Assembly: GCA_002282015.1 (NCBI GenBank)
Contig: NCIJ01000002.1
Location: forward strand, 62,001 to 126,000
Direction of reading: 5' to 3'
Length of the DNA: 64,000 nucleotides
Source: Sulfuricurvum sp. 17-40-25
GTDB lineage: Bacteria; Campylobacterota; Campylobacteria; Campylobacterales; Sulfurimonadaceae
Shown: positions 1-64,000 of the stretch, one piece after another
Layout: each line of letters opens with the position of its first letter
Position numbering within the stretch: the first letter of the stretch is position 1
Made by a program: the position numbers and the translations under genes
Notes under the pieces: model-generated
What the model was told of the DNA's origin: nothing
Database searches by the model: none
The model's input: the letters and a program-made list of their open reading frames with translations, nothing else

Positions 1-620
1 CTTTTTTTACTAAAAGCTGCTGGTCTGGCCAAATGTTTTACAATATTAGAGCCTTTGATGTCTACGGAATAACTTGAGAAATTATTGATTTTTTTGTTAG
101 ACTCAGAGGCTACGGACTGTGTCATTTTATTTAAAACGGAACCGACAAGAGAATCACCGTAAAATATGGCCAAAGAATCTGCCATGTAGGGAATTAATGC
201 TTTTACTTGTGCTTCATAATCAATGGAACCAAAAATAATATTGTTCCCTGCAGGACCGACATCACGTTTATGTACGGTTGGAATAAATACCGCAATGGTA
301 GTGGGAACATTAATAAGATTTTGAGCCCCGTCCAGAGTTAATGGGGCTAATATAGCCATATTCCCTTGATTTATAATCTTTTCAATGGTTATTGATATTG
401 TTTCATATGATTCATTTGGCATATCATATTTTAAGAGTTCAAAAGAGTCTCCAGATGCCAATAGGGTTGCTAATGCTACGTCATAACTTGATTGGCTGTA
501 TTTACCGATCACATTGGGAGAAGAGAGGAATGCTATTTTCATTTTAGGTGAGAAGCTGCTTTGCTCAACGCCAAAGAGGCTAAGGATAAAAAACGTAGTG
601 AGTAGAATAAAAAATTTCAT
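1..620 (-). CDS. Periplasmic type-1 binding-protein-like protein (3' end beyond window)
   Basis: Open reading frame running off the left edge; 206 codons are visible from an ATG at 620. It begins with a signal-peptide-like stretch (MKFFILLTTFFILSLFG) and continues with alternating strands and helices (MKIAFLSSPNVIGKYS, then AILAPLTLDGAQNL and SLAIFYGDSLVGSVL) that resemble the periplasmic-binding fold type I, as in LppC/LpoA-like proteins and amino-acid ABC binding proteins. The start overlaps the stop of the uracil-DNA glycosylase gene in an ATGA (617-620), so the two are probably co-translated. The fold is inferred from pattern only; the ligand and exact family are unknown. Confidence 0.7.
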   Translation of the reverse strand, partial: MKFFILLTTFFILSLFGVEQSSFSPKMKIAFLSSPNVIGKYSQSSYDVALATLLASGDSFELLKYDMPNESYETISITIEKIINQGNMAILAPLTLDGAQNLINVPTTIAVFIPTVHKRDVGPAGNNIIFGSIDYEAQVKALIPYMADSLAIFYGDSLVGSVLNKMTQSVASESNKKINNFSSYSVDIKGSNIVKHLARPAAFSKK

Positions 621-1279
621 TTGAGGGCACCTTTAATGGTTTGTAAGTCACGCATGGCTTCTTTTTTATAGGATGGATTTCGAAGTAAGAAAGTTGGATG
701 GTACAGAGGAATTAACAATGCATTTCCATAGGGGATCAACTGTCCGCGTAGAAGGTCAAAATCTTCAGCACCATTGCTTAATATACTATACGCATCATGT
801 CCAAGTGCTACGATGATGCGAGGAGCAATCATCTCTATTTGTCGTGAAAGATAGGGATAGCAGCTATTGCACTCACTGGTCGATGGGGTCTGAAAACCGA
901 ATGGTTTGCACTTGACGGCATGGGTTATATAGACCTCATCTGTAGAGAGATCAAGGACTTTTTCGATCATATCTCGCAACATGGTACCTGAACGTCCTGT
1001 GTAATACGCATTTGATTCATCTTCAGCAGCCGAAACAAATGCATCTACAAATATGAGGGTAGCATCGGTACTGCCATAGCCGGTCATACTCTGACGTCTT
1101 GATTTGGAAAGGTCACATAAATGGCACTGAGTGATGGTTTGATTAAGTTGGGAAAGAGAAGAGGGTAGTATGGTAGCTACGCTTGGAACATTGGGGTTAA
1201 TAGGGTCAACGTATTTATACCCCAAAGATTTTAATCGATATAAATTTTCTAACAAGGCTAAATTTTGATATGAATCCAC
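617..1279 (-). CDS. Uracil-DNA glycosylase, family 4 (divergent)
   Basis: A 220-residue protein with the family-4 iron-sulfur cysteine layout: C52-x2-C55, C124 in the VKCKPF motif, and C137/C140. The conserved TGRSG (94-98) and the C-terminal HPTFLLR are present. Family-4 enzymes remove uracil, arising from cytosine deamination, from DNA. The usual motif A (GEAPG...ED) is replaced by VDAFVSAAED (78-87), so uracil activity is not certain. It starts at GTG 1279 with only a weak Shine-Dalgarno; no in-frame ATG fits better. It shares an ATGA overlap with the downstream periplasmic protein gene. Confidence 0.82.
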   Translation of the reverse strand: MDSYQNLALLENLYRLKSLGYKYVDPINPNVPSVATILPSSLSQLNQTITQCHLCDLSKSRRQSMTGYGSTDATLIFVDAFVSAAEDESNAYYTGRSGTMLRDMIEKVLDLSTDEVYITHAVKCKPFGFQTPSTSECNSCYPYLSRQIEMIAPRIIVALGHDAYSILSNGAEDFDLLRGQLIPYGNALLIPLYHPTFLLRNPSYKKEAMRDLQTIKGALK

Positions 1280-1324
1280 GATAATACTTTAATGTTTAGA
1301 TGTAAACAGTATAGTCAAAGTGAA

Positions 1325-1411
1325 CTAAAAAATCTTATTGGCTAAGGTTTGAAAGCGCTGTTCGACACTTTCCACAATATGACAATATGCAGTATAAGCG
1401 AGTAATAGCAT
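1325..1411 (-). CDS. Candidate small protein, 28 residues
   Basis: A short ORF in the 178-base gap between the EAL-HDOD gene and the uracil-DNA glycosylase gene, same strand as both. It starts at ATG 1411, preceded by GTGGAGACTTACA, a good GGAG ribosome site seven bases away, and stops with TAG at 1325-1327. The product begins MLLLAYTAYCHIVESV and could form one amphipathic helix. There is no recognised family; the ribosome site is the only support, so it may be chance. Confidence 0.35.
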   Translation of the reverse strand: MLLLAYTAYCHIVESVEQRFQTLANKIF

Positions 1412-1457
1412 TGTAAGTCTCCACTAATAGGATATTAATACTGAAATTAAGCAAATA

Positions 1458-2645
1458 TCATACCAATTGATCTTGATGGACTCCGTATTGTTTTAGCAAT
1501 AGTGCGGCAGTGACACTATCCCCGTCTTCTAGTTTCAAAACTGCCGCATATATTCTCCCAAGTAGGCCGCTATTACTGATAAGTGCATCTTTGATATCGT
1601 TAGAAGGATTGAGTCCTTGCAGGGTGTTTTCCAAGGGTATGTGCATGAGTTTTTCTAACAAGGACAATAAAGCCACCAGTCGTGCTTCTTCAACTAATTT
1701 TGGTGTTGGATTTGAAGAGGTTAAATGCAGTAACTTTAGCATGGTTGCAACACGTTCATGTGCGTATACAGAGTAGGTGTTAGCAGCGTCTGTAGACATA
1801 ATCCCAGATTTGGAATAAATGATAAGCAGCAACCACTGTGTGAGGTTGTTTTTACCCATACGTTCTATCATCTCTTTGATGGATGTAGCTGAATACAGAT
1901 ATTCGGGGTGCGTTGAGGTCAAAAACTGTATAAGTTGTAGAGAAAGAGAGCTTTCGCGTTGAAATAAGTCATAAATCTCATCTATAGAAGCATCGGTTTG
2001 CAAGAGTGAGAACAAGGAAAGGAGATCCATGTATTTTGGGTCAACGCGGCTATGGGTGATGAGATTGGATTTGGCAAAATAAAACCCTTGGAAGTAATTA
2101 AATCCTAATTGACTGTAAGCTTCTAACATCTCTAAAAATTCAATTTTATAGGCGATAAGGGTCATTTTTCCATAAGGATTAGGTAAATACAAAAACTGTT
2201 CATTATCGGTTTGAGTAACATCAAATTTAGCAAACTCCATATAAGGGAAGATCGGACCAAAATCTTGAAGATACTGGGGATGAAAGGATGCATTGTCTAA
2301 TGCAAACCGGTAGCCAAGTGAGTGATAATACCGAATGGCTTCATGTACTTGTGCTGTATGCCGTATGGAGGATGAGAGTTCAAAAATGATTTTTTCTTTG
2401 GGAAGTGCTCGAATGATATCGGTTAGGAGTAAGGGTCCATCCGTATTGACAAATGCTAAGGTGTCTCCAAAACTGGATGCTGTACCGATTTGATTGAGTA
2501 AATTTACTAATACGGAACTCGTGGCATGACGAGGGTCATCAAAATTACAGTTACCCTCATGATCACGATAAAAAAATTCGTATCCTAAAATAGTTTCTTG
2601 ATGACTCATGATTGGTTGACGAGCAAGATGGAGACGATTTGGCAT
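1458..2645 (-). CDS. Degenerate EAL-HDOD signalling protein (copy 1)
   Basis: A 395-residue protein of the YuxH-like EAL-HDOD type: N-terminal ARQPIM motif (8-13), an EAL-like domain to about residue 195 and an HDOD domain to the end. The catalytic EAL positions are eroded: FELS (88-91) where active enzymes have an ExL motif, ALDNA (115-119) for ALDDF, and KFD (140-142) for KID. It therefore probably does not cleave c-di-GMP and may act by binding it or by protein contacts. It is one of three paralogues here (others at 24437 and 37896). Start ATG 2645; no strong ribosome site is seen. Confidence 0.85.
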   Translation of the reverse strand: MPNRLHLARQPIMSHQETILGYEFFYRDHEGNCNFDDPRHATSSVLVNLLNQIGTASSFGDTLAFVNTDGPLLLTDIIRALPKEKIIFELSSSIRHTAQVHEAIRYYHSLGYRFALDNASFHPQYLQDFGPIFPYMEFAKFDVTQTDNEQFLYLPNPYGKMTLIAYKIEFLEMLEAYSQLGFNYFQGFYFAKSNLITHSRVDPKYMDLLSLFSLLQTDASIDEIYDLFQRESSLSLQLIQFLTSTHPEYLYSATSIKEMIERMGKNNLTQWLLLIIYSKSGIMSTDAANTYSVYAHERVATMLKLLHLTSSNPTPKLVEEARLVALLSLLEKLMHIPLENTLQGLNPSNDIKDALISNSGLLGRIYAAVLKLEDGDSVTAALLLKQYGVHQDQLV

Positions 2646-2732
2646 TAGTGTAACTTTTTTGTAATATTAGTTTTAGGTATGAAGTGTAGCGTATTTTTGT
2701 TATTATTACAAAAAGTATAATAAGGTTTTTAA

Positions 2733-5333
2733 ATGTCTATTCCTCAAACAATCTATTTTAATGATTATACCCCTAGTGATTATGGTATTGATAGCTGCCA
2801 ACTCGAATTTATTATCGAAAACAGTTCTACACGTGTGGATAACGTGATGGAAGTAATACGTCAAAATCCACATGCCACTCACATACAGCTAAATGGTGAG
2901 ATGCAAGATCTTGAACTGTTGTGGGTGAACGATGTTTTGTGTGATGAGAGTATGTACACACTCACAGACGATTCTCTCACAATTGCATTGGATATGGAGG
3001 TAGCGCGCATACGAGTCATCACCCGTATCTATCCCGATGAGAATACAGCACTAGAGGGACTGTACCGTTCGGGAGGAATCTGGTGTACACAAAACGAGCC
3101 CGAGGGATTTCGTCGTATTACCTATTTCCTAGATCGTCCGGATGTGATGACGCGCTTTACAACCAAGATTATAGCTTCTGCCAAAGAGTGTCCAGTGATA
3201 CTGGGCAATGGTAACCTAGCAGGTACGGCAACACTGGAAAACGGTAAACACGTCGCTATATGGGAAGATCCGATTCCTAAACCTGCGTATCTCTTTGCAT
3301 TAGTAGCGGGAGATCTGGGAAGCATCCACGATGTCTTTGTCACCATGAGCGGTAAAAAAGTGGCATTGGCGATCTATTGTGACAAGGGTAATGAAAACAA
3401 ATGTCACCACGCGATGAGGTCATTAAAAAAATCGATGACGTGGGATGAAGAGGTATATGGTCGTGAGTATGACCTGGATATTTATAACATCGTTGCCGTG
3501 GACAGTTTTAACATGGGGGCTATGGAGAATAAGGGATTAAACATCTTTAATTCCCACTATGTACTTGCTGATGAGCAGACGGCTACGGATATGGATTTTA
3601 TGGGAATAGAGAGTGTTATCGCTCATGAGTATTTTCATAACTGGACCGGAAACCGTATTACGTGCCGTAATTGGTTTGAACTCACACTCAAAGAGGGGCT
3701 AACGGTATTTAGGGATCAATGTTTCAGTGCTGATATGAATTCTCAGCTCATACAGCGTCTGGATGATGTCCGATCGCTTCGTGAACGTCAGTATGTTGAA
3801 GATGCAGGTCCTACGGCACATCCTATTAAACCGGACCACTATATCGAGATCAATAACTTCTATACGGCAACCGTCTATGAAAAAGGTGCTGAAGTGATAC
3901 GGATGCTTCATACACTGTTGGGTGAAGAAGGATTTCGTCGTGCAACGGATCTCTATTTTGAAAACTTTGATGGACAAGCCGTAGGGACCGAAGAGTTTTT
4001 ATGGGCGATGCAGCAAGAAAGTCCTATTGATTTAACACAATTTGAACGATGGTATAGCCAAGAGCGTACACCGACACTTCGCATTAAAAGCCATTACGAT
4101 AGCACCGCACAGACCTTGACGCTTACTATCGCACAGGTCATTCCAAAAAATACACATAATTTAGAGCAACTTCCCTATGCTATGCCGTTTGGACTTGGGC
4201 TAATAAAGGCCAATGGAGAAGAATTTGAACTCAAAAGTAGCAATGCAAGAATAATACGAAAGGGTGTAGTGTGGATAGAGGATCAACTCAACGAACTGGT
4301 ATTTGAAAATATCACTGAAGTATCAAAGCTTTCTCTTAATCGACATTTTAGTGCTCCGGTACGTATTGAGTGTGATGAGATAGACCATTCGTTTTTGATG
4401 GCACACGACTCGGATGGATTCGTACGTTATGAGGCAGCACAACAGTTTGCTATTAAAGCACTGCAATCGATGATCCAAGGCAATGAACCTGATGACGCCT
4501 ACGTCACTGCCTATGGAAAAATTCTCGAAGATACCACTATAGATCGGATGTACAAAGCACAACTATTGGAGTTGCCGACTATCTCCATGATGATGCAGTT
4601 TCAAGAAATTATAGATGTAGACTCTAGCCATAAGGTACTTGAAACATTAAAACGTACTATTGCACATCGTTTTTCCAGCAGTATTGTGCAAGAAGTTCAA
4701 TCATTGTATGAACCAACCAACAGCTCAATTGATGCGGTTAGTATGGGTAAGAGGGCATTGAAAAACAGATTGATGTCATTGTGGATGAGTTTGGGTGATG
4801 AGGTGTGTGCATCATTGTGCAAACGCTACTATGATGAGTCAACCAGTATGACGGATCGTTTAGCTATGCTTGATTTACTTGAAAACTATGCACCTCATTT
4901 GGCTAAACCAGCGTTTGAAAACTTCTATGCGCGCCACAGTGACAATACCCTGGTAATGAACAAGTACTTTGCACTGTTAGCGTCTTCTCGCCGTGAGGGA
5001 ACGCTACAACGAGTAATCGCATTACAAGAAGACAAAGCCTTTGATGAAAAAGTACCTAATCTCGTACGTGCACTTATCGGGTCATTTGCTCGTAATCTGG
5101 TAGCCTTTCATGATCTTAGTGGCAGCGGGTATGATTTTGTGGCCGATAAAATCATCGAGGTAGATGGATTTAATCCTCAAATTGCTTCTGGGCTTGCCGG
5201 TGCCTTCAAAAGTTATGAGAAACTTTCTCCATTGCAAAAAGGGAATATGGGGAGTGCTTTAGAACGGATTAAAAATCATCCAGGCCTTTCCAATAATGTC
5301 AATGAGATTGTGAGTAAAGTCTTAAATTATTGA
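2733..5333 (+). CDS. pepN: Aminopeptidase N (M1 family)
   Basis: An 866-residue M1 metallo-aminopeptidase of the PepN/alanyl subfamily, which removes N-terminal residues from peptides in the cytoplasm. The exopeptidase motif GAMEN lies at 262-266. The zinc site is HEYFH (298-302) with the third ligand E321 in the downstream KEG. Each of these lies one residue later than I recall for the E. coli enzyme. Length is normal for the family and all domains appear intact. It stands alone, divergent from the EAL-HDOD gene; the SQR gene follows 62 bases later behind its own putative promoter. Confidence 0.96.
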   Translation: MSIPQTIYFNDYTPSDYGIDSCQLEFIIENSSTRVDNVMEVIRQNPHATHIQLNGEMQDLELLWVNDVLCDESMYTLTDDSLTIALDMEVARIRVITRIYPDENTALEGLYRSGGIWCTQNEPEGFRRITYFLDRPDVMTRFTTKIIASAKECPVILGNGNLAGTATLENGKHVAIWEDPIPKPAYLFALVAGDLGSIHDVFVTMSGKKVALAIYCDKGNENKCHHAMRSLKKSMTWDEEVYGREYDLDIYNIVAVDSFNMGAMENKGLNIFNSHYVLADEQTATDMDFMGIESVIAHEYFHNWTGNRITCRNWFELTLKEGLTVFRDQCFSADMNSQLIQRLDDVRSLRERQYVEDAGPTAHPIKPDHYIEINNFYTATVYEKGAEVIRMLHTLLGEEGFRRATDLYFENFDGQAVGTEEFLWAMQQESPIDLTQFERWYSQERTPTLRIKSHYDSTAQTLTLTIAQVIPKNTHNLEQLPYAMPFGLGLIKANGEEFELKSSNARIIRKGVVWIEDQLNELVFENITEVSKLSLNRHFSAPVRIECDEIDHSFLMAHDSDGFVRYEAAQQFAIKALQSMIQGNEPDDAYVTAYGKILEDTTIDRMYKAQLLELPTISMMMQFQEIIDVDSSHKVLETLKRTIAHRFSSSIVQEVQSLYEPTNSSIDAVSMGKRALKNRLMSLWMSLGDEVCASLCKRYYDESTSMTDRLAMLDLLENYAPHLAKPAFENFYARHSDNTLVMNKYFALLASSRREGTLQRVIALQEDKAFDEKVPNLVRALIGSFARNLVAFHDLSGSGYDFVADKIIEVDGFNPQIASGLAGAFKSYEKLSPLQKGNMGSALERIKNHPGLSNNVNEIVSKVLNY

Positions 5334-5355
5334 TATCTTTTTGATACGCTTGGGC

Positions 5356-5390
5356 TATAATGAATCTTAGATAATTCTTTATCAAAGGAG
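5356..5390 (+). promoter_or_regulatory. Putative promoter -10 and ribosome site of the SQR gene
   Basis: A perfect TATAAT lies at 5356-5361 and a strong AAGGAG at 5385-5390, five bases before the ATG at 5396. No well-spaced -35 is visible, which is common for Campylobacterota sigma-70 promoters. This is inferred from sequence only. Confidence 0.5.
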
Positions 5391-5395
5391 ATGCA

Positions 5396-6865
5396 ATGGC
5401 TAGATTACTAGTTCTAGGCGGTGGAGTAGCGGGGCATACGGCAGCAACGTTTGCAGCTGATTGGTTGGGACGTGATCATGAAGTGGTGGTCGTTACCCCT
5501 AATGCTAAATGGAATTGGATTCCATCCAATATTTGGGTTGGCGTTGGTCAAATGTCCAAAGAAGAGGTTACCTTTGATCTTGATCCTGTGTATAAAAAAG
5601 CAGGCATTACCTATAAACAAGCCAAAGCTGTAAGTCTTAATCCTGAAGGGAGTGGCTCAAGCGATAAACCCTATGTCACTGTCGAATACACAGGGCAGGG
5701 TAAAGCAGGAAATAGCGAAGAAGTCACCTATGATTATCTCATCAACGCAACAGGACCAAAACTAAACTTCGGTGCGACTCCAGGATTGGGTGAGGGTTCA
5801 CAGTTGGGTGAGCATACCGTTTCTGTTTGTACCGCTGATCATGCTCAACATGCGGCGGATGAATTGACAAAAGTCTTGGACAAGATGCGTAAGGGTGAGC
5901 GTCAAAAAATCCTCATCGGTACCGGTCATGGTATGTGTACGTGTCAGGGTGCGGCATTTGAGTATATTTTCAACGTTGAACATGAGATCCGTAAAGCCGG
6001 TCTTCGTGATATGGCCGATATCAAATGGATTTCTAATGAGTCTTTTATGGGTGACTTTGGAATGGGCGGACTGCACATGAAAGTGGGCGGCTATGTTGTC
6101 AGCTCTCGTATTTTCACTGAATCTTTGTTCGCAGAGCGCGGTGTCAACTATATCACGGGTGCCCATGTCAATAAAGTAGAAAAAGGGAAAGTCTCTTATG
6201 AGCTTCTTGATGGGTCTATGGGTGAAGAGACCTTTGACTTCTCAATGCTGATTCCACCATTTGCAGGGGTTGGTTTAAAAGCGTATAATAAAGCAGGTGA
6301 GGATATTACCGATACGGTATTTGCACCAAACGGATTTATGAAAGTGGATGCTAACTATACTCCAAAGCCTTATGAAGAGTGGAAAGCATCGGATTGGCCT
6401 CTGACGTATCAAAATCCGACCTATAAAAATATTTTTGCGGCTGGAATCGCGTTTGCGCCACCTCATCTTATATCTAAACCTGCTAAATCACCTAATGGAA
6501 CGGTTATCAATCCAACTCCGCCACGAACAGGAATGCCAAGCGGGATTATCGGTAAAGCAGTGGCGCATAGTGTATGTGATCTGATTAAAAACGGAGAGGG
6601 TGCGCCTTTACATGAAGCGTCTATGGCTCATATGGGTGCGGCATGCGTTGCATCTGCGGGTAAGGGTTGGCTAGACGGTACAGCTGCTGCGATGACGGTT
6701 TATCCGGTAGTTCAAGATTTTGAGAAATATCCGGGAACAGGTCGTGACACGGATTATACGTTTGGTGAAATAGGTTTGGCCGGTCATTGGATTAAACATA
6801 TTCTGCACTATTTGTTTATATACAAAGCAAAACTAAAACCGTTTTGGAAAATAATTCCAGAATAA
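5396..6865 (+). CDS. Sulfide:quinone oxidoreductase-type FAD flavoprotein
   Basis: A 489-residue protein of the SQR/flavocytochrome-c sulfide dehydrogenase superfamily. The N-terminal GGGVAGHTAA is the FAD dinucleotide-binding motif, followed by WNWIPSNIWVGVG, typical of SQR-like enzymes. Candidate redox cysteines are C145, C181, C183 (in GMCTCQG) and C417. Such enzymes oxidise sulfide and reduce the quinone pool at the periplasmic membrane face. The C-terminus (HILHYLFIYKAKLKPFW) looks like a membrane-attaching amphipathic helix. It probably leads an operon with the 55-residue protein and the kinase that follow. Which SQR type it belongs to, and whether sulfide is really the substrate, cannot be settled by eye. 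Confidence 0.85.
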   Translation: MARLLVLGGGVAGHTAATFAADWLGRDHEVVVVTPNAKWNWIPSNIWVGVGQMSKEEVTFDLDPVYKKAGITYKQAKAVSLNPEGSGSSDKPYVTVEYTGQGKAGNSEEVTYDYLINATGPKLNFGATPGLGEGSQLGEHTVSVCTADHAQHAADELTKVLDKMRKGERQKILIGTGHGMCTCQGAAFEYIFNVEHEIRKAGLRDMADIKWISNESFMGDFGMGGLHMKVGGYVVSSRIFTESLFAERGVNYITGAHVNKVEKGKVSYELLDGSMGEETFDFSMLIPPFAGVGLKAYNKAGEDITDTVFAPNGFMKVDANYTPKPYEEWKASDWPLTYQNPTYKNIFAAGIAFAPPHLISKPAKSPNGTVINPTPPRTGMPSGIIGKAVAHSVCDLIKNGEGAPLHEASMAHMGAACVASAGKGWLDGTAAAMTVYPVVQDFEKYPGTGRDTDYTFGEIGLAGHWIKHILHYLFIYKAKLKPFWKIIPE

Positions 6866-6900
6866 AAATTACTAAAATATAGAACTAATAAGGATATACC

Positions 6901-7068
6901 ATGGCAATAAAACCTGAAGAATTCAATTTCGCTAAACACGATCAATTTAACAATGCAATGATCCCTGGAAAATTTGCCCGAGCACTTCGGACGTGTAAAA
7001 TATGGCAGTTTATTCGCTTTATAGTACTTAATATCAAGATGCTTATCGTAGTCAGTAAGAGCCATTAA
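6901..7068 (+). CDS. Small SQR-linked protein, 55 residues
   Basis: ATG at 6901 preceded by AAGGATATACC (AAGGA at 6890-6894), stop TAA at 7066-7068. The product begins MAIKPEEFNFAKHD, contains an IPGKFARALRTC segment and ends in a hydrophobic stretch with scattered basic residues (FIRFIVLNIKMLIVVSKSH), suggesting a membrane-associated helix. It lies 35 bases after the SQR gene and 8 bases before the kinase gene, all on the same strand. A good ribosome site, tight packing and non-random composition argue that it is real. The function is unknown; a partner or anchor of the flavoprotein is one possibility. Confidence 0.72.
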   Translation: MAIKPEEFNFAKHDQFNNAMIPGKFARALRTCKIWQFIRFIVLNIKMLIVVSKSH

Positions 7069-7076
7069 GACATAAG

Positions 7077-8993
7077 ATGAGTGTCCCTGATATTTCCTTA
7101 TTGCAGCTTGTTAAAGTTGAGTTAGTAGCGGCTAAATCAGAAATATTAACACAGTGGATTCATGAAGATCAGTGTGCGGCAATCTTGGGCCGTCACAAGG
7201 TTGATATGGAACTTTTTTATGATTATTATGCCAGTAATGTTTTTGATTATTTTATCGGCGTTGTTACCGGGGAAGTCGAATTAGGAAAATGCCCGGTTAT
7301 GGGAGAACTTATTGAATATCTTAAAAATAAAGAGATTCGAGCAGAAGAACTTTTTGTCCTTTGTACCCATTTAAAACGCAGTGTTATCAATGCGACGTAC
7401 TCACATAAAATACATTCACAAGCATTGTTTGAAGCTATCAGCTATTTGTTTGATCAAAATTTTGCAGGGGTGTTAGAGCTTTATACCGATACTATTTACC
7501 AAAAAGAGCAAGAAGCCATCGAGGCAGGAAAAGCCAAAGAATATTTTCTCTCGAATATGTCCCATGAAATACGCACACCGCTTAATGCAATATTGGGATT
7601 TGTTTCGTTATTAAAAGAAGAAAACCTAGGGGCAATTCATCAAAGGTATTTGGATATCATTGCCCAAAGCGGTGAAAATCTTCTACACATAATCAACGAT
7701 ATACTCGATTTTAGTAAACTACGTAGCGGCGAGTTTGCGATTGATCCGCAAGTCTTTAATATTCATGACAAAATATCCAACACAGTCGAACTCTTTGTCC
7801 CCAGTGCAAATGTAAAATCAATCTCCATTGATTACACGATCAATGAAACCATTCCACACTGTATTTTTGCCGACTCTTTTCGTATCCAACAGATACTGGG
7901 TAATCTTTTGAGTAATGCCATTAAATTTAGTCAAGCTAAACGGACTATTGAGGTAAATGTAGATGTTTTTGATTCTATTCTAATCATTAAAGTCCGGGAT
8001 TTTGGTTCTGGAATTGCACTTGAAGATCAAGAGCGTATTTTTAACCCTTTTTATCAAGCGCAAGAGGGGACGAAGCATGGGGTTGGCGGAAGTGGACTTG
8101 GCCTCTCAATCTGTAAACAATTAGCAACTCAGATGGGGGGTAAGATCGCCCTGCAATCAACAGTGGGGTGGGGAAGTATATTTACGGTTTCATTACCTGT
8201 TGAACTCTCACAAGATGAGTTATGTGAATCCAAAGTTAGTAAAAAATGCTCAAATTATTTTGAGGGAAAAATACTCGTAGCAGAAGACAATGAACCCAAC
8301 AAAGAACTCATTCGTATGATATTGGAACGTTATGGACTTTCGGTCACGATTGTGTCTAATGGACAAGAAGCCTATGCTGCCGCGATACAAACCAGTTATG
8401 ATCTTATTTTTATGGATGAGCAAATGCCTATTATGAACGGGGATGTTGCTACCAATAAAATTCGAGCATTTCAAAAAGAACATAATATACCGTCAACGCC
8501 GATTGTGGCATTGACAGCAAATGTATTAAAAGGTTCACGGCAATGGGCATTTGATCATGGATACGATGAATTTCTCGGAAAACCCATTATGTTAAAAGAG
8601 ATAGAAGAGGTTTTGGAACGTTATCTTATGAAGAGAGACGCAAATGAGACTTATGAAGAAAAAGAACCTATTGATAGTGCAGAAATCAAACGGCTTAAAC
8701 AGGCGTTGATGCTGCAGAGCGATCAAATACGTCAGTTATTAGATCTTTTTCATGTAAAAATGCAGCAATCACTTCCCACATTGATGGAAGCGGTACACTC
8801 TGATGATTATGAACGTGTAGCCACCATCGCCCATTCGATTAAAGGATCGAGTGCAAATTTTCGTTATGAGAAGTTCTCTCAACTAGCAGCTGATCTAGAG
8901 ACAGCAGCGAGAGAAAAAGATATGGAGTTTGATTTTAAAGAAGCCTATATTGAATTTGAGAAGGTATATCGGGAACTTTATTCTTCGAGATAA
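7077..8993 (+). CDS. Hybrid sensor histidine kinase (HisKA-HATPase-REC-HPt)
   Basis: A 638-residue soluble hybrid kinase. Domains in order: an all-helical N-terminal sensor region (about 1-145, no transmembrane segment), HisKA with phospho-acceptor H163 in SHEIRTPLN, a HATPase with DFGSGI and GLGLSI boxes, a receiver with ILVAEDNEPN and phospho-acceptor D447, and a C-terminal HPt domain with H586 in IAHSIKGSS. It can thus run a His-Asp-His relay internally and hand the phosphate to a separate regulator. The gene starts 8 bases after the small SQR-linked gene. Its 3' end overlaps the convergent response-regulator gene by 16 bases, making that regulator the obvious output. The sensed signal is unknown. 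Confidence 0.93.
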   Translation: MSVPDISLLQLVKVELVAAKSEILTQWIHEDQCAAILGRHKVDMELFYDYYASNVFDYFIGVVTGEVELGKCPVMGELIEYLKNKEIRAEELFVLCTHLKRSVINATYSHKIHSQALFEAISYLFDQNFAGVLELYTDTIYQKEQEAIEAGKAKEYFLSNMSHEIRTPLNAILGFVSLLKEENLGAIHQRYLDIIAQSGENLLHIINDILDFSKLRSGEFAIDPQVFNIHDKISNTVELFVPSANVKSISIDYTINETIPHCIFADSFRIQQILGNLLSNAIKFSQAKRTIEVNVDVFDSILIIKVRDFGSGIALEDQERIFNPFYQAQEGTKHGVGGSGLGLSICKQLATQMGGKIALQSTVGWGSIFTVSLPVELSQDELCESKVSKKCSNYFEGKILVAEDNEPNKELIRMILERYGLSVTIVSNGQEAYAAAIQTSYDLIFMDEQMPIMNGDVATNKIRAFQKEHNIPSTPIVALTANVLKGSRQWAFDHGYDEFLGKPIMLKEIEEVLERYLMKRDANETYEEKEPIDSAEIKRLKQALMLQSDQIRQLLDLFHVKMQQSLPTLMEAVHSDDYERVATIAHSIKGSSANFRYEKFSQLAADLETAAREKDMEFDFKEAYIEFEKVYRELYSSR

Positions 8994-9727
8994 TAGCCGA
9001 TACCGGATGCATTTTTAATGACATCCGTAGGAAGTTTACTACGCAAACGCCATACGAGAGTTCGAACGCTATTATCGGTGGCCCCTCCCTCATCCCATAC
9101 ATAGTTTGTTGCCTGTTCAAAATCAACAACACTACCCAGTTGTGCCACCATCAAAGTAATAAAAGCCGTCTCTTTTTTAGTCAGTTTGATTTTTTCATCA
9201 TTAAAAAAAGTTTCGCCCAACGATATATCATGGCGATATCCATCTCCAAATTCGATAATAGGTTGATCGGAAAGTTTTTTAGCATAAAGAAGCTTTTCGA
9301 GATGGGCTTGGGTCATTTTCATGTCATTGAGATCAGAATTTCTTTTTTGTTCTTCTTCAAACCGATACAGCGCCATTTGAATGGTGGTGTGTAAATTAAT
9401 AGGATCAAATGGTTTTACAATGTAGCCATAGGGCTCGGTTTGTTTTGCTTTGGCAAGCATAGAGGATTCACTGTGTGCGGTTAGAAAAATAAAGGGACGA
9501 GGCATTTTATCACGAATAAAACGGGCAATTTCGATACCGTCATCATTGCCTTCTAATGTGATATCTATCAAGACAATATCTGGATTATAGACTTTTATTT
9601 TATTACGAGAGCTAATACTGGTGTCTGCTAGGGCAATGACTTCATAACCATGTTTTTCCAGTGACATTTTAAGATTGAGCGCAGTTACATCATCATCTTC
9701 GATTATCAAAACTTTTGTAGAGGACAT
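8978..9727 (-). CDS. Response regulator with winged-helix output
   Basis: A 249-residue regulator: receiver domain with acidic pocket E10-D11-D12, phospho-acceptor D55 and a conserved lysine in YIVKPFDP, a helical linker (about 125-160), then an OmpR-type winged-helix DNA-binding domain (LTKKETAFITLM ... VRTLVWRLRSKL ... GIGYYLEE). It overlaps the 3' end of the hybrid kinase by 16 bases in convergent orientation and probably receives phosphate from that kinase's HPt domain. Targets are unknown; the adjacent SQR operon is a reasonable candidate. Confidence 0.9.
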   Translation of the reverse strand: MSSTKVLIIEDDDVTALNLKMSLEKHGYEVIALADTSISSRNKIKVYNPDIVLIDITLEGNDDGIEIARFIRDKMPRPFIFLTAHSESSMLAKAKQTEPYGYIVKPFDPINLHTTIQMALYRFEEEQKRNSDLNDMKMTQAHLEKLLYAKKLSDQPIIEFGDGYRHDISLGETFFNDEKIKLTKKETAFITLMVAQLGSVVDFEQATNYVWDEGGATDNSVRTLVWRLRSKLPTDVIKNASGIGYYLEE

Positions 9728-9796
9728 GGCATCTCTTATTAGGACTTTAGATTTTGATTATTCTAGCATATTTAGGCGATATTCAAACCAAATCGG

Positions 9797-9802
9797 TATA
9801 AT
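9797..9802 (+). promoter_or_regulatory. Putative -10 box of the hemN operon
   Basis: Perfect TATAAT in the gap between the divergent response-regulator and hemN genes, 37 bases before the chosen hemN start. No clear -35. Confidence 0.45.
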
Positions 9803-9839
9803 CGCACTACTAAACAAGGCACTATACATTAGGATGAAC

Positions 9840-11207
9840 ATGTTTGATTTTGACAAATTTACACAATATTCCAAACCGGGCCCTCGTTACACGAGTTATC
9901 CAACAGCATTGGAATTTAACGATGCTTTTGGATATGAGGCATATTTAGCAAAATTACATGCTCAAGATCCACAAAGTCCTTTATCCCTTTATTTTCACTT
10001 GCCTTTTTGTAAAAATGCGTGTTATTTTTGTGGATGTAATGTTGTCTTTACCTCCAAAGAGGATAAAAAAGAGCAATACATCGACTATCTGTTACGTGAA
10101 ATGGAAATTTTGAGTCAACACATCGACACTTCTCGCCCCATTATTCAGCTCCATTTTGGTGGCGGTACTCCTACATTTTTTAATGCCCAACAACTCAACC
10201 GTATCATCACTGCAATCAAAAGTCATTTTAAAAACTTTGTGAGCGATGCAGAGATCAGCTGCGAAATTGATCCACGTCATATAGACGAAGATCAGATGAA
10301 AGTGATGAGCGAAGCCGGATTTAATCGAGTGAGCTTTGGAATTCAAGATTTTGATGAAAAAGTCCAAGTAGCCGTCCACCGTGTTCAGCCTTATGAAATC
10401 ACCAAAGCTGCTATGGATTTAGCGCGTAAATATAACATGGTCAGTGTCAACGTTGATCTTATTTATGGTTTGCCGTATCAGAGTCTCGAAACCTTTAAAA
10501 AGACGTTGGAACTATCCGTTTCACTCGATCCTGACCGTTTTGCCGTGTTTAACTACGCCCATGTACCATGGCTTAAAAAGACGATGCGTAAAATCGATGA
10601 AACAACTTTGCCAACACCTTCGGAAAAACTCGCGATTATGCGCTATACCATTGACTTTATGGAGTCAAAAGGCTATAAGATGATCGGTATGGATCATTTT
10701 GCTAAACCCGAAGATGAACTGTTTAAAGCGATAGAAAAAGGGGAATTGCACCGTAATTTCCAAGGATACACGACCAAAGGCGGTGCAGATCTTATCGGTA
10801 TTGGTTTGACTTCGATAGGTGAGGGCCGTGATTATTACGCCCAAAATTCTAAAGAGATGGAAGCGTATGAAGCAGCTATTGATGCAGGCAAACTTCCTTT
10901 TGAACGCGGTGTGGCTCTAAATGAAGATGATCGTATACGTCAGTATATCATTATGGAACTTATGAGCAATTTTAAACTGGATATTCAACGATTTGAATCA
11001 CTCTACAAGGTGAACTTTGAAACCTACTTTGCGACTGCATTGGAGAGTCTAAAGCCTTTTGAACATGATGGGCTTTTGAGTATTACTCCTCAGCGTATTG
11101 AGTGTTCTCCTACGGGAACATTATTGATCCGAAATATCGCGATGGCGTTTGATGCGTATATGCATGTACACGCCAAGAGCGAAAAAACTTTTAGTAAGAC
11201 GGTGTAA
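9840..11207 (+). CDS. hemN: Oxygen-independent coproporphyrinogen III oxidase
   Basis: A 455-residue radical-SAM enzyme converting coproporphyrinogen III to protoporphyrinogen IX in haem synthesis without oxygen. The N-terminus (MFDFDKFTQYSKPGPRYTSYPTA) is typical of HemN, and the cluster motif CKNACYFCGC gives the CxxxCxxCxC pattern. The frame is open upstream to 9675, but that stretch runs through the divergent regulator's gene and the putative promoter, so ATG 9840, with AGGA five bases before it, is preferred (ATG 9834 is the alternative). It is followed after two bases by an iron-sulfur protein gene. Confidence 0.94.
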   Translation: MFDFDKFTQYSKPGPRYTSYPTALEFNDAFGYEAYLAKLHAQDPQSPLSLYFHLPFCKNACYFCGCNVVFTSKEDKKEQYIDYLLREMEILSQHIDTSRPIIQLHFGGGTPTFFNAQQLNRIITAIKSHFKNFVSDAEISCEIDPRHIDEDQMKVMSEAGFNRVSFGIQDFDEKVQVAVHRVQPYEITKAAMDLARKYNMVSVNVDLIYGLPYQSLETFKKTLELSVSLDPDRFAVFNYAHVPWLKKTMRKIDETTLPTPSEKLAIMRYTIDFMESKGYKMIGMDHFAKPEDELFKAIEKGELHRNFQGYTTKGGADLIGIGLTSIGEGRDYYAQNSKEMEAYEAAIDAGKLPFERGVALNEDDRIRQYIIMELMSNFKLDIQRFESLYKVNFETYFATALESLKPFEHDGLLSITPQRIECSPTGTLLIRNIAMAFDAYMHVHAKSEKTFSKTV

Positions 11208-11209
11208 TT

Positions 11210-12496
11210 ATGTCAGCACAACCACATGAAATTTTTAACTATACTGAAACTAGCGATGCGTGTATCAAGTGCGGGAAATGTATTCCCGTGTGTACGATTC
11301 ACAATGTCAATGCAGATGAAGTAACGAGTCCTCGTGGATTTATCGATCTTTTAGGCGCCTATCAGCGTGGGGAATTGGAGCTTGATTTCAATGCAAAAGA
11401 TATTTTTGAGAGCTGCTTTTTATGCACGAACTGCGTTGATGTTTGTCCCAAAGCACTTCCTACGGATATGATTATTGAGCAAGTTCGTGCGGACTTGGCG
11501 GATAAGTTTGGTATTGCGTGGTTTAAACGTGCCTTTTTCTATCTTCTACGTCATCGTACGACGATGGATATTCTTTTTAAACTTGGGTATGTATTTCAAA
11601 CCTGCGGATTTAAGATCAAAGCACAAACCCAATCGATGGAACCACGATTTAGCCTTCCAATTATCAAAAAAGACCGTCTTTTGCCTTCTCTTGGAAAAAC
11701 GTCCTTTTTGAACAGTTACCCGGAAAATATCTCAAACGGTGGCAAGCGTCGTGTGGCTGTTTTCATCGGATGTTTGGCAAATTACAATTATACGGAGATT
11801 GGAAAAGGGCTTGTTGAGATCCTTGAAGAGCTTGAAATTGACGTATTTATTCCTAAAAAACAGCTCTGCTGTGGGGCACCTGCATATTTCACAGGTGACT
11901 TTGCAACGGTCGATTATAATGCAAAAAAGAATATCGAATATTTTGAGAGTTTTGCTGCGGATGTAGAAGCGATTATTATTCCGGAAGCCACGTGCAGCGC
12001 AATGATCAAAATAGATTATGAACATTTTTTCCACGATCAGCCGCAGTGGCTAGAACGAGCAAAAAAGATAAAAGAAAAAGTATTCATGGCAACGGAATGG
12101 CTAGAGGGAAATACGAACATAACAGAGATACTTGCATCAAAAGGTAAAAGTGATCTTGTCGTGACCTATCATGATCCATGTCATGCTCGTAAAATGCAGG
12201 GAGTCTATCAAGAACCGCGTCGTTTGGTGTCTCAAAACTATAAAATTACAGAGATGAGTGATCCGAATGTATGCTGTGGATTTGGTGGCGTGACGATGCA
12301 AACCGAAAAATTCTATCTAGCACAAGCGGCTGGTAAACCAAAAGCCGCAATGATACGTGATACCGGTGCACAAATCGTAACGGCAGAGTGCAGTGCATGC
12401 CGTATGCAGATCAATAATTCAATGTTTGAAGCCAATGTTGATGTAATCTTTAAAAATCCAATTGAGCTTATGGCTGATGCGTTGAAATCAAAATGA
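11210..12496 (+). CDS. Two-CCG-domain iron-sulfur protein (GlpC/GlcF/LutA-like)
   Basis: A 428-residue protein with two N-terminal ferredoxin-like [4Fe-4S] motifs (CIKCGKCIPVC and CFLCTNCVDVCP) and two C-terminal cysteine-rich CCG domains (CCGAPAYFTGD and CCGFGGVTMQ), the plan of GlpC, glycolate-oxidase subunit GlcF and heterodisulfide-reductase-type proteins. These pass electrons from a flavoprotein dehydrogenase to quinone. No FAD dehydrogenase partner is adjacent. It sits two bases after hemN and overlaps the next gene by four (ATGA), so it belongs to the hemN operon. The donor is unknown; a role in haem synthesis electron transfer is only suggested by context. Confidence 0.88.
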   Translation: MSAQPHEIFNYTETSDACIKCGKCIPVCTIHNVNADEVTSPRGFIDLLGAYQRGELELDFNAKDIFESCFLCTNCVDVCPKALPTDMIIEQVRADLADKFGIAWFKRAFFYLLRHRTTMDILFKLGYVFQTCGFKIKAQTQSMEPRFSLPIIKKDRLLPSLGKTSFLNSYPENISNGGKRRVAVFIGCLANYNYTEIGKGLVEILEELEIDVFIPKKQLCCGAPAYFTGDFATVDYNAKKNIEYFESFAADVEAIIIPEATCSAMIKIDYEHFFHDQPQWLERAKKIKEKVFMATEWLEGNTNITEILASKGKSDLVVTYHDPCHARKMQGVYQEPRRLVSQNYKITEMSDPNVCCGFGGVTMQTEKFYLAQAAGKPKAAMIRDTGAQIVTAECSACRMQINNSMFEANVDVIFKNPIELMADALKSK

Positions 12497-12984
12497 CTAC
12501 TTTTGATGTAGAGGACTTTTTGGCCGGTTTTAAGACTTGTATGATCGCTTCATTAACACCTGAGGGAAAAGCATATGCTTCCACTGCACCCTTCGCTCAA
12601 AATGAAAACAGTTTTTATATTTTGATCAGTACCGTTGCACAGCATGGTAAAAACCTGTTGGCAACGGATCATGTCTCACTTTTCTTTGCAGAAGATGAAA
12701 GTATTTGTATTCAGCCTTTCGCGCGTAAACGTATTACGATTGAAGCCTCGGTAGAAGAAGTTGCTCGTGATACGAGTAGATTTGAAGAGGAAGTACAATA
12801 CTTAAAAAATCGTTTTGACGTTGAACTTGTGGATAACTTATCCAAAATGGGAGATTTCCATTTATTTCGGCTAACAGCACTTAGTGGTAGTGCAGTGATG
12901 GGATTTGGTCAGGCATACCGTTTGAATGAAAAGTTGGAAGTGGTGCCGTCAATTTCCGGCTCCGGTCACCACCAAAGGAAATAA
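12493..12984 (+). CDS. HugZ-like haem-utilisation / split-barrel flavin-fold protein
   Basis: A 163-residue protein with the FMN-binding split-barrel fold of the pyridoxamine-phosphate-oxidase superfamily. Features recalling HugZ are the opening FKTCMIASLTPEG, the GFGQAYRLN motif near residue 140 and a C-terminal histidine-rich end (GSGHHQRK). HugZ proteins bind and degrade haem to release iron. It is shorter than the roughly 250-residue Helicobacter HugZ and lacks its N-terminal extension. It overlaps the iron-sulfur gene by ATGA and abuts lgt. Co-occurrence with hemN supports haem handling, but the reaction is inferred. Confidence 0.75.
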   Translation: MTTFDVEDFLAGFKTCMIASLTPEGKAYASTAPFAQNENSFYILISTVAQHGKNLLATDHVSLFFAEDESICIQPFARKRITIEASVEEVARDTSRFEEEVQYLKNRFDVELVDNLSKMGDFHLFRLTALSGSAVMGFGQAYRLNEKLEVVPSISGSGHHQRK

Positions 12985-13803
12985 ATGGAGTTTTGGCAAC
13001 ACATATACGAACACTTTAATCCAGTGGCCTTTAATCTAGGTCCTATTCCGGTCCACTGGTATGGACTTATGTATGTACTAGCATTGTTAAGTGCACTTGT
13101 TATGGCCAAATGGATTGTTAAAAAAGACGCTATTGCCATCACAAAAGACCAATTGGATGATTATTTTATCTATGCTGAGATAGGGGTTATTTTAGGTGCA
13201 AGATTGGGTTATATCCTCTTTTATGACACCCATACGATGTATTATTTGACACAGCCTTGGCAGATTTTTAATCCTTTTATGGATGGTCATTTTGTCGGTA
13301 TTCGAGGGATGAGTTTTCACGGGGCAATCCTTGGATTTTTGATAGGATCGTATTTATATCACCGTAAACACGGCATACCGTTTGGTTTGTTAATGGATTT
13401 GGTGGCTGTTTCGGTTCCGCTTGGATATGTGTTTGGTCGTATCGGAAATTTCCTCAATCAAGAGCTTATCGGACGTGCTACGGACGTGCCATGGGGAATC
13501 TATGTTTACGACACGCTCTGTCATCCCTCACAGCTTTATGAAGCATTTGTTGAGGGGATTGTCGTTTTTGCGATTATCTATGCCTACAGAGCTCGTAAAG
13601 CGTTTGAGGGAGAGTTAATACTCCTCTATGGATTCTTATACGGTATTGGACGGGCTAGCGTTGAATTTTATCGTGCGCCCGATGCGCAGATCGGTTATAT
13701 CATGGGTGGCTGGATGACATTGGGAATGGCATTGAGTCTAGCGATGGCGGCAGTGTCTGTTATTATTTGGATAGTGCTTCAAAAACGTATACAAAAGCTG
13801 TGA
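12985..13803 (+). CDS. lgt: Prolipoprotein diacylglyceryl transferase
   Basis: A 272-residue integral membrane enzyme that moves diacylglycerol from phosphatidylglycerol to the lipobox cysteine of prolipoproteins. Seen: several transmembrane helices, the catalytic-region motif GMSFHGAILGF, and the Lgt signature GRIGNFLNQELIGR followed by HPSQLYEA. The start codon follows the preceding stop directly (TAAATG), with AAAGGA just upstream inside that gene. The 3' end overlaps the convergent kinase gene by 25 bases. Confidence 0.97.
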   Translation: MEFWQHIYEHFNPVAFNLGPIPVHWYGLMYVLALLSALVMAKWIVKKDAIAITKDQLDDYFIYAEIGVILGARLGYILFYDTHTMYYLTQPWQIFNPFMDGHFVGIRGMSFHGAILGFLIGSYLYHRKHGIPFGLLMDLVAVSVPLGYVFGRIGNFLNQELIGRATDVPWGIYVYDTLCHPSQLYEAFVEGIVVFAIIYAYRARKAFEGELILLYGFLYGIGRASVEFYRAPDAQIGYIMGGWMTLGMALSLAMAAVSVIIWIVLQKRIQKL

Positions 13804-14984
13804 ATCTTTTCGCTGTACGTATAACTAAGATGAAAGCCATGCATCTCACACACAGCTTGGGCAATATACAGCCCCAATCCTAATCCTCCCTCATTTCTTT
13901 CGGTCACAAAGGCTTCTAGGGCTTCTTCTACAGGTCGTTTTAACGGTTCACCTCTGTTTTGTATGCAGATACTTTGCTCGGTGCATTTGATATGTATAGG
14001 CAAAGAGGTTGCATGGCGCACGGCATTATCTATGAGGTTTTGCAATGCGCTGGTAAAGAGTTCCTTATCAACCGTGATGATTTGATCACATGGGTCATAG
14101 CTGATTTTTTCATGCGGGATGATCAAACGTTCGATAGCAGTTTGTACCATAGTAGACACAGCAATAGGGGTACGCTGTAGGTGAAAAGCATGCATTTTTT
14201 CAATCTCAGCCATTTGGATGATCAGATGTTCCATTCGTAAAAAAAGTTTCCCCAGCAAGGTAGTATTGGCACTGGGTTCTTCGAGTTCAACGATGAGTTT
14301 TCCCTTCATAATCGGGGTTTTGAGCTCATGCATAATATTACGCAAAAAGAGTTCTCGTGAGGATTTAAGTTTATTTTGTTTTTCCAGGGCTCGGTAAAAA
14401 GCATTGGAGATTAGGGCAATTTCATCTTTGCCTTGGCTGATGATATGAGGTATCGTCTCACCTTCACCATAGCGTTTTATCTGTTCATAAAGATGTTTTA
14501 ACGGTAAGAGATTGCGCCATAGCAGCAGATAGATACTAATAAGTCCACCCATAAGGGCAAAAAATAAGAACCATACAAAATAGTAGGTCTCTCCCTCAGC
14601 CATATCACGATAGAACATAACACAATGTTCTCTTGTCAGGGCATATATGACCCCTTTTTCGTCACGATACATTGAAACGCTTACATCATTTAGGCGAAGT
14701 TTTTCCTCTAAAAAGCCAGGTAGAATCAACAGCTGTGCTTTCCCGCCTATACTGCTGATGGATTTAAAGCCTAACATGTTTAGTTTTTTGTCTTGTTCAA
14801 TACAAGTGAGCGGTTCAATGAGGTCAAGTGAGTTGGAAAGTTCAATCGATCGATGCACAAAGAGTTGTTGGCGCTGCGCTTCTTGCTCATGATAGGCAGA
14901 GGTTAAAAGTAGAATCAAGACAATAGAGGCTATGACAAAAAAAGCATGAAGTTTAAAAAAAACAGAATAACGGCGGATTATCAT
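13779..14984 (-). CDS. Membrane sensor histidine kinase (ArsS-like)
   Basis: A 401-residue kinase with two transmembrane helices (about 11-30 and 135-155) flanking a short periplasmic sensor, a HAMP-like linker, HisKA with H219 in NIMHELKTP, and a HATPase ending GGLGLGLYIAQAV. The acceptor motif with proline and a following lysine-glycine pair resembles Campylobacterota ArsS/FlgS-like kinases. The gene overlaps the response-regulator gene by ATGA (14981-14984) and follows a Spy-like gene, forming a three-gene operon. The signal is probably an envelope or metal stress sensed with the Spy-like protein; this is inference. Confidence 0.9.
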   Translation of the reverse strand: MIIRRYSVFFKLHAFFVIASIVLILLLTSAYHEQEAQRQQLFVHRSIELSNSLDLIEPLTCIEQDKKLNMLGFKSISSIGGKAQLLILPGFLEEKLRLNDVSVSMYRDEKGVIYALTREHCVMFYRDMAEGETYYFVWFLFFALMGGLISIYLLLWRNLLPLKHLYEQIKRYGEGETIPHIISQGKDEIALISNAFYRALEKQNKLKSSRELFLRNIMHELKTPIMKGKLIVELEEPSANTTLLGKLFLRMEHLIIQMAEIEKMHAFHLQRTPIAVSTMVQTAIERLIIPHEKISYDPCDQIITVDKELFTSALQNLIDNAVRHATSLPIHIKCTEQSICIQNRGEPLKRPVEEALEAFVTERNEGGLGLGLYIAQAVCEMHGFHLSYTYSEKIHSFCIRF

Positions 14985-15643
14985 AGCGTGAATTGATACC
15001 CTAAACCTCGTACAGAACGTATGAAAATAGGGTGCTTTGGATTGGCTTCAATTTTTTGTCGTATTCTACTGATGAGAACATCGATACTGCGCTCTGAGCT
15101 TTCCCATTGTATGGATTGAACGTTGTTAGCGATAAAATCTCGGGAGATAATTTGCTGATGATGTTTGATCAATAAAGCGAGTACTTCAAACTCAGCACGT
15201 GTGAGAGGTAAAAGTTGTCCCTCTTTATAAATACCGGTTTCATCGATTCTAAATACCTCGCTGGATGCTTGGATTGTCTTGCCACTAATACGTCTAAGAA
15301 GACTTTGAATACGGGCAACAAGTTCACGCGGTTCGTAGGGTTTTGGGAGATAATCATCAGCACCCAGTTCGAGTGCGACTACTTTATCGTTCAAATCACT
15401 GCGGGCTGAGGAAATGATGATGGGAATATCACTGCGCTCTCGTAAAAGACGGCATACATCCAAACCATCAATATCAGGTAAGGTAAGATCTAACAAGACT
15501 AAATCATAAGATTCGATTGAGAGGGAGTTCAGGGCAGATTGAGGATGAGCATAGGCGATGACCTCCATTCCAAAACGCTCCAGATATTGTCCGAGTAAAT
15601 CGGAAATTTCCAGGTCGTCTTCGATGAGGAGGATCTTAATCAT
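14981..15643 (-). CDS. OmpR-family response regulator (ArsR-like)
   Basis: A 220-residue regulator with a receiver domain (E8-D9-D10, phospho-acceptor D52 in LVLLDLTLPD, lysine in LPKPYEP) and an OmpR/PhoB winged-helix domain (LTRAEFEVLALLI ... RSIDVLISRIRQKI ... RSVRGLGYQFTL). It lies three bases after the Spy-like gene and overlaps the kinase gene by four bases, so it is the cognate partner of that kinase. Confidence 0.94.
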   Translation of the reverse strand: MIKILLIEDDLEISDLLGQYLERFGMEVIAYAHPQSALNSLSIESYDLVLLDLTLPDIDGLDVCRLLRERSDIPIIISSARSDLNDKVVALELGADDYLPKPYEPRELVARIQSLLRRISGKTIQASSEVFRIDETGIYKEGQLLPLTRAEFEVLALLIKHHQQIISRDFIANNVQSIQWESSERSIDVLISRIRQKIEANPKHPIFIRSVRGLGYQFTL

Positions 15644-15646
15644 ACT

Positions 15647-16009
15647 TTATTTTTTATCGCAGTTTTTGCATCCCATACCAGCTGCAGGTGTTTTGATCTT
15701 CATGTCATTTTTTGGACACATCTTTGGTGCTTCTTCAAACTTCTTTTGTTGAGCAGGAGTCATAACAGCCATCATTTTGGTGTGCTGTTGATTGTGAAAT
15801 GCTTTTCCTTCTTCACGAATCTTTTTAACTTGTGCTTTTTGTGCGTCACTTAGACCTAATGCTTCTAGTTGTGGAGGAAATTTTGAGGTATCACACTGAC
15901 ATTTTTGTCCCATACCGCCTTGACAGCCTCCGTTCATCATTCCACCCATAGGGCAAGCCAACAATGCTGTAGTGCTAAGTGCAAGTGCTAATGCAAGGAT
16001 CTTTTTCAT
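15647..16009 (-). CDS. Cys/Met-rich Spy/CpxP-like periplasmic protein or lipoprotein
   Basis: A 120-residue exported protein: signal peptide MKKILALALALSTTALLAC whose end (LLAC) also fits a lipobox at C19, a Met/Cys/Gly-rich patch with C29, C37 and C39, then a helical section (LGLSDAQKAQVKKIREEGKAF ... MTPAQQKKF) matching the LTxxQ-type repeats of Spy/CpxP/CnrX-like proteins, and a C-terminal CKNC. Seven cysteines and many methionines suggest soft-metal binding. It is the first gene of an operon with a regulator and kinase, as for CpxP-type or metal-sensing accessory proteins. A good ribosome site (GGAGA) precedes the ATG. Confidence 0.8.
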   Translation of the reverse strand: MKKILALALALSTTALLACPMGGMMNGGCQGGMGQKCQCDTSKFPPQLEALGLSDAQKAQVKKIREEGKAFHNQQHTKMMAVMTPAQQKKFEEAPKMCPKNDMKIKTPAAGMGCKNCDKK

Positions 16010-16090
16010 GTATTCTCCGTTTTTTAGTATTTTGTATTACGTATCATAGTCTATTTTTTTAGATTTTAGAACAATCCAATGTTAACCGTA

Positions 16091-17098
16091 TTAATCGATC
16101 AAGGATAAAGGCGGATGTCCGAATTTGAGTAATTCATACGTTTTTGGGGTAGCCAGTCGTCCTCGAGAGGTACGCTCCAAATAACCATTGGCCAGAAGAT
16201 AAGGTTCGAGGACATCTTCAATAGTTCCCTCATCTTCACTAAGCGCTGCTGCAATGGTACTAAGACCCATAGCACGTCCCTTGGCATCCATGAGAAGTCT
16301 CAGTAGTCGAATGTCCATCTCATCAAATCCATGGGCATTGATACCTAGTTGGTTAAGAGCATATTGTGAGCGTTCAAAAAGAATCGTACTTTCGTTAGCA
16401 ACTTCGGCAAAATCACGAACCCTTTTGAGTAATCGCAATGCGATACGGGGAGTTCCACGTGAGCGTCTTGCAATCTCCATAGCTGCTTGTGCATCAATAA
16501 TTTTACCCAACTTCACAGATGCTTGGATGACAATGCTGCACAGCTCCTCTGGCGTATAAAACTGTAGACGAAAATTCATACCGAATCGATCACGTAATGG
16601 GTTTGAGAGCATCCCGGCACGTGTGGTTGCACCGATAAGGGTAAAGCGAGGTAGATCGATCTTAACCGTCTGTGCTGCTGGCCCAGAGCCTATGATGATA
16701 TCGAGACGAAAATCTTCCATAGAGGGGTATAGAATCTCTTCAACGGCAGGGGATAGACGATGTATCTCATCGATAAAAAGGATATCTCCCTCTTCGAGAT
16801 TCGTGAGCAATGCCGCCAAATCACCGCTTTTTTCGATCATGGGTGCAGCAGTTACTTTGATATTGCTCCCCATCTCATTGGCAATGATGAGCGCAAGGGT
16901 CGTTTTTCCCAAACCAGGTGGTCCGTAAAAAAGAACATGATCGAGTGCCTCGTTACGCTTACTGCTGGCTTCGATAAAAACACCGAGATTTTTTTTGATC
17001 TGTTCTTGTCCAACATAATCTGCCCAGGCACTTGGGCGTAATGAGAGTTCGGTTGCTTCTTCAGCCGTAAATTTTTCGATCTCTATAATACGTTCCAC
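16091..17098 (-). CDS. ruvB: Holliday junction helicase subunit RuvB
   Basis: A 335-residue AAA+ motor that drives branch migration of Holliday junctions with RuvA. Seen: [13 protein letters not shown] near the N-terminus, Walker [11 protein letters not shown], Walker [10 protein letters not shown], sensor GATTRAG, and the C-terminal winged-helix DNA-binding domain ending [15 protein letters not shown]. Full length. The gene lies 12 bases downstream of panB on the same strand. Confidence 0.98.
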
Positions 17099-17110
17099 TA
17101 TGCAGACCTC

Positions 17111-17899
17111 TTAATAAATGTGATTTTCATCAGGGAACTTTCTATTTTTCACTTCTTGGGCATAGGTCGCTACAGACTCTTTGACTGTTTTAGCCCCATT
17201 GGTGTATTGTTTGACGAATTTAGGGACAAAAGGCTCATATAACCCTAGCATGTCAGAAAACACGAGCACTTGTCCATCCACACCATTGCCCGCACCGATT
17301 CCTATGACAGGTATGGATACGCTTTGGGCAACGCGTGTGGCAACGTCGGCTTTGACCCCTTCGATGACGAGGATAAAGGCACCTGCATTTTCAATGGCTT
17401 GAGCATCAGCGATCAGAGAAAGAGCTTCGTCTTCACTCTTTCCTTTGACTTTATAGCCGCCCTCAGCTCGGACACTTTGAGGGAGAAGTCCGATATGTCC
17501 ACATACGGCAATACCATTTTGTGTCAGGTATTTAACAAGATGGGCTTTATCCGCACCACCTTCGATCTTGATCGCATCTGCAGGAGTCTCTTGATAGACC
17601 CGCAGTGCATTGGAAAATGCTGTTTTTTCATCGATGTAGGTACCAAATGGCATGTCACAGATGACAAAAGTATTGGGAGCACCCTTACAAACTGCTTGAG
17701 TATGATAGATCATATGATCCATGGTTGCACTAAGTGTATCCGAGTTTCCGCCAAAGCTCATGGTCAGACTGTCACCAACGAGTAACAAGTCGGCACTTTC
17801 TTCGAACAGTCTGGCGAACAAAGCGTCATACGCGGTTATCATGACCAACGGATCACTGCTTTTACGTTTTAGAATGGTACTTATTGATAATTTTTTCAT
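17111..17899 (-). CDS. panB: 3-methyl-2-oxobutanoate hydroxymethyltransferase
   Basis: A 262-residue enzyme that adds a hydroxymethyl group from methylene-tetrahydrofolate to ketoisovalerate, the first step to pantothenate and CoA. Seen: MITAYDALFARLFEES, the metal-site motif LLVGDSLTMSF, FGTYIDEK and IKIEGG, and the GIGAGNGVDGQVLV segment. The frame is open to ATG 17920, but ATG 17899 is chosen because AAGTAGG lies six bases before it and the family begins near MKKLSI. Operon with ruvB. Confidence 0.95.
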   Translation of the reverse strand: MKKLSISTILKRKSSDPLVMITAYDALFARLFEESADLLLVGDSLTMSFGGNSDTLSATMDHMIYHTQAVCKGAPNTFVICDMPFGTYIDEKTAFSNALRVYQETPADAIKIEGGADKAHLVKYLTQNGIAVCGHIGLLPQSVRAEGGYKVKGKSEDEALSLIADAQAIENAGAFILVIEGVKADVATRVAQSVSIPVIGIGAGNGVDGQVLVFSDMLGLYEPFVPKFVKQYTNGAKTVKESVATYAQEVKNRKFPDENHIY

Positions 17900-18006
17900 A
17901 ATTAGCCTACTTAGGAACATAATTTTAATTAAGATAGTTTAGCGAAAATTTTTATGGGCTGTGCTTTTATGGGCATTTTGAATATGGATATTAAAGAAAA
18001 CAGAGG

Positions 18007-18027
18007 TATAATTGCCACAAATAGGAG
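18007..18027 (+). promoter_or_regulatory. Putative promoter -10 and ribosome site for HPt-trpA
   Basis: Perfect TATAAT at 18007-18012 and AGGAG at 18023-18027, ten bases before ATG 18038. Transcription would start near 18019, which excludes the longer upstream reading of the HPt gene from 17954. Confidence 0.5.
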
Positions 18028-18037
18028 TTCTAAGTAC

Positions 18038-18442
18038 ATGGGTATTCGCAGCGATCTTGAGAATAATTTTGATTTTGAAATTATAGATGAATTTCTAGAT
18101 CACTATTCGATGATGGTTGAGATCATGGAACCATTGATTATTGACATGGGGAATCTTGATCGTTATCATCGCAGTATCGAAGAGTTGTTTCGGATTTTTC
18201 ATAACATCAAATCAGCTTCCGGATATTTGCAAATAGCCCCTATGGTTCGGCTTGCTACCTTAGTCGAGGATGCATTTGAACAGCTAAGAAGTCGTGATTT
18301 AGTGGCCAATGAAGAGACGATTACATGGTTAATAAGCATTTCAGATATGTTTATGCAGTGGCAAGAAGATTTCAAAATGGACAATGAACTGACTAAAGTT
18401 AATTTTTCACTATTAATATTACCTGATATGGAGAAAGCATGA
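18038..18442 (+). CDS. Stand-alone HPt (histidine phosphotransfer) protein
   Basis: A 134-residue all-helical protein. The segment FRIFHNIKSASGYL carries the HPt signature, with the histidine as phospho-acceptor followed by a conserved lysine, flanked by helices of the right spacing. No kinase or receiver domain is present. The frame extends upstream to 17954, but ATG 18038 is preferred because a -10 box and AGGAG sit just before it. It overlaps trpA by ATGA (18439-18442), so the two are translationally coupled although no functional link is known. HPt domains relay phosphate between hybrid kinases and regulators; the partners are unknown. Confidence 0.82.
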   Translation: MGIRSDLENNFDFEIIDEFLDHYSMMVEIMEPLIIDMGNLDRYHRSIEELFRIFHNIKSASGYLQIAPMVRLATLVEDAFEQLRSRDLVANEETITWLISISDMFMQWQEDFKMDNELTKVNFSLLILPDMEKA

Positions 18443-19179
18443 AGCACCTTGTAGCTTATATTACCGCAGGGTATCCGGATACACAATTTACGATTGATTT
18501 GGCCTTGGCGTTGGGACAAAATGGAGTTGATACATTAGAACTGGGAGTTCCGTTCTCAGATCCTGTAGCGGATGGCCCTGTTATCGAAGAGGCAAATGAG
18601 CGTTCTTTGGCAAACGGATTTCGTTTTGCGGATATTTTGACGATATCTGAAGCGATTGCTCCTTCCATCGATACATTATGGATGGGATATTTCAATCCGT
18701 TTTATCAATATGGATTGGAAAAACTGCTCGATTGTGCGAAAGCAATCGGAGTCAATGGTCTAATCATTCCTGACGTTCCGTATGAAGAGTCGATGGCATA
18801 TCATGATATGTTTGAGAGTCGTGGATTAGCCAATATTGCATTTGTTGCTCCGACAGACGGTGAAGAGCGTATTGCCACTATCACGGCACAGGCACGTAAA
18901 TTTATCTATCTTGTTGCCTATGCAGGTATTACCGGAAGCGGTAAGAGTGAAGATCTAGGAGCAGTTCTGTCGATGATAAAGCGCCACTCATCTACGCCTG
19001 TATACGTCGGTTTTGGTGTCAATGAACAAACCGCACGCGAAAAAGTGCAGGGTGCCGATGGAGTTATCGTGGGTTCTTCCATTGTCAATGTTTTATTGGA
19101 TGACACTCTTAACCATACGCAAAAAATCGCTAAATGCTGTGAGATTACTCGGACAATTAAATCAATCATAAACGACTGA
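18439..19179 (+). CDS. trpA: Tryptophan synthase alpha subunit
   Basis: A 246-residue TIM-barrel enzyme releasing indole from indole-3-glycerol phosphate for the beta subunit. Seen: LELGVPFSDPVADGPVI with the catalytic Glu and Asp, VNGLIIPDVPYEES, and the phosphate-binding AGITGSG and VYVGFGVN segments. Full length. trpB is not adjacent. The start overlaps the HPt gene stop by ATGA. Confidence 0.97.
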   Translation: MKHLVAYITAGYPDTQFTIDLALALGQNGVDTLELGVPFSDPVADGPVIEEANERSLANGFRFADILTISEAIAPSIDTLWMGYFNPFYQYGLEKLLDCAKAIGVNGLIIPDVPYEESMAYHDMFESRGLANIAFVAPTDGEERIATITAQARKFIYLVAYAGITGSGKSEDLGAVLSMIKRHSSTPVYVGFGVNEQTAREKVQGADGVIVGSSIVNVLLDDTLNHTQKIAKCCEITRTIKSIIND

Positions 19180-19205
19180 TTTTCAAGTCACCAAAAAGGA
19201 ATAAA

Positions 19206-20078
19206 ATGCGGATGCATTTGTATGCTCTGCTGCTTTTCTATACTGCTTTATATGGTGATGATACGCTATATGAAGTACTCAATCAACCACAAATACAATC
19301 AGATACTTTTAAACAGCTTCCATCTGAACCTATTGATACTCTCATACTGTTACCACAAAATCAGGATTATGTTCCCATAGATATCAATGTTAATAATTCC
19401 ATTCCACCCCGATACGGTCCTATTGTGGATGATACGATTTATCTACAAGGAGTGATGCTCTCAACAATAGGAGCACTTTCAATAATGCCAGAGAGTATTA
19501 CCAACTGGAGTGCGGCAAAGCTCAAAGAAAAAAGCCTTTGGAGCCGTTGGAGCGAACATGTTAGATCAGGACCGGTATGGGATGAAGACGCATGGGCTAT
19601 TAATTATATAGGACATCCTATATCAGGTGCATATTATTATACGATGGCACGTAATGATGGTTTGAGTACCTATGAGTCGGCGGCTTTTTCGACTCTGATG
19701 TCAACATTTTTTTGGGAATACGGGTATGAGGCATTTTCAGAGGTTCCATCGATACAAGATATCATTATTACACCGCTGCTTGGATCATTATTGGGAGAAG
19801 AACTGATAGTCTTACAGCGCAAACTCGATGATAATGGGGGGAATATATGGGGATCGAAAAGAGCAGGCAATATTGCCTATTTTCTGATTGATCCACTGGG
19901 GCATATTGCGGATGGCCTTGGATTTGTTTTGCTATCGATGGGTTTTAATGCAAAAGTGACGATGACTATCCGTACCTATCCGTATGCAGCCGGTACAAGA
20001 GAGATTGTATTTCCGACAATGCAAGATAATCTTCTAAAGAGTGAACGTGAATACGGTTTTGTTATCACAATTAAATAG
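19206..20078 (+). CDS. DUF3943 envelope protein
   Basis: A 290-residue exported protein with a short signal peptide (MRMHLYALLLFYTALYG) and a DUF3943 core recognisable by NYIGHPISGAYYYTMAR, STLMSTFFWEYGYEAFSEV and PSIQDIIITPLLGSLLGE. It likely sits in the outer membrane or periplasm; no biochemical role is known. The ATG is preceded by AAAAGGA. It lies 26 bases after trpA, possibly in the same transcript, and directly before the tmRNA gene. Confidence 0.85.
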   Translation: MRMHLYALLLFYTALYGDDTLYEVLNQPQIQSDTFKQLPSEPIDTLILLPQNQDYVPIDINVNNSIPPRYGPIVDDTIYLQGVMLSTIGALSIMPESITNWSAAKLKEKSLWSRWSEHVRSGPVWDEDAWAINYIGHPISGAYYYTMARNDGLSTYESAAFSTLMSTFFWEYGYEAFSEVPSIQDIIITPLLGSLLGEELIVLQRKLDDNGGNIWGSKRAGNIAYFLIDPLGHIADGLGFVLLSMGFNAKVTMTIRTYPYAAGTREIVFPTMQDNLLKSEREYGFVITIK

Positions 20079-20113
20079 TTGACAGTTTATTTTTTACGCT
20101 AATCAGCTATAAT
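20079..20113 (+). promoter_or_regulatory. Putative ssrA promoter
   Basis: TATAAT at 20108-20113 lies 18 bases before the mature tmRNA 5' end. A TTGACA at 20079-20084 directly after the DUF3943 stop is 23 bases upstream of it, too far for a standard -35, so only the -10 is well supported. Confidence 0.5.
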
Positions 20114-20131
20114 TATGTATTCTCTTCTTTT

Positions 20132-20503
20132 GGGGCTGACATGGCTTCGACGGGAGCGGGATGCTTTAGGTTGCATGCCGGACTGAGCACCTCCGTTATA
20201 CGGCTCACACTTGCTTAAACGCAAACAATACTAATTATCGTCCTGCTTACGCTGTAGCGTAAGTTTTAATTTAATTTAGGACTGCTCTGCCATTCTATGC
20301 TATAACTGAATGGAATTGGAGTATAACCCCCGTGATAGCTATATTCCTGGGATGTCTCGGACAGGAATGAATTTAGAGGATTGGGCGATGTAGCTTTGCA
20401 CGTTGTGCGATAGTCGTCTGAAATTCAAACAACGTCTCTAAGCATGTAGACGCCTCTTGTGGCCCGTTTTCGGACTGCGGTTCGATTCCGCACAGCTCCA
20501 CCA
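20132..20503 (+). ncRNA. ssrA: Transfer-messenger RNA (tmRNA)
   Basis: One-piece tmRNA of about 372 nt. The 5' end GGGGCUGACAUGGCUUCGAC and the 3' end with GGUUCGAUUCC T-arm are diagnostic. The acceptor stem pairs 20132-20138 with 20493-20499, with one G-U, and a genomic CCA is at 20501-20503. The tag frame starts at GCA 20221 and ends at TAA 20260-20262, encoding ANNTNYRPAYAVA. It rescues stalled ribosomes and marks the peptides for proteolysis together with SmpB. The tag's ANN start and PAYA core resemble Campylobacterota tags. Confidence 0.98.
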
Positions 20504-20573
20504 AAAATTCTCCTATTTTAAGCACTTTTAAATCCATTTAAAAATAAAAAATGAAATATAAAAAAGTTTTTTA

Positions 20574-20942
20574 TTAAACGTCTTGGAGAATCTGTTCTAC
20601 TGTTTCTTTTAACGTCTGAATATCGTTTTTACAGACATCGAATACCGCTTCGGCGTTGAGATCGAAATAATGATGGCTGATAATGTCGCGCATGCCTTTG
20701 ACCGATTTCCAATCCACGGTAGGATATTTTGGTAACAGTTTTTTGTCGGTGAGTTTGTCAACGTTTTTTAAACTTTCACCGATAGCGATCAGCTGCATGC
20801 AGATGGCATCCAGTTTTTCAAGACCTGATTCATCTTCTAAAAAATCATCGGGAGTAAGAATGGGTTCAAAGCGTTTGAGGATGCGTTGGGTTGCGCCGTG
20901 AATCTGCGTGAGTGTTTCGATCAGTAGAGCCTTTTCAGGCAT
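20574..20942 (-). CDS. hepT: HepT-family HEPN ribonuclease toxin
   Basis: A 122-residue all-helical DUF86/HepT protein. The HEPN RNase motif RX4HXY is present as R85-H90-Y92 in RDIISHHYF. In characterised HepT-MntA systems the toxin is an RNase and the motif tyrosine is AMPylated by the antitoxin. The gene start overlaps the mntA stop by 8 bases, the usual order antitoxin then toxin. It sits 70 bases from the tmRNA 3' end, in a segment that looks acquired. Confidence 0.92.
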   Translation of the reverse strand: MPEKALLIETLTQIHGATQRILKRFEPILTPDDFLEDESGLEKLDAICMQLIAIGESLKNVDKLTDKKLLPKYPTVDWKSVKGMRDIISHHYFDLNAEAVFDVCKNDIQTLKETVEQILQDV

Positions 20943-21225
20943 AGACTGCTTCCTTTTGAATTCGCTCTTTTAGAAATGTATTCATGCTTTCTCGGAAGCT
21001 GACCAGATCAACATGGGTGTGCATCAGCTCTTCGAGATCGAGACGTATACGGGAGAGTTTAAAAAGGTTAGGGCGTTTTGTTTCGATGATGACGTCAACA
21101 TCACTATCTTCTGTAGCTTCATTACGTGCTACAGAGCCAAATATACCAATACGGACTATGCCAAACTCATCGGCATGTTCACGTTTGTATGATTGTAATA
21201 CTTCGAGAGCTTCTTTTTGTGTCAT
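20935..21225 (-). CDS. mntA: MntA-family nucleotidyltransferase antitoxin
   Basis: A 96-residue minimal nucleotidyltransferase with the GSX10DXD signature (G30-S31, D42, D44) in GSVARNEATEDSDVD. Such antitoxins silence HepT by transferring AMP to its motif tyrosine. It is the upstream gene of the pair and overlaps hepT by 8 bases. Confidence 0.93.
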   Translation of the reverse strand: MTQKEALEVLQSYKREHADEFGIVRIGIFGSVARNEATEDSDVDVIIETKRPNLFKLSRIRLDLEELMHTHVDLVSFRESMNTFLKERIQKEAVYA

Positions 21226-21340
21226 ACGATGATTATAACCTAACTAGCACGTCTAAGGCAATAGTGGGTCACATTAGACTCTAGGTGCTGCTCTAAAATA
21301 TCTCCCAACGAGACTTTATTGCCAATCTAATAGGAAAAGG

Positions 21341-21414
21341 AAATGGGGTCAGGTAATAAGTATAAATTCATTATTTATTATCAATTATACTACAAAAAGT
21401 AGCCTGTCCCCTTT
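21341..21414. repeat. Short inverted-repeat element (MITE/REPIN-like)
   Basis: A 74-base element bounded by AAATGGGGTCAGG (21341-21353) and the imperfect reverse complement CCTGTCCCCTTT (21403-21414). Inside, GTATAAATT and AATTATAC (about 21359-21389) form a second, AT-rich near-palindrome. It carries no gene. GGGGTCAGG-type ends resemble sequences flanking IS200-like/REP-associated tyrosine transposases, so it may be a non-autonomous copy. It lies alone in the 269-base gap between mntA and the FTR-like gene; the rest of that gap shows no ORF or clear signal. Confidence 0.5.
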
Positions 21415-21494
21415 TCTCTTAAACCATATTGAGTTCTATAAATCTAATCTTAATCATAATGATCTATAATTTGTAAATATAAAAAGGAATAAAA

Positions 21495-22118
21495 ATGATA
21501 TACATGATGATTGGTTTTTTTAAAGACTTTTTTAAATATAAAGAAAGTGCTAAAAAACAGCAAGCTTGGTTAGAAAAGTATGCTAAACAGAAAAATTATG
21601 CACTTAATCCGAGTTGGATGATGCTCACAAATCTCAAAAGTAACCTTTGTGAGATGGAAGCGACTTTTGGGAAACGTTATTGCCCTTGTTTTGAACCGTC
21701 GGCTGATGAAGAGTTAAATAAAAAGATGATGTGTCCTTGTAAATTCATTGATGAAGAGATTGCTCAATATGGTACTTGTCATTGTGCACTTTTTGGTCCT
21801 GCTGATTTAAGTAAAGATGACTGGAATACATCTTCTAAACGTCTTATGAATGAATATCAAGTGCCGAAAAATCTTAAAAATGGTGTTCTTGATACCCGTG
21901 GAATGCCACTTGATCCACATCGTGCTCTGCCAATTCCAGACATGATGCATCAGCTCAAGTCAACACTTAATGGTTATAGAGGTGATACTCTTACTGTTAT
22001 AGTAGAACATGAACAAGAAGTGAAGAATCTAGAGAAAATAGCACAATATCGTGGTCTAAAGATGAGTAGTGTTAATAAAAATGGTAGTTTTGAGGCCGTG
22101 TTAGACTTTAAAAAATAA
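21495..22118 (+). CDS. Ferredoxin-thioredoxin reductase-like protein with TusA-like tail
   Basis: A 207-residue protein. Residues 52-97 carry C63-P-C65, C80-P-C82 and C95-H-C97, the CPC/CPC/CHC signature of the FTR catalytic subunit, which binds a [4Fe-4S] cluster next to a redox disulfide. Spacings here are 14 and 12 residues, against 16 and 8 in the plant enzyme. From about 130 a second domain (VLDTRGMPLDP, then GDTLTVIVEHE) resembles the TusA/SirA fold, but the catalytic CPxP is replaced by LDPH. ATG 21495 is chosen because AAGGA lies six bases before it. No ferredoxin or variable subunit is adjacent. Thiol reduction is the likely role; its partner is unknown. Confidence 0.85.
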   Translation: MIYMMIGFFKDFFKYKESAKKQQAWLEKYAKQKNYALNPSWMMLTNLKSNLCEMEATFGKRYCPCFEPSADEELNKKMMCPCKFIDEEIAQYGTCHCALFGPADLSKDDWNTSSKRLMNEYQVPKNLKNGVLDTRGMPLDPHRALPIPDMMHQLKSTLNGYRGDTLTVIVEHEQEVKNLEKIAQYRGLKMSSVNKNGSFEAVLDFKK

Positions 22119-22197
22119 GTTATTCTTTTCCATTATTATTGTGCGATTAAATTACTTGTTTATGTAGTTTGAGTTTGCACAATTCCACCACATTATC

Positions 22198-22704
22198 TTA
22201 TTTAACCCGCTTATCTAAAATAAAATCTACGATGACATGTATAAAAGTCGGTATGGTCTGATTTGCGTCTACACTGAAAGTTGCCAGTTCTTTATAAATA
22301 TTTTTACGCTGATCAAATAAAGCTCTAGCTCTTGATTCATCGTTAAATAATGGTCGTTTTTGACGTTCTCTTGCACTCAAGCGATTTACTATAACATCAA
22401 AATCAGCTTCTATATAAATAATTAGAGATTTCTCTGATATTGTACTGTGTATAGGTACGCCACCACCCGTAGCGATCACTTGACCCGTGTTTTGAGTTAA
22501 TTCATTGATACATTTTTGTTCAAGACTCCGAAAATACGCTTCCCCCTTAGTTTCAAAAATATCAATAATACTGCTATTTTGCTCTGCTTCAATAATAGTA
22601 TCAACATCCAGGAATTTTTTGTGAAGTTGCCTTGCGAGAACTTTACCTACACTACTCTTACCGCATCCCATAAAGCCTATCAATACTATGTTATCGTATA
22701 CCAA
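22198..22704 (-). CDS. aroK: Shikimate kinase
   Basis: A 168-residue kinase phosphorylating shikimate in aromatic amino-acid synthesis. Seen: Walker A GFMGCGKSSVG, the DVDTIIE shikimate-binding motif, FRSLEQ, ATGGGVP and the lid region RQKRPLF. The start is TTG at 22704, supported by AAGGAG six bases before it; no ATG fits. It stands alone on its strand. Confidence 0.95.
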   Translation of the reverse strand: MVYDNIVLIGFMGCGKSSVGKVLARQLHKKFLDVDTIIEAEQNSSIIDIFETKGEAYFRSLEQKCINELTQNTGQVIATGGGVPIHSTISEKSLIIYIEADFDVIVNRLSARERQKRPLFNDESRARALFDQRKNIYKELATFSVDANQTIPTFIHVIVDFILDKRVK

Positions 22705-22747
22705 TCGGTGCTCCTTGTGATATTTTTATTTATCTTCACTGTTAAGT

Positions 22748-22825
22748 ATGTCCGTATTTAAAAATGCGGATGATAGCACAATCGCGTTCTGGTTTCGATG
22801 TCACATTGTTAGAATGTTCATGTAA
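22748..22825 (+). other. Possible leader peptide or small RNA region upstream of an orphan terminator
   Basis: Between aroK (minus) and the next plus-strand gene lies a 25-codon ORF, ATG 22748 to TAA 22823, beginning MSVFKNADD and with no clear ribosome site. Its stop codon is at the base of the terminator hairpin that follows. The layout could be a leader peptide with an attenuator or a small RNA; it could also be chance. No function is claimed. Confidence 0.25.
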
Positions 22826-22855
22826 TAGGGGAATTATCCCCCTATTATGCTTTTT
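22823..22855 (+). terminator. Rho-independent terminator with no obvious upstream gene
   Basis: Stem TAATAGGGG (22823-22831) pairs with CCCCTATTA (22839-22847), seven-base loop, followed by TGCTTTTT. The T-run is on the plus strand, but the nearest upstream coding gene is on the minus strand. Confidence 0.65.
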
Positions 22856-22903
22856 AAAAATAAAGTAATTGTTATTATTCATAGCTTTATAAAATACATT
22901 GAT

Positions 22904-22909
22904 TATAAT
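22904..22909 (+). promoter_or_regulatory. Putative -10 box for the 22936 gene cluster
   Basis: Perfect TATAAT 26 bases before ATG 22936, downstream of the orphan terminator. No convincing -35. Confidence 0.4.
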
Positions 22910-22935
22910 CCGATTAATAAACAAAGGATACTTAT

Positions 22936-23244
22936 ATGGCATACGAAGTAATAACCTACGAAGATGTTGCAGTCTTCAATTATGTACTACCTGAAAAAAA
23001 AGAAAAAGAGCAGGTTGAAAGAGAGATGACATTGGTGTGGGAGGATAGTCTTGAAAAGTTTTTCGAGGCTTATGGTTCTGAAAAGCCTTATAAGATAACC
23101 ACATTTGATATGGAAAGACAAAAAAATAAGTTTATAGCTGATATAGAAGATAAAAATGATGCTATCATAGATGAAGTGGATGAGGAAATTAGTCGAAAGA
23201 TGAAGTTTTCATTCGACTATACTTCACCAACCTATGAAGACTAA
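22936..23244 (+). CDS. Small acidic protein of unknown function
   Basis: 102 residues, rich in Glu, Asp and Lys, soluble and largely helical in the second half (KFIADIEDKNDAIIDEVDEEI). The ATG has AAAGGA seven bases upstream, and the stop lies three bases before the start of a DUF3147-like membrane protein gene, so the pair is probably co-transcribed. No family is recognised. Confidence 0.72.
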   Translation: MAYEVITYEDVAVFNYVLPEKKEKEQVEREMTLVWEDSLEKFFEAYGSEKPYKITTFDMERQKNKFIADIEDKNDAIIDEVDEEISRKMKFSFDYTSPTYED

Positions 23245-23247
23245 AGA

Positions 23248-23598
23248 TTGAGCTACTATATAACTAAACTGATTATTACCACGCTTATAATAGTGCTGAT
23301 ATCTGAAATATCCAAGAGAAGCAGTTTGGCAGGTGCGTTGTTGGCGGCTATACCACTCGTATCAATATTGGCCATGACCTGGATGTACGTCGATACGAAT
23401 AGCAGTACCAGCGCTGTTGAATTTTCAAATAGAATCATTTGGCTGATCGCTCCTTCTATGACATTATTTATTGTTTTTCCTCTATTGATAAAAAAAGGGA
23501 TAGGTTTTTATCCAAGCATGGGCGTTGCTATTGTGGCAACGGTAGCTGCGTATTATTTGGTTATCTTGATAGTTGGAAAATTTGGGATTAAATTGTAA
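23248..23598 (+). CDS. DUF3147-like small membrane protein
   Basis: A 116-residue protein made of about four transmembrane helices (LIITTLIIVLISEI, GALLAAIPLVSILAM, IIWLIAPSMTLFIVF, GVAIVATVAAYYLVILIV), matching the DUF3147 pattern including ISEISKRSSLAGALLAAIP. The start is TTG at 23248, three bases after the preceding stop; no ATG fits before the first helix, so translation is probably coupled. The role is unknown. Confidence 0.75.
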   Translation: MSYYITKLIITTLIIVLISEISKRSSLAGALLAAIPLVSILAMTWMYVDTNSSTSAVEFSNRIIWLIAPSMTLFIVFPLLIKKGIGFYPSMGVAIVATVAAYYLVILIVGKFGIKL

Positions 23599-23610
23599 AG
23601 CAAGAAGCGA

Positions 23611-23628
23611 TATAATTTCAAAAAAGGA
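23611..23628 (+). promoter_or_regulatory. Putative -10 and ribosome site for the 23635 lipoprotein gene
   Basis: TATAAT at 23611-23616 and AAGGA at 23624-23628, six bases before a TTG start at 23635. If the box is used, the leader is very short. The ribosome site decides the TTG start. Confidence 0.4.
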
Positions 23629-23634
23629 CTTATA

Positions 23635-24432
23635 TTGAAATATTCACTACCCTTTATACTTATAGCATTGATTTTTACTGGTTGTACTACAGCTCCAACG
23701 CTTTCGAATCAAAAGTCATGTATCAATGCCTCAAGATTAAATACCTATGGATTTAATCATTTAGAACATGTAGCTAAAGCACTACGTGAAGAAAAGCAAA
23801 ACAACAAATCCTTTGAGATGAGTATGTTTGTATTAAACAAGACCGTCTCTGAATATTCGGATATCTTTAAATCAAGCGCACAAATCAGCAATGTGGCACG
23901 ATTCCTGCCAATCCCGTATGCAGGAGAAGTGTGTACGACGACGAAGCTCATCTCTAAGACTGCCCTTAATCTTGGACAAACTGCAAATGCATTTAATCAA
24001 TACAAGCAAAGTTCCAATACCTTTTTAGATGAATTTGACAAACTCAATCGTTCAACAGCTACATCAGCAGAGATCTCTAAATTGGCCATTTATGGTGATA
24101 CAAAACTGCTCTCTGATGCAAAGAATTTAGAACTTTCATTAATAGAAATATCTTCGTCCACCGCGACAATGGCATCTACGATGCAAAGTATCTCTGAGGC
24201 ATTGGAAACAGGCAACGGTTACGTTAGCAATATGAAAAGTTACGTCGGTATGAATACTACAGCAAGTGCTGAGGATAAGGGAAAAGTAGCCAAAAATCGT
24301 AATTCTATGCTGACGTCATTAACTCAACTAAACCAAAAAGTAAGTTTACTTGAAAAAAGTGGTCAAGTGTATCGATACAACATTGCAAAAGCACGAGTTT
24401 ATTCGGAATTGTCACTCGAATTAGGAAAATAG
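23635..24432 (+). CDS. Lipoprotein of unknown function, helical
   Basis: A 265-residue predicted lipoprotein: signal peptide with lipobox IFTGC, then a long helical body with no large hydrophobic segment. The sequence FLPIPYAGEVCTTTKL separates two coiled-coil-prone parts. The start is TTG 23635 with AAGGA six bases upstream. It follows the small acidic and DUF3147-like genes on the same strand and may share their transcript or use its own -10 box. No known family is recognised. Confidence 0.75.
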   Translation: MKYSLPFILIALIFTGCTTAPTLSNQKSCINASRLNTYGFNHLEHVAKALREEKQNNKSFEMSMFVLNKTVSEYSDIFKSSAQISNVARFLPIPYAGEVCTTTKLISKTALNLGQTANAFNQYKQSSNTFLDEFDKLNRSTATSAEISKLAIYGDTKLLSDAKNLELSLIEISSSTATMASTMQSISEALETGNGYVSNMKSYVGMNTTASAEDKGKVAKNRNSMLTSLTQLNQKVSLLEKSGQVYRYNIAKARVYSELSLELGK

Positions 24433-24436
24433 TTCC

Positions 24437-25675
24437 CTATGCGATTAAAGCTTCAAACCTATTGACATTTACGATTGTTTCACGCATGAGTGCAAAAACA
24501 GATTCTGGATTCAGATGATGTTTTTCGATGAATTGCTGGACTTTTTGTACTTCAAATCGCTCAATTTCTTCGACCAATGAAAGCAGTTCTCCCAATATTC
24601 CCTCATGATTCAGTAAGGCGATGATCAGTTCTACAGAGAGACTCATCTCTTTTAAGATCAGTGATAATGGCAGAGACATAACCGCACTGGATAATGACAT
24701 GATTGCAACGAAGAAGACTTTTCCTTCTTCCTCTTTATTCGCATTTGGATGTATCAACTTATAAAGTTTTCCCATTAGCATTGCTCTATTTTGTACCATC
24801 AAAAGCAGGGGAGATTGATATTTGGAGTTATTGACTGATTTACCATATATGAGAAGCATGAGCCAACTTCCCAATGCTTTACGCCCCAATAACGTCAGTA
24901 CTTGCTGAATGGATGATACTTGGTTTTGTAAGTTGAAGTGCTGTGAGTTGATGTAACGAAGCAGTTGTAGCGTTAGATCCGAGTGTATTTCAAACATACG
25001 AACCAACTCTTGTATCTCCACATCAGACATTAGCATGTTATAGAGCTGAATGATGGTAAATGTATTGGCGTCTTGCGTTTCATGCTTAAACGATTCGGGT
25101 TCACTGAAGTAGTTTCCCTGGACATAGCGAAAGTGTAAACTAAGAGTAGTCCCATAAAGATTATAACTGTCTATGTGCGTACCAATAACATGAATAGAAT
25201 AGGGTTCTAGAACCTTTTTTAATTTTTTAAGGTATTGCTGTGAAAAATCTTTCATATTGATTTTTAGGTAGCTGATATAGGGGAACAGGTGTTTTAATTT
25301 TTTTAATTTTGGTATGGAATTGAGGGTAATATCATGCAACGCCAGCTGATAGCCCTCATCATACAATTGTATGATCTTATGATATACCTGTTTGTCTAGG
25401 ATAGTGGTATCAAGTATTGAGAGGATGAAATGTTCTTTTGGAATGGATTCAACCATATCACTGAGTAACACCGTATGATCGACTTGAATAAAGCCAGGAC
25501 GCTCTCCTAATATATTTTTGACTCCATAGGTATTTAATAATGTAGAGATCAAAGTAGAGACGCAAGCGCGCAGTGAAACAGGTTTATCACCTGCAATAGA
25601 GAAATAAAGATCGTAAGCAAAGCTATCGCCATCATGATCAATAATAGGCTGCCTGCCAATAAAGTGAAAATCCAT
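24437..25675 (-). CDS. Degenerate EAL-HDOD signalling protein (copy 2)
   Basis: A 412-residue EAL-HDOD protein with N-terminal FIGRQPI (5-11). It is the most eroded of the three copies in the window: LSILD (85-89) for FEILE, ALHDI (112-116) for ALDDF, KIN (138-140) for KID, and no AEKVE. It therefore almost certainly lacks phosphodiesterase activity. The HDOD half (about 205-400) keeps the pattern of repeated helices (LRYINSQHFNLQNQVSSIQQ). It converges on the lipoprotein gene with a four-base gap. Confidence 0.85.
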   Translation of the reverse strand: MDFHFIGRQPIIDHDGDSFAYDLYFSIAGDKPVSLRACVSTLISTLLNTYGVKNILGERPGFIQVDHTVLLSDMVESIPKEHFILSILDTTILDKQVYHKIIQLYDEGYQLALHDITLNSIPKLKKLKHLFPYISYLKINMKDFSQQYLKKLKKVLEPYSIHVIGTHIDSYNLYGTTLSLHFRYVQGNYFSEPESFKHETQDANTFTIIQLYNMLMSDVEIQELVRMFEIHSDLTLQLLRYINSQHFNLQNQVSSIQQVLTLLGRKALGSWLMLLIYGKSVNNSKYQSPLLLMVQNRAMLMGKLYKLIHPNANKEEEGKVFFVAIMSLSSAVMSLPLSLILKEMSLSVELIIALLNHEGILGELLSLVEEIERFEVQKVQQFIEKHHLNPESVFALMRETIVNVNRFEALIA

Positions 25676-25772
25676 AAAATCTCAATTTGTATAGTAGTTG
25701 GAAAATAGTTAATGATGTATTATAGTGGATTAAAGTCGTAGAATAGTTAAATAATGCAGAAGATGATTAGGC

Positions 25773-25789
25773 TTGACCCAGAGGGTCAA
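25773..25789 (-). terminator. Possible hairpin terminator after the superoxide reductase gene
   Basis: Perfect 7-bp inverted repeat TTGACCC/GGGTCAA with a three-base loop, six bases beyond the stop codon. There is no T-run on the minus strand, so it may be an mRNA 3'-end stabiliser instead. Confidence 0.4.
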
Positions 25790-25795
25790 AGAGGG

Positions 25796-26215
25796 TTATG
25801 AACAGTGTCCGCCACCGCAACAAGCGCTGTCTTCAGCAACTTCTACGACAACTGGAGTTGATTCCCAGATACCGTGTTTAGTACAGTAACCGTGTGCAAC
25901 AAGTGTTAATTTTTTACCCATTGGGCGAATGTTGAAAGTAACTTCAGCATGAGATTTTTCGTTACCAAGAGTTCCTGGAACAAAAGAAGTCATTGCTAAT
26001 TTAGTCTCACCATTGAATAAAGTGATGCTTTCGATGTAGTGATCAAAATCGTCTGGATGAGTATACTCTTGACCCATTTTTACATTTACTGCAAGCATTT
26101 TGCCTTGTTTAGCTTCACCAAGAACGGTGATGAACGGTGAGTGACGATCGATAAGATCCTTTTTTGCTTCTCTTTCTACTGTGTCAATATCAACATATTT
26201 GTTAATTGTTGGCAT
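25796..26215 (-). CDS. Superoxide reductase (neelaredoxin type)
   Basis: A 139-residue one-iron superoxide reductase that reduces superoxide to peroxide without making oxygen. Iron ligands are visible: H25, H53 and H59 (HPDDFDHYIES), C111 and H114 (CTKHGIW). The catalytic loop reads D23-R24-H25 where classical enzymes have Glu-Lys-His. The C-terminus ends CCGGGHCS (132-139), an added cysteine-rich tail not needed for the core. There is no N-terminal rubredoxin-like desulforedoxin domain. It is single and divergent from glyS. Confidence 0.88.
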   Translation of the reverse strand: MPTINKYVDIDTVEREAKKDLIDRHSPFITVLGEAKQGKMLAVNVKMGQEYTHPDDFDHYIESITLFNGETKLAMTSFVPGTLGNEKSHAEVTFNIRPMGKKLTLVAHGYCTKHGIWESTPVVVEVAEDSACCGGGHCS

Positions 26216-26393
26216 GTTAATTCTCCTTGTGTTTTTTAAATTATGAATAGGGCATTGTACCCCGTCAAACTTTTAAACTTCCCTAAAGAGTATTGTTTAT
26301 ATCTAATTTAATTTTCATCAAAGCAACAGCCTGTTTTAACCAATTTAGAGATAAAATAGAGCCTATAATAAAATGATATTTGGATGAATAATT

Positions 26394-28430
26394 ATGTTAA
26401 AACCCCTCTTAATAGAAATCGGTGTCGAAGAACTCCCCGCGGTTCCATTACTCAAAGAATTGAGCGAAATTGAAAAAAAATGGTCTGTTTTACTCGAAAA
26501 AAATGGCCTTTTAGGTCAATTTGAATTTTATTACACTCCAAGACGTCTTGTTTTATGGCATCGTGAGTTTAAAACCCAACAAGATGACCGCGTGGAAGAG
26601 TTCTACGGAGCTCCGGTTGATATGGCAATAAAAGACGGTGTTCCAACAGCCGCTGCAATCGGATTTGCAAAAAAATGCGGTGTGGAGTTTGATCAGCTTT
26701 CTCAGGCTCAAAAGGGTGGGAAAGAGGTTCTTTATTTTAGTCGTACCGTTGAGGGCAAACCAAGCAGTGAGATTTTGGGTGAGATGATCGATCAATGGAT
26801 TAAAAGCCTCAATTTTGGTAAATCCATGCGATGGGGTTCATCGTCTGAAAGTTTTATCCGGCCGATTCGTTGGGTCAATGTTATGATGGGTGAAAGTGTT
26901 GTGGATCTTGAGCTTTTTGGAGTAGCCTCTAAAGCACATACCCATGTACACCGTATCAGTCATTTTGAATCTAAGCCTGTAAAGTCCATTCATCATTATT
27001 TTGATTTGCTAAAAGAGGGATCGGTCACGCTGTTTCCGCAAGAGCGTCGTGAAAATATCCTGAGCAGTTTTGCTAAACTGGAAAAAGAGCATGGAATTAC
27101 TATTGAAATAGATGAAGATCTTTTGGATGAAGTGGTTGCGATCACGGAACATCCTACGCCGCTTCTTGGAAGTTTTGACGCATCGTTTCTACAGCTTCCA
27201 CCTGAAGTGATCATCACGTCGATGAAAGAACATCAGCGCTATTTTCCTGTGTTTAAAAACGGAAAGTTGATGAATGCTTTTGTGGTTGTTTCCAATGCTC
27301 TTTGTGATGATTTCAGCAAAGTAATCGAGGGGAATGAACGCGTCCTTCGTCCACGTCTTAGTGACGGATTATTCTTTTATAACAATGATCTTAAAAAAGG
27401 TCTTAGTACTAATGGATTAGAAAAAGTCGTCTTTATGAATGGTTTGGGAACATTAGCGGAAAAAATTAAACGTGAAAAAGTGGTTGCATCTACTATAGCA
27501 AATTTAATATATAATAATATTAACACTAACCATTTAGAGCGTGCGATGGATTTGGCAAAAGCCGATCTCATGAGTGAAATGGTTTATGAGTTTACTGAGC
27601 TTCAGGGGCTAATGGGGTATTACTACGCACTGGCACTGGGTGAACCAATCGAAGTGGCAATTGCGATTAAAGAGCAGTATTTACCAACTGGACAAGACAG
27701 TTTCTTACCTTCTACAGTTTTAAGCTCTATTGTAGCAATGGCAATAAAGCTTGATACTCTCATTGGAATGTTTAGTATCGGAGAAATTCCAACGGGTTCA
27801 CGTGATCCATTTGCTTTGAGACGTGCAGTCAATGGAATAGTACAAATAGCCATATCCAATCAAATTCCTCTCAATTTTTCGACGTTAATCGATCAGCTTG
27901 CCTCTATATATCCACAAGCTAAAGAGTATAAAAAGAACGTTGAAACATTTATTATTGAGCGTTTACCTGGTGCTTATCCAGGGATTAACCCATCTATTAT
28001 CCAAGCAGTTGTTGCTAAAGACGCTTTTGTAGAACTAGATGTTCTCGAAATCGATCGTAAAATCCGGGCAGTTGCTACCATTGCATCGTCCAAATCGTTT
28101 CTCGAAGGGTTTTCTACTTTTAAACGTGTCAGTAATATTTTAAAAGATGAAACTATGGATACTGCATTTAAGGTGAATGAATCATTACTTGAAGCTGATG
28201 AAGAGCGTGATTTACATCGTTTAGCATCCAGTGCTATCTCATCATCATACAATACCATTGAAGAGCGTTTAGACGCATTATTTGCTCTTAAAAGTCCGTT
28301 GGATAATTTCTTTGATAATGTCATGGTTAATGCAGAAGATCTACAAGTACGCGCAAATAGAAAGGCACTTCTTGGAATGATCTATCAAGAGATATACGCA
28401 ATTGCCGACATCAAAAATATTACCTTATGA
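26394..28430 (+). CDS. glyS: Glycyl-tRNA synthetase beta subunit
   Basis: A 678-residue beta chain of the alpha2-beta2 glycyl-tRNA synthetase. Seen: the typical opening LLIEIGVEELPA, RRLVLWHR, SFIRPIRWV, MKEHQRYFPVF, and the HD-like and anticodon-binding C-terminal half (PTGSRDPFALRRAVNG). Full length. The alpha subunit glyQ is not in the window. A TATAAT at 26364-26369 lies 24 bases upstream. The last codons overlap the next gene's reading frame. Confidence 0.97.
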   Translation: MLKPLLIEIGVEELPAVPLLKELSEIEKKWSVLLEKNGLLGQFEFYYTPRRLVLWHREFKTQQDDRVEEFYGAPVDMAIKDGVPTAAAIGFAKKCGVEFDQLSQAQKGGKEVLYFSRTVEGKPSSEILGEMIDQWIKSLNFGKSMRWGSSSESFIRPIRWVNVMMGESVVDLELFGVASKAHTHVHRISHFESKPVKSIHHYFDLLKEGSVTLFPQERRENILSSFAKLEKEHGITIEIDEDLLDEVVAITEHPTPLLGSFDASFLQLPPEVIITSMKEHQRYFPVFKNGKLMNAFVVVSNALCDDFSKVIEGNERVLRPRLSDGLFFYNNDLKKGLSTNGLEKVVFMNGLGTLAEKIKREKVVASTIANLIYNNINTNHLERAMDLAKADLMSEMVYEFTELQGLMGYYYALALGEPIEVAIAIKEQYLPTGQDSFLPSTVLSSIVAMAIKLDTLIGMFSIGEIPTGSRDPFALRRAVNGIVQIAISNQIPLNFSTLIDQLASIYPQAKEYKKNVETFIIERLPGAYPGINPSIIQAVVAKDAFVELDVLEIDRKIRAVATIASSKSFLEGFSTFKRVSNILKDETMDTAFKVNESLLEADEERDLHRLASSAISSSYNTIEERLDALFALKSPLDNFFDNVMVNAEDLQVRANRKALLGMIYQEIYAIADIKNITL

Positions 28431-29451
28431 TGTGATCATCATCGGTGCAGGGATCAATGGCTGTACTGCCGCTTATTATTTATCTCAAGCTGGCTTGAAC
28501 GTTGCAATAGTCGATAAGACTGGAATCGCAGCGGGTGGAAGTGGTGCAGCTGGAGCGTTCATCTCTCCTAAATTTCACAAACAAGGCCCCCTCAAAGAAC
28601 TCATGGATGAGGCATACGCTGAGGCCATGACTTTTTATAGTACTGTATTAGCCTCTCAAACCCTTTTAAAACCTCTGTTACATATTAGTCAAGACGATAG
28701 CGAAGAACCTATTTATCTCGAGCATAGTGCAATCGTAGATGCACGAAGCGCATGTGAGAGCCTTGCCCATGGAATTGATTTTTATCTTTTGGATGTGCAA
28801 TCACCTACCTACCATGATAATCAATGGCACTGTGAAGATTTACAGTCGACCTATTTAGTTCTTACGATAGGAGCATATCCCAAGATTTTACCTATTGATT
28901 ATGTTGGATTACGAGGTATTTGGGGTCATCGTATTGATGTAACGACATCCACTGATGTGCCGCATATTTATCATCAATTTGTCTCTATTTCCCCAACGAT
29001 GAAAGAGGGAGTAATAGCCATTGGAGCAACACACGATGTTCATTATTCCCCATTTGACTCTAGTGCTACGTATGACATTGAATCAGGCAGAACACTACTG
29101 TTAGAAAATGCCGCCAAAACATTAAAATTAAATAATATTATAATACTAAAAGACTATATGGGGCTTCGCTCAGGATCAAATGACTATATGCCGATGCTGG
29201 GCAGTCTAGTAGATACTGAGGCTACATTAGCATTGCATCCACATCTGCAGCACGGCAAAGCCGTTGATCCAAAAGAGTTCGTTTATTATCCAAAGGCGAT
29301 AATGATAAATGGCTCAGGTGGTTACGGATTTGTGTTAGCGCCGTATCTTGCAAAACGGCTAAAAGAGTATCTGGTGGATGAGATAGCTATGGATGAGACA
29401 CTTTCACCTTCACGCTATTTCCCGAGATGGGCTAAACGTAAAAAAGGTTAA
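28402..29451 (+). CDS. FAD-dependent oxidoreductase (DAO/MnmC-C-like)
   Basis: A 349-residue flavoprotein of the D-amino-acid-oxidase (DAO) superfamily: GAGINGCTAAYYLSQAG binds the FAD ADP moiety, followed by GGSGAAGAFISPKF and a C-terminal GSGGYGFVLAPYLAKRL. The pattern recalls the C-terminal oxidoreductase domain of MnmC, or glycine oxidase; the substrate is unknown. The start is uncertain: TTG 28402 overlaps glyS by 29 bases and gives a natural lead-in to the first strand, while GTG 28432 follows the glyS stop but begins within that strand. Translation is likely coupled to glyS. The 3' end overlaps the convergent gene by four bases. Confidence 0.82.
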   Translation: MPTSKILPYDVIIIGAGINGCTAAYYLSQAGLNVAIVDKTGIAAGGSGAAGAFISPKFHKQGPLKELMDEAYAEAMTFYSTVLASQTLLKPLLHISQDDSEEPIYLEHSAIVDARSACESLAHGIDFYLLDVQSPTYHDNQWHCEDLQSTYLVLTIGAYPKILPIDYVGLRGIWGHRIDVTTSTDVPHIYHQFVSISPTMKEGVIAIGATHDVHYSPFDSSATYDIESGRTLLLENAAKTLKLNNIIILKDYMGLRSGSNDYMPMLGSLVDTEATLALHPHLQHGKAVDPKEFVYYPKAIMINGSGGYGFVLAPYLAKRLKEYLVDEIAMDETLSPSRYFPRWAKRKKG

Positions 29452-29912
29452 TCGTATACAACCACACCGTAGTTGTCGTCAATTCGATAAAAGCGTGAAT
29501 CTACGGTAATCGATAGATCATTAAGGCGTCCTAGGTGTACATAGCTTTTTTTGCTCAGGGCAATGCCGTTTTCGGTAAAAAAACGCTTTAGATTGACAAA
29601 TTTTATGTCATTGACGTATTTATATTCGAACTGATTGTACAAACGCATCTTTTTATACGCAAATATATGACTGTCCATACTTAGACTGGATGCCGCATAG
29701 TTCGTAGGCAGCCATCCAGAGAGATCAGTGAGTGAAGATTCGATGTACTCGTATTTTTTTGGGAGGGTGTTTTTTTCAATAAAGACGTAGCGATTAAGTT
29801 TTATATGCCGACTCTCATTCCAGTAGGTGTAGGCTGGACTGCTTAGTTCAAGCTTGGTGTTTATCTCTTTCCATAGCCAATGCTGATCAAGAATTGAATA
29901 TAAAGCTGACAT
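29448..29912 (-). CDS. Unknown protein, 154 residues
   Basis: A soluble protein without signal peptide or transmembrane segments, rich in aromatic residues (IDQHWLW-like start, YTYWNESRH, FEYKYVND, SRFYRIDDNYGVVVYD). No family is recognised. It begins 19 bases after the NlpC/P60 gene on the same strand, suggesting a two-gene operon, and its stop overlaps the convergent oxidoreductase stop by four bases. Confidence 0.7.
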   Translation of the reverse strand: MSALYSILDQHWLWKEINTKLELSSPAYTYWNESRHIKLNRYVFIEKNTLPKKYEYIESSLTDLSGWLPTNYAASSLSMDSHIFAYKKMRLYNQFEYKYVNDIKFVNLKRFFTENGIALSKKSYVHLGRLNDLSITVDSRFYRIDDNYGVVVYD

Positions 29913-29931
29913 GCTATTGAGTGTTTCTCAT

Positions 29932-30723
29932 CTATTCATTTGCCGCATCATCATTATTATTAAGAGCCAGTCGTTTAGCATACATAAAGCGCTGTTTATA
30001 GTACCCTTTATCGATATTATCATATTGAACACGCCGGTTTTTATAGGAGGAGTGAATGATCTGTCTGTCTCCGGCATAGATTGCAACATGGGATGGTTCA
30101 TCTTTGTATGTGCGGTAAAACATCAAATCACCAACTTGCAAGTCACCACTATCAACGTCTTGGCCATATTCAGCTTGTTCAGCTGCACTGTGGGGCAGTG
30201 ATACTCCAAAGTGGCTGTAAACTTGTTGTGTAAACCCAGAACAATCAGTTTGTGCTGATCCCTTGTCCCCAAATCCATATGGTGTACCTAAAAACTCTTT
30301 GGCTTTAGCCATAACACGATCTTTTGCCGAGTGTATATTTTCAAGTAGAGTTTTTTTAGGTTGATCGTCTGTTTTAGTAATGACATTAGAAGGATTTGGG
30401 CAACTCACAGAGGTGGAATTGGAAGATGAAACAGGTTTGTTGATGACCAAATACGGTAATGCATCGTTCCCAATTTCCGGTTTGGTGAGTGGCGCTTGTA
30501 TTTTTACGGCTTCTATCTGTACTGGTCGGGTTGCTGGAGCTTTAGGAGTAATAGGCGCCATGATTTTTTTAAAGGGATTAGCTTCATTTTGAGTGGTGTC
30601 GGCCGTTCGACTGACTTCCCGTTCATATTCTAAAAAAAGGGAGGGTTCTCTTCGCGCATTTGCATCTGCATAGAGTGTACTATTAAGGATTAATAACGAT
30701 AGGGCAAAAGACCTTTTAATCAT
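29932..30723 (-). CDS. NlpC/P60 peptidoglycan hydrolase, secreted
   Basis: A 263-residue exported protein with a signal peptide (MIKRSFALSLLILNSTLYA), a low-complexity Pro/Ala/Lys linker to about residue 130, and a C-terminal NlpC/P60 domain: AKEFLGTPYGFG, catalytic Cys in DCSGF, His in PSHVAIY and a third polar residue in IIHSSY. Such domains cleave peptide stems of peptidoglycan. AAGGAGG precedes the ATG. It is divergent from hemH and probably co-transcribed with the unknown gene at 29448. Confidence 0.93.
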   Translation of the reverse strand: MIKRSFALSLLILNSTLYADANARREPSLFLEYEREVSRTADTTQNEANPFKKIMAPITPKAPATRPVQIEAVKIQAPLTKPEIGNDALPYLVINKPVSSSNSTSVSCPNPSNVITKTDDQPKKTLLENIHSAKDRVMAKAKEFLGTPYGFGDKGSAQTDCSGFTQQVYSHFGVSLPHSAAEQAEYGQDVDSGDLQVGDLMFYRTYKDEPSHVAIYAGDRQIIHSSYKNRRVQYDNIDKGYYKQRFMYAKRLALNNNDDAANE

Positions 30724-30796
30724 CCTTCCTCCTTAGATTGTATAAGTATTTATTTTACTTGCAACTCATTATATGCTAAAAAACTTTAGGATTTAC

Positions 30797-30802
30797 TATA
30801 AT
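30797..30802 (+). promoter_or_regulatory. Putative -10 box upstream of hemH
   Basis: TATAAT in the 141-base divergent gap between the NlpC/P60 gene and hemH, 62 bases before the hemH ATG. No good -35. Confidence 0.35.
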
Positions 30803-30864
30803 TTGCTCATTTCATATTGCGTTATGGTACACTACGAGTACAAACAAACCGTTATTGAGGCAAG

Positions 30865-31812
30865 ATGAAAGAGGCAATCGTTTTATTAAATATGGGTGGT
30901 CCCAATAATCTACGTGAAGTAGAAGTTTTTTTAACCAATATGTTTAATGACCCTGCGATTATTCGTACTAAAAGTAATCTACTACGAGGGTTTATTGCAG
31001 GAATAATTACGTTGCTACGTACGGAAAAATCTCAAGAGATTTACCGCAGCATCGGTGGAAAGTCTCCGATAGTAGACCTTACAAAAGCACTGATCACTAA
31101 GCTGGAATCACAAATTGATTCGGATGTTATTATTGATTTTGTCATGAGATACACACCTCCTATGGCTAAAGAAGTGTGTGAAAAGCTTAAAAAGCAAGGG
31201 GTTCAAAAAGTCTACTTGATTCCTCTTTATCCACAATATTCCAGTACGACTACAGCCTCTTCTATTGATGACTTTGAAGTTACAGCCAGATCAATAGGAT
31301 GGTTTCCAATAACCCTGGAGATCAAACATTTCTTTACGAATAAGACCTACAATGAATGTCTTCTCGCGTTGATTAAAGAAGCATTGAAGAGTGATGATCC
31401 TCATGAGTTTGAACTTGTTTTTTCTGCGCATGGTCTACCGCAAAAGATTGTAGATCAAGGTGATCCCTACCAACGCCAAGTAGCCGCTCACGTTGAGATA
31501 ATGAAAGATATTTTTCATAGAGAAGGGATTTATTTTCGCGGCGTTCATTTAGCGTATCAGTCTAAAGTAGGGCCAATGAAATGGTTAGAACCTTCGTTAG
31601 AGTCAATGCTGAATACTCTTACAAAGAAAAAAGTGATTATTATGCCTATTGCCTTTACGATCGATAATTCTGAAACGGATTTTGAACTTTCAATCGAATA
31701 CGCTGAGATCGCACATGAGCTAGGATTTACTGAGTATCGAGTGTGTCGCTGTCCAAATGACCACCCTTTATTTGTACAAACCATCAAAGAGCTTTTTGAA
31801 AAGATGCGATAA
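30865..31812 (+). CDS. hemH: Ferrochelatase
   Basis: A 315-residue enzyme inserting ferrous iron into protoporphyrin IX, the last step of haem synthesis. Seen: VLLNMGGPN at the N-terminus, YRSIGGKSPI, the LIPLYPQYSSTTTAS motif, the metal-site histidine in VFSAHGLPQK, YQSKVGPMKWLEP and the acidic helix ETDFELSIEY. Full length. It overlaps the next gene by one base. Confidence 0.97.
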   Translation: MKEAIVLLNMGGPNNLREVEVFLTNMFNDPAIIRTKSNLLRGFIAGIITLLRTEKSQEIYRSIGGKSPIVDLTKALITKLESQIDSDVIIDFVMRYTPPMAKEVCEKLKKQGVQKVYLIPLYPQYSSTTTASSIDDFEVTARSIGWFPITLEIKHFFTNKTYNECLLALIKEALKSDDPHEFELVFSAHGLPQKIVDQGDPYQRQVAAHVEIMKDIFHREGIYFRGVHLAYQSKVGPMKWLEPSLESMLNTLTKKKVIIMPIAFTIDNSETDFELSIEYAEIAHELGFTEYRVCRCPNDHPLFVQTIKELFEKMR

Positions 31813-32462
31813 TGAAACGTATTGTGATTTTCGATATGGACGGGACACTGATCGACTCGGCCACGGACATCACACTCTCTATTAACTATGTGCGTAAACA
31901 TTTTTATGACTTGGATGCATTAAGTGAGCAATTTGTAGTTGATGCAATCAATTCCATAGAGCGTAATCTCTCATTTCTTTTTTATGAAACCGATCATTAT
32001 GATGAGAAAGCTAAAGCATTATTTGAAGAACACTATCATATGCAATGTATCCAAAATGTACGTGCTTACAGTGGCATTACTGAGACATTGGTCAATCTTC
32101 ATGCTCAAGGGTGTATTCTAGGCGTTGCCACGAATGCTCCCAGCCAATTTGCCAAACGAATGCTCTCACATCTGAATCTTGCAGACTATTTTACCCATAT
32201 CATTGGTGCTGATAATGTACAGTATCCAAAACCCCATCCACAAATGATTGCATTTCATCTTGAAAGTCATGGTTTTGTTGCCACACAGGATCGTGCATGG
32301 ATGATTGGTGATAATAAAAAAGATATGGATGCAGCCGCATCTGCCAATATTACGGGTATTTTTGCTGCATGGGGTTTTAGTGAACATGGAGATGGCGATT
32401 ACTTAGCCACTGATCCATCAGAACTTTGCTCAATAATATTGGAGGAGATGCGTGATGATTGA
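31812..32462 (+). CDS. HAD-family phosphatase (phosphoglycolate phosphatase-like)
   Basis: A 216-residue haloacid-dehalogenase-type hydrolase: nucleophile motif FDMDGTLIDSA (7-17), motif II GVATNAPS, motif III lysine in YPKPHP, and motif IV WMIGDNKKDMDAA. The layout matches Gph/PGP-type phosphatases that clear 2-phosphoglycolate or related metabolites; the substrate is not determinable. The start overlaps the hemH stop (TAATG) and the end overlaps the following gene by eight bases. Confidence 0.9.
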   Translation: MKRIVIFDMDGTLIDSATDITLSINYVRKHFYDLDALSEQFVVDAINSIERNLSFLFYETDHYDEKAKALFEEHYHMQCIQNVRAYSGITETLVNLHAQGCILGVATNAPSQFAKRMLSHLNLADYFTHIIGADNVQYPKPHPQMIAFHLESHGFVATQDRAWMIGDNKKDMDAAASANITGIFAAWGFSEHGDGDYLATDPSELCSIILEEMRDD

Positions 32463-33690
32463 AGTTGATTTATTAATTGCCATAGTGCTAATGTCGTTGC
32501 TTTTTTTACGTCATATCAATGTCTATAAAGATCGCAATAAAATCAATTATACTCCTGTTGTCGTCGGTATTGGGATTATTGCAGGATTGCTTCATTTTGT
32601 TATGATGAGTGATAGTGCAGGGTGGTTATTGGCTCTTCGTGAGTCCTTGTTAACGGTTATAATTGGGGTAATCTTTTCGGCGATAATGAGTGTAATGAGC
32701 CAAACTCAAAATGCGGCTAACCAATACACTGATATTTTGCGTCTGCAAAATATTGCGGATGACATCGAATTACTAAAGACTCTTTTTAACAAAGTTGACG
32801 GTCAATTAGGGCAAGTAGCCCAAATGGAAGACTCAACTCACGTACAACTTAAAAGTATTTTTAAAGAAGAGATCGATTCTTTAAATATTATCCAAAGCAA
32901 TCAAAAACTTTTTATCCAAAAAATTGAATTCATCCTCACTAAGCAGCAAGATTCTATGGAAAAGTTTGAAGAATTTACACTTAACGAACTGCCAAGTTTG
33001 GATAATATTGTTCATCGTCACATTGATCTTCTTCGTATTTCGGAACAAGACCACTTTAATCAGTTGAAAAATGCGGCTAAAGTTTCATTGGAAAATAAAG
33101 AAGAGATTAATGAAGAGTTGATGCACATTAAGATTCTTCTTGAAAAAGTGTATCAATCACAATCTATGGAGTCTGTAATTGCTCAAATGGAAGAGGAATT
33201 TTCACGTATCATCCATGAATTTTCACGTCATATTCAAACTATTGGCTCAAAGAGCGAGAGTATTGTAACAACGTTGCTTGAAAATGAAAAAATACTCAAG
33301 GGTTCAAGAGAACAAAGTGAACTTATAATGCAACAAATGGTTCTCTCATCCAATCATATGCGTGAAATGAGTCTTAATAGTAAAGAACTCAATGAATCCA
33401 TAAAACCGTTAGGGGATCTTTTCGGTTCTGCTCAATCGTTGCATAAAGAATTTATGCTGGCAAAAAGTAAATTGGCGGAGTTGGTAGTTTCTCTTGAGGG
33501 GTATGAGAAGCAAGAACACCGTGAACTGCGTGAGCACTTAGAGAGTGTTGCTAATGAAGCAATTGTACAGATGAAATTATTTACCCAAAAACTTACACAG
33601 GAGACTCTTAACAGTCATTCTATTTCTCCTAAAGAAGTCTTGGATTTGACCCATAAAGTCAAACTGCACCAAAGCTATACTGCTGAATGA
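32455..33690 (+). CDS. Membrane-anchored coiled-coil protein of unknown function
   Basis: A 411-residue protein with two or three N-terminal transmembrane helices (LLIAIVLMSLLFL, VVVGIGIIAGLLHFVMM, SLLTVIIGVIFSAIMSVMS) followed by about 300 residues of predicted coiled coil (for example NIADDIELLKTLFNKV and LMHIKILLEKVYQS). The plan resembles RmuC-, MotA/TolQ- or chemoreceptor-like signalling stalks, without a recognisable functional domain. ATG 32455 is chosen over GTG 32452 because GGAGGAG is seven bases before it. It overlaps the HAD phosphatase gene by eight bases. Confidence 0.78.
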   Translation: MIEVDLLIAIVLMSLLFLRHINVYKDRNKINYTPVVVGIGIIAGLLHFVMMSDSAGWLLALRESLLTVIIGVIFSAIMSVMSQTQNAANQYTDILRLQNIADDIELLKTLFNKVDGQLGQVAQMEDSTHVQLKSIFKEEIDSLNIIQSNQKLFIQKIEFILTKQQDSMEKFEEFTLNELPSLDNIVHRHIDLLRISEQDHFNQLKNAAKVSLENKEEINEELMHIKILLEKVYQSQSMESVIAQMEEEFSRIIHEFSRHIQTIGSKSESIVTTLLENEKILKGSREQSELIMQQMVLSSNHMREMSLNSKELNESIKPLGDLFGSAQSLHKEFMLAKSKLAELVVSLEGYEKQEHRELREHLESVANEAIVQMKLFTQKLTQETLNSHSISPKEVLDLTHKVKLHQSYTAE

Positions 33691-33730
33691 GGCATATTTT
33701 AGATAAAATATCAAAAAATATGGGACGATA

Positions 33731-34441
33731 ATGATAGAATTTTATGATTTTACGGATGAAGAGGGTCAGGAAGCTCGTTGTGAGGTTGACCTTTCGTTAT
33801 TCGAAGATGCACCACAAGTCGATAAACCTTACTTATTATGGCTCTTTGTCAAAAACAGTGATCCTTTAGATAGCGATTTTATCAGTTTTCGAAATGACCT
33901 TATCCAAACATTGCAAACACAGCTTGATGCCACGTATGCTGGTACTATTGCCAAAGACGGGTGGTGCGAACTGTATTTTTACGCTTCTTCACCTAAAGTA
34001 TTTGAGAATTTAGTCACACAAACAATGGGACGACATAAGGCGTATGCATCTGAGCGTGCAACTACAAGAGATGGTAAATGGGAGATGTACCTAGAGCGTC
34101 TTTATCCGGATCCATACGTGATTTTAACGATACAAAGTCGACATACGATTGAGGCCCTCTTAGAAGCGGGTGATGATCTCAGTCTAGAACGTGAAATAGA
34201 ACATTATTTTTATTTTCAAACTAAAAGTGCGTTGGAACGTTTTTTACAATCACTAAATGCATACGGATTTACCCTCAAGGAGTATGTTGAAGATAATGAT
34301 AGTGACCATACCTATGGAGCAATTGTCGTTAAAACAGAAGCTATTTTGCCAGAACAGGTCAAAGAGACAACCTTGATGTTATACGATGCGGTATTACAAG
34401 AACATGGACATTATGAGGGATGGAGTACCGTATTAGGGTGA
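33731..34441 (+). CDS. DUF695-RraB fusion protein
   Basis: A 236-residue cytoplasmic protein. The N-terminal part (about 1-130) fits DUF695 (YLLWLFVKNSDP, GWCELYFYASSP). The C-terminal part (about 145-230) fits the RraB fold (DLSLEREIEHYFYFQTKSALERF and related spacing), known in E. coli as an RNase E inhibitor. Campylobacterota generally use RNase Y (present at 57356), so the RraB-like domain may have another target. An AT-rich perfect inverted repeat (33694-33711) precedes the gene. Its 3' end overlaps the next gene. Confidence 0.8.
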   Translation: MIEFYDFTDEEGQEARCEVDLSLFEDAPQVDKPYLLWLFVKNSDPLDSDFISFRNDLIQTLQTQLDATYAGTIAKDGWCELYFYASSPKVFENLVTQTMGRHKAYASERATTRDGKWEMYLERLYPDPYVILTIQSRHTIEALLEAGDDLSLEREIEHYFYFQTKSALERFLQSLNAYGFTLKEYVEDNDSDHTYGAIVVKTEAILPEQVKETTLMLYDAVLQEHGHYEGWSTVLG

Positions 34442-36273
34442 AAGGTACGCTTTTAAAATATAAGGGAATACTACCTTATGCTCTAGCCCTTTTTCTAAAC
34501 GCCTTTACCGATTTAGGGCATAAAATCGTCATTCAAAATACGGTGTTTAAAATATACGATGGTCACGAGCAAATTGTTTTGACTTCTATTTTAAATGGGC
34601 TTATCCTTTTACCGTTTATTTTTTTACTGACACCCGCCGGTTATATCTCACAACGATTTTCAAAAGTACAGGTAATGCAATACGGTGCACTTTTTGCGGT
34701 ATTCATCACATTGGGGATTACTCTTTCGTATTATCAAGGTTGGTTTTGGTGGGCTTTTGGTCTTACATTTCTCCTTGCCGCGCAAAGTGCCTTGTACTCA
34801 CCCGCCAAATACGGCTATATTGTTGAACTTGTCAGTGTTGATCGTATTAGCGGATTAAATGCTGTTGTTCAGTCGGTTACCACAGTCGCTATTCTCTCAG
34901 GAATTATGGTTTATACCTTTTTCTTTGAGACTTCGCTAAGTCAAAGTTACGACAGTGAATCGGATATATTACGACAGATAGCACCATTAGGATGGCTGTT
35001 GGTGGTAGGTTCTATCATTGAGTATCTATTGACTCTTCGTTTACCGTATAAAACTCTTACTACATCACAACCATTTGATTTCAAACGTTACATTATGGGA
35101 TCTTATTTCCAACAAAATTGGAAGTCAATACGCAGCAATCCCGCAATTTTTGAGGCAATTATATTATTGTCACTGTTTTGGTCAATATCGCAAGTCATTT
35201 TGGCAATCTTTGGGGCGTATGCTAAATCAACGCTGCATGAAGAAAATACGATTGTCGTACAAGGTCTCATGGCGTTTGCCGCTTTTGGAATTATCATTGG
35301 TTCTTTTTTTGCATCTAATATTAGTAAATATTACTTGCATAATGGACTGATTCCTTTAGGGTCATTTATACTTACTATTACCCTTTTAATCTTGCCACAA
35401 AGCCAGTCGCTGATTACGATAGGGGTTTTGTTTTTGTGTTTTGGTATCGGTGGTGCACTGATGATAGTTCCACTTAATGCTCTTATTCAGTCTCGTGCAT
35501 CTAAAGATGAATTGGGGTTTATTCTAGCCGGTAGTAATTGGATTCAAAATGTTTCTATGATTGTTTTTCTTTACTTGACTACGTTTGTTGCGATGGCAGG
35601 GTATGATAGTATTCCTCTTTTTTGGTTGGTATTTGCGCTCTCTTTAACAACAACCATGTGGTTAATCATTCGACATGGCGATTATCTGCTGTGGTTGTTT
35701 TTTGAAAATATCCTCGCCCTTCGCTATGACATAATCCCAATTGGACTGCATCATATACCTAAAAATGGTTCCGTATTATTGTTGGGAAATCATATCAGCT
35801 GGATTGACTGGATTTTAGTTCAAATCGGAGTTGAACGACGTATTGGGTATATGATGGAGCGTGTTATCTATGAAAAACGCTTTATCCGTCCTATTATGAA
35901 ATTAGGGAAGGTGATTCCTGTATCCTCAAGCGCGGCAAAAGATTCTTTTAGATCGGCAAAAAAACGTTTGCAAGAAGATAAGATCATTGGAATATTCCCT
36001 GAGGGTGGTATCAGTCACGATGGAGAGCTAGGGAAAATATACCCTGGATTTCAGATTATTGCTCAGGGCGTTGAAGGGGTCATAATCCCATTTTACATCG
36101 ATGGGATCTATGGCAGTATCTTTTCACGCGCCACTAATCGTCATGTGCCGATGAAAAATCTATTTCGTAGACGTATTCGGATTATTTATGGTCCTGCTTT
36201 GAGCATAGACAGCGATGCAAAAACAGTATATGATGCCATTACCCATCTAAAGGAAACACATGTCTCTCAATAA
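34420..36273 (+). CDS. MFS transporter-acyltransferase fusion (LplT-PlsC-like)
   Basis: A 617-residue membrane protein. Residues about 15-420 form a 12-helix major-facilitator domain of LplT type. About 430-610 is a PlsC/LPLAT domain with NHISWID (near 457, the HX4D motif) and FPEGG (near 526). The plan matches the Aas/LplT lysophospholipid recycling system without the AMP-binding acyl-ACP synthetase domain. It likely flips lysophospholipid inward and re-acylates it. The start is ambiguous: ATG 34420, or GTG 34438 in a GTGA overlap with the preceding stop. It overlaps dgkA by 14 bases, supporting a phospholipid-repair operon. Confidence 0.88.
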   Translation: MEYRIRVKGTLLKYKGILPYALALFLNAFTDLGHKIVIQNTVFKIYDGHEQIVLTSILNGLILLPFIFLLTPAGYISQRFSKVQVMQYGALFAVFITLGITLSYYQGWFWWAFGLTFLLAAQSALYSPAKYGYIVELVSVDRISGLNAVVQSVTTVAILSGIMVYTFFFETSLSQSYDSESDILRQIAPLGWLLVVGSIIEYLLTLRLPYKTLTTSQPFDFKRYIMGSYFQQNWKSIRSNPAIFEAIILLSLFWSISQVILAIFGAYAKSTLHEENTIVVQGLMAFAAFGIIIGSFFASNISKYYLHNGLIPLGSFILTITLLILPQSQSLITIGVLFLCFGIGGALMIVPLNALIQSRASKDELGFILAGSNWIQNVSMIVFLYLTTFVAMAGYDSIPLFWLVFALSLTTTMWLIIRHGDYLLWLFFENILALRYDIIPIGLHHIPKNGSVLLLGNHISWIDWILVQIGVERRIGYMMERVIYEKRFIRPIMKLGKVIPVSSSAAKDSFRSAKKRLQEDKIIGIFPEGGISHDGELGKIYPGFQIIAQGVEGVIIPFYIDGIYGSIFSRATNRHVPMKNLFRRRIRIIYGPALSIDSDAKTVYDAITHLKETHVSQ

Positions 36274-36640
36274 ACCCAAATACACATTGTTCAAAAATAC
36301 CCGTTATGCATTAGAAGGATTTGTTGAAGTGACACGCAATGAACCCTCGTTTCGTTTACAGATCGTTTTGTTTGTATTTGGAATGATTACCGCGTACCTA
36401 TTACCAATCCAATTTCATTATAAAGCCATTTTAGCAACGTCTCTTTTTATCCCTATTATGGCTGAAATAGCTAACAGTGCGATTGAACGCGTCGTAGATT
36501 TGGTAACCATGGATCATCATGAACTGGCAAAACGGGCAAAAGACGCTGGAGCAGCATTGGTTTTTGTCTCCCTCGCATTGCTTGCTTTTATTTGGACTTT
36601 GACTTTAGCAGCTGCATATGGATGTGTAACACTATCGTAA
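36260..36640 (+). CDS. dgkA: Diacylglycerol kinase
   Basis: A 126-residue integral membrane kinase that recycles diacylglycerol to phosphatidic acid. The DgkA signature EIANSAIERVVDLV and the following HELAKRAKDAGAAL are clear, with three transmembrane helices. The gene starts inside the end of the MFS-acyltransferase gene (14-base overlap), so the two are co-translated. Confidence 0.95.
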   Translation: MSLNKPKYTLFKNTRYALEGFVEVTRNEPSFRLQIVLFVFGMITAYLLPIQFHYKAILATSLFIPIMAEIANSAIERVVDLVTMDHHELAKRAKDAGAALVFVSLALLAFIWTLTLAAAYGCVTLS

Positions 36641-36652
36641 GAGAGGATAGAT

Positions 36653-36687
36653 TATAATCTCATACTTACTAAATATTTTTTTGAGGA
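36653..36687 (+). promoter_or_regulatory. Putative -10 box and ribosome site of the carboxynorspermidine synthase gene
   Basis: TATAAT at 36653-36658 and GAGGAG near 36682-36687, upstream of ATG 36695. Confidence 0.4.
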
Positions 36688-36694
36688 GTTATTT

Positions 36695-37879
36695 ATGGCA
36701 ACAGTATTGATTATCGGAGCAGGCGGGGTAGGGCGTGTCGTTGCTCACAAATGCGTCATGAACGGTAGTACGTTTGATCGTATTATTTTGGCAAGTCGTA
36801 CGCTGAAGCGTTGTGAAGAGATTCAAGGCGAGTTGCCAAAAGGTGCCATAGAGATTGCAACGGTTGATGCGGATAACACACAAGAAGTAATTGAGCTTAT
36901 CAAACGTGTTAAAGCCGATATTTTGATAAACGTAGCACTTCCTTATCAAGACCTCACTATTATGGATGCTTGTATAGCAACCAATACTCCTTATTTAGAT
37001 ACAGCTAACTATGAACATCCTGATGAGGCAAAATTCGAGTATAAACTCCAATGGGCCAAGGATCAGGCATTCAAAGATGCAGGGATCATGGGGTTGTTAG
37101 GTAGCGGATTTGATCCTGGTGCTACCAATGTCTTTTGTGCATACGCTCAAAAACACTATTTTGATGAGATCCATACGATTGATATCTTGGACTGTAATGC
37201 CGGCGATCATGGGTATGCGTTTGCAACCAATTTCAACCCTGAGATCAACTTACGTGAAGTGAGTGCCAAAGGACGTTATTGGGAAAACGGTAAGTGGATT
37301 GAGACAGAACCTATGGAAATCATGCAAGTATGGGATTATCCGGAAGTGGGTCCAAAAGACAGCTATTTACTCTACCACGAAGAGATGGAGTCTCTTGTCC
37401 TGTATATCAAAGGGCTTAAACGTATCCGTTTTTTCATGACCTTTGGTCAAAGTTATCTTACTCATATGAAATGTCTTGAAAACGTTGGGATGTTAGGAAT
37501 CAAAGAAGTAGAATACAAGGGGATGAAAATCGTCCCTATGGAGTTTTTAAAGACGTTGTTACCAGATCCTGCATCACTGGGACCTCGTACTAAAGGTAAG
37601 ACGAATATCGGGATAGTAGCCGAGGGTCTAAAAGACGGTAAAAAGCGAAAGATCTATATCTATCAGATCAAAGACCATGAAGAGTGCTATGCTGAAGTAA
37701 AAGCGCAAGGCGTCTCGTACACAACAGGAGTTCCAGCTGTTATCGGTGCGAAACTGATGGTTGAGGGAAAATGGAGCGGTAAAGGGGTGTTTAATATGGA
37801 ACAACTCGATCCGGATTTTTTCATGGAAGAGATGAATATCCAAGGGCTACCATGGAATGTTCGTGAGATGGAGTGCTAG
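36695..37879 (+). CDS. Carboxynorspermidine/carboxyspermidine dehydrogenase (synthase)
   Basis: A 394-residue saccharopine-dehydrogenase-family enzyme with an N-terminal NAD(P)-binding GAGGVGRVVAHKC. Long segments (GLLGSGFDPGATNVFCAYA, NFNPEINLREVS, SLGPRTKGKTNIG) match carboxynorspermidine synthase, which condenses aspartate semialdehyde with a diamine. Together with the decarboxylase NspC (40963) it gives the alternative spermidine/norspermidine route found in Campylobacterota and Vibrio. It is separated from nspC by three genes. Full length. Confidence 0.92.
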   Translation: MATVLIIGAGGVGRVVAHKCVMNGSTFDRIILASRTLKRCEEIQGELPKGAIEIATVDADNTQEVIELIKRVKADILINVALPYQDLTIMDACIATNTPYLDTANYEHPDEAKFEYKLQWAKDQAFKDAGIMGLLGSGFDPGATNVFCAYAQKHYFDEIHTIDILDCNAGDHGYAFATNFNPEINLREVSAKGRYWENGKWIETEPMEIMQVWDYPEVGPKDSYLLYHEEMESLVLYIKGLKRIRFFMTFGQSYLTHMKCLENVGMLGIKEVEYKGMKIVPMEFLKTLLPDPASLGPRTKGKTNIGIVAEGLKDGKKRKIYIYQIKDHEECYAEVKAQGVSYTTGVPAVIGAKLMVEGKWSGKGVFNMEQLDPDFFMEEMNIQGLPWNVREMEC

Positions 37880-37895
37880 AAGTTTCTAGCACACA

Positions 37896-39131
37896 TCATA
37901 CTGCGTCTAAAAGACATACAATATCATTTGCTTTACAATATATTTTATAAAGTTGGGGCGAAGATAAATTTATCTTCGGTGCTAAATTTTCAATCACATT
38001 TTGTATTTTGTCTGTTTTTTCTAGCTTTTCAGTAATCGATAAAATTTTTCCTAAATAACCTTCTCTCAGTAAAAGGGCATCTTCTATCGCCTTGCTTAAC
38101 TGTATCTTTTCAATGATTTCATGCATATCGACTTGTAGGTAAGTATCTATAAGTGAAAGACTACCAGCTAAGAAAGCCTCATCAGCAAGTTCAGGCTTTC
38201 CATGGGCCGTCACTAATTCAGTCATCATTTTTGCTCTATACGTTGCTGCTTCCGTAATTACATCACCAAACATTCCATCTTGAGAAGCACCGTATAAAAA
38301 CAATCCAAGCCATGAGCGTAAACGTGATGGTCCCAACAGATTGAGTATTTGTTTGATACTGGTTATTTCATTTTTAAAATTAAATTGTGAAGAGTTCATA
38401 TAGCGTAGTAAATTAAAAGTGAGGTCCGGATATTGAGAAAACTTTTGAGTAACAACGTCCATATCGGTGGTAGTATAAAGAGTGTTGATTAAATCCATTG
38501 CATTGGTTATGCTTGGTTCTATTTTCTTTCCTTCGATAACCGTTGGCTTTTCGAAAAAATAGCCTTGAAAGAGTTCAAAACCCGCTTTTTTACAGATTTC
38601 AAATACTTCCAGATCTTCAACTTTTTCAGCTAGTAATGTAACATTATATGGCATAAATTTTTTAACTATTTGTTCAATTTGTGTAATATCTGTAGCCATC
38701 AAATCTATTTTTATAATATCAACAAAGGGAAAGAGCCCTTTATAATACTCAATATTGGCATTATCAGGAGAAAAGTCATCCAAAGCAAATCGATAGCCCA
38801 TTTCATGAAGTTGACGTACACGTTCAATGATGGCAACCGACATTTTTGTATATTCTAAAATTTCAAAAACAAATTGATCTTTTGGAATTGAGAGAAGCAC
38901 ATCACTTAATAGTGTATGATCATCAACATTAATATAACCTATCCTATCACCTATGAGGGAGGTTACGCCGATATTATGAACTAAATTTATGATTACGCGT
39001 GTTGTCGCTTCTGTATCATCAATAAAGACAGCTGCTGTTGTCCCCTTACTACGGTAGAGAAGCTCATACGCGATACATTTACCGTGTAAATTTAAAATGG
39101 GTTGTCTGCCAATAAAAATACTTGTTTCCAT
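37896..39131 (-). CDS. EAL-HDOD signalling protein (copy 3, best preserved)
   Basis: A 411-residue EAL-HDOD protein: FIGRQPI (6-12), then an EAL-like domain that keeps FEILE (89-93), ALDDF (116-120), KID (141-143), AEKVE (168-172) and QGYFFEKP (189-196), and an HDOD domain (about 205-400). Of the three copies in the window this is the most likely to bind c-di-GMP, although the lead EAL motif is still non-canonical. It converges on the carboxynorspermidine synthase gene. The downstream role is unknown; such proteins can tie second-messenger levels to motility, as reported in other groups. Confidence 0.87.
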   Translation of the reverse strand: METSIFIGRQPILNLHGKCIAYELLYRSKGTTAAVFIDDTEATTRVIINLVHNIGVTSLIGDRIGYINVDDHTLLSDVLLSIPKDQFVFEILEYTKMSVAIIERVRQLHEMGYRFALDDFSPDNANIEYYKGLFPFVDIIKIDLMATDITQIEQIVKKFMPYNVTLLAEKVEDLEVFEICKKAGFELFQGYFFEKPTVIEGKKIEPSITNAMDLINTLYTTTDMDVVTQKFSQYPDLTFNLLRYMNSSQFNFKNEITSIKQILNLLGPSRLRSWLGLFLYGASQDGMFGDVITEAATYRAKMMTELVTAHGKPELADEAFLAGSLSLIDTYLQVDMHEIIEKIQLSKAIEDALLLREGYLGKILSITEKLEKTDKIQNVIENLAPKINLSSPQLYKIYCKANDIVCLLDAV

Positions 39132-39178
39132 GGTTAACCTTAGCTCAATAATATTTAATTATACATCTATATTCTTAG

Positions 39179-39988
39179 TTATAACTTTTCTTGAAAAAGT
39201 GCGCTTAAATATCCTACTACACTCAAAGTATCACCATTGACATCGGCACTGGTGGAATAATCGAGTAAAATACCCTCTAGATTTTCTTTTTGGGCAGCTA
39301 GGAGGAGCGATTCAAGGCCGATAGATCCGCATGCTTCACAGCTATTATTTAAAAGATCGATATTGACTTGGGTGATTGCATCAATACACATTGCATCCAA
39401 TGCATTGGCATCTTCTAGTGTATGAAAATGGCTAAGATCGGTACTTATAACCACGGCGTATCGGCGATTCTCCAGGAGATAGCGTATTATGGGTTCGAGA
39501 GATTCAACCGTCGCAAACCCATAGACCAATTCAACGATTTTTGCATTGGGTAAATAGTGATGGATAAAAGGCATTTGAACTTCGGTACTGTGTTCACTTT
39601 GGGCCAAGGGATAGCTTACAACATCAAATTCATTTTTAATATATTGAACAAGTTTTGTATCTATAGGGATATCGCCTAAAGGTGTTTCATAGGTATCATC
39701 ATCGGTAATACTAATGCCTTTAAAGCTGACATGATGTGAAGGTCCAATGACCACAACAGTGTCTACAGGAGAGCCTGCTAAAACACGATAGGCCATATTT
39801 GCTGTAAATCCAGAAACTTCCCACTCACCATGGGGTACGATAATGCCATACGTTACTAGCATGTCCAGACGCCACATGATCTCAGGCGTTTCTTCAAGCG
39901 TTTGATTAAAGTGATGAATCATATCAGTTAATACGATAGGGTCTGATGAGTATAGGTTGTCTGCAAAATGCATGGAACGTTTACTCAT
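39179..39988 (-). CDS. AmmeMemoRadiSam system protein B (Memo family)
   Basis: A 269-residue Memo-like protein of the catechol-dioxygenase-like fold. Seen: VIGPSHHVSF, SEHSTEVQMPF and NSCEACGSIGLE, the His/Cys pattern around the active site. The usual partners AmmeMemoRadiSam A and the radical-SAM protein are not in the window. ATG 39988 is preferred over ATG 39994 because TAAAGGA sits about five bases before it. The function is not established in bacteria. Confidence 0.88.
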   Translation of the reverse strand: MSKRSMHFADNLYSSDPIVLTDMIHHFNQTLEETPEIMWRLDMLVTYGIIVPHGEWEVSGFTANMAYRVLAGSPVDTVVVIGPSHHVSFKGISITDDDTYETPLGDIPIDTKLVQYIKNEFDVVSYPLAQSEHSTEVQMPFIHHYLPNAKIVELVYGFATVESLEPIIRYLLENRRYAVVISTDLSHFHTLEDANALDAMCIDAITQVNIDLLNNSCEACGSIGLESLLLAAQKENLEGILLDYSTSADVNGDTLSVVGYLSALFQEKL

Positions 39989-40159
39989 TTTCATCCTTTA
40001 GAGTTTTGATAATTTTAGCATAGTTTATTATATGTTTATATTATGGAACTGAACTTGCTAATAAATTATTTATATGACAAAATTTATCTAAAAAAGTAGT
40101 TGTAAATGTCGATTTTTACACTACAATATGAATAATAAATGAGATAAGGGCTTGACCAC

Positions 40160-40915
40160 GTGGATAGAAGAACATTTATAGCACTAAGTGCTTTTTCTGC
40201 TGGAAGTGCTTTATGGGGTATAACAGAAGAAGTGGATTCTACTGTTACAGGTGGACGTGTGGACTCTACCGTTTCTTCTCTTCTTAAAAAACTCACTATT
40301 GTTCAAAATCAAGTCGGCTATGTTCAGTTTAATATACTCAGTTTTGATGAATTGTTAAAAACAGCAGCACGATGTAAAAAACCCCTCACCAAAGAGGAAA
40401 TTTCATTTATAGAATCGATTTTTTACGGGGACCCTAGAAAGTATGGTTTTTACGGTGAACGAACGGTTCCACAATTAACGGTGGTTACTGCGAAAAAAGA
40501 TGTTGTTTATGTTGATAAAACAGGGCACTTCCTAATGAAGGGTGCTGCTACTGAAAAATACGCACAGATAAAGCGTTTAATTGGTCACGACCTTGTACTC
40601 ACTTCAGGTGTTCGACTACCTGTTAAACAACTTTTATTATTTGTTAAAAAGATGGCAAACTCAGGTGGAAATCTTCGTTTGGCTTCCAATTCTATTGCCC
40701 CTCCAGGATTTACTTTTCACAGTGTCGGAGATTTTGACATAGGAAAAGCAGGACTTGGACAATACAATTTTACTGAAAAGTTTCAAGAGACCGATGTCTT
40801 TAAAAAACTATACGATGGTGGGCATATTGCTATTCGCTATACTGCCAATAATCTTTTTGGTGTTCGTTATGAGCCATGGCATATCAAAGTTACCGGTGGA
40901 TTTGAAACGGCCTAA
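40160..40915 (+). CDS. Tat-exported M15-type (VanY-like) peptidase
   Basis: A 251-residue protein with a twin-arginine-type signal (DRRTFIALSAFSAGSALWG, residues 2-20) and a C-terminal D,D-/L,D-carboxypeptidase-like domain: LVLTSGVRLP, the zinc motif region FTFHSVGDFDIG (HxxxxxxD variant), and the distal ligand in EPWHI. It probably trims peptidoglycan stem peptides in the periplasm. The start is GTG 40160 with AAGGG eleven bases upstream. Tat export is unusual for this activity and is inferred from the RR motif alone. It precedes nspC by 47 bases. Confidence 0.82.
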   Translation: MDRRTFIALSAFSAGSALWGITEEVDSTVTGGRVDSTVSSLLKKLTIVQNQVGYVQFNILSFDELLKTAARCKKPLTKEEISFIESIFYGDPRKYGFYGERTVPQLTVVTAKKDVVYVDKTGHFLMKGAATEKYAQIKRLIGHDLVLTSGVRLPVKQLLLFVKKMANSGGNLRLASNSIAPPGFTFHSVGDFDIGKAGLGQYNFTEKFQETDVFKKLYDGGHIAIRYTANNLFGVRYEPWHIKVTGGFETA

Positions 40916-40917
40916 GT

Positions 40918-40955
40918 CTTGAGTATGGTACAATCACACCATTAAAACTCAAGGA
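40918..40955 (+). promoter_or_regulatory. Hairpin overlapping the nspC ribosome site
   Basis: CTTGAGT (40918-40924) and ATGGT (40925-40929) pair with ACCAT (40938-40942) and ACTCAAG (40947-40953), with a four-base bulge. The right arm includes AAG of the nspC AAGGA (40951-40955). A TTTTTT follows. It could mask the ribosome site, end the upstream transcript, or attenuate nspC. Inference from sequence. Confidence 0.45.
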
Positions 40956-40962
40956 TTTTTGG

Positions 40963-42108
40963 ATGGCCGGTATCGATTTTTCTCAACTTTCTCATACTCC
41001 CTGCTACATATGTGAAGAGGCTCTTTTGGAAAAGAATCTTCAGCTGTTAAACCGAGTTCAAGAAGAATCCGGTGCTAAAGTCATTCTCGCTCTAAAGGGA
41101 TTTGCAATGTGGTCGACATTCGATCTCGTTGGCAACTATTTACAGGGATGTACGGCAAGCGGTCTTCATGAAGCTAAACTCGCCCGTGAGAAGATGAATA
41201 AAGAAGTCCACACCTATTCACCTGCTTTCAAAGAAGATGAGATTGATGAGATTGCTCGTATCAGCGATGATATAGTCTTTAACTCTCCTTCACAGTTTCA
41301 TCGCTATTATGAGCGTGTCAAAGCTATTAACCCCTCAATTTCTGTTTCTTTACGCGTTAATCCTGAGTATTCTTCTTCTCCCGTGGATATGTACAATCCA
41401 TGCGGTATATACAGCCGTTTGGGGACAACGAAAGTAAATTTTGATGAATCACTTCTGGGCAAACTGGATGGTCTAAATTTTCATGCTTTGTGTGAGCAAA
41501 ATGTAGATGCATTAGAAGGTGTATTAGAAGCATTTGAGGCAAAGTTCGGTTCGTATATCGAGGGGATGAAATACGTTAATTTTGGAGGAGGGCATCATAT
41601 CACACGCAGTGATTACGATGTTGATCGTTTGATTACTGTGATAAAAGCATTTAGAGCACGTCATAATAATATAACGGTGTATCTTGAACCGGGAGAAGCG
41701 GTAGGATGGCAGACGGGGCCATTGGTCGCTTCTGTACTTGATATTATTCATAACGGCATGGATATCGCTATTCTCGATACCTCTGCTGAAGCGCATATGC
41801 CTGATACGCTTGCAATGCCATACCGTGCTGCAATTCGTGGTGCAGGAGAATCGGGTGAAAAAGCACATACGTATCGTTTAGGAGGAAACACGTGTCTTGC
41901 AGGGGATATTATGGGAGACTATTCATTTGATACGCCGCTTAACGTCGGTGATAAGATTATATTTGAAGATCAAATCCATTACACGTTTGTAAAAAACACG
42001 ACGTTTAACGGAGTGAAGCTTCCTTCTCTGGCTATATGGACAAAAGAAGGAAAATTAGAGATGATTCATGAGTTTGGATACGAAGACTATAAAAATCGTC
42101 TTTCGTAA
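40963..42108 (+). CDS. nspC: Carboxynorspermidine decarboxylase
   Basis: A 381-residue PLP enzyme of the alanine-racemase fold (ornithine/diaminopimelate decarboxylase group) removing CO2 from carboxy(nor)spermidine. Seen: ILALKGFAMWSTF with the PLP lysine, SLRVNPEYS, VNFGGGHHIT, YLEPGEAVGWQTG, and GNTCLAGDIMGDY with the active-site cysteine. Full length. Works with the synthase at 36695. A hairpin covers its ribosome site. Confidence 0.95.
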   Translation: MAGIDFSQLSHTPCYICEEALLEKNLQLLNRVQEESGAKVILALKGFAMWSTFDLVGNYLQGCTASGLHEAKLAREKMNKEVHTYSPAFKEDEIDEIARISDDIVFNSPSQFHRYYERVKAINPSISVSLRVNPEYSSSPVDMYNPCGIYSRLGTTKVNFDESLLGKLDGLNFHALCEQNVDALEGVLEAFEAKFGSYIEGMKYVNFGGGHHITRSDYDVDRLITVIKAFRARHNNITVYLEPGEAVGWQTGPLVASVLDIIHNGMDIAILDTSAEAHMPDTLAMPYRAAIRGAGESGEKAHTYRLGGNTCLAGDIMGDYSFDTPLNVGDKIIFEDQIHYTFVKNTTFNGVKLPSLAIWTKEGKLEMIHEFGYEDYKNRLS

Positions 42109-42124
42109 TAAAAATAGTATTAAT

Positions 42125-43513
42125 TTATCGTTTTACTAATACCAATACCAGTGCGCTTGCAATACGTTCATAGGTTTTCTGTAGAGGGACAATCTGTTCC
42201 TTTAAAATCTGCTTGGCTTCTGATTCATGTTTAAACTTTTTTTGCAAGCGTGTAATCTCGATTGTTGTATTTGCAATACGATTTTTAATTAGATAAAGTT
42301 CATTATCTTCTGTTCTTTTTATGGCTATAAGATCTTCATGATGTTTTGTCTGTGATGGATCCATGGCCTTTTTATTTTTAAAATTAAGTAAATCACTTTC
42401 GGTTATTTGCTTAAGCAAATTATCAATTTTAATTTCTTGTATTTTTTGGTTATTGTTTTCAGATAATAAATGTTTTTCTGCTTCTTTTAACTGATCTTTG
42501 ACTCCAGCAATAATATTACTTTGTGTGACTATACGAAGCTTAGCTTGTTTGTACTGTATTAAAATAGATAAAATAGTTACATAATTCCATGTCTGCTGCT
42601 TTGAATCTATGATGGCATATTTATATGTTTTTTTCCCAGTACTGTCAATTAAAACATCATCAGAATAGTTTTTAATAAAAAGCTCTGCATTTTTATCTCT
42701 ATTTTCAACAAAGGTCAAAAGATATTTTGCAGTATGCAATAAGATCTGATCAAAGTATTTACGTAAAACATATCCAGTAAACCCTTCTATCTTTTCACGT
42801 TCATCAGGACTAATAACGTCAATAAGTAGTATTTCAATCATACCTCGAAAAACGGGGATAAATGTTTTAGTAAATGTAGCATTGTCAATAATCGAAAAAT
42901 TCAACTTTTGATCCAGAACTTCATCTAAGATAGACTTAATATCTTGCCATATTCCATTTGGAAAATAGGTGCTAAACATTGCATTTAGCTCTTCTACAGA
43001 CTCTCCGGCATATCGTTTATCTTTGCCATCATTAATCTTTTTTGGAGGGGTGAAATACCGTATCCACATACGACCGCGTAAAAAAAAGATGATGTCTTTT
43101 TCAGATAAATCAAAAATTGGTTCTACTTGGAATCGCGTCAGTGTACGAGCTTTTGTCATAGTCATATGTTGATCTAAAAATAGTTGGAATACAGTATTTT
43201 TGACCTCTTCAGGGATCAATAATAAAAAGGGGAGAATATGTAGGTTCTCTTTTTGCTGTGCAGTATTAATTAAAAGTTTAGAATTTGTATACAATAATCG
43301 GTCAAACTCCTCAGATCCAGCCTCATCAATAAAGTTTTTAGTTATTGAACAAGTATTCAAAGTAATATCAACAGAAATACGTTGAAAAGTTAAATTAAAA
43401 TAATCTTCAATTGCATCAATCAATGTCCCTTTTTTGAGATCAAAAATCTGTTTATCATTGGATATATTAAGTTTATTAAGCAAAGTATTGTAGTGTGCTT
43501 TAGTAAAATCCAA
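42125..43513 (-). CDS. Unknown 462-residue protein with coiled-coil C-terminus; start uncertain
   Basis: A long soluble protein of unrecognised family. The C-terminal third is coiled coil (for example VKDQLKEAEKHLLSE and IANTTIEITRLQKKFK). The only usable start in frame is TTG 43513, which lacks a ribosome site. The frame stays open for 24 further codons back to the pdxA stop (43586-43588), and these read like protein (IEDIIQVLKGFLPPDLYA). AAAGGA in the pdxA tail lies six bases before an in-frame ATC (43580-43582). It ends 16 bases from the convergent nspC stop. It may be membrane-distal scaffolding; no function is inferred. Confidence 0.7.
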   Translation of the reverse strand: MDFTKAHYNTLLNKLNISNDKQIFDLKKGTLIDAIEDYFNLTFQRISVDITLNTCSITKNFIDEAGSEEFDRLLYTNSKLLINTAQQKENLHILPFLLLIPEEVKNTVFQLFLDQHMTMTKARTLTRFQVEPIFDLSEKDIIFFLRGRMWIRYFTPPKKINDGKDKRYAGESVEELNAMFSTYFPNGIWQDIKSILDEVLDQKLNFSIIDNATFTKTFIPVFRGMIEILLIDVISPDEREKIEGFTGYVLRKYFDQILLHTAKYLLTFVENRDKNAELFIKNYSDDVLIDSTGKKTYKYAIIDSKQQTWNYVTILSILIQYKQAKLRIVTQSNIIAGVKDQLKEAEKHLLSENNNQKIQEIKIDNLLKQITESDLLNFKNKKAMDPSQTKHHEDLIAIKRTEDNELYLIKNRIANTTIEITRLQKKFKHESEAKQILKEQIVPLQKTYERIASALVLVLVKR

Positions 43514-43585
43514 TGCATATAAATCAGGTGGTAAAAATCCTTTTAATACCTGGATAATATCTTCAATTGCTTTTGCTTTGATTTT

Positions 43586-44496
43586 TTATCCTTTGCTTAA
43601 TCTCATAGCAGCATGAATGGCATTTACATAGCTAGCTGTCTGTGCTTTATGTTCATAGGCGATATCAAAAGCGGTTCCATGATCAACAGAGGTACGGATA
43701 ATTGGAAGTCCAAGTGAGACATTAATACTCTCATCAAAATAGAGCGCTTTGAGTGGCCCTAAACCTTGATCATGATACATGGCGATATAATAGGTAAAAT
43801 TCTTTCTTTGATGAGAGGTGAATGCGACATCGGGGACCAATGGACCTCTAAAAATATTTTTACCGATTTGAGTATTAACACGAGCAATGGCTTGCTCAAT
43901 ATAGCGTTCTTCATCTCCTAGTACCCCATTATCACCTGCATGAGGATTTAGTCCAAGCACTCCCACAAATTCTGGATGAACACTATCATAAAAACGTACC
44001 ATAAAATCACTAAGTTCGGCAACATTTACATGATGCATGACTTCACGTAGCGGAATGTGTTCTGTAAACAGTGCTACGTACATCTTTTCGCACCCCAGCA
44101 TCATAATCGCTTCTTGCTTGAAGATGTCTCTAAGTGCATCCGTATGACCAACATAGTCAATTCCTGCCATCATCCATGCTTCTTTATGAATGGGCAGTGT
44201 TACAATCGCATCTACGGTACCTGATTTTGCCAAACCTATAGCACTTATGAATGAGTCATAGCTGTATTGTCCACTAGCTGCAGAAACATGACCGGGTACA
44301 ATCGTAAAATCACCCAAGACGTTATGCATATGAAAATCAGCAGGAATTTGTTTTTTAAGTAAATTTGCGGATTGATGTGCCATCGTATCATTGATACAAT
44401 ACAACGGTTCACATAAAGTTTTAATATATTCATGTTCTTTGAGAATGATCTCAAATCCAACACCGTTTAGGTCACCTATACTTATGGCGATTTTTT

Positions 44497-44509
<13 letters not shown>
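43586..44509 (-). CDS. pdxA: 4-hydroxythreonine-4-phosphate dehydrogenase
   Basis: A 307-residue enzyme of vitamin B6 synthesis, oxidising 4-phosphohydroxythreonine for condensation by PdxJ. Seen: ISIGDLNGVGFEI, metal histidine in DYVGHTDAL, LGLNPHAGDNG, MYHDQGLGPLKAL and TSVDHGTAFDIA. Full length. Overlaps pdxJ by 13 bases. Confidence 0.96.
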
Positions 44510-46420
<1,911 letters not shown>

Positions 46421-46549
46421 TCAGCATTTTACCAAATATATGGCTTCTTACCCAACGTATATAAATTATTACAGAATATTTTGCGTATATTTTAAGGTGT
46501 TAGCCATTAAACTATAGTAAATATTAATAGTTGACTATTAGGATTATTT

Positions 46550-49126
46550 ATGCATTATGCTCAGAAGTCGATTAAAGATAAAGCTTTATTATTAGTATCA
46601 GTGGCGATGACAATTTTTGCACTGAGTGCAGGAGGGCTATTTGTATACAGTGAATTTACTGGATTATCTGATTTAAAAAAGAATGATATTGCATACTCTC
46701 GTTTTGTATATGAACAGATTTTTGACCGTCAACGTCTAAATGATATAGCCATATTAAATGAGTTTATTAATACGCCAGGCTTCAATAAGGCATTTCTAAA
46801 GCGTGATCGTATTGAAATAATACGTTTATGGAACAGTCAATGGAAATCTATAAAAGGCGACAATATTATCATCTTACAGCTTCATGAGGCTAATGGGAAC
46901 TCTTTGGTACGTATGCATGAACAAAACCACTACGGTGATATGATTGCTAAAAAACGTCCTATGATTGCGTCAGTTCATAAAACACATATCGGTAATTCTG
47001 GATTTGAGATTGGAATATATGGTTTGGCATATCGCGTTTCTATCCCCATTGTTATTAATGGAAAATATGAAGGTGCTCTTGAAATCGGATCGAATCCTAA
47101 ACGTCTCACTTCTGAAATTCATGAGTTAACTGATAGATCTGGCTTTGTATTGATACCATTTGACCCACTTCTAAAACAAGGGCTTTATAAAAAAAGTCTA
47201 TTCAATCATTGGTTTGAATCAGTAGTTGGGCTAACCCCGGATCTGTATAGTCAGCTTCTAAAATCAACGTTCAATGTGGATAATACTCTTGATATTCCGG
47301 GTGATTTATATCGATTTAATACCATTATTATTCCACTAAGAAACTATCAAAATCAAGAGGTTGCAAAAGCACTATTTATCCGTGACAATGAAGTTAAGAT
47401 ATATTCAGTATATCTTAAAGTAGTTTTGTATGGTCTCGTTATATTAGTCTTGGCATTAATGCTGCTATATTTTCTTCGAAGATGGTTTGGAATACTGATT
47501 GATGATGTAGAAAAAAGTAATATCAGTCTAATGAATACGCTGCAGCAACTGGATCGGTATAAAAATGTATTAGACCATCATAATATAGTAAGTAAAAGTG
47601 ATTTAAATGGAAAAATCACCTATGTTAATGACAAATTTTGTGAAATAAGTGGATATACACGCGAAGAGCTAATAGGTCACCCCCATTCAATCATACGTCA
47701 TCCCGATGTTGATATGAATGTATATAAAGATATGTGGGATGCGCTGACTCATAAAAAGATATGGAGAGGTATTTTAAAAAATCGAACTAAAAATGGCACT
47801 GGATACTATCTGGATACTTATATCGCTCCAATGTTTAATGAATTTGGGGATATTGTAGAATATATTGCCGTACGTCATGATATAACCGAGTTAATTGAAA
47901 AAAGAAAAAATATAGAACGCATTGCCAAAACAGACGCTTTAACTGGTCTTAAAAATCGTTTTGCACTTGTCACTGAATTAATTTCAAAAGAATCTCCTTC
48001 ATTAGCCTTAATTGATATTGATCACTTTAGTGAAATTAATGATTTCTATGGACAACGCATCGGGGATGATATCATTAAAGAACTTAGTATAATTATCCAA
48101 TCAATATCACCTGCAAATATGCTTGTTTATCGATTAGGTGGAGATGTATTTGCTTTATTGACTGACGATGTAAATAGAGATATTTTCTTATCTGTTATAG
48201 AAAAAATATCAACTGAAATTCGTTTAAAACCGCTGATGATTGATCAAAAACTTATTCCAATTGAAACTACGATAGGAATTTCATTTGAACTTCCAGGTAA
48301 AACCTTTACAACTGCAGAAATGGCTTTATCAATCGGGAAAAAACAAAAACGCCCATTTATGGTCTATGCCGATGAGTTCTCTTTGGAAAAAGAGTACGAA
48401 AACAATATACACTGGGCCCTTAAAATTAAAAAAGCGATTGATGATGACAGAATTATTATTTACAATCAACCAATAATTAACAATACAACGGGTGTAATCG
48501 AAAAGTATGAAGTGCTCGTTCGTTTAGTAGACGAAGATGGCGCAATCATATCGCCGTACAAATTTTTAGATATTGCAAAGAAATCCAAACAGTATCGTGC
48601 AATTACGAAAAAAGTAATTGAAAAAGCATTTGAAAAATTTAAAACTGAGAAAGTATCTTTTTCTATTAACTTAACAATCGAAGACATACTCTGCAATGAC
48701 TGTAATAATTACTTTTTTAATATGCTTGATAAATATGAGCTTAACGGACGTCTAATTATTGAATTAGTAGAATCTGAAGGTATTGAGAACTTTGATGAAG
48801 TTGTCATCTTTATTACAAAAGCAAAAAAACATGGTTGCACGATTGCTATCGATGATTTTGGAACTGGTTATTCTAACTTTGAATATCTACTTCGACTAAA
48901 ACCAAATTATATTAAAATAGACGGATCATTGATCAAACAAATTCACATAGATAACGATTCATTAGAAGTGGTAAAAACCATTGTTGATTTCGCAAAGCGT
49001 ACCGGTATAAAAACCATTGCAGAATTCGTATCCGATGAAGATATCTACAATGTTGTCAAAACACTAGATATTGATTATTCACAAGGCTACTATTTTGGAG
49101 AACCAAAGGCTAACTTGGTCCACTAA
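46550..49126 (+). CDS. CACHE-PAS-GGDEF-EAL c-di-GMP phosphodiesterase candidate
   Basis: An 858-residue membrane protein: transmembrane helix 12-33, a periplasmic CACHE-like ligand domain (about 35-285), a second helix (about 286-308), a PAS domain (337-447, with YVNDKFCEISGYTREELIG), a GGDEF domain whose signature is G530-G-D-V-F534, and a C-terminal EAL domain. The EAL domain keeps E654-V-L, IELVESEGI, AIDDFGTGYSNFEYL, KIDGSLI and SQGYYFGEP, so phosphodiesterase activity is likely, while the diguanylate-cyclase site (GGDVF for GG[D/E]EF) is probably inactive or regulatory. Preceded by TTAGGA. Stands alone. Confidence 0.92.
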   Translation: MHYAQKSIKDKALLLVSVAMTIFALSAGGLFVYSEFTGLSDLKKNDIAYSRFVYEQIFDRQRLNDIAILNEFINTPGFNKAFLKRDRIEIIRLWNSQWKSIKGDNIIILQLHEANGNSLVRMHEQNHYGDMIAKKRPMIASVHKTHIGNSGFEIGIYGLAYRVSIPIVINGKYEGALEIGSNPKRLTSEIHELTDRSGFVLIPFDPLLKQGLYKKSLFNHWFESVVGLTPDLYSQLLKSTFNVDNTLDIPGDLYRFNTIIIPLRNYQNQEVAKALFIRDNEVKIYSVYLKVVLYGLVILVLALMLLYFLRRWFGILIDDVEKSNISLMNTLQQLDRYKNVLDHHNIVSKSDLNGKITYVNDKFCEISGYTREELIGHPHSIIRHPDVDMNVYKDMWDALTHKKIWRGILKNRTKNGTGYYLDTYIAPMFNEFGDIVEYIAVRHDITELIEKRKNIERIAKTDALTGLKNRFALVTELISKESPSLALIDIDHFSEINDFYGQRIGDDIIKELSIIIQSISPANMLVYRLGGDVFALLTDDVNRDIFLSVIEKISTEIRLKPLMIDQKLIPIETTIGISFELPGKTFTTAEMALSIGKKQKRPFMVYADEFSLEKEYENNIHWALKIKKAIDDDRIIIYNQPIINNTTGVIEKYEVLVRLVDEDGAIISPYKFLDIAKKSKQYRAITKKVIEKAFEKFKTEKVSFSINLTIEDILCNDCNNYFFNMLDKYELNGRLIIELVESEGIENFDEVVIFITKAKKHGCTIAIDDFGTGYSNFEYLLRLKPNYIKIDGSLIKQIHIDNDSLEVVKTIVDFAKRTGIKTIAEFVSDEDIYNVVKTLDIDYSQGYYFGEPKANLVH

Positions 49127-49172
49127 GATTTGGGTACTATTGCATTAAGTTTTTAGTTCAATAAGGAAGTCG

Positions 49173-50975
49173 GTGGAGAAAAAGTTTCAATTACTCAAAA
49201 GCGTTTTCGGACACGCGTCTTTTAGAGCGTTTCAAGAAGAAGCAGTGGATGCTATCGTGGATGGCCGTGATGTTATGATGATCCTACCTACTGGTGCGGG
49301 AAAATCACTGTGTTATCAACTTCCTTCATTGCTTATGGACGGAGTTACCGTAGTTGTCTCACCACTTTTAGCGTTAATGCATGATCAGATAACCGCGTTA
49401 AGTGCTTTTGGTATCGAAGCTGCAATGATCTCTTCGATGCAAACTTCGGATGAAATACGAACCATTGTTCAATGTGCACGAGAGTCTAAGTTGAAATTTT
49501 TATACCTCGCCCCCGAACGGCTAAAGAGCGATGAGTTTATTCATTTTTTAAGTTCAATATCCATCAATTTTTTTGTCGTAGATGAAGCCCACTGTGTGAG
49601 TGAATGGGGACATGAATTTAGAGAAGACTATCGTCAATTACATCGCTTACGTGAGTTATTTCCCACAGTCCCCATAGCTGCCTTTACCGCAACTGCAACC
49701 CATGTCGTTGAACACGATATCCTCACACAACTACGCCTAGATAATCCGACGTTAATACGGGCTAAAGTACGTCGTGAGAATTTATACATTAGTGCAGTAC
49801 ACAGAAATGGTAACGGAAGAGAACAATTACTGGAATTTCTCTCAAAATATGAAAATGAGAGTGGGATTGTGTATACCTTTACCCGCAAAGAAGCAGAAAG
49901 TATCGCAGAATTTTTATCTACTAAAAAAATCCCCGCCCAAGCGTATCATGCAGGCTTGCCAACTGAACAAAAAAACGAGACGTATCGTGCTTTTTTAAAT
50001 GATGAAATAAAAGTAGTCGTGGCTACGATAGCATTTGGCATGGGGATTGATAAAAGCAACATCCGTTTTGTCGTCCATACAACGCTTCCTAAAACCATTG
50101 AAAACTATTATCAAGAAATCGGACGTGCTGGCCGTGATGGATTGGATGCCTCAACATTACTGCTTTTTTCCGCATCGGATTATTCTGACAGAAAACGGAT
50201 GATCGATACACAAAGTGACTCTGCATATAAAAAACTGGCATTTGACAAACTGGAAGCTACCTCCAAATTTGCTTCCTCAGAAGTCTGTCGTCATGTCTTA
50301 ATAGCAGACTATTTTGACGATCTCTCACAGCCTTGTATGACGCAATGCGATAACTGTACGCTAGAAGATAAAAAAAGTATTGATATTACCCAAGATGCTC
50401 TCAAACTATTATCATGTGTCTATCGCACCGGACAAAGATTTGGTTTACATTATGCAGTGGATGTTTTATTGGGAAGTGCCAATGAGAAAATAGAACAAAA
50501 CGCTCATGAAACACTAAGTGTCTATGCCATAGGAAAAGATAAAAGCCGCCACTACTGGCTGACATTAGGAGACAGACTTCTGGAATTAAAAGCATTAAAG
50601 CAGGGTGATTTTAGAGTGTTAATGTTAGATGAATACGGTATGGAAATTATCAAAAAATCGCTTAGTGTTACGATACGTGAAGAACGATTAGTGGAGCAAA
50701 AGAAATACAGTAAAACGGCAGTATCCACATACTCTTCAGATGAACATCATCCAATCTTTGAACAATTAAGAGGACTACGATCTAAAATTGCTAAAAATAA
50801 TGGAGTTCCGCCATATGTAGTATTTAGTGATAAGACTCTTCAGGAAATGGCTCAAAAGCTTCCTCAAAATAAAACACAAATGTTACAAGTAGGCGGAGTA
50901 GGGGATGTAAAGTTTGAAAGATACGGAGAGGAGTTTTTAGCGTTATGCGGGTCTATAAAAGAGCAAGCTCTCTAA
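49173..50975 (+). CDS. recQ: ATP-dependent DNA helicase RecQ
   Basis: A 600-residue superfamily-2 helicase. Seen: motif I LPTGAGKSLCYQLP, DEAH box VVDEAHCVSEWGHEFR, FTATAT, motif V/VI (GMGIDKSNIRFVVH and YYQEIGRAGRDG), a zinc site with C-x-x-x-C-x-x-C (CMTQCDNC), and a C-terminal HRDC domain. The start is GTG 49173 with AAGGAAG upstream. The stop abuts that of the small convergent gene. Confidence 0.95.
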   Translation: MEKKFQLLKSVFGHASFRAFQEEAVDAIVDGRDVMMILPTGAGKSLCYQLPSLLMDGVTVVVSPLLALMHDQITALSAFGIEAAMISSMQTSDEIRTIVQCARESKLKFLYLAPERLKSDEFIHFLSSISINFFVVDEAHCVSEWGHEFREDYRQLHRLRELFPTVPIAAFTATATHVVEHDILTQLRLDNPTLIRAKVRRENLYISAVHRNGNGREQLLEFLSKYENESGIVYTFTRKEAESIAEFLSTKKIPAQAYHAGLPTEQKNETYRAFLNDEIKVVVATIAFGMGIDKSNIRFVVHTTLPKTIENYYQEIGRAGRDGLDASTLLLFSASDYSDRKRMIDTQSDSAYKKLAFDKLEATSKFASSEVCRHVLIADYFDDLSQPCMTQCDNCTLEDKKSIDITQDALKLLSCVYRTGQRFGLHYAVDVLLGSANEKIEQNAHETLSVYAIGKDKSRHYWLTLGDRLLELKALKQGDFRVLMLDEYGMEIIKKSLSVTIREERLVEQKKYSKTAVSTYSSDEHHPIFEQLRGLRSKIAKNNGVPPYVVFSDKTLQEMAQKLPQNKTQMLQVGGVGDVKFERYGEEFLALCGSIKEQAL

Positions 50976-51185
50976 TTATTTTTCCCACGCAGATCTTAAT
51001 TTATTGGTGTAGTAGGCTAATGCCTCTTCACGTTGCATCCGTTTTGGTTTGTCTTTGATATGAAGTGTGGAAACAAATTGTCCATGAATCATACGTATAG
51101 ATAAGAACTCATCATGCAGGCATTCACCTAATGTTCTTCCATTTGGACTTTCGATTGTTATAAGATCATCTTTTTTAATTTTCAT
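50976..51185 (-). CDS. Small unknown protein, 69 residues
   Basis: A charged soluble protein (MKIKKDDLITIESPNG start, RMQREEALAYYTNKLR near the end). No family is recognised. Its stop codon directly abuts the recQ stop. Upstream, an inverted repeat GTTATC-GT-GATAAC (51188-51201) sits between the weak ribosome site and the ATG and could control translation or transcription. It may be a regulatory or housekeeping small protein; unknown. Confidence 0.6.
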   Translation of the reverse strand: MKIKKDDLITIESPNGRTLGECLHDEFLSIRMIHGQFVSTLHIKDKPKRMQREEALAYYTNKLRSAWEK

Positions 51186-51415
51186 GCGTTATCGTGATAA
51201 CCTTTTCGACCAGAGTTAAACTTAATTATTTATATAGAATAATACTCTATTTTTTAGCATATAGGTGAATTTAGTAGAAATTTTGGCTAAATTTTAGTCA
51301 AAATAAGGTAAATATACAAAATTTACTTCCATGCTAGAGATACATCATCATATGGCTAAGGGTTATTTAGTTAAACTTAGGTAAAAACTATGTTAAATAT
51401 ATCTGAAGGAATACA

Positions 51416-51931
51416 ATGCGCGCTTTTTTACTCTTTAGTCTTTTTATTTTAGTAGTTACTGGATGTTCGGTGACTACTTACAATCGATCGATTACACATG
51501 GTAAAGTTGAAAACCCGGATATTATTATTACTGCTGAGGACAAAAGCTTCAGCCTCAAAGGGGAATTTACCTCGCCGTTTCAAAGTTCAACGCGTTACAA
51601 CTCGCTTGAAATGCCTGATCGTGATCTTCCAAAGGCGTACAGACAAGCCTTACATCATGGGGCAAAGCATGTCCGTATAAAAGTTGCCAATAGCGACAAA
51701 GAATTCTTTGGTGTTTTGGCCTTGGATAAAGCAGATGATGATGGGGTAGGTCCAAGTACGCAATCATACAAGATCATTGTCCCTCAAGCCTATATAGATG
51801 CGGCAAAGAATGGCAAGATCTCGGTTGTGTATGAATACTATAAACTCAAAAATGACGGGCTTATTGATATTGGTAAGATCAAAGAGCGTTCTTGGATTTT
51901 ATGGTTAAGTGATCAGGATGTTTTTAAATGA
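51416..51931 (+). CDS. Lipoprotein of unknown function
   Basis: A 171-residue predicted lipoprotein with lipobox VVTGC (signal MRAFLLFSLFILVVTGC) and a soluble, beta-rich body ending WILWLSDQDVFK. No family is recognised. The ATG follows AAGGAA. Its stop overlaps the next gene by four bases (ATGA). The 230-base region before it (51186-51415) holds only the palindrome noted above and a direct repeat AGTTAAACTTA (51214-51224, 51369-51379). Confidence 0.75.
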   Translation: MRAFLLFSLFILVVTGCSVTTYNRSITHGKVENPDIIITAEDKSFSLKGEFTSPFQSSTRYNSLEMPDRDLPKAYRQALHHGAKHVRIKVANSDKEFFGVLALDKADDDGVGPSTQSYKIIVPQAYIDAAKNGKISVVYEYYKLKNDGLIDIGKIKERSWILWLSDQDVFK

Positions 51932-52521
51932 GAATACTTAGCTTTCTATTAGCAGGTGTTACCGTATATTCGGCTGATTTGATTTATATTGCAAGCGATT
52001 CTTCACCTAAAAATCTTGAAAGTATCAATTCGAAGTATCAGCAGACATTTTTAGTAAGTGACAGTGGTGTTTATTTGATTCCAAGTGAGTGTCAAAGTGA
52101 GCGTTATTTTGGGGGAGCCAGTGAGGGGATATTGAATCTCATTAAAGGACCAATACGAACGGAAACAGTTTTGACTACGCAAAATGTATTTGAAGCCAAG
52201 GACGAAAAAGAAATTATCAAAAAGATTGAATTGGACAAAACATTTGCCATTGCTGAAGGAAAGATCAGTAAAGATTTTTTAGAGGATAAAGAAGGACGCG
52301 GGTTTGGGGGTGCGAGTGAAATATCTCTTGTAATACACAATGAAATTACACCTCCAACAGTTAACATATCTGTTAAAGCTGAAGAAAAAGAGATCCAGCA
52401 TCCTACTTGTCAGCTACTTATGGATGGTTCTGGTTATACAATCAGGGATACAATCAATGGTCGGCTCTATGTAAATGGTAATATTATTTCAATCGTAAAC
52501 AATACGGTTTTATTTCACTAA
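51928..52521 (+). CDS. Exported protein with two FGGASE motifs
   Basis: A 197-residue protein beginning with a short signal peptide (MRILSFLLAGVTVYSADL). The six-residue string FGGASE occurs twice, once in ERYFGGASEGIL (about 60) and once in RGFGGASEISL (about 126), spaced by about 66 residues, suggesting an internal duplication or a binding turn. The rest is beta-rich. No family is recognised. It overlaps the lipoprotein gene by ATGA and precedes mlaE by nine bases, so the three probably form an envelope operon. Confidence 0.72.
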   Translation: MRILSFLLAGVTVYSADLIYIASDSSPKNLESINSKYQQTFLVSDSGVYLIPSECQSERYFGGASEGILNLIKGPIRTETVLTTQNVFEAKDEKEIIKKIELDKTFAIAEGKISKDFLEDKEGRGFGGASEISLVIHNEITPPTVNISVKAEEKEIQHPTCQLLMDGSGYTIRDTINGRLYVNGNIISIVNNTVLFH

Positions 52522-52530
52522 AGGATGATA

Positions 52531-53322
52531 ATGGAGAAATTGTTAAGTCTTATCGGTCGTCCCTTTTTAAATTTTACAGAGGTGATTGAGCGCTTTGGTG
52601 TTTTCATTTTGTTTCAAGTGCGATTGGTACCACTCTATAGACACACCATGAGACGCCCAAAAATACTTTTGACACAAATAGACGTCATAGGGCTAGGATG
52701 TGTAGGCGTTGTGACACTGACAGCCTTGTTTACAGGAATGGTTGAAGCGATTCAACTGTATGGCGGATTTCATCAGTTTGGAATTGAAAGTTTTATCGGA
52801 TATACCATCTTCATCTCAATTACCAAAGAACTGGGCCCTGTTTTTGCGTCTTTGATGTTGATCTCCCGTTCGATTAGTGCCATGGCTGCAGAGCTTGGGA
52901 CCATGAGGGTTTCAGAGCAAATCGATGCGATTGATATTTTGGGAGTCAACTCAAAAGAGTACCTTATAACACCGCGTATTATTGCTACGGTTATTTCACT
53001 TCCTTTGCTTGTTATCTGGTTTGATTTTATTGCTATTGGCTCAGCATATTTTATATCTACCAATGTCCTTGGAATTAACCCGATTGCCTATCAAGAAACA
53101 CTGATGCGATTGGGTGAATTTGATGATATTATGACTGGGGTTATTAAAGCTGCAGTTTTTGGATTTATTGTCAGCTCTATTGGAAGTTATATCGGTTATC
53201 ACACCAGTGGTGGTGCTCGTGGAGTAGGGGAGTCAACGATTAGTGCTGTTGTCTATTCAGCAGTAGCGATTTTTATCACTAACTACTTCTTATCATCACT
53301 CTTTTTATATTTGGATTGGTAA
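52531..53322 (+). CDS. mlaE: MlaE-family ABC transporter permease
   Basis: A 263-residue permease of the MlaE/YrbE family (phospholipid transport between the inner and outer membrane). Seen: five transmembrane stretches with ITKELGPVFASLMLISRSI and AAELGTMRVSEQIDAIDILG, the ATPase coupling region. ATG 52531 is preferred over 52525 because AAAGGA is five bases before it. No MlaF ATPase or MlaD partner follows; radA converges 10 bases after the stop. Its partner genes must be elsewhere. Confidence 0.9.
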   Translation: MEKLLSLIGRPFLNFTEVIERFGVFILFQVRLVPLYRHTMRRPKILLTQIDVIGLGCVGVVTLTALFTGMVEAIQLYGGFHQFGIESFIGYTIFISITKELGPVFASLMLISRSISAMAAELGTMRVSEQIDAIDILGVNSKEYLITPRIIATVISLPLLVIWFDFIAIGSAYFISTNVLGINPIAYQETLMRLGEFDDIMTGVIKAAVFGFIVSSIGSYIGYHTSGGARGVGESTISAVVYSAVAIFITNYFLSSLFLYLDW

Positions 53323-53345
53323 AAAGAGTGGGTTAGAACCACTCT
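53320..53345 (-). terminator. Rho-independent terminator overlapping the radA stop
   Basis: On the minus strand, AGAGTGG (53345-53339) pairs with CCACTCT (53331-53325), followed by TTTTT. The radA TAA lies in the loop, so the hairpin begins in the last radA codons. On the plus strand no T-run follows mlaE. Confidence 0.65.
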
Positions 53346-54685
53346 AATAATTTACTGACTTCATCAATTTCATAGCATTTTATCGCAGTTTTTTCCAACG
53401 GTTTCTTGGGTATAAGTGCTTTGGTAATCTGTTGAGAGTGCGCTTCTTTGAGACGTGCATCTAGTTGATAGACTTCACGAATATCCCCAACGAGAGAAAC
53501 TTCTCCTATAAATACGGTCTCTTTTGAGATAGCACGGTTACGAAAACTGCTGATAATGGCGGCGAGAATCGCTAAATCCGCAGAAGTTTCCATGATCTTT
53601 ATCCCACCTGTAATATTGACAAAAACATCATAGCTGTTGAGGGGTATTTCAAGTTTACGTTCCAGTAGAGCAAGTAGCATATTGAGACGATTGTTATCAA
53701 AGCCTGTTGCTTGACGTTTTGGATTAGGAGCATGGGTATCACTGACCAATGCTTGCACTTCAAGTACAATAGGGCGTGACCCCTCCATAATAACGGTAAG
53801 TGCTGAGCCGCTTTGGGATTTACTGCGGTTGAAAAAGCGTGATGAGATATCTTTGGCGGATATTAACCCTTCCGAACGCATCTCAAAAACACCGATTTCA
53901 CTTGTAGGTCCAAAACGGTTTTTAAATCCGCGTAAAATACGCAGTTCATGACCGCTGTCTCCCTCAAAATACAATACGACGTCTACCATGTGTTCCAAGA
54001 CTCTCGGACCTGCGATTGAACCTTCTTTGGTAATATGTCCGATAATAAATATTGCGATTTCTCGCTCTTTTGCGATACGCATTAAATCAAAGGTGATCTG
54101 ACGTACTTGTGTAACCGAACCGGGTGCTGAACCGATTGTTTCAGAATACATGGTTTGTATCGAGTCGATAATGATACATTCATAGGAGCGCTCATGCAAT
54201 TCTGTGAGGACTTTTTCCAGGCTTATTTCAGCAAGTAAGTAAAGATTATCAACATTGGCGCCTAAACGCTTAGCCCGAAGTTTTATTTGTCCCGCACTCT
54301 CTTCACCCGAAACATAGAGGACATTACGGTTTTGACGTGCGAGATTTGACCCAATTTTAAGGAGGAGGGTTGATTTTCCAACTCCTGGGCTACCTCCGAT
54401 AAGTACTAAAGACCCCGGAACAACGCCACCACCTAAAACCATATCCAACTCTGCATCATCACTGCTGTAACGTTGGACATTTTCTTCTTCAATTTTTGTA
54501 ATCTCTTGTGCTTTGGCACCTGCAAGCGGCGAAGAAGAAGCGGTTAGTTTGACAATGTCCTGCTGTTGTTCATTGAGTTCAATTAGACAATCCCATCCAC
54601 CACAGTTGGTACATTTTCCCATCCATTTAGGCGTTGTGAATCCGCAGTGCTGACATTCAAAAAGGGTTGTTTTTTTCTTGGCCAT
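53333..54685 (-). CDS. radA: DNA repair protein RadA
   Basis: A 450-residue RecA-like recombination helicase. Seen: N-terminal zinc finger (CQHCGFTTPKWMGKCTNC), Walker A GGSPGVGKSTLLLK, Walker B CIIIDSIQTM, the RadA-specific KNRFG (in RGFKNRFGPT), and a Lon-like C-terminal domain (GIKIMETSADLAILAAI, FIGEVSLVGDIR). Full length. First gene downstream of the mazEF pair, 11 bases from mazF. Confidence 0.97.
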   Translation of the reverse strand: MAKKKTTLFECQHCGFTTPKWMGKCTNCGGWDCLIELNEQQQDIVKLTASSSPLAGAKAQEITKIEEENVQRYSSDDAELDMVLGGGVVPGSLVLIGGSPGVGKSTLLLKIGSNLARQNRNVLYVSGEESAGQIKLRAKRLGANVDNLYLLAEISLEKVLTELHERSYECIIIDSIQTMYSETIGSAPGSVTQVRQITFDLMRIAKEREIAIFIIGHITKEGSIAGPRVLEHMVDVVLYFEGDSGHELRILRGFKNRFGPTSEIGVFEMRSEGLISAKDISSRFFNRSKSQSGSALTVIMEGSRPIVLEVQALVSDTHAPNPKRQATGFDNNRLNMLLALLERKLEIPLNSYDVFVNITGGIKIMETSADLAILAAIISSFRNRAISKETVFIGEVSLVGDIREVYQLDARLKEAHSQQITKALIPKKPLEKTAIKCYEIDEVSKLLEWF

Positions 54686-54696
54686 ATTATGGTCCT

Positions 54697-55020
54697 TTAA
54701 TCTACCAGCATCTCTTTGAGTGCGGTTTTAAGTTGTGATATGGACGATGTAGGAATTGATCCCATTGATTTGATGATACGGCTTTTATCGATACATCGTA
54801 TTTGATCGAGTGCAATGGTAGAATTATCATTAACGGCTATCCTTGTAGGATAGGGTTTGCTGGTTGATGTCATGGGCGCTATCAATAGGGTTCGAATCGA
54901 TTGGTTCATCTCATCAGGTGAGATAATAACGCAAGGACGTGTTTTTTGTATTTCAGAACCTACCGTTGGGTCAAGATTGACAAGGACGATAGCGTATTGG
55001 CTATAATTTACCACTCCCAT
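54697..55020 (-). CDS. mazF: MazF/PemK endoribonuclease toxin
   Basis: A 107-residue SH3-like toxin cleaving mRNA. Seen: VLVNLDPTVGSEIQKTRPCVIIS with the catalytic arginine, LLIAPMTSTSKPYP with the threonine/serine, and LDQIRCIDKSRI. The start overlaps the mazE stop by 13 bases. The codon context (GGGATGGGAG) supplies a ribosome site inside mazE. Confidence 0.93.
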   Translation of the reverse strand: MGVVNYSQYAIVLVNLDPTVGSEIQKTRPCVIISPDEMNQSIRTLLIAPMTSTSKPYPTRIAVNDNSTIALDQIRCIDKSRIIKSMGSIPTSSISQLKTALKEMLVD

Positions 55021-55256
55021 CCCTCAAAATCTAGATCTAAGCCATCGTCAATGAGTAAAACATCATCACCTGAATCTGCCATTTGCTTAAAAGCATCTGC
55101 CCACCCCTCACGCGGTTTTTTTTGGACGGGTTTTAGGAGCAATCCTTGAGCGGTGACTTCAAATTCGAGAGGTGAATTTTCTAAATGTGCTTGTTTGATA
55201 ATCGCTTTTGGGATCCGAACCCCTTGGGAATTACCGATTTTAATGAGCATAGTCAT
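55008..55256 (-). CDS. mazE: MazE antitoxin (AbrB-type)
   Basis: An 82-residue antitoxin with a swapped-hairpin DNA-binding fold (MLIKIGNSQGVRIPKAI) and an acidic, Trp-rich C-terminus (LDLDFEGWEW) that binds MazF. ATG 55256 has TAGGAG six bases before it. It sits behind a promoter whose -10 is inside a large palindrome, and overlaps mazF by 13 bases. Confidence 0.93.
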   Translation of the reverse strand: MTMLIKIGNSQGVRIPKAIIKQAHLENSPLEFEVTAQGLLLKPVQKKPREGWADAFKQMADSGDDVLLIDDGLDLDFEGWEW

Positions 55257-55276
55257 AATAAACTCCTAAAATACTA

Positions 55277-55313
55277 TTTTTGTAATTATAAAGTAATTAC
55301 AAAAAAAAAGCAA
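55277..55313 (-). promoter_or_regulatory. mazEF promoter with overlapping palindromic operator
   Basis: Perfect 12-bp inverted repeat TTTTTGTAATTA/TAATTACAAAAA (55277-55288, 55294-55305, spacer 5). On the minus strand TTGCTT (55313-55308) and TATAAT (55290-55285) are 17 bases apart, so the -10 lies in the palindrome. Autorepression by MazE or MazEF is the usual mode and is inferred. Confidence 0.65.
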
Positions 55314-55321
55314 GTACGATA

Positions 55322-56209
55322 TTAATTAGTGTCTTCTGCTACGAAAATCGCATCCAAAATACCATCTACAAATGCGTATTTATCAAATGCTATGAGATGT
55401 TCAGGCTGTTCGCCAACACCGATATAAAGAATAGGTAGCTCTAATGCGTAGGCTATACTGAAAACAGATCCCCCTTTGGCGGTTCCATCTAGTTTGGTTA
55501 TGATAATACCATCTACACCCACCATCTCATTAAAGGCTTTTGCCTGCGCGATAGCAGAGCTTCCCTGTGTTCCATCCAGAATTAAGATTTTTTTGTGGGG
55601 TGCTCCGGTGTGGGCTTTGTCACAGATACGAATAATCTTTTTGAGTTCATTACCCAGATTGGTTTGGGTGTGAAGTCGTCCTGCGGTATCAATGATAACT
55701 TGTTCAAATCCTCTGGCTTTTGCAGACTCGATAGTATCGTAAGCAACGGCAGAGGGATCATGCCCCTGACGTGAGGATACGATAGGGATTTCGAGTTTAT
55801 CGGCCCATCGGGTAAGTTGTTCGATTGCTGCGGCACGAAAGGTGTCTGCCGCACCTAGAATCACACGTTCGCCATTGTTGAGATGATGTTGTGCCAATTT
55901 TGCAATCGTAGTTGTTTTACCGGCACCATTGACACCTATAATGAGGGTAACGGTTGGTTTATCGGGATTATCAGGAAGAGAATTTTGAGCGTAACTAAGC
56001 GTTGCGAGGAGTTTTGAACGCAACTGTTCACGGGTGATTTCATCTTGATACAGTTCACGCATGATAATTTCAACAAGATCGTATTCGACATCCGATTCGA
56101 GAAGGATGTTCTCAAGTTCATCTTTCGATATTTTTAGCTTTTTTTCAGGTACGATTGCCGAAATGGCATCAACGGTTTTTTGTAACCCTTTTTTGATAAA
56201 TGAAAACAT
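55322..56209 (-). CDS. ftsY: Signal recognition particle receptor FtsY
   Basis: A 295-residue SRP GTPase receptor. Seen: N-domain helix bundle, P-loop GVNGAGKTTTIAKLA, DTFRAAAIEQL, the DTAGRLHTQ switch, TKLDGTAKGG and the C-terminal YIGVGEQPEHLIAF. No long acidic A-domain is present, typical of small bacterial forms. It docks ribosome-SRP complexes at the inner membrane. Starts one base after the TlpA-like gene stop. Confidence 0.97.
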   Translation of the reverse strand: MFSFIKKGLQKTVDAISAIVPEKKLKISKDELENILLESDVEYDLVEIIMRELYQDEITREQLRSKLLATLSYAQNSLPDNPDKPTVTLIIGVNGAGKTTTIAKLAQHHLNNGERVILGAADTFRAAAIEQLTRWADKLEIPIVSSRQGHDPSAVAYDTIESAKARGFEQVIIDTAGRLHTQTNLGNELKKIIRICDKAHTGAPHKKILILDGTQGSSAIAQAKAFNEMVGVDGIIITKLDGTAKGGSVFSIAYALELPILYIGVGEQPEHLIAFDKYAFVDGILDAIFVAEDTN

Positions 56210-56210
56210 C

Positions 56211-56756
56211 CTACTTACCTAAAGCTGATACGATATCACGATCAATGATTTCTTCTTGCGTGGCACCCATATAATGAGTGACATATTGACCATTTTTATA
56301 TAAAACCATCAGGGGAATAGGAAATTGCTGTCCAACACCTATAGTAGATGCGATAGAGCGTGCGAGGGATTGATTTTCGGCTTTATTGGAAATGAGATAT
56401 TCTCCTCCATAAGTCTTTTTGAACGTTTCTAGCTCATCATTGGAGACATCATCTTCAATTGTTATTCCCATGATAATCAAATCGTCTCCGTATTTTTTTT
56501 GCAAACTTCCCAAATGGCGTGCTTCTGCACGACAAGGTGGACACCATGTGGCGAAGATATCAAAAAGAACGACTTTCTCTTCTCCACCTGTCAGGGTGAA
56601 GTTAGTACCACGTTTTTCAACCGTATACGCTTTTCCGGCTGTATCTAGTAAATGAAATGAGGCAGTAGAAACAATGGCTTCTTCAGGGGTTTCTTCACCA
56701 CATCCAGTAAGTAATAATAAGCTTAAAAAGGGAATAAGAAGAGTAGTAAAACGCAT
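56211..56756 (-). CDS. TlpA-like thiol-disulfide lipoprotein
   Basis: A 181-residue predicted lipoprotein (signal MRFTTLLIPFLSLLLLTGC) with a thioredoxin fold; catalytic CPPC in FATWCPPCRAEA and a cis-proline segment QFPIPLMVLYK. It probably reduces periplasmic disulfides, for example in cytochrome c or metalloprotein maturation. The frame is open to 56813, but ATG 56756 begins at the signal peptide. It lies one base before ftsY and faces the folate gene at 56806. Confidence 0.88.
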   Translation of the reverse strand: MRFTTLLIPFLSLLLLTGCGEETPEEAIVSTASFHLLDTAGKAYTVEKRGTNFTLTGGEEKVVLFDIFATWCPPCRAEARHLGSLQKKYGDDLIIMGITIEDDVSNDELETFKKTYGGEYLISNKAENQSLARSIASTIGVGQQFPIPLMVLYKNGQYVTHYMGATQEEIIDRDIVSALGK

Positions 56757-56805
56757 TTTAGTGTCCATTTGATAGAATATGTGATTATAACACGAAAGGA
56801 TTAAT

Positions 56806-57399
56806 GTGACCAAAAGTGATTTCCGGTCCGATTGTCTAAAAAAGATGCGCAGTCTATCATCAGCGTCTAAGCGTTATCGTGATGCTAAAGTGAACCATTA
56901 TTTGATAAAAATATTACGAAAAGAAAAAGGAAAACGGATTTTATTTTATTGGCCTTTTGGCTTTGAAGCAGACATTCGTAAAACTATTTGGGCACTACGT
57001 ACTAAAAAATCATTATATCTACCATTTATGGAGGGCGAAAGTTTCAAAATGGTACCATTAAGGCTACCGTTGGAGCGTAAAGCTTTCGGGATTTATGAAC
57101 CTCGGTTGTCAAATTTAAATATTAAAATAATTGATGTAGCTATTGTCCCTGTTGTAGGTGTGGACGGATCTTTTCGCCGAATTGGTTTTGGCAAAGGTAT
57201 GTATGACCGATTTTTCCCCACACTCAAGTCGAAACCATTAACCATTTTTGTACAGTCACATCCCTGCTTGAGTGCAGAAAAAGTATGTGACGATTATGAT
57301 ATATCAGGTGATTTGTTGATCACACCACGCGGGGTGGATACTCATAAGGAATATCATGTTAAACGAACTACTAATAGGAAGCGGTATCGCCGCTTTTAG
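56806..57399 (+). CDS. 5-formyltetrahydrofolate cyclo-ligase
   Basis: A 197-residue enzyme turning 5-formyl-THF into methenyl-THF. Seen: the substrate motif ILFYWPFGFEADI, KSLYLPFMEG, FGIYEPRLSN, VPVVGVDGSFRRIGFGKGMYDRF, the nucleotide-binding signature of the family. Starts at GTG 56806 with AAAGGA five bases upstream. It overlaps rny by 44 bases in another frame. Confidence 0.9.
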   Translation: MTKSDFRSDCLKKMRSLSSASKRYRDAKVNHYLIKILRKEKGKRILFYWPFGFEADIRKTIWALRTKKSLYLPFMEGESFKMVPLRLPLERKAFGIYEPRLSNLNIKIIDVAIVPVVGVDGSFRRIGFGKGMYDRFFPTLKSKPLTIFVQSHPCLSAEKVCDDYDISGDLLITPRGVDTHKEYHVKRTTNRKRYRRF

Positions 57400-58924
57400 T
57401 GGGGTAGTCGGATTTTTAATTTCAAAAAAAATTGCTTCTGCAAATTCTGAACTTTATGTGGCTCAGGCAAAGGCAAAAGCCAGTGCTATCGAATCAGAAG
57501 CGCATATTATTTTAGAACGTGCTACCTATCGTTCAGCTGAGATTGAAAAAGAAGCGCAACGTAAATACGATGAAGCCTATGAACGTGTGAAGCGCGACTT
57601 AGGTGATCAAGAAGCAAAAATAGTCGGATTAAAGCGCGATTTTGAGCAATTTCGCCAGAGTGAATCAGAAACTTTACGCATACAGCGCACTGCAATTGAT
57701 AATACACGGCTGAATCTGGAACGTAATGAGAGTGCATTAGAGAAATTAAAAGAAGAGTATCACCAAAAAGGGATCAAAATAGTGTCGCTGCTTGAAGAGC
57801 GCTCCCACCTCTCCATGCAAGAGGCTAAAGAAATGCTTATGGAGAATGTACGCGAAAATGCACGTTTGGAAATGGCACGACTGGCACGCATACTTGAAGA
57901 ACAGAATAAAGAGCAGTTAAAACGTAAAGCGGATTATATTTTAGCGCAGGCAACAGCGCGCTTTGCCGGAGACTTTGCTTCTGAGCGTCTAATTAGTGTT
58001 ATTCACTTAGACAGCGATGAGCTAAAAGGACGTATTATCGGTAAAGAGGGACGCAATATCAAGAGTCTTGAAATGATTTGCGGTGTCGATATTATCATCG
58101 ATGAGACTCCCAATACGATTTTGGTCAGTTCTTTTAACCTGTTTAGACGTGCTATTGCCACGAAAACGATTTCATTGCTTGTCGATGATGGACGTATTCA
58201 GCCTGCTCGCATCGAAGAGGTCTTTCAAAAAGTCACGGATGAGTTTGAAGAAGCGATATTACGTGAAGGCGAAGAGATCGTTTTCGATCTTGGAATAGGG
58301 TCTATGCATCCAGAGTTAATGAGGCTTATTGGGCGTCTTCGTTACCGATCCAGTTACGGTCAGAATGCTCTTGCTCATACGCTTGAAGTAGCACATCTAG
58401 CAGGTCTTATGGCAGCTGAAATGGGTGGAAATGTAAAACTGGCACGTCGAGCAGGGCTTTTACACGATATTGGTAAATCGCTTACCCAAGAAGCCGGCGG
58501 AAGTCATGTCGATTTGGGTGTAGAAGTTTGTCGAAGACTTAATGAAGATCCAGTAGTCATTAATGCTATTTATGCGCACCATGGACATGAAGAGATGAAG
58601 ACGATAGAATGTGCGGCTGTTTGTGCCGCTGACACGCTCTCTGCAGCTCGTCCTGGTGCACGGCGTGAGGTTCTAGAGAGCTTTTTACGTCGTGTAACTG
58701 AGATTGAAGATATTGCAACACAAAAGTACGGTGTAAAACAAGCCTATGCAATCAATGCAGGGCGTGAAGTACGTGTTATTGTTAATGCACAAAGCATCAA
58801 TGATGATGAGAGTTTTTTATTGGCACGTGAAATTGCTGAAGAGATCGGACAAAAAGTCCAATTTCCAGGTGAGATCAAAGTAAGTGTGATTCGTGAAAGC
58901 CGCGTTGTTGAATACGCGCGTTAG
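57356..58924 (+). CDS. rny: Ribonuclease Y
   Basis: A 522-residue membrane-anchored endoribonuclease controlling mRNA turnover. Seen: one N-terminal transmembrane helix (LLIGSGIAAFSGVVGFLI), a long coiled coil to about 200, the KH domain GRIIGKEGRNIKSLE, and an HD domain with HTLEVAHL ... LLHDIGKSL and HHGHEE. AAGGAA precedes the ATG. It starts 44 bases inside the folate cyclo-ligase gene. Confidence 0.97.
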   Translation: MLNELLIGSGIAAFSGVVGFLISKKIASANSELYVAQAKAKASAIESEAHIILERATYRSAEIEKEAQRKYDEAYERVKRDLGDQEAKIVGLKRDFEQFRQSESETLRIQRTAIDNTRLNLERNESALEKLKEEYHQKGIKIVSLLEERSHLSMQEAKEMLMENVRENARLEMARLARILEEQNKEQLKRKADYILAQATARFAGDFASERLISVIHLDSDELKGRIIGKEGRNIKSLEMICGVDIIIDETPNTILVSSFNLFRRAIATKTISLLVDDGRIQPARIEEVFQKVTDEFEEAILREGEEIVFDLGIGSMHPELMRLIGRLRYRSSYGQNALAHTLEVAHLAGLMAAEMGGNVKLARRAGLLHDIGKSLTQEAGGSHVDLGVEVCRRLNEDPVVINAIYAHHGHEEMKTIECAAVCAADTLSAARPGARREVLESFLRRVTEIEDIATQKYGVKQAYAINAGREVRVIVNAQSINDDESFLLAREIAEEIGQKVQFPGEIKVSVIRESRVVEYAR

Positions 58925-58950
58925 ATACTCTGCTAAGAGTAACTGATAGA

Positions 58951-59517
58951 TTATCGCTTTATTACTGGAATATCTACTACTATCATACCGCGTAAATCAC
59001 CCATTTTATAGCCTGTAGCACGATCATTTGGATAAGCTGTTTTGATGGCTTTTCCTAGCTCGGATTGTGGATCTATATTGCCATGACATTTGAGACATGC
59101 TTCATTGTTGATAACAAGGGGTCTGTAGTAATGATCCATATTTCCTTTTGAATGTATTTCATAAGCAGGAAGGACTTGAGACTCATTGAGCTTTTTTTGC
59201 CACGCATTTAAAATAGCTGATTCTTCTGTATTTGCAAGATTATGAGGGTTTCGATCGAGTAAGGTTACTCGTTTAACACGATAATTAGTCGTGTTTGATA
59301 TTTCAGCAGTAAGTGTTTGCGCACTTGCGTTACAAAATCCTAAAGCAGCCAAAATACCATTCTGAGATATTTGGGCTTTTAGCTCACCACTTAGTTTCTG
59401 AATCAATGCAGTTGATACGCTTTCCCCAATTTTTGCACTTTCTTGAGTAGGGTCATTTTGAGCATGAAGGGGTAGCGTTATCATAAATGATGAGAGTAAT
59501 AATGAAGTGAATTTCAT
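58951..59517 (-). CDS. DUF3365 haem-c periplasmic protein (Tll0287-like)
   Basis: A 188-residue exported protein (signal MKFTSLLLSSFMITLPLHA) with a single haem-binding CLKCH motif (ACLKCHGNIDPQ) and the DUF3365 fold (AALGFCNASAQTLTAEIS, RNPHNLANTEE, YYRPLVINNEACLKCH, GMIVVDIPV). It likely senses redox state or gas in the periplasm or carries electrons. Single gene, convergent with rny. Confidence 0.87.
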   Translation of the reverse strand: MKFTSLLLSSFMITLPLHAQNDPTQESAKIGESVSTALIQKLSGELKAQISQNGILAALGFCNASAQTLTAEISNTTNYRVKRVTLLDRNPHNLANTEESAILNAWQKKLNESQVLPAYEIHSKGNMDHYYRPLVINNEACLKCHGNIDPQSELGKAIKTAYPNDRATGYKMGDLRGMIVVDIPVIKR

Positions 59518-59592
59518 GGTATTTCCTTTGTGGTATAGAGTAATTTAGACCATTATTATAGGTAAGACAGATGAAGGAATCATGAAAGTATT

Positions 59593-60459
59593 TTAGGAAT
59601 CATCGTAAGGGTCTAGATGTACGAGTGGGTGAACAGTATTATCAGGGAAAAGAGAAATTAAGGATAGTTCGATTTTATCCCCCACTTTATGCGCATCAAA
59701 CAGTGAGGTACTTACATTGAACACGATGTGCACGCTAATATAGATATCGGTAGCAGATTGACGTGTTAGTAGATCATGATATGAGTTTATATTATCTTCT
59801 TTATCAAGTAGAGCAGTGATTTTAGCAACACTTTTTGGATCAAGAGCAGCATCCAGCAGCATCATAATGCCTTCTTTAACTATTGGATATGCCGAATAAA
59901 GCATATAAAAACTAATTCCCATTCCCAAAATAGGGTCTATAAATGTGTAATCCGTCAGGGCAATAATGGCTAACGAGGCTAATACTGCACCATTACTAAA
60001 CAAGTCAGTTTGGTAGTGCAGTGCATCCGCTTTAATCACCATATTTCCGGTTTTTTTGGCTACAGAGGTTAAAAATAGGACTAAAGCTGCAGTTATAATG
60101 AGGGAAGCTACCATCACTCCTAAGGAAACTTGAATGTGAGAAATTCCACTTCCATGTACCAGTTTAGAGATTGCTTCATAGAGGATAAATAAAGCAGACA
60201 TGCTAATAATCGTCCCCTCGATTACTGCAGCTAAGGGCTCAAGTTTTCGACGTCCAAAGTTAAACTTCTCATCGGGTTCTTTATCTGAATTGTGCAGGGC
60301 AAAATAGTTAAATGCTGAGACAACAAGATCGAGTAAGGAATCAATGGCAGATGCTAATACGGCAACGGATCCGCCGAGGATACCAACAGTAAGTTTGAGT
60401 GTTACAAGAACAAGTGCGACACTGCTGGAGATAAGGGTGGCTTTTTTTTCTATTCGCAT
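59593..60459 (-). CDS. Cation diffusion facilitator (FieF-like)
   Basis: A 288-residue CDF transporter with six transmembrane helices and a cytoplasmic C-terminal domain. Metal-site residues are in SAIDSLLDLVVS (first pair Asp/Asp) and in ADALHYQTDLFSN (HxxxD). It probably exports iron, zinc or another divalent metal; FieF-like enzymes have the DD/HD pattern seen here. Divergent from cmoB. Confidence 0.92.
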   Translation of the reverse strand: MRIEKKATLISSSVALVLVTLKLTVGILGGSVAVLASAIDSLLDLVVSAFNYFALHNSDKEPDEKFNFGRRKLEPLAAVIEGTIISMSALFILYEAISKLVHGSGISHIQVSLGVMVASLIITAALVLFLTSVAKKTGNMVIKADALHYQTDLFSNGAVLASLAIIALTDYTFIDPILGMGISFYMLYSAYPIVKEGIMMLLDAALDPKSVAKITALLDKEDNINSYHDLLTRQSATDIYISVHIVFNVSTSLFDAHKVGDKIELSLISLFPDNTVHPLVHLDPYDDS

Positions 60460-60514
60460 GATAGGATTTTAGCCTAATATTGTTAAAATCATCTCTTTAA
60501 ACTGAGGGGTTACA

Positions 60515-61408
60515 GTGGATTTACAAGCGGTACGCAATGAGCGTGAGGGATGGATGAAATGGAAAAATATTGCACCACTGCGTACTGCACTAGAAAATTT
60601 GTCCGATATTGATTCAACGGTTACTTTGGGAAATACCGTAACGCTCAAAAGTGATGAAGCCATAGATATTGATGCATTAGAGACAACTGCGAGATTGATG
60701 ATGCCATGGCGTAAAGGGCCCTTTGATCTTTTTGGTCTTTTTATCGATACCGAATGGCGCAGTGATCAAAAATACAATTTTCTCCGTCCACATTTTAATC
60801 TTAGGGATAAAAAAGTAGCCGATATAGGATGTAACAATGGCTACTACATGTTTCGCTTTCTCGAAGACGCCCCTGCTAAAATAGTTGGATTTGATCCATC
60901 TGCACTTTTTAAATCTCAATTTGATCTTGTTAACCATTTTGTTAAAAGCAATATAGTGTATGAGCTTTTGGGTGTGGAACATTTACCTTTTTATGAAGAA
61001 AAATTTGACGTTATTTTTTGCCTAGGGGTTTTGTACCATCGCAGTGATCCTGTTGCTATGCTAAAAGCACTTTTCCAAGGGCTGGAAAAGGGAGGAGAAC
61101 TATATCTGGATACCTTTATTATCCAGGGAGATGAACCTTATGCCCTTTGTCCGCAAGGCAGTTACTCTAAAATTACCAATGTTTATTTTGTTCCGACCCT
61201 AAGGGCCTTGGAAAATTGGTGTATCAAAGCCGGATTTTCAGGCTTTGAAGTCTTAGGAACGGTAGTGACTACATCGGATGAACAGCGTAAAACATCCTGG
61301 ATTGAATCCCAAAGCCTTGAAGATTTTTTGAATCCGGACGATAGTACCAAAACAGTAGAAGGATATCCGGCACCTATACGCGGTTATGTTCGAATCAAAA
61401 AGGGGTAA
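60515..61408 (+). CDS. cmoB: tRNA U34 carboxymethyltransferase
   Basis: A 297-residue enzyme transferring the carboxymethyl group of carboxy-SAM to ho5U34 in tRNA. Seen: WRKGPFDLFGLFIDTEWRSD, SAM-binding VADIGCNNGYYMFRF, FCLGVLYHRSDP and LETWCIKAG-like C-terminus (ALENWCIKAG). GTG 60515 with GAGG seven bases upstream. CmoA is not in the window. Two bases before the thioesterase gene. Confidence 0.94.
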   Translation: MDLQAVRNEREGWMKWKNIAPLRTALENLSDIDSTVTLGNTVTLKSDEAIDIDALETTARLMMPWRKGPFDLFGLFIDTEWRSDQKYNFLRPHFNLRDKKVADIGCNNGYYMFRFLEDAPAKIVGFDPSALFKSQFDLVNHFVKSNIVYELLGVEHLPFYEEKFDVIFCLGVLYHRSDPVAMLKALFQGLEKGGELYLDTFIIQGDEPYALCPQGSYSKITNVYFVPTLRALENWCIKAGFSGFEVLGTVVTTSDEQRKTSWIESQSLEDFLNPDDSTKTVEGYPAPIRGYVRIKKG

Positions 61409-61410
61409 AA

Positions 61411-61893
61411 GTGAACGACGATACAGAAGTTGAAGATGAGTTAGCCCATCTAATCAGTAAAGAGCAGACAAGTTTAATCACCCATACGAAAGTCAATACA
61501 AATTTTAGCGGTGAAGTCGTTACGATCAATCCAGGATACGCAAAAGTTGTCTTAGACACGCTGGAAGTTATGCGAGCTGATGAAATAGGTATGGTTCACG
61601 GAGGATTTATCTTTAGTGCGGCTGATTTTGCGGCTATGGCTGCAGTAAATGAGCCAAATGTTGTTCTTGCCTCTTCTACCTGTTTGTTCCTTTCCCCTGT
61701 TCGCATAGGGGATCAAGTCACTTTTATAGCAGAAGAACATCAAAAAGAGGGTAAAAAGCGTACGGTTCATGTTAAGGGATATGTGTACGATATTAAGGTG
61801 TTTGAAGGTGATTTCAAAACGATCATTACAGATCGTCATGTACTACGTCTTGATTTATTGAAAAATACAGAAGAACTACGTCAAGAACTCTAA
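61411..61893 (+). CDS. Hotdog-fold thioesterase-like protein
   Basis: A 160-residue hotdog protein (PaaI/FapR-like) with MVHGGFIFSAADFAAMAAVN as the active-site helix and LFLSPVRIGD as the central strand. It probably hydrolyses acyl-CoA or acyl-carrier thioesters; the substrate is unknown. Starts at GTG 61411, two bases after cmoB, so likely co-translated. Confidence 0.83.
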   Translation: MNDDTEVEDELAHLISKEQTSLITHTKVNTNFSGEVVTINPGYAKVVLDTLEVMRADEIGMVHGGFIFSAADFAAMAAVNEPNVVLASSTCLFLSPVRIGDQVTFIAEEHQKEGKKRTVHVKGYVYDIKVFEGDFKTIITDRHVLRLDLLKNTEELRQEL

Positions 61894-61894
61894 A

Positions 61895-62494
61895 TCATTC
61901 TTCCAATCTGTGCAGCCAATAGCCGACATTGTGCTGTTCATGAAAAAGGCTGGTTGAGTTTCCATGTCCTGGGTAGAGAGTTTTATTTTCTTTCATCGAG
62001 CTCATTTTAATCAAGCTTTTTCTCATGTCTTCAGGGCTTGAATACGGGAAATCATAGCGCCCAATCGAATCATGAAACAAAAAATCTCCGCTAAACATAA
62101 CATCTTCGATTTCGATCATGGAACACCCTGGACAATGTCCTGGAAAATGGTGAAATTTCACCTCAATACCATCAAAATTAAAGGTCTGATCTCCGATCAC
62201 TTCCACATCAGGGTAGGAAGGTGGTAGATCAGGCATCCATTCACTGCTTTGGAGCAAAAAAACATCTCCTTTCGGGGTATACAAGGGGATTTTTAATTTT
62301 GTTTGGAGTTCGTCATTACTCCATACGTGGTCAAAGTGGCCATGTGTATTGAGGATAGCAATCGGATTGCTTACATTGTCAAGCACCCATTGGGTGGCTC
62401 CAACACCCGGATCGATAATAAAATCTTTTCCGTCGATTTTAGCAATATAGCAGTTGGTCTGATAAGGGCCCATAGGCTGTCGCAGTATTTCCAT
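61895..62494 (-). CDS. MBL-fold hydrolase (glyoxalase II-like)
   Basis: A 199-residue metallo-beta-lactamase-fold hydrolase with NTHGHFDHVWSN (HxHxDH), FPGHCPGCSM, SGDFLFHDSIGR and YPGHGNST as metal ligands. It fits the short GloB-like or YcbL-type family acting on thioesters. Convergent with the thioesterase gene, one base apart. Substrate unknown. Confidence 0.88.
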   Translation of the reverse strand: MEILRQPMGPYQTNCYIAKIDGKDFIIDPGVGATQWVLDNVSNPIAILNTHGHFDHVWSNDELQTKLKIPLYTPKGDVFLLQSSEWMPDLPPSYPDVEVIGDQTFNFDGIEVKFHHFPGHCPGCSMIEIEDVMFSGDFLFHDSIGRYDFPYSSPEDMRKSLIKMSSMKENKTLYPGHGNSTSLFHEQHNVGYWLHRLEE

Positions 62495-62538
62495 GATTAT
62501 TTGCTCTTTTTTTAGTCAAATTCTATCATAATACCTTT

Positions 62539-63351
62539 ATGGAACTCTATAGCACACTTGAATATATATTGACACTGCAAAAACCTACTGAAAAAGTAAC
62601 AGCATTTCAAACATTTTATGGCCGTTATTTGTCAGGTGATGTGAGTAGAAAAATCACTACAGATCCAGTAATCTTTGAAGCACCTTCCTATGCAGGATAT
62701 CTAAACTATTGTGATCAAAAAGAAGCCCCCAAGCGCTCGAAACTAGGAGCGGCACGCGGACAGATTTTGTTACTGCACTCTATTGCTCACATCGAATACA
62801 GCGCGATTGATCTAGCATTGGATGCTGCGTATCGTTTTAGGGGTTTAGGGGATGAATATATCCATGACTGGCTCAAGGTTGCCGATGATGAAGTGCGTCA
62901 TTTTGTGATGATTGATGCACTGCTGCATGAGATGGGAAGCTTTTACGGTGAACATATGATTCACGATGCCTTGTTTGTAGCTTCTAAGCAGACACAGACA
63001 CTTTTGGAGCGTATGGCAGTGGTTCCCCGTTATCTCGAAGCAAACGGATTGGATGCAACCCCCTTGATATTAGAAAAACTCGCATTTTTACGTAAAGACC
63101 CGATGGTTACTAAGATCATAGAGGCATTACAAATAATATTAGATGAAGAAGTGGATCATGTACGCAGGGGTGATCGGTGGTTTCACTATGCGTGTGAGCG
63201 TGAAAATGTATCTCCCGATGTGTTTTTTGACATCATTGAACGCCATTATCCACAAAGTTTTCCGCGTAAAACGGCAGTGAACTGTGATGCCCGTAAATCT
63301 GCTGGTTTTGAGTGCCATGAGTTAAAAAAAATATCATTGGTAAATTGTTAA
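62539..63351 (+). CDS. DUF455 ferritin-like protein
   Basis: A 270-residue helical protein matching DUF455: LLHSIAHIEYSAIDLALDAA, VADDEVRHFVMIDALLHEMG and DEEVDHVRRGDRWFHYAC carry the Glu/His pairs of a diiron carboxylate site (ferritin-like/MiaE-type). The reaction is unknown; tRNA hydroxylation is one analogy. Stands alone, divergent from the MBL hydrolase. Confidence 0.88.
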   Translation: MELYSTLEYILTLQKPTEKVTAFQTFYGRYLSGDVSRKITTDPVIFEAPSYAGYLNYCDQKEAPKRSKLGAARGQILLLHSIAHIEYSAIDLALDAAYRFRGLGDEYIHDWLKVADDEVRHFVMIDALLHEMGSFYGEHMIHDALFVASKQTQTLLERMAVVPRYLEANGLDATPLILEKLAFLRKDPMVTKIIEALQIILDEEVDHVRRGDRWFHYACERENVSPDVFFDIIERHYPQSFPRKTAVNCDARKSAGFECHELKKISLVNC

Positions 63352-63366
63352 CCCGTCAACCTAATC

Positions 63367-64000
63367 TTATATAATCCATCCCCCATCTCTATAGACTACT
63401 TCATCTCCGAGTGTAAATGAGTGTGTATCCGCAAAAACATCGACGTGATATCGGCCATCTCTACGTTTAAAACCGGGTTTGCCATAGATTCCATGTTTGG
63501 CCCCTAAGGAGAGATGAACGCCGCACATGCGCTCATACGTACCGGTATCGGCAACCGTTCGTGTTTTGGTAAAAGCTCTATTTAGACCAAACCCCAGTTC
63601 ACGTACCCAGACTACCCCGCCTTCATCTCTGCGTATGTTAAACAGTATTTGATCAAACTCGGGAGTCGAATTTTCACACTCTACAACTTGCCCTTCTACT
63701 ATTGTTAGTGTAATCGGCGTTTTTGGATGATTAAGTTTATACGTGACATCCCCAAAACTAAAAATTTTCACCCGTCCATTTACAGCACTTAAGTCTTGTG
63801 ATTCGGTGAAAACTTCACCCAGAGGGAACTGACCACCTACATTATTCATTTGTGAATAATCGCCAATATTGAGCTTAGCGGATTCAAACGGTGATCCGTA
63901 TACCAGTAACTCACCGCCTGTGTCCAATACCCCTGAATGTGCGGTATCGATTTTATTTTTGAGAGCATGGCCAACACCGTGATAATAGTCAAAGTCATAG
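63367..64000 (-). CDS. M29-like aminopeptidase/DHP-dioxygenase-fold protein (5' end beyond window)
   Basis: The frame is open to the right edge without a stop; about 210 codons are visible. The sequence has GGQFPLGEVFTES, TLTIVEGQVVE and VRELGFGLNRAFT, resembling the C-terminal half of M29 leucyl-aminopeptidase T-like proteins, with metal-site Glu and His. A TTG at 63925-63927 is in frame, but the upstream codons (GVGHALKNKIDTAHSGVL) read as protein, so the true start lies outside. The function is uncertain. Confidence 0.7.
   Translation of the reverse strand, partial: YDFDYYHGVGHALKNKIDTAHSGVLDTGGELLVYGSPFESAKLNIGDYSQMNNVGGQFPLGEVFTESQDLSAVNGRVKIFSFGDVTYKLNHPKTPITLTIVEGQVVECENSTPEFDQILFNIRRDEGGVVWVRELGFGLNRAFTKTRTVADTGTYERMCGVHLSLGAKHGIYGKPGFKRRDGRYHVDVFADTHSFTLGDEVVYRDGGWII

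Follow-up and report, generated by a model that had tools for sequence, protein, structure and literature searches.

What does a sulfur-carrier fold contribute to a reductase once its carrier residue is gone? The window analyzed here, a 64,000-nucleotide stretch of the genome of Sulfuricurvum sp. 17-40-25, contains a gene that a preliminary description, made from the DNA letters, read as a ferredoxin-thioredoxin reductase (FTR)-type iron-sulfur domain joined to a TusA-like domain without its catalytic cysteine. We find that this is a real and conserved fusion, in which an FTR domain of the ferredoxin:disulfide reductase (FDR) type precedes a TusA domain that lacks the cysteine and looks repurposed. 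The best explanation, to which we assign a probability of about one half, is that the C-terminal domain descends from a TusA sulfur carrier and that the protein is an FTR-beta/FDR-type enzyme that uses ferredoxin to reduce disulfides or persulfides and has a TusA-derived docking domain that no longer carries sulfur. Searches of the literature found no paper joining the phrase "ferredoxin-thioredoxin reductase", in this hyphenated spelling as distinct from that with a colon, with "TusA", and none containing both "DUF2249" and "TusA"; among the matches listed in the other literature searches, no title concerned an FTR/TusA fusion.

Results

Architecture of the gene and its product

The gene is an intact single frame of 207 codons plus stop at window positions 21495–22118 on the forward strand, on which all of its features described below also lie. 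A Shine-Dalgarno-like AAGGA (21484–21488), read from the sequence, stands 6 nt upstream of the ATG, and a scan for promoters and terminators returned nothing above chance. The architecture is common to 22 distinct sequences, that of the window included. The protein opens with an N-terminal helix (residues 2–14; 21498–21536), present in the second of the two structure models described below, in which M4, M5, I6, G7, F8, and D11 are invariant in 22 of 22 fusion sequences. The FTR catalytic (beta-chain) domain follows (residues 20–109; 21552–21821), and the TusA-like domain, which is cysteine-free in the window protein, occupies residues 123–207 (21861–22115), as delimited by the models, profile comparison, and conservation.

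The catalytic half resembles solved ferredoxin:disulfide reductases

The Pfam profile FeThRed_B (PF02943) matches residues 20–109 with an E-value of 2.2e-17 (63.5 bits against a cut-off of 22), in agreement with the FTR-type iron-sulfur domain first proposed, and it matches all 15 members of the first fusion alignment at E ≤ 1. The CPC/CPC/CHC motif described as running from C63 to C97 is present as C63-P-C65 (21681–21689), C80-P-C82 (21732–21740), and C95-H-C97 (21777–21785); across the alignment, 36 of 36 rows keep the six cysteines and the histidine of CHC. The plant enzyme suggests, by analogy, that C63 is a cluster ligand and C65 one half of the active disulfide; C80 and C82 are presumed to be cluster ligands, C95 likewise a presumed ligand, and C97 the presumed active-site thiol.

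The spacing of the cysteine pairs in the window protein is CPC-X14-CPC-X12-CHC, and X14/X12 recurs in all 22 fusions (assigned by motif in 21 and from sequence for one, L137). The loci contain 78 distinct FTR-motif frames, of which the 22 fusions alone have 14/12 spacing; the other 56 differ. Plant FTR (1dj7, 7bzk) has the same CPC/CPC/CHC active-site set but a spacing of X16/X8, as counted in the 7bzk alignment, so that the earlier remark on spacings that differ from plant FTR is correct. X14/X12 is also found in 4tpu and 7pwe, and the unusual spacing is thus that of solved ferredoxin:disulfide reductases. Sequence matches to solved structures have E-values of 4.3e-9 for 4tpu, 3.6e-8 for 7pwe, and 0.13 for plant FTR.

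The first AlphaFold model, built from fusion sequences alone (15 rows), was poor in the FTR half, with pLDDT below 60 over residues 1–110, and the model was therefore rebuilt with 16 further FTR rows. The second model has a pLDDT of 90 and a pTM of 0.83, and its first half matches 7pwe (Foldseek E 8e-5; VIA Z 9.2, rmsd 3.4, 111 residues aligned) and 4tpu (VIA Z 8.3, rmsd 2.7, 103 aligned). The invariant FTR active-site set and this predicted fold match to ferredoxin:disulfide reductases support the proposal that the protein would be an electron-linked thiol reductase.

Plant FTR works together with an alpha chain. In the 11 fusion genomes searched (G521 left out), no match to the FTR alpha-chain profile (PF02941) rose over the cut-off, the three weak matches having E-values of 0.08–0.58, which is the expectation for a single-chain enzyme; a plant-type FTR with a partner chain was rejected on the spacing and on the lack of an alpha chain over the cut-off in these genomes. 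The double-selenoprotein FtrB (NF041072) has the FTR catalytic domain in common with the fusion, but the fusion carries cysteines rather than selenocysteines and scores 52.8 bits against a curated cut-off of 160, and this identity was rejected.

One catalytic chassis with three accessory domains

The FDR of Methanosarcina acetivorans (4tpu) shares with the fusion the FTR-type catalytic domain and the X14/X12 spacing and is the best sequence match among solved structures; it differs in its third motif, CYC rather than CHC, in its clade in the tree described below, and in being matched over only its first ~107 residues, with no TusA-like part matched. The protein from Desulfotalea psychrophila (7pwe), titled a glutaredoxin/ferredoxin disulfide reductase fusion and the best Foldseek match, has the same catalytic domain and spacing and is likewise fused to a thiol-handling domain. 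It also has a CYC third motif, and its catalytic domain, at ~84–196, has the glutaredoxin ahead of it, whereas the window protein has a cysteine-less TusA-like domain placed after the catalytic domain.

A further relative is encoded in the same genome as a paralogue of 246 codons (L012; G000:C1:360090–360359), to which Pfam assigns FeThRed_B and Rhodanese. This protein, too, has an FTR domain followed by a C-terminal domain of the sulfur-transfer type; its spacing is X12/X13 and, by eye, its rhodanese cysteine is kept (YCHVGSR). Of the 41 genomes of the genus, 40 have FTR frames of 246–309 codons, the FTR-rhodanese label resting on Pfam for one protein and on the motif for the others, whereas the TusA version is confined to this one. 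In another genome (G061) the fusion is the sole FeThRed_B match, and the FTR/TusA and FTR-rhodanese proteins therefore need not co-occur. One catalytic chassis thus occurs with three thiol- or sulfur-handling domains, TusA-like, rhodanese, and glutaredoxin, and of these versions it is the TusA version that has lost its reactive cysteine.

The C-terminal half has a predicted TusA fold

The Pfam TusA profile (PF01206) reaches the window protein only below threshold (E 0.013, 15.7 bits against a curated cut-off of 28.6), and across the family 7 of 15 members match at E ≤ 1, the best at 0.0021. When we aligned 11 fusion C-terminal domains to 12 TusA domains of related genomes by hhalign, the score was 32, with a probability of 84–85% in local and 41% in global mode; 200 column shuffles gave 10.2 ± 2.0 with a maximum of 18.2, so that 0 of 200 reached 32, and the reversed alignment scored 7.4.

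The first model shows a beta-alpha-beta-alpha-beta-beta order beyond residue 130. Foldseek ranked the SirA-like protein 3hz7 at the top, although only at E 0.007, and VIA likewise gave 3hz7 as the best solved match (Z 9.5, rmsd 1.9, 70 aligned), followed by TsuB (8k1r; Z 8.2, rmsd 2.5, 73 aligned) and E. coli TusA (3lvj; Z 8.1, rmsd 2.6, 71 aligned), with other folds at Z 6.9 and below. For the second half of the second model the Foldseek E-value for 3hz7 was only 0.043, and its VIA score fell to Z 6.0 (rmsd 2.1, 70 aligned) and that of TusA to 5.2; the next unrelated fold, at Z 4.1, lies under both TusA-family entries. Prediction and profile alignment thus uphold the TusA-like domain despite the sub-threshold Pfam match, and structure prediction, which the preliminary description had proposed as a check, recovered the TusA fold and no known FTR tail.

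With the TusA/SirA family (PF01206; 3hz7, 3lvj) the domain has in common the fold, the LDxRG first strand, and the overall profile, and it differs from that family in lacking the CPxP cysteine, in an eight-residue insert, and in falling under the Pfam cut-off. DUF2249 (PF10006) was considered as an origin of the cysteine-less domain and rejected, since its score of 10.0 is matched by 111 of 200 shuffles (10.5 ± 2.3); the DUF2249 set has only six rows, and as a positive control the same six rows score 49.8 against TusA.

The carrier cysteine is lost and an insert lies beside its site

In the global hhalign alignment VLDTRGM of the window protein pairs with the first strand of TusA, its LDTRG corresponding to LDxRG, and residues 138–145 (PLDPHRAL; 21906–21929) have no counterpart. 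Beyond this gap, I147 falls on the TusA cysteine and K155 on the conserved TusA lysine, placing the TusA CPxP site at L145-P-I147-P-D149 (21927–21941); an alternative register made by eye, with LPxP over CPxP, puts L145 at the cysteine. In either register all 22 fusions have an aliphatic residue at the former cysteine position (residue 147 is Ile in 17 and Val in 5; residue 145 is Leu in 22), in line with the reported lack of a catalytic CPxP cysteine. What did not hold is the TusA-like spacing ascribed to V131–H142, as an insert of about eight residues (138–145) stands after LDTRG and ahead of the CPxP site. The register first chosen, with RGMPLDPH as the CPxP site, was likewise set aside, because the profile alignment puts the site past the insert, at ~145–149, as LP[I/V]PD.

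The window protein has no cysteine beyond C97. A cysteine past residue 109 is found in 12 of the 22 fusions and absent in 10, the window protein among them; six of the 12 have it at residue 190, five within a C-terminal SCG[Q/N] tail, and one at residue 198. Their positions differ among fusions, and there is therefore no common site. The SCG[Q/N] ending belongs to an extra C-terminal tail present in L015, L016, L135, L138, and L139.

The insert and former site are the best-conserved part of the protein

When we averaged the majority fraction per position over the 22 sequences, residues 131–149 had a mean of 0.91 (10 of 19 invariant), compared with 0.83 in the FTR core (39 of 92) and 0.68 in the remainder of the TusA-like domain (14 of 58). 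P138, D140, R143, and L145 are invariant within the insert, and the full set of invariant residues in or near the site comprises L132, D133, R135, P138, D140, R143, L145, P146, P148, D149, M151, H152, Q153, and K155. Over eight pairs, pN/pS was 0.00–0.18 in the FTR half and 0.09–0.32 in the TusA-like half; three of these pairs have saturated synonymous sites in at least one half. Because insert and site form the best-conserved region, the TusA-like domain looks repurposed rather than decayed.

E. coli TusA touches IscS with Met24, Met25, Arg27, Arg31, and Phe58, around the reactive Cys19 (PMC2854127). Numbering outward from the residue that hhalign pairs with the cysteine (E. coli TusA itself lies outside the alignment) places Met24 at H152, Arg27 at K155, and Arg31 at N159. 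The helix that corresponds to TusA's IscS-contact helix carries M151, H152, Q153, and K155, all invariant in the fusions. Met24 and Arg31 are not reproduced, and the face is therefore one conserved within the fusion family, unlike the IscS face of TusA; judged from these residues, the most economical reading is that it may be a recognition face for another partner.

Distribution and phylogeny

Counting this genome each time, the full fusion is present in 5 of 298 sampled genomes of the phylum, 12 of 398 sampled genomes of the order, and 1 of 41 genomes of the genus, in which an FTR-domain match is found in 40 of 41. A profile of the C-terminal domain gave 12 matches in the 398 genomes of the order, all 12 within fusions, in open frames of 210–286 codons, and none outside a fusion was seen in that sample. 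A scan of the genome collection for exact peptide words, which reaches close relatives only, found 18 stretches in 10 relatives, all Campylobacterota and eight of them labelled Sulfurimonas; the profile searches covered Campylobacterota samples. The fusion is thus a real family of 22 sequences in other Campylobacterota as well, where the preliminary description had suggested looking for it.

A tree of the FTR domain unites the 22 fusions in one clade (96/92), which has a long branch of its own beside other Campylobacterota FTRs, the joining branch having support of 94/74, and 4tpu and 7pwe form a separate clade (100/95) that does not include the fusions. This placement counts against a simple identification as FDR, although the alignment is short (101 columns), the branches are long, and the root was placed at the midpoint. 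Such a patchy distribution within one clade points to transfer or to loss on several occasions. No fusion matches were found in plasmids, phages, or viral contigs, the 4tpu stretch had no match in plasmids, and a PHROGs comparison gave none.

Gene neighbourhoods and candidate partners

Neighbourhoods were examined at 20 of the 22 fusion places, comprising the window and 19 loci, by Pfam, blastp cluster, or eye (L147 and G521 excluded). Across unrelated lineages these 20 places have no conserved neighbour directly beside the fusion to point to a partner, and their neighbourhoods gave no link to sulfur oxidation. At L001, L003, and L004 the gene immediately upstream, in the same orientation, is DoxX; L062 has a DoxX relative, likewise co-oriented with the fusion, at a distance of ~5 kb. 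At L005 (3158–4956) a DsrE-family gene, lgt, and the fusion stand in a row, with lgt and the fusion overlapping; a Methyltransf_30 gene, which we take to be of the MnmC type, lies upstream at L006 and L008, and a molybdopterin oxidoreductase lies downstream at L009. Other loci have unrelated genes.

Directly upstream of the fusion in the window, on the opposite strand (20574–21225, −), is a nucleotidyltransferase/HepT-like pair of the MNT-HepT toxin-antitoxin type. A patch of lower GC content (0.31–0.39, compared with 0.37–0.46 in the preceding 5 kb) starts around the fusion gene and spans window positions ~21000–26400. A desulfoferrodoxin/superoxide-reductase-type protein (PF01880) with a cysteine-rich C-terminal tail is encoded at 25796–26215 (−).

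A CPxP-bearing TusA-family domain over the cut-off occurs in 2 of 12 fusion genomes, this one (G000), where it belongs to a YedF-like protein with TusA over and DsrE just under the cut-off, and G061. This count speaks against a TusA-specific role, and a docking partner, if there is one, need not be shared with TusA. The other TusA-family matches over the cut-off, in G496 and G523, have EHPxP and no cysteine. Thioredoxins are present in 12 of 12 fusion genomes.

Several further TusA-like proteins were encountered. Stand-alone cysteine-less proteins with EHPxP at the site (L098, L099, and L148–L150) occur in fusion genomes, and L098 and L099 are DUF2249 by Pfam. In a sister genome (L074) a TusA domain opens a 218-codon frame that runs into a membrane region, MerT-like by eye, and several of L075–L095 have similar frame lengths. 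At L071 and L073 the TusA domain lies within open frames of 765 and 755 codons, the part of L071 examined being of the sulfite/nitrite-reductase type by eye.

Discussion

Our computations show both domains in the family, an FTR active site whose residues are fully conserved, a TusA-like domain stripped of its carrier cysteine, and an insert and former site that are strongly conserved. We propose that its members may act as single-chain ferredoxin-dependent disulfide reductases of the FTR-beta/FDR type, with residue roles in the cluster and disulfide chemistry that we assume from FTR; the cluster chemistry and the electron donor we infer by homology. By this analogy, ferredoxin would reduce a [4Fe-4S] cluster with C63, C80, C82, and C95 as its ligands, and this cluster in turn would open the C65–C97 disulfide, which would then reduce a disulfide or persulfide of the partner, electrons being passed one at a time from ferredoxin to the partner by way of the cluster and C65–C97. 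The TusA-derived domain, which would have lost the carrier cysteine and gained the conserved insert beside the site, could no longer hold sulfur once that cysteine is gone. It would most likely recognize the partner, presumably a persulfide- or disulfide-bearing sulfur-trafficking protein, and present it to the FTR active site; such a docking role is plausible.

The conserved residues have to be weighed against other uses of the domain. It might be a purely structural cap that takes the place of the FTR alpha chain, protects the cluster, and gives the groove for ferredoxin or substrate its shape, with no tie to sulfur trafficking, as would fit the result that none of the 11 fusion genomes searched has an alpha chain over the cut-off, a pTM of 0.83 suggestive of a rigid two-domain unit, and the 10 of 12 fusion genomes without a CPxP TusA over the cut-off. 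We consider this unlikely while giving it real weight: the best-conserved stretch is polar and proline-rich (P138, D140, R143, P146, P148, and D149, then H152 and Q153), which is unusual for mere packing, and the FTR-rhodanese paralogue and the solved FDRs manage without such a cap. The invariant charged residues D140, R143, D149, H152, and K155, which surround the former cysteine site in sequence, could instead bind a small sulfur compound non-covalently (polysulfide, thiosulfate, sulfite, or a low-molecular-weight persulfide), as substrate or signal. Other cysteine-less TusA-like domains, of the DUF2249 type, do exist in some of the same genomes, but the fusion domain has no specific similarity to DUF2249, with 111 of 200 shuffles scoring as well, and we regard small-compound binding as improbable.

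That the domain is a degenerate, functionless relic of TusA would accord with the disappearance of the carrier cysteine from all 22 sequences; with pN/pS of 0.09–0.32 in the domain over eight pairs, and with the site region as the best-conserved part of the protein, this is very improbable. Scarcely credible is a carrier function kept through a relocated cysteine: 12 of 22 sequences have a cysteine past residue 109, but no position is common to more than six of the 22, and the window protein, which has none past C97, contradicts the idea by its own sequence.

Within the preferred reading, of a ferredoxin-driven reductase with a TusA-derived docking domain, a more specific version is tentative and, taken alone, rather unlikely: a dedicated ferredoxin-driven persulfide reductase, in which a captured carrier was stripped of its cysteine and rebuilt as a receptor that brings persulfidated partner proteins to the iron-sulfur site. 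If it is true, the fusion would belong, with the rhodanese and glutaredoxin versions, to a modular class of iron-sulfur reductases by which sulfane sulfur on proteins is turned back into sulfide.

In the fusion a sulfur carrier has turned into a part that no longer carries, yet its former active site is still strongly conserved and supplies specific residues to mutate. The route described for depersulfidation is by way of the thioredoxin and glutaredoxin systems (PMC11763069). Should protein persulfides be substrates of the FTR/TusA and FTR/rhodanese fusions, these would provide a direct, ferredoxin-powered route in chemolithotrophic Campylobacterota.
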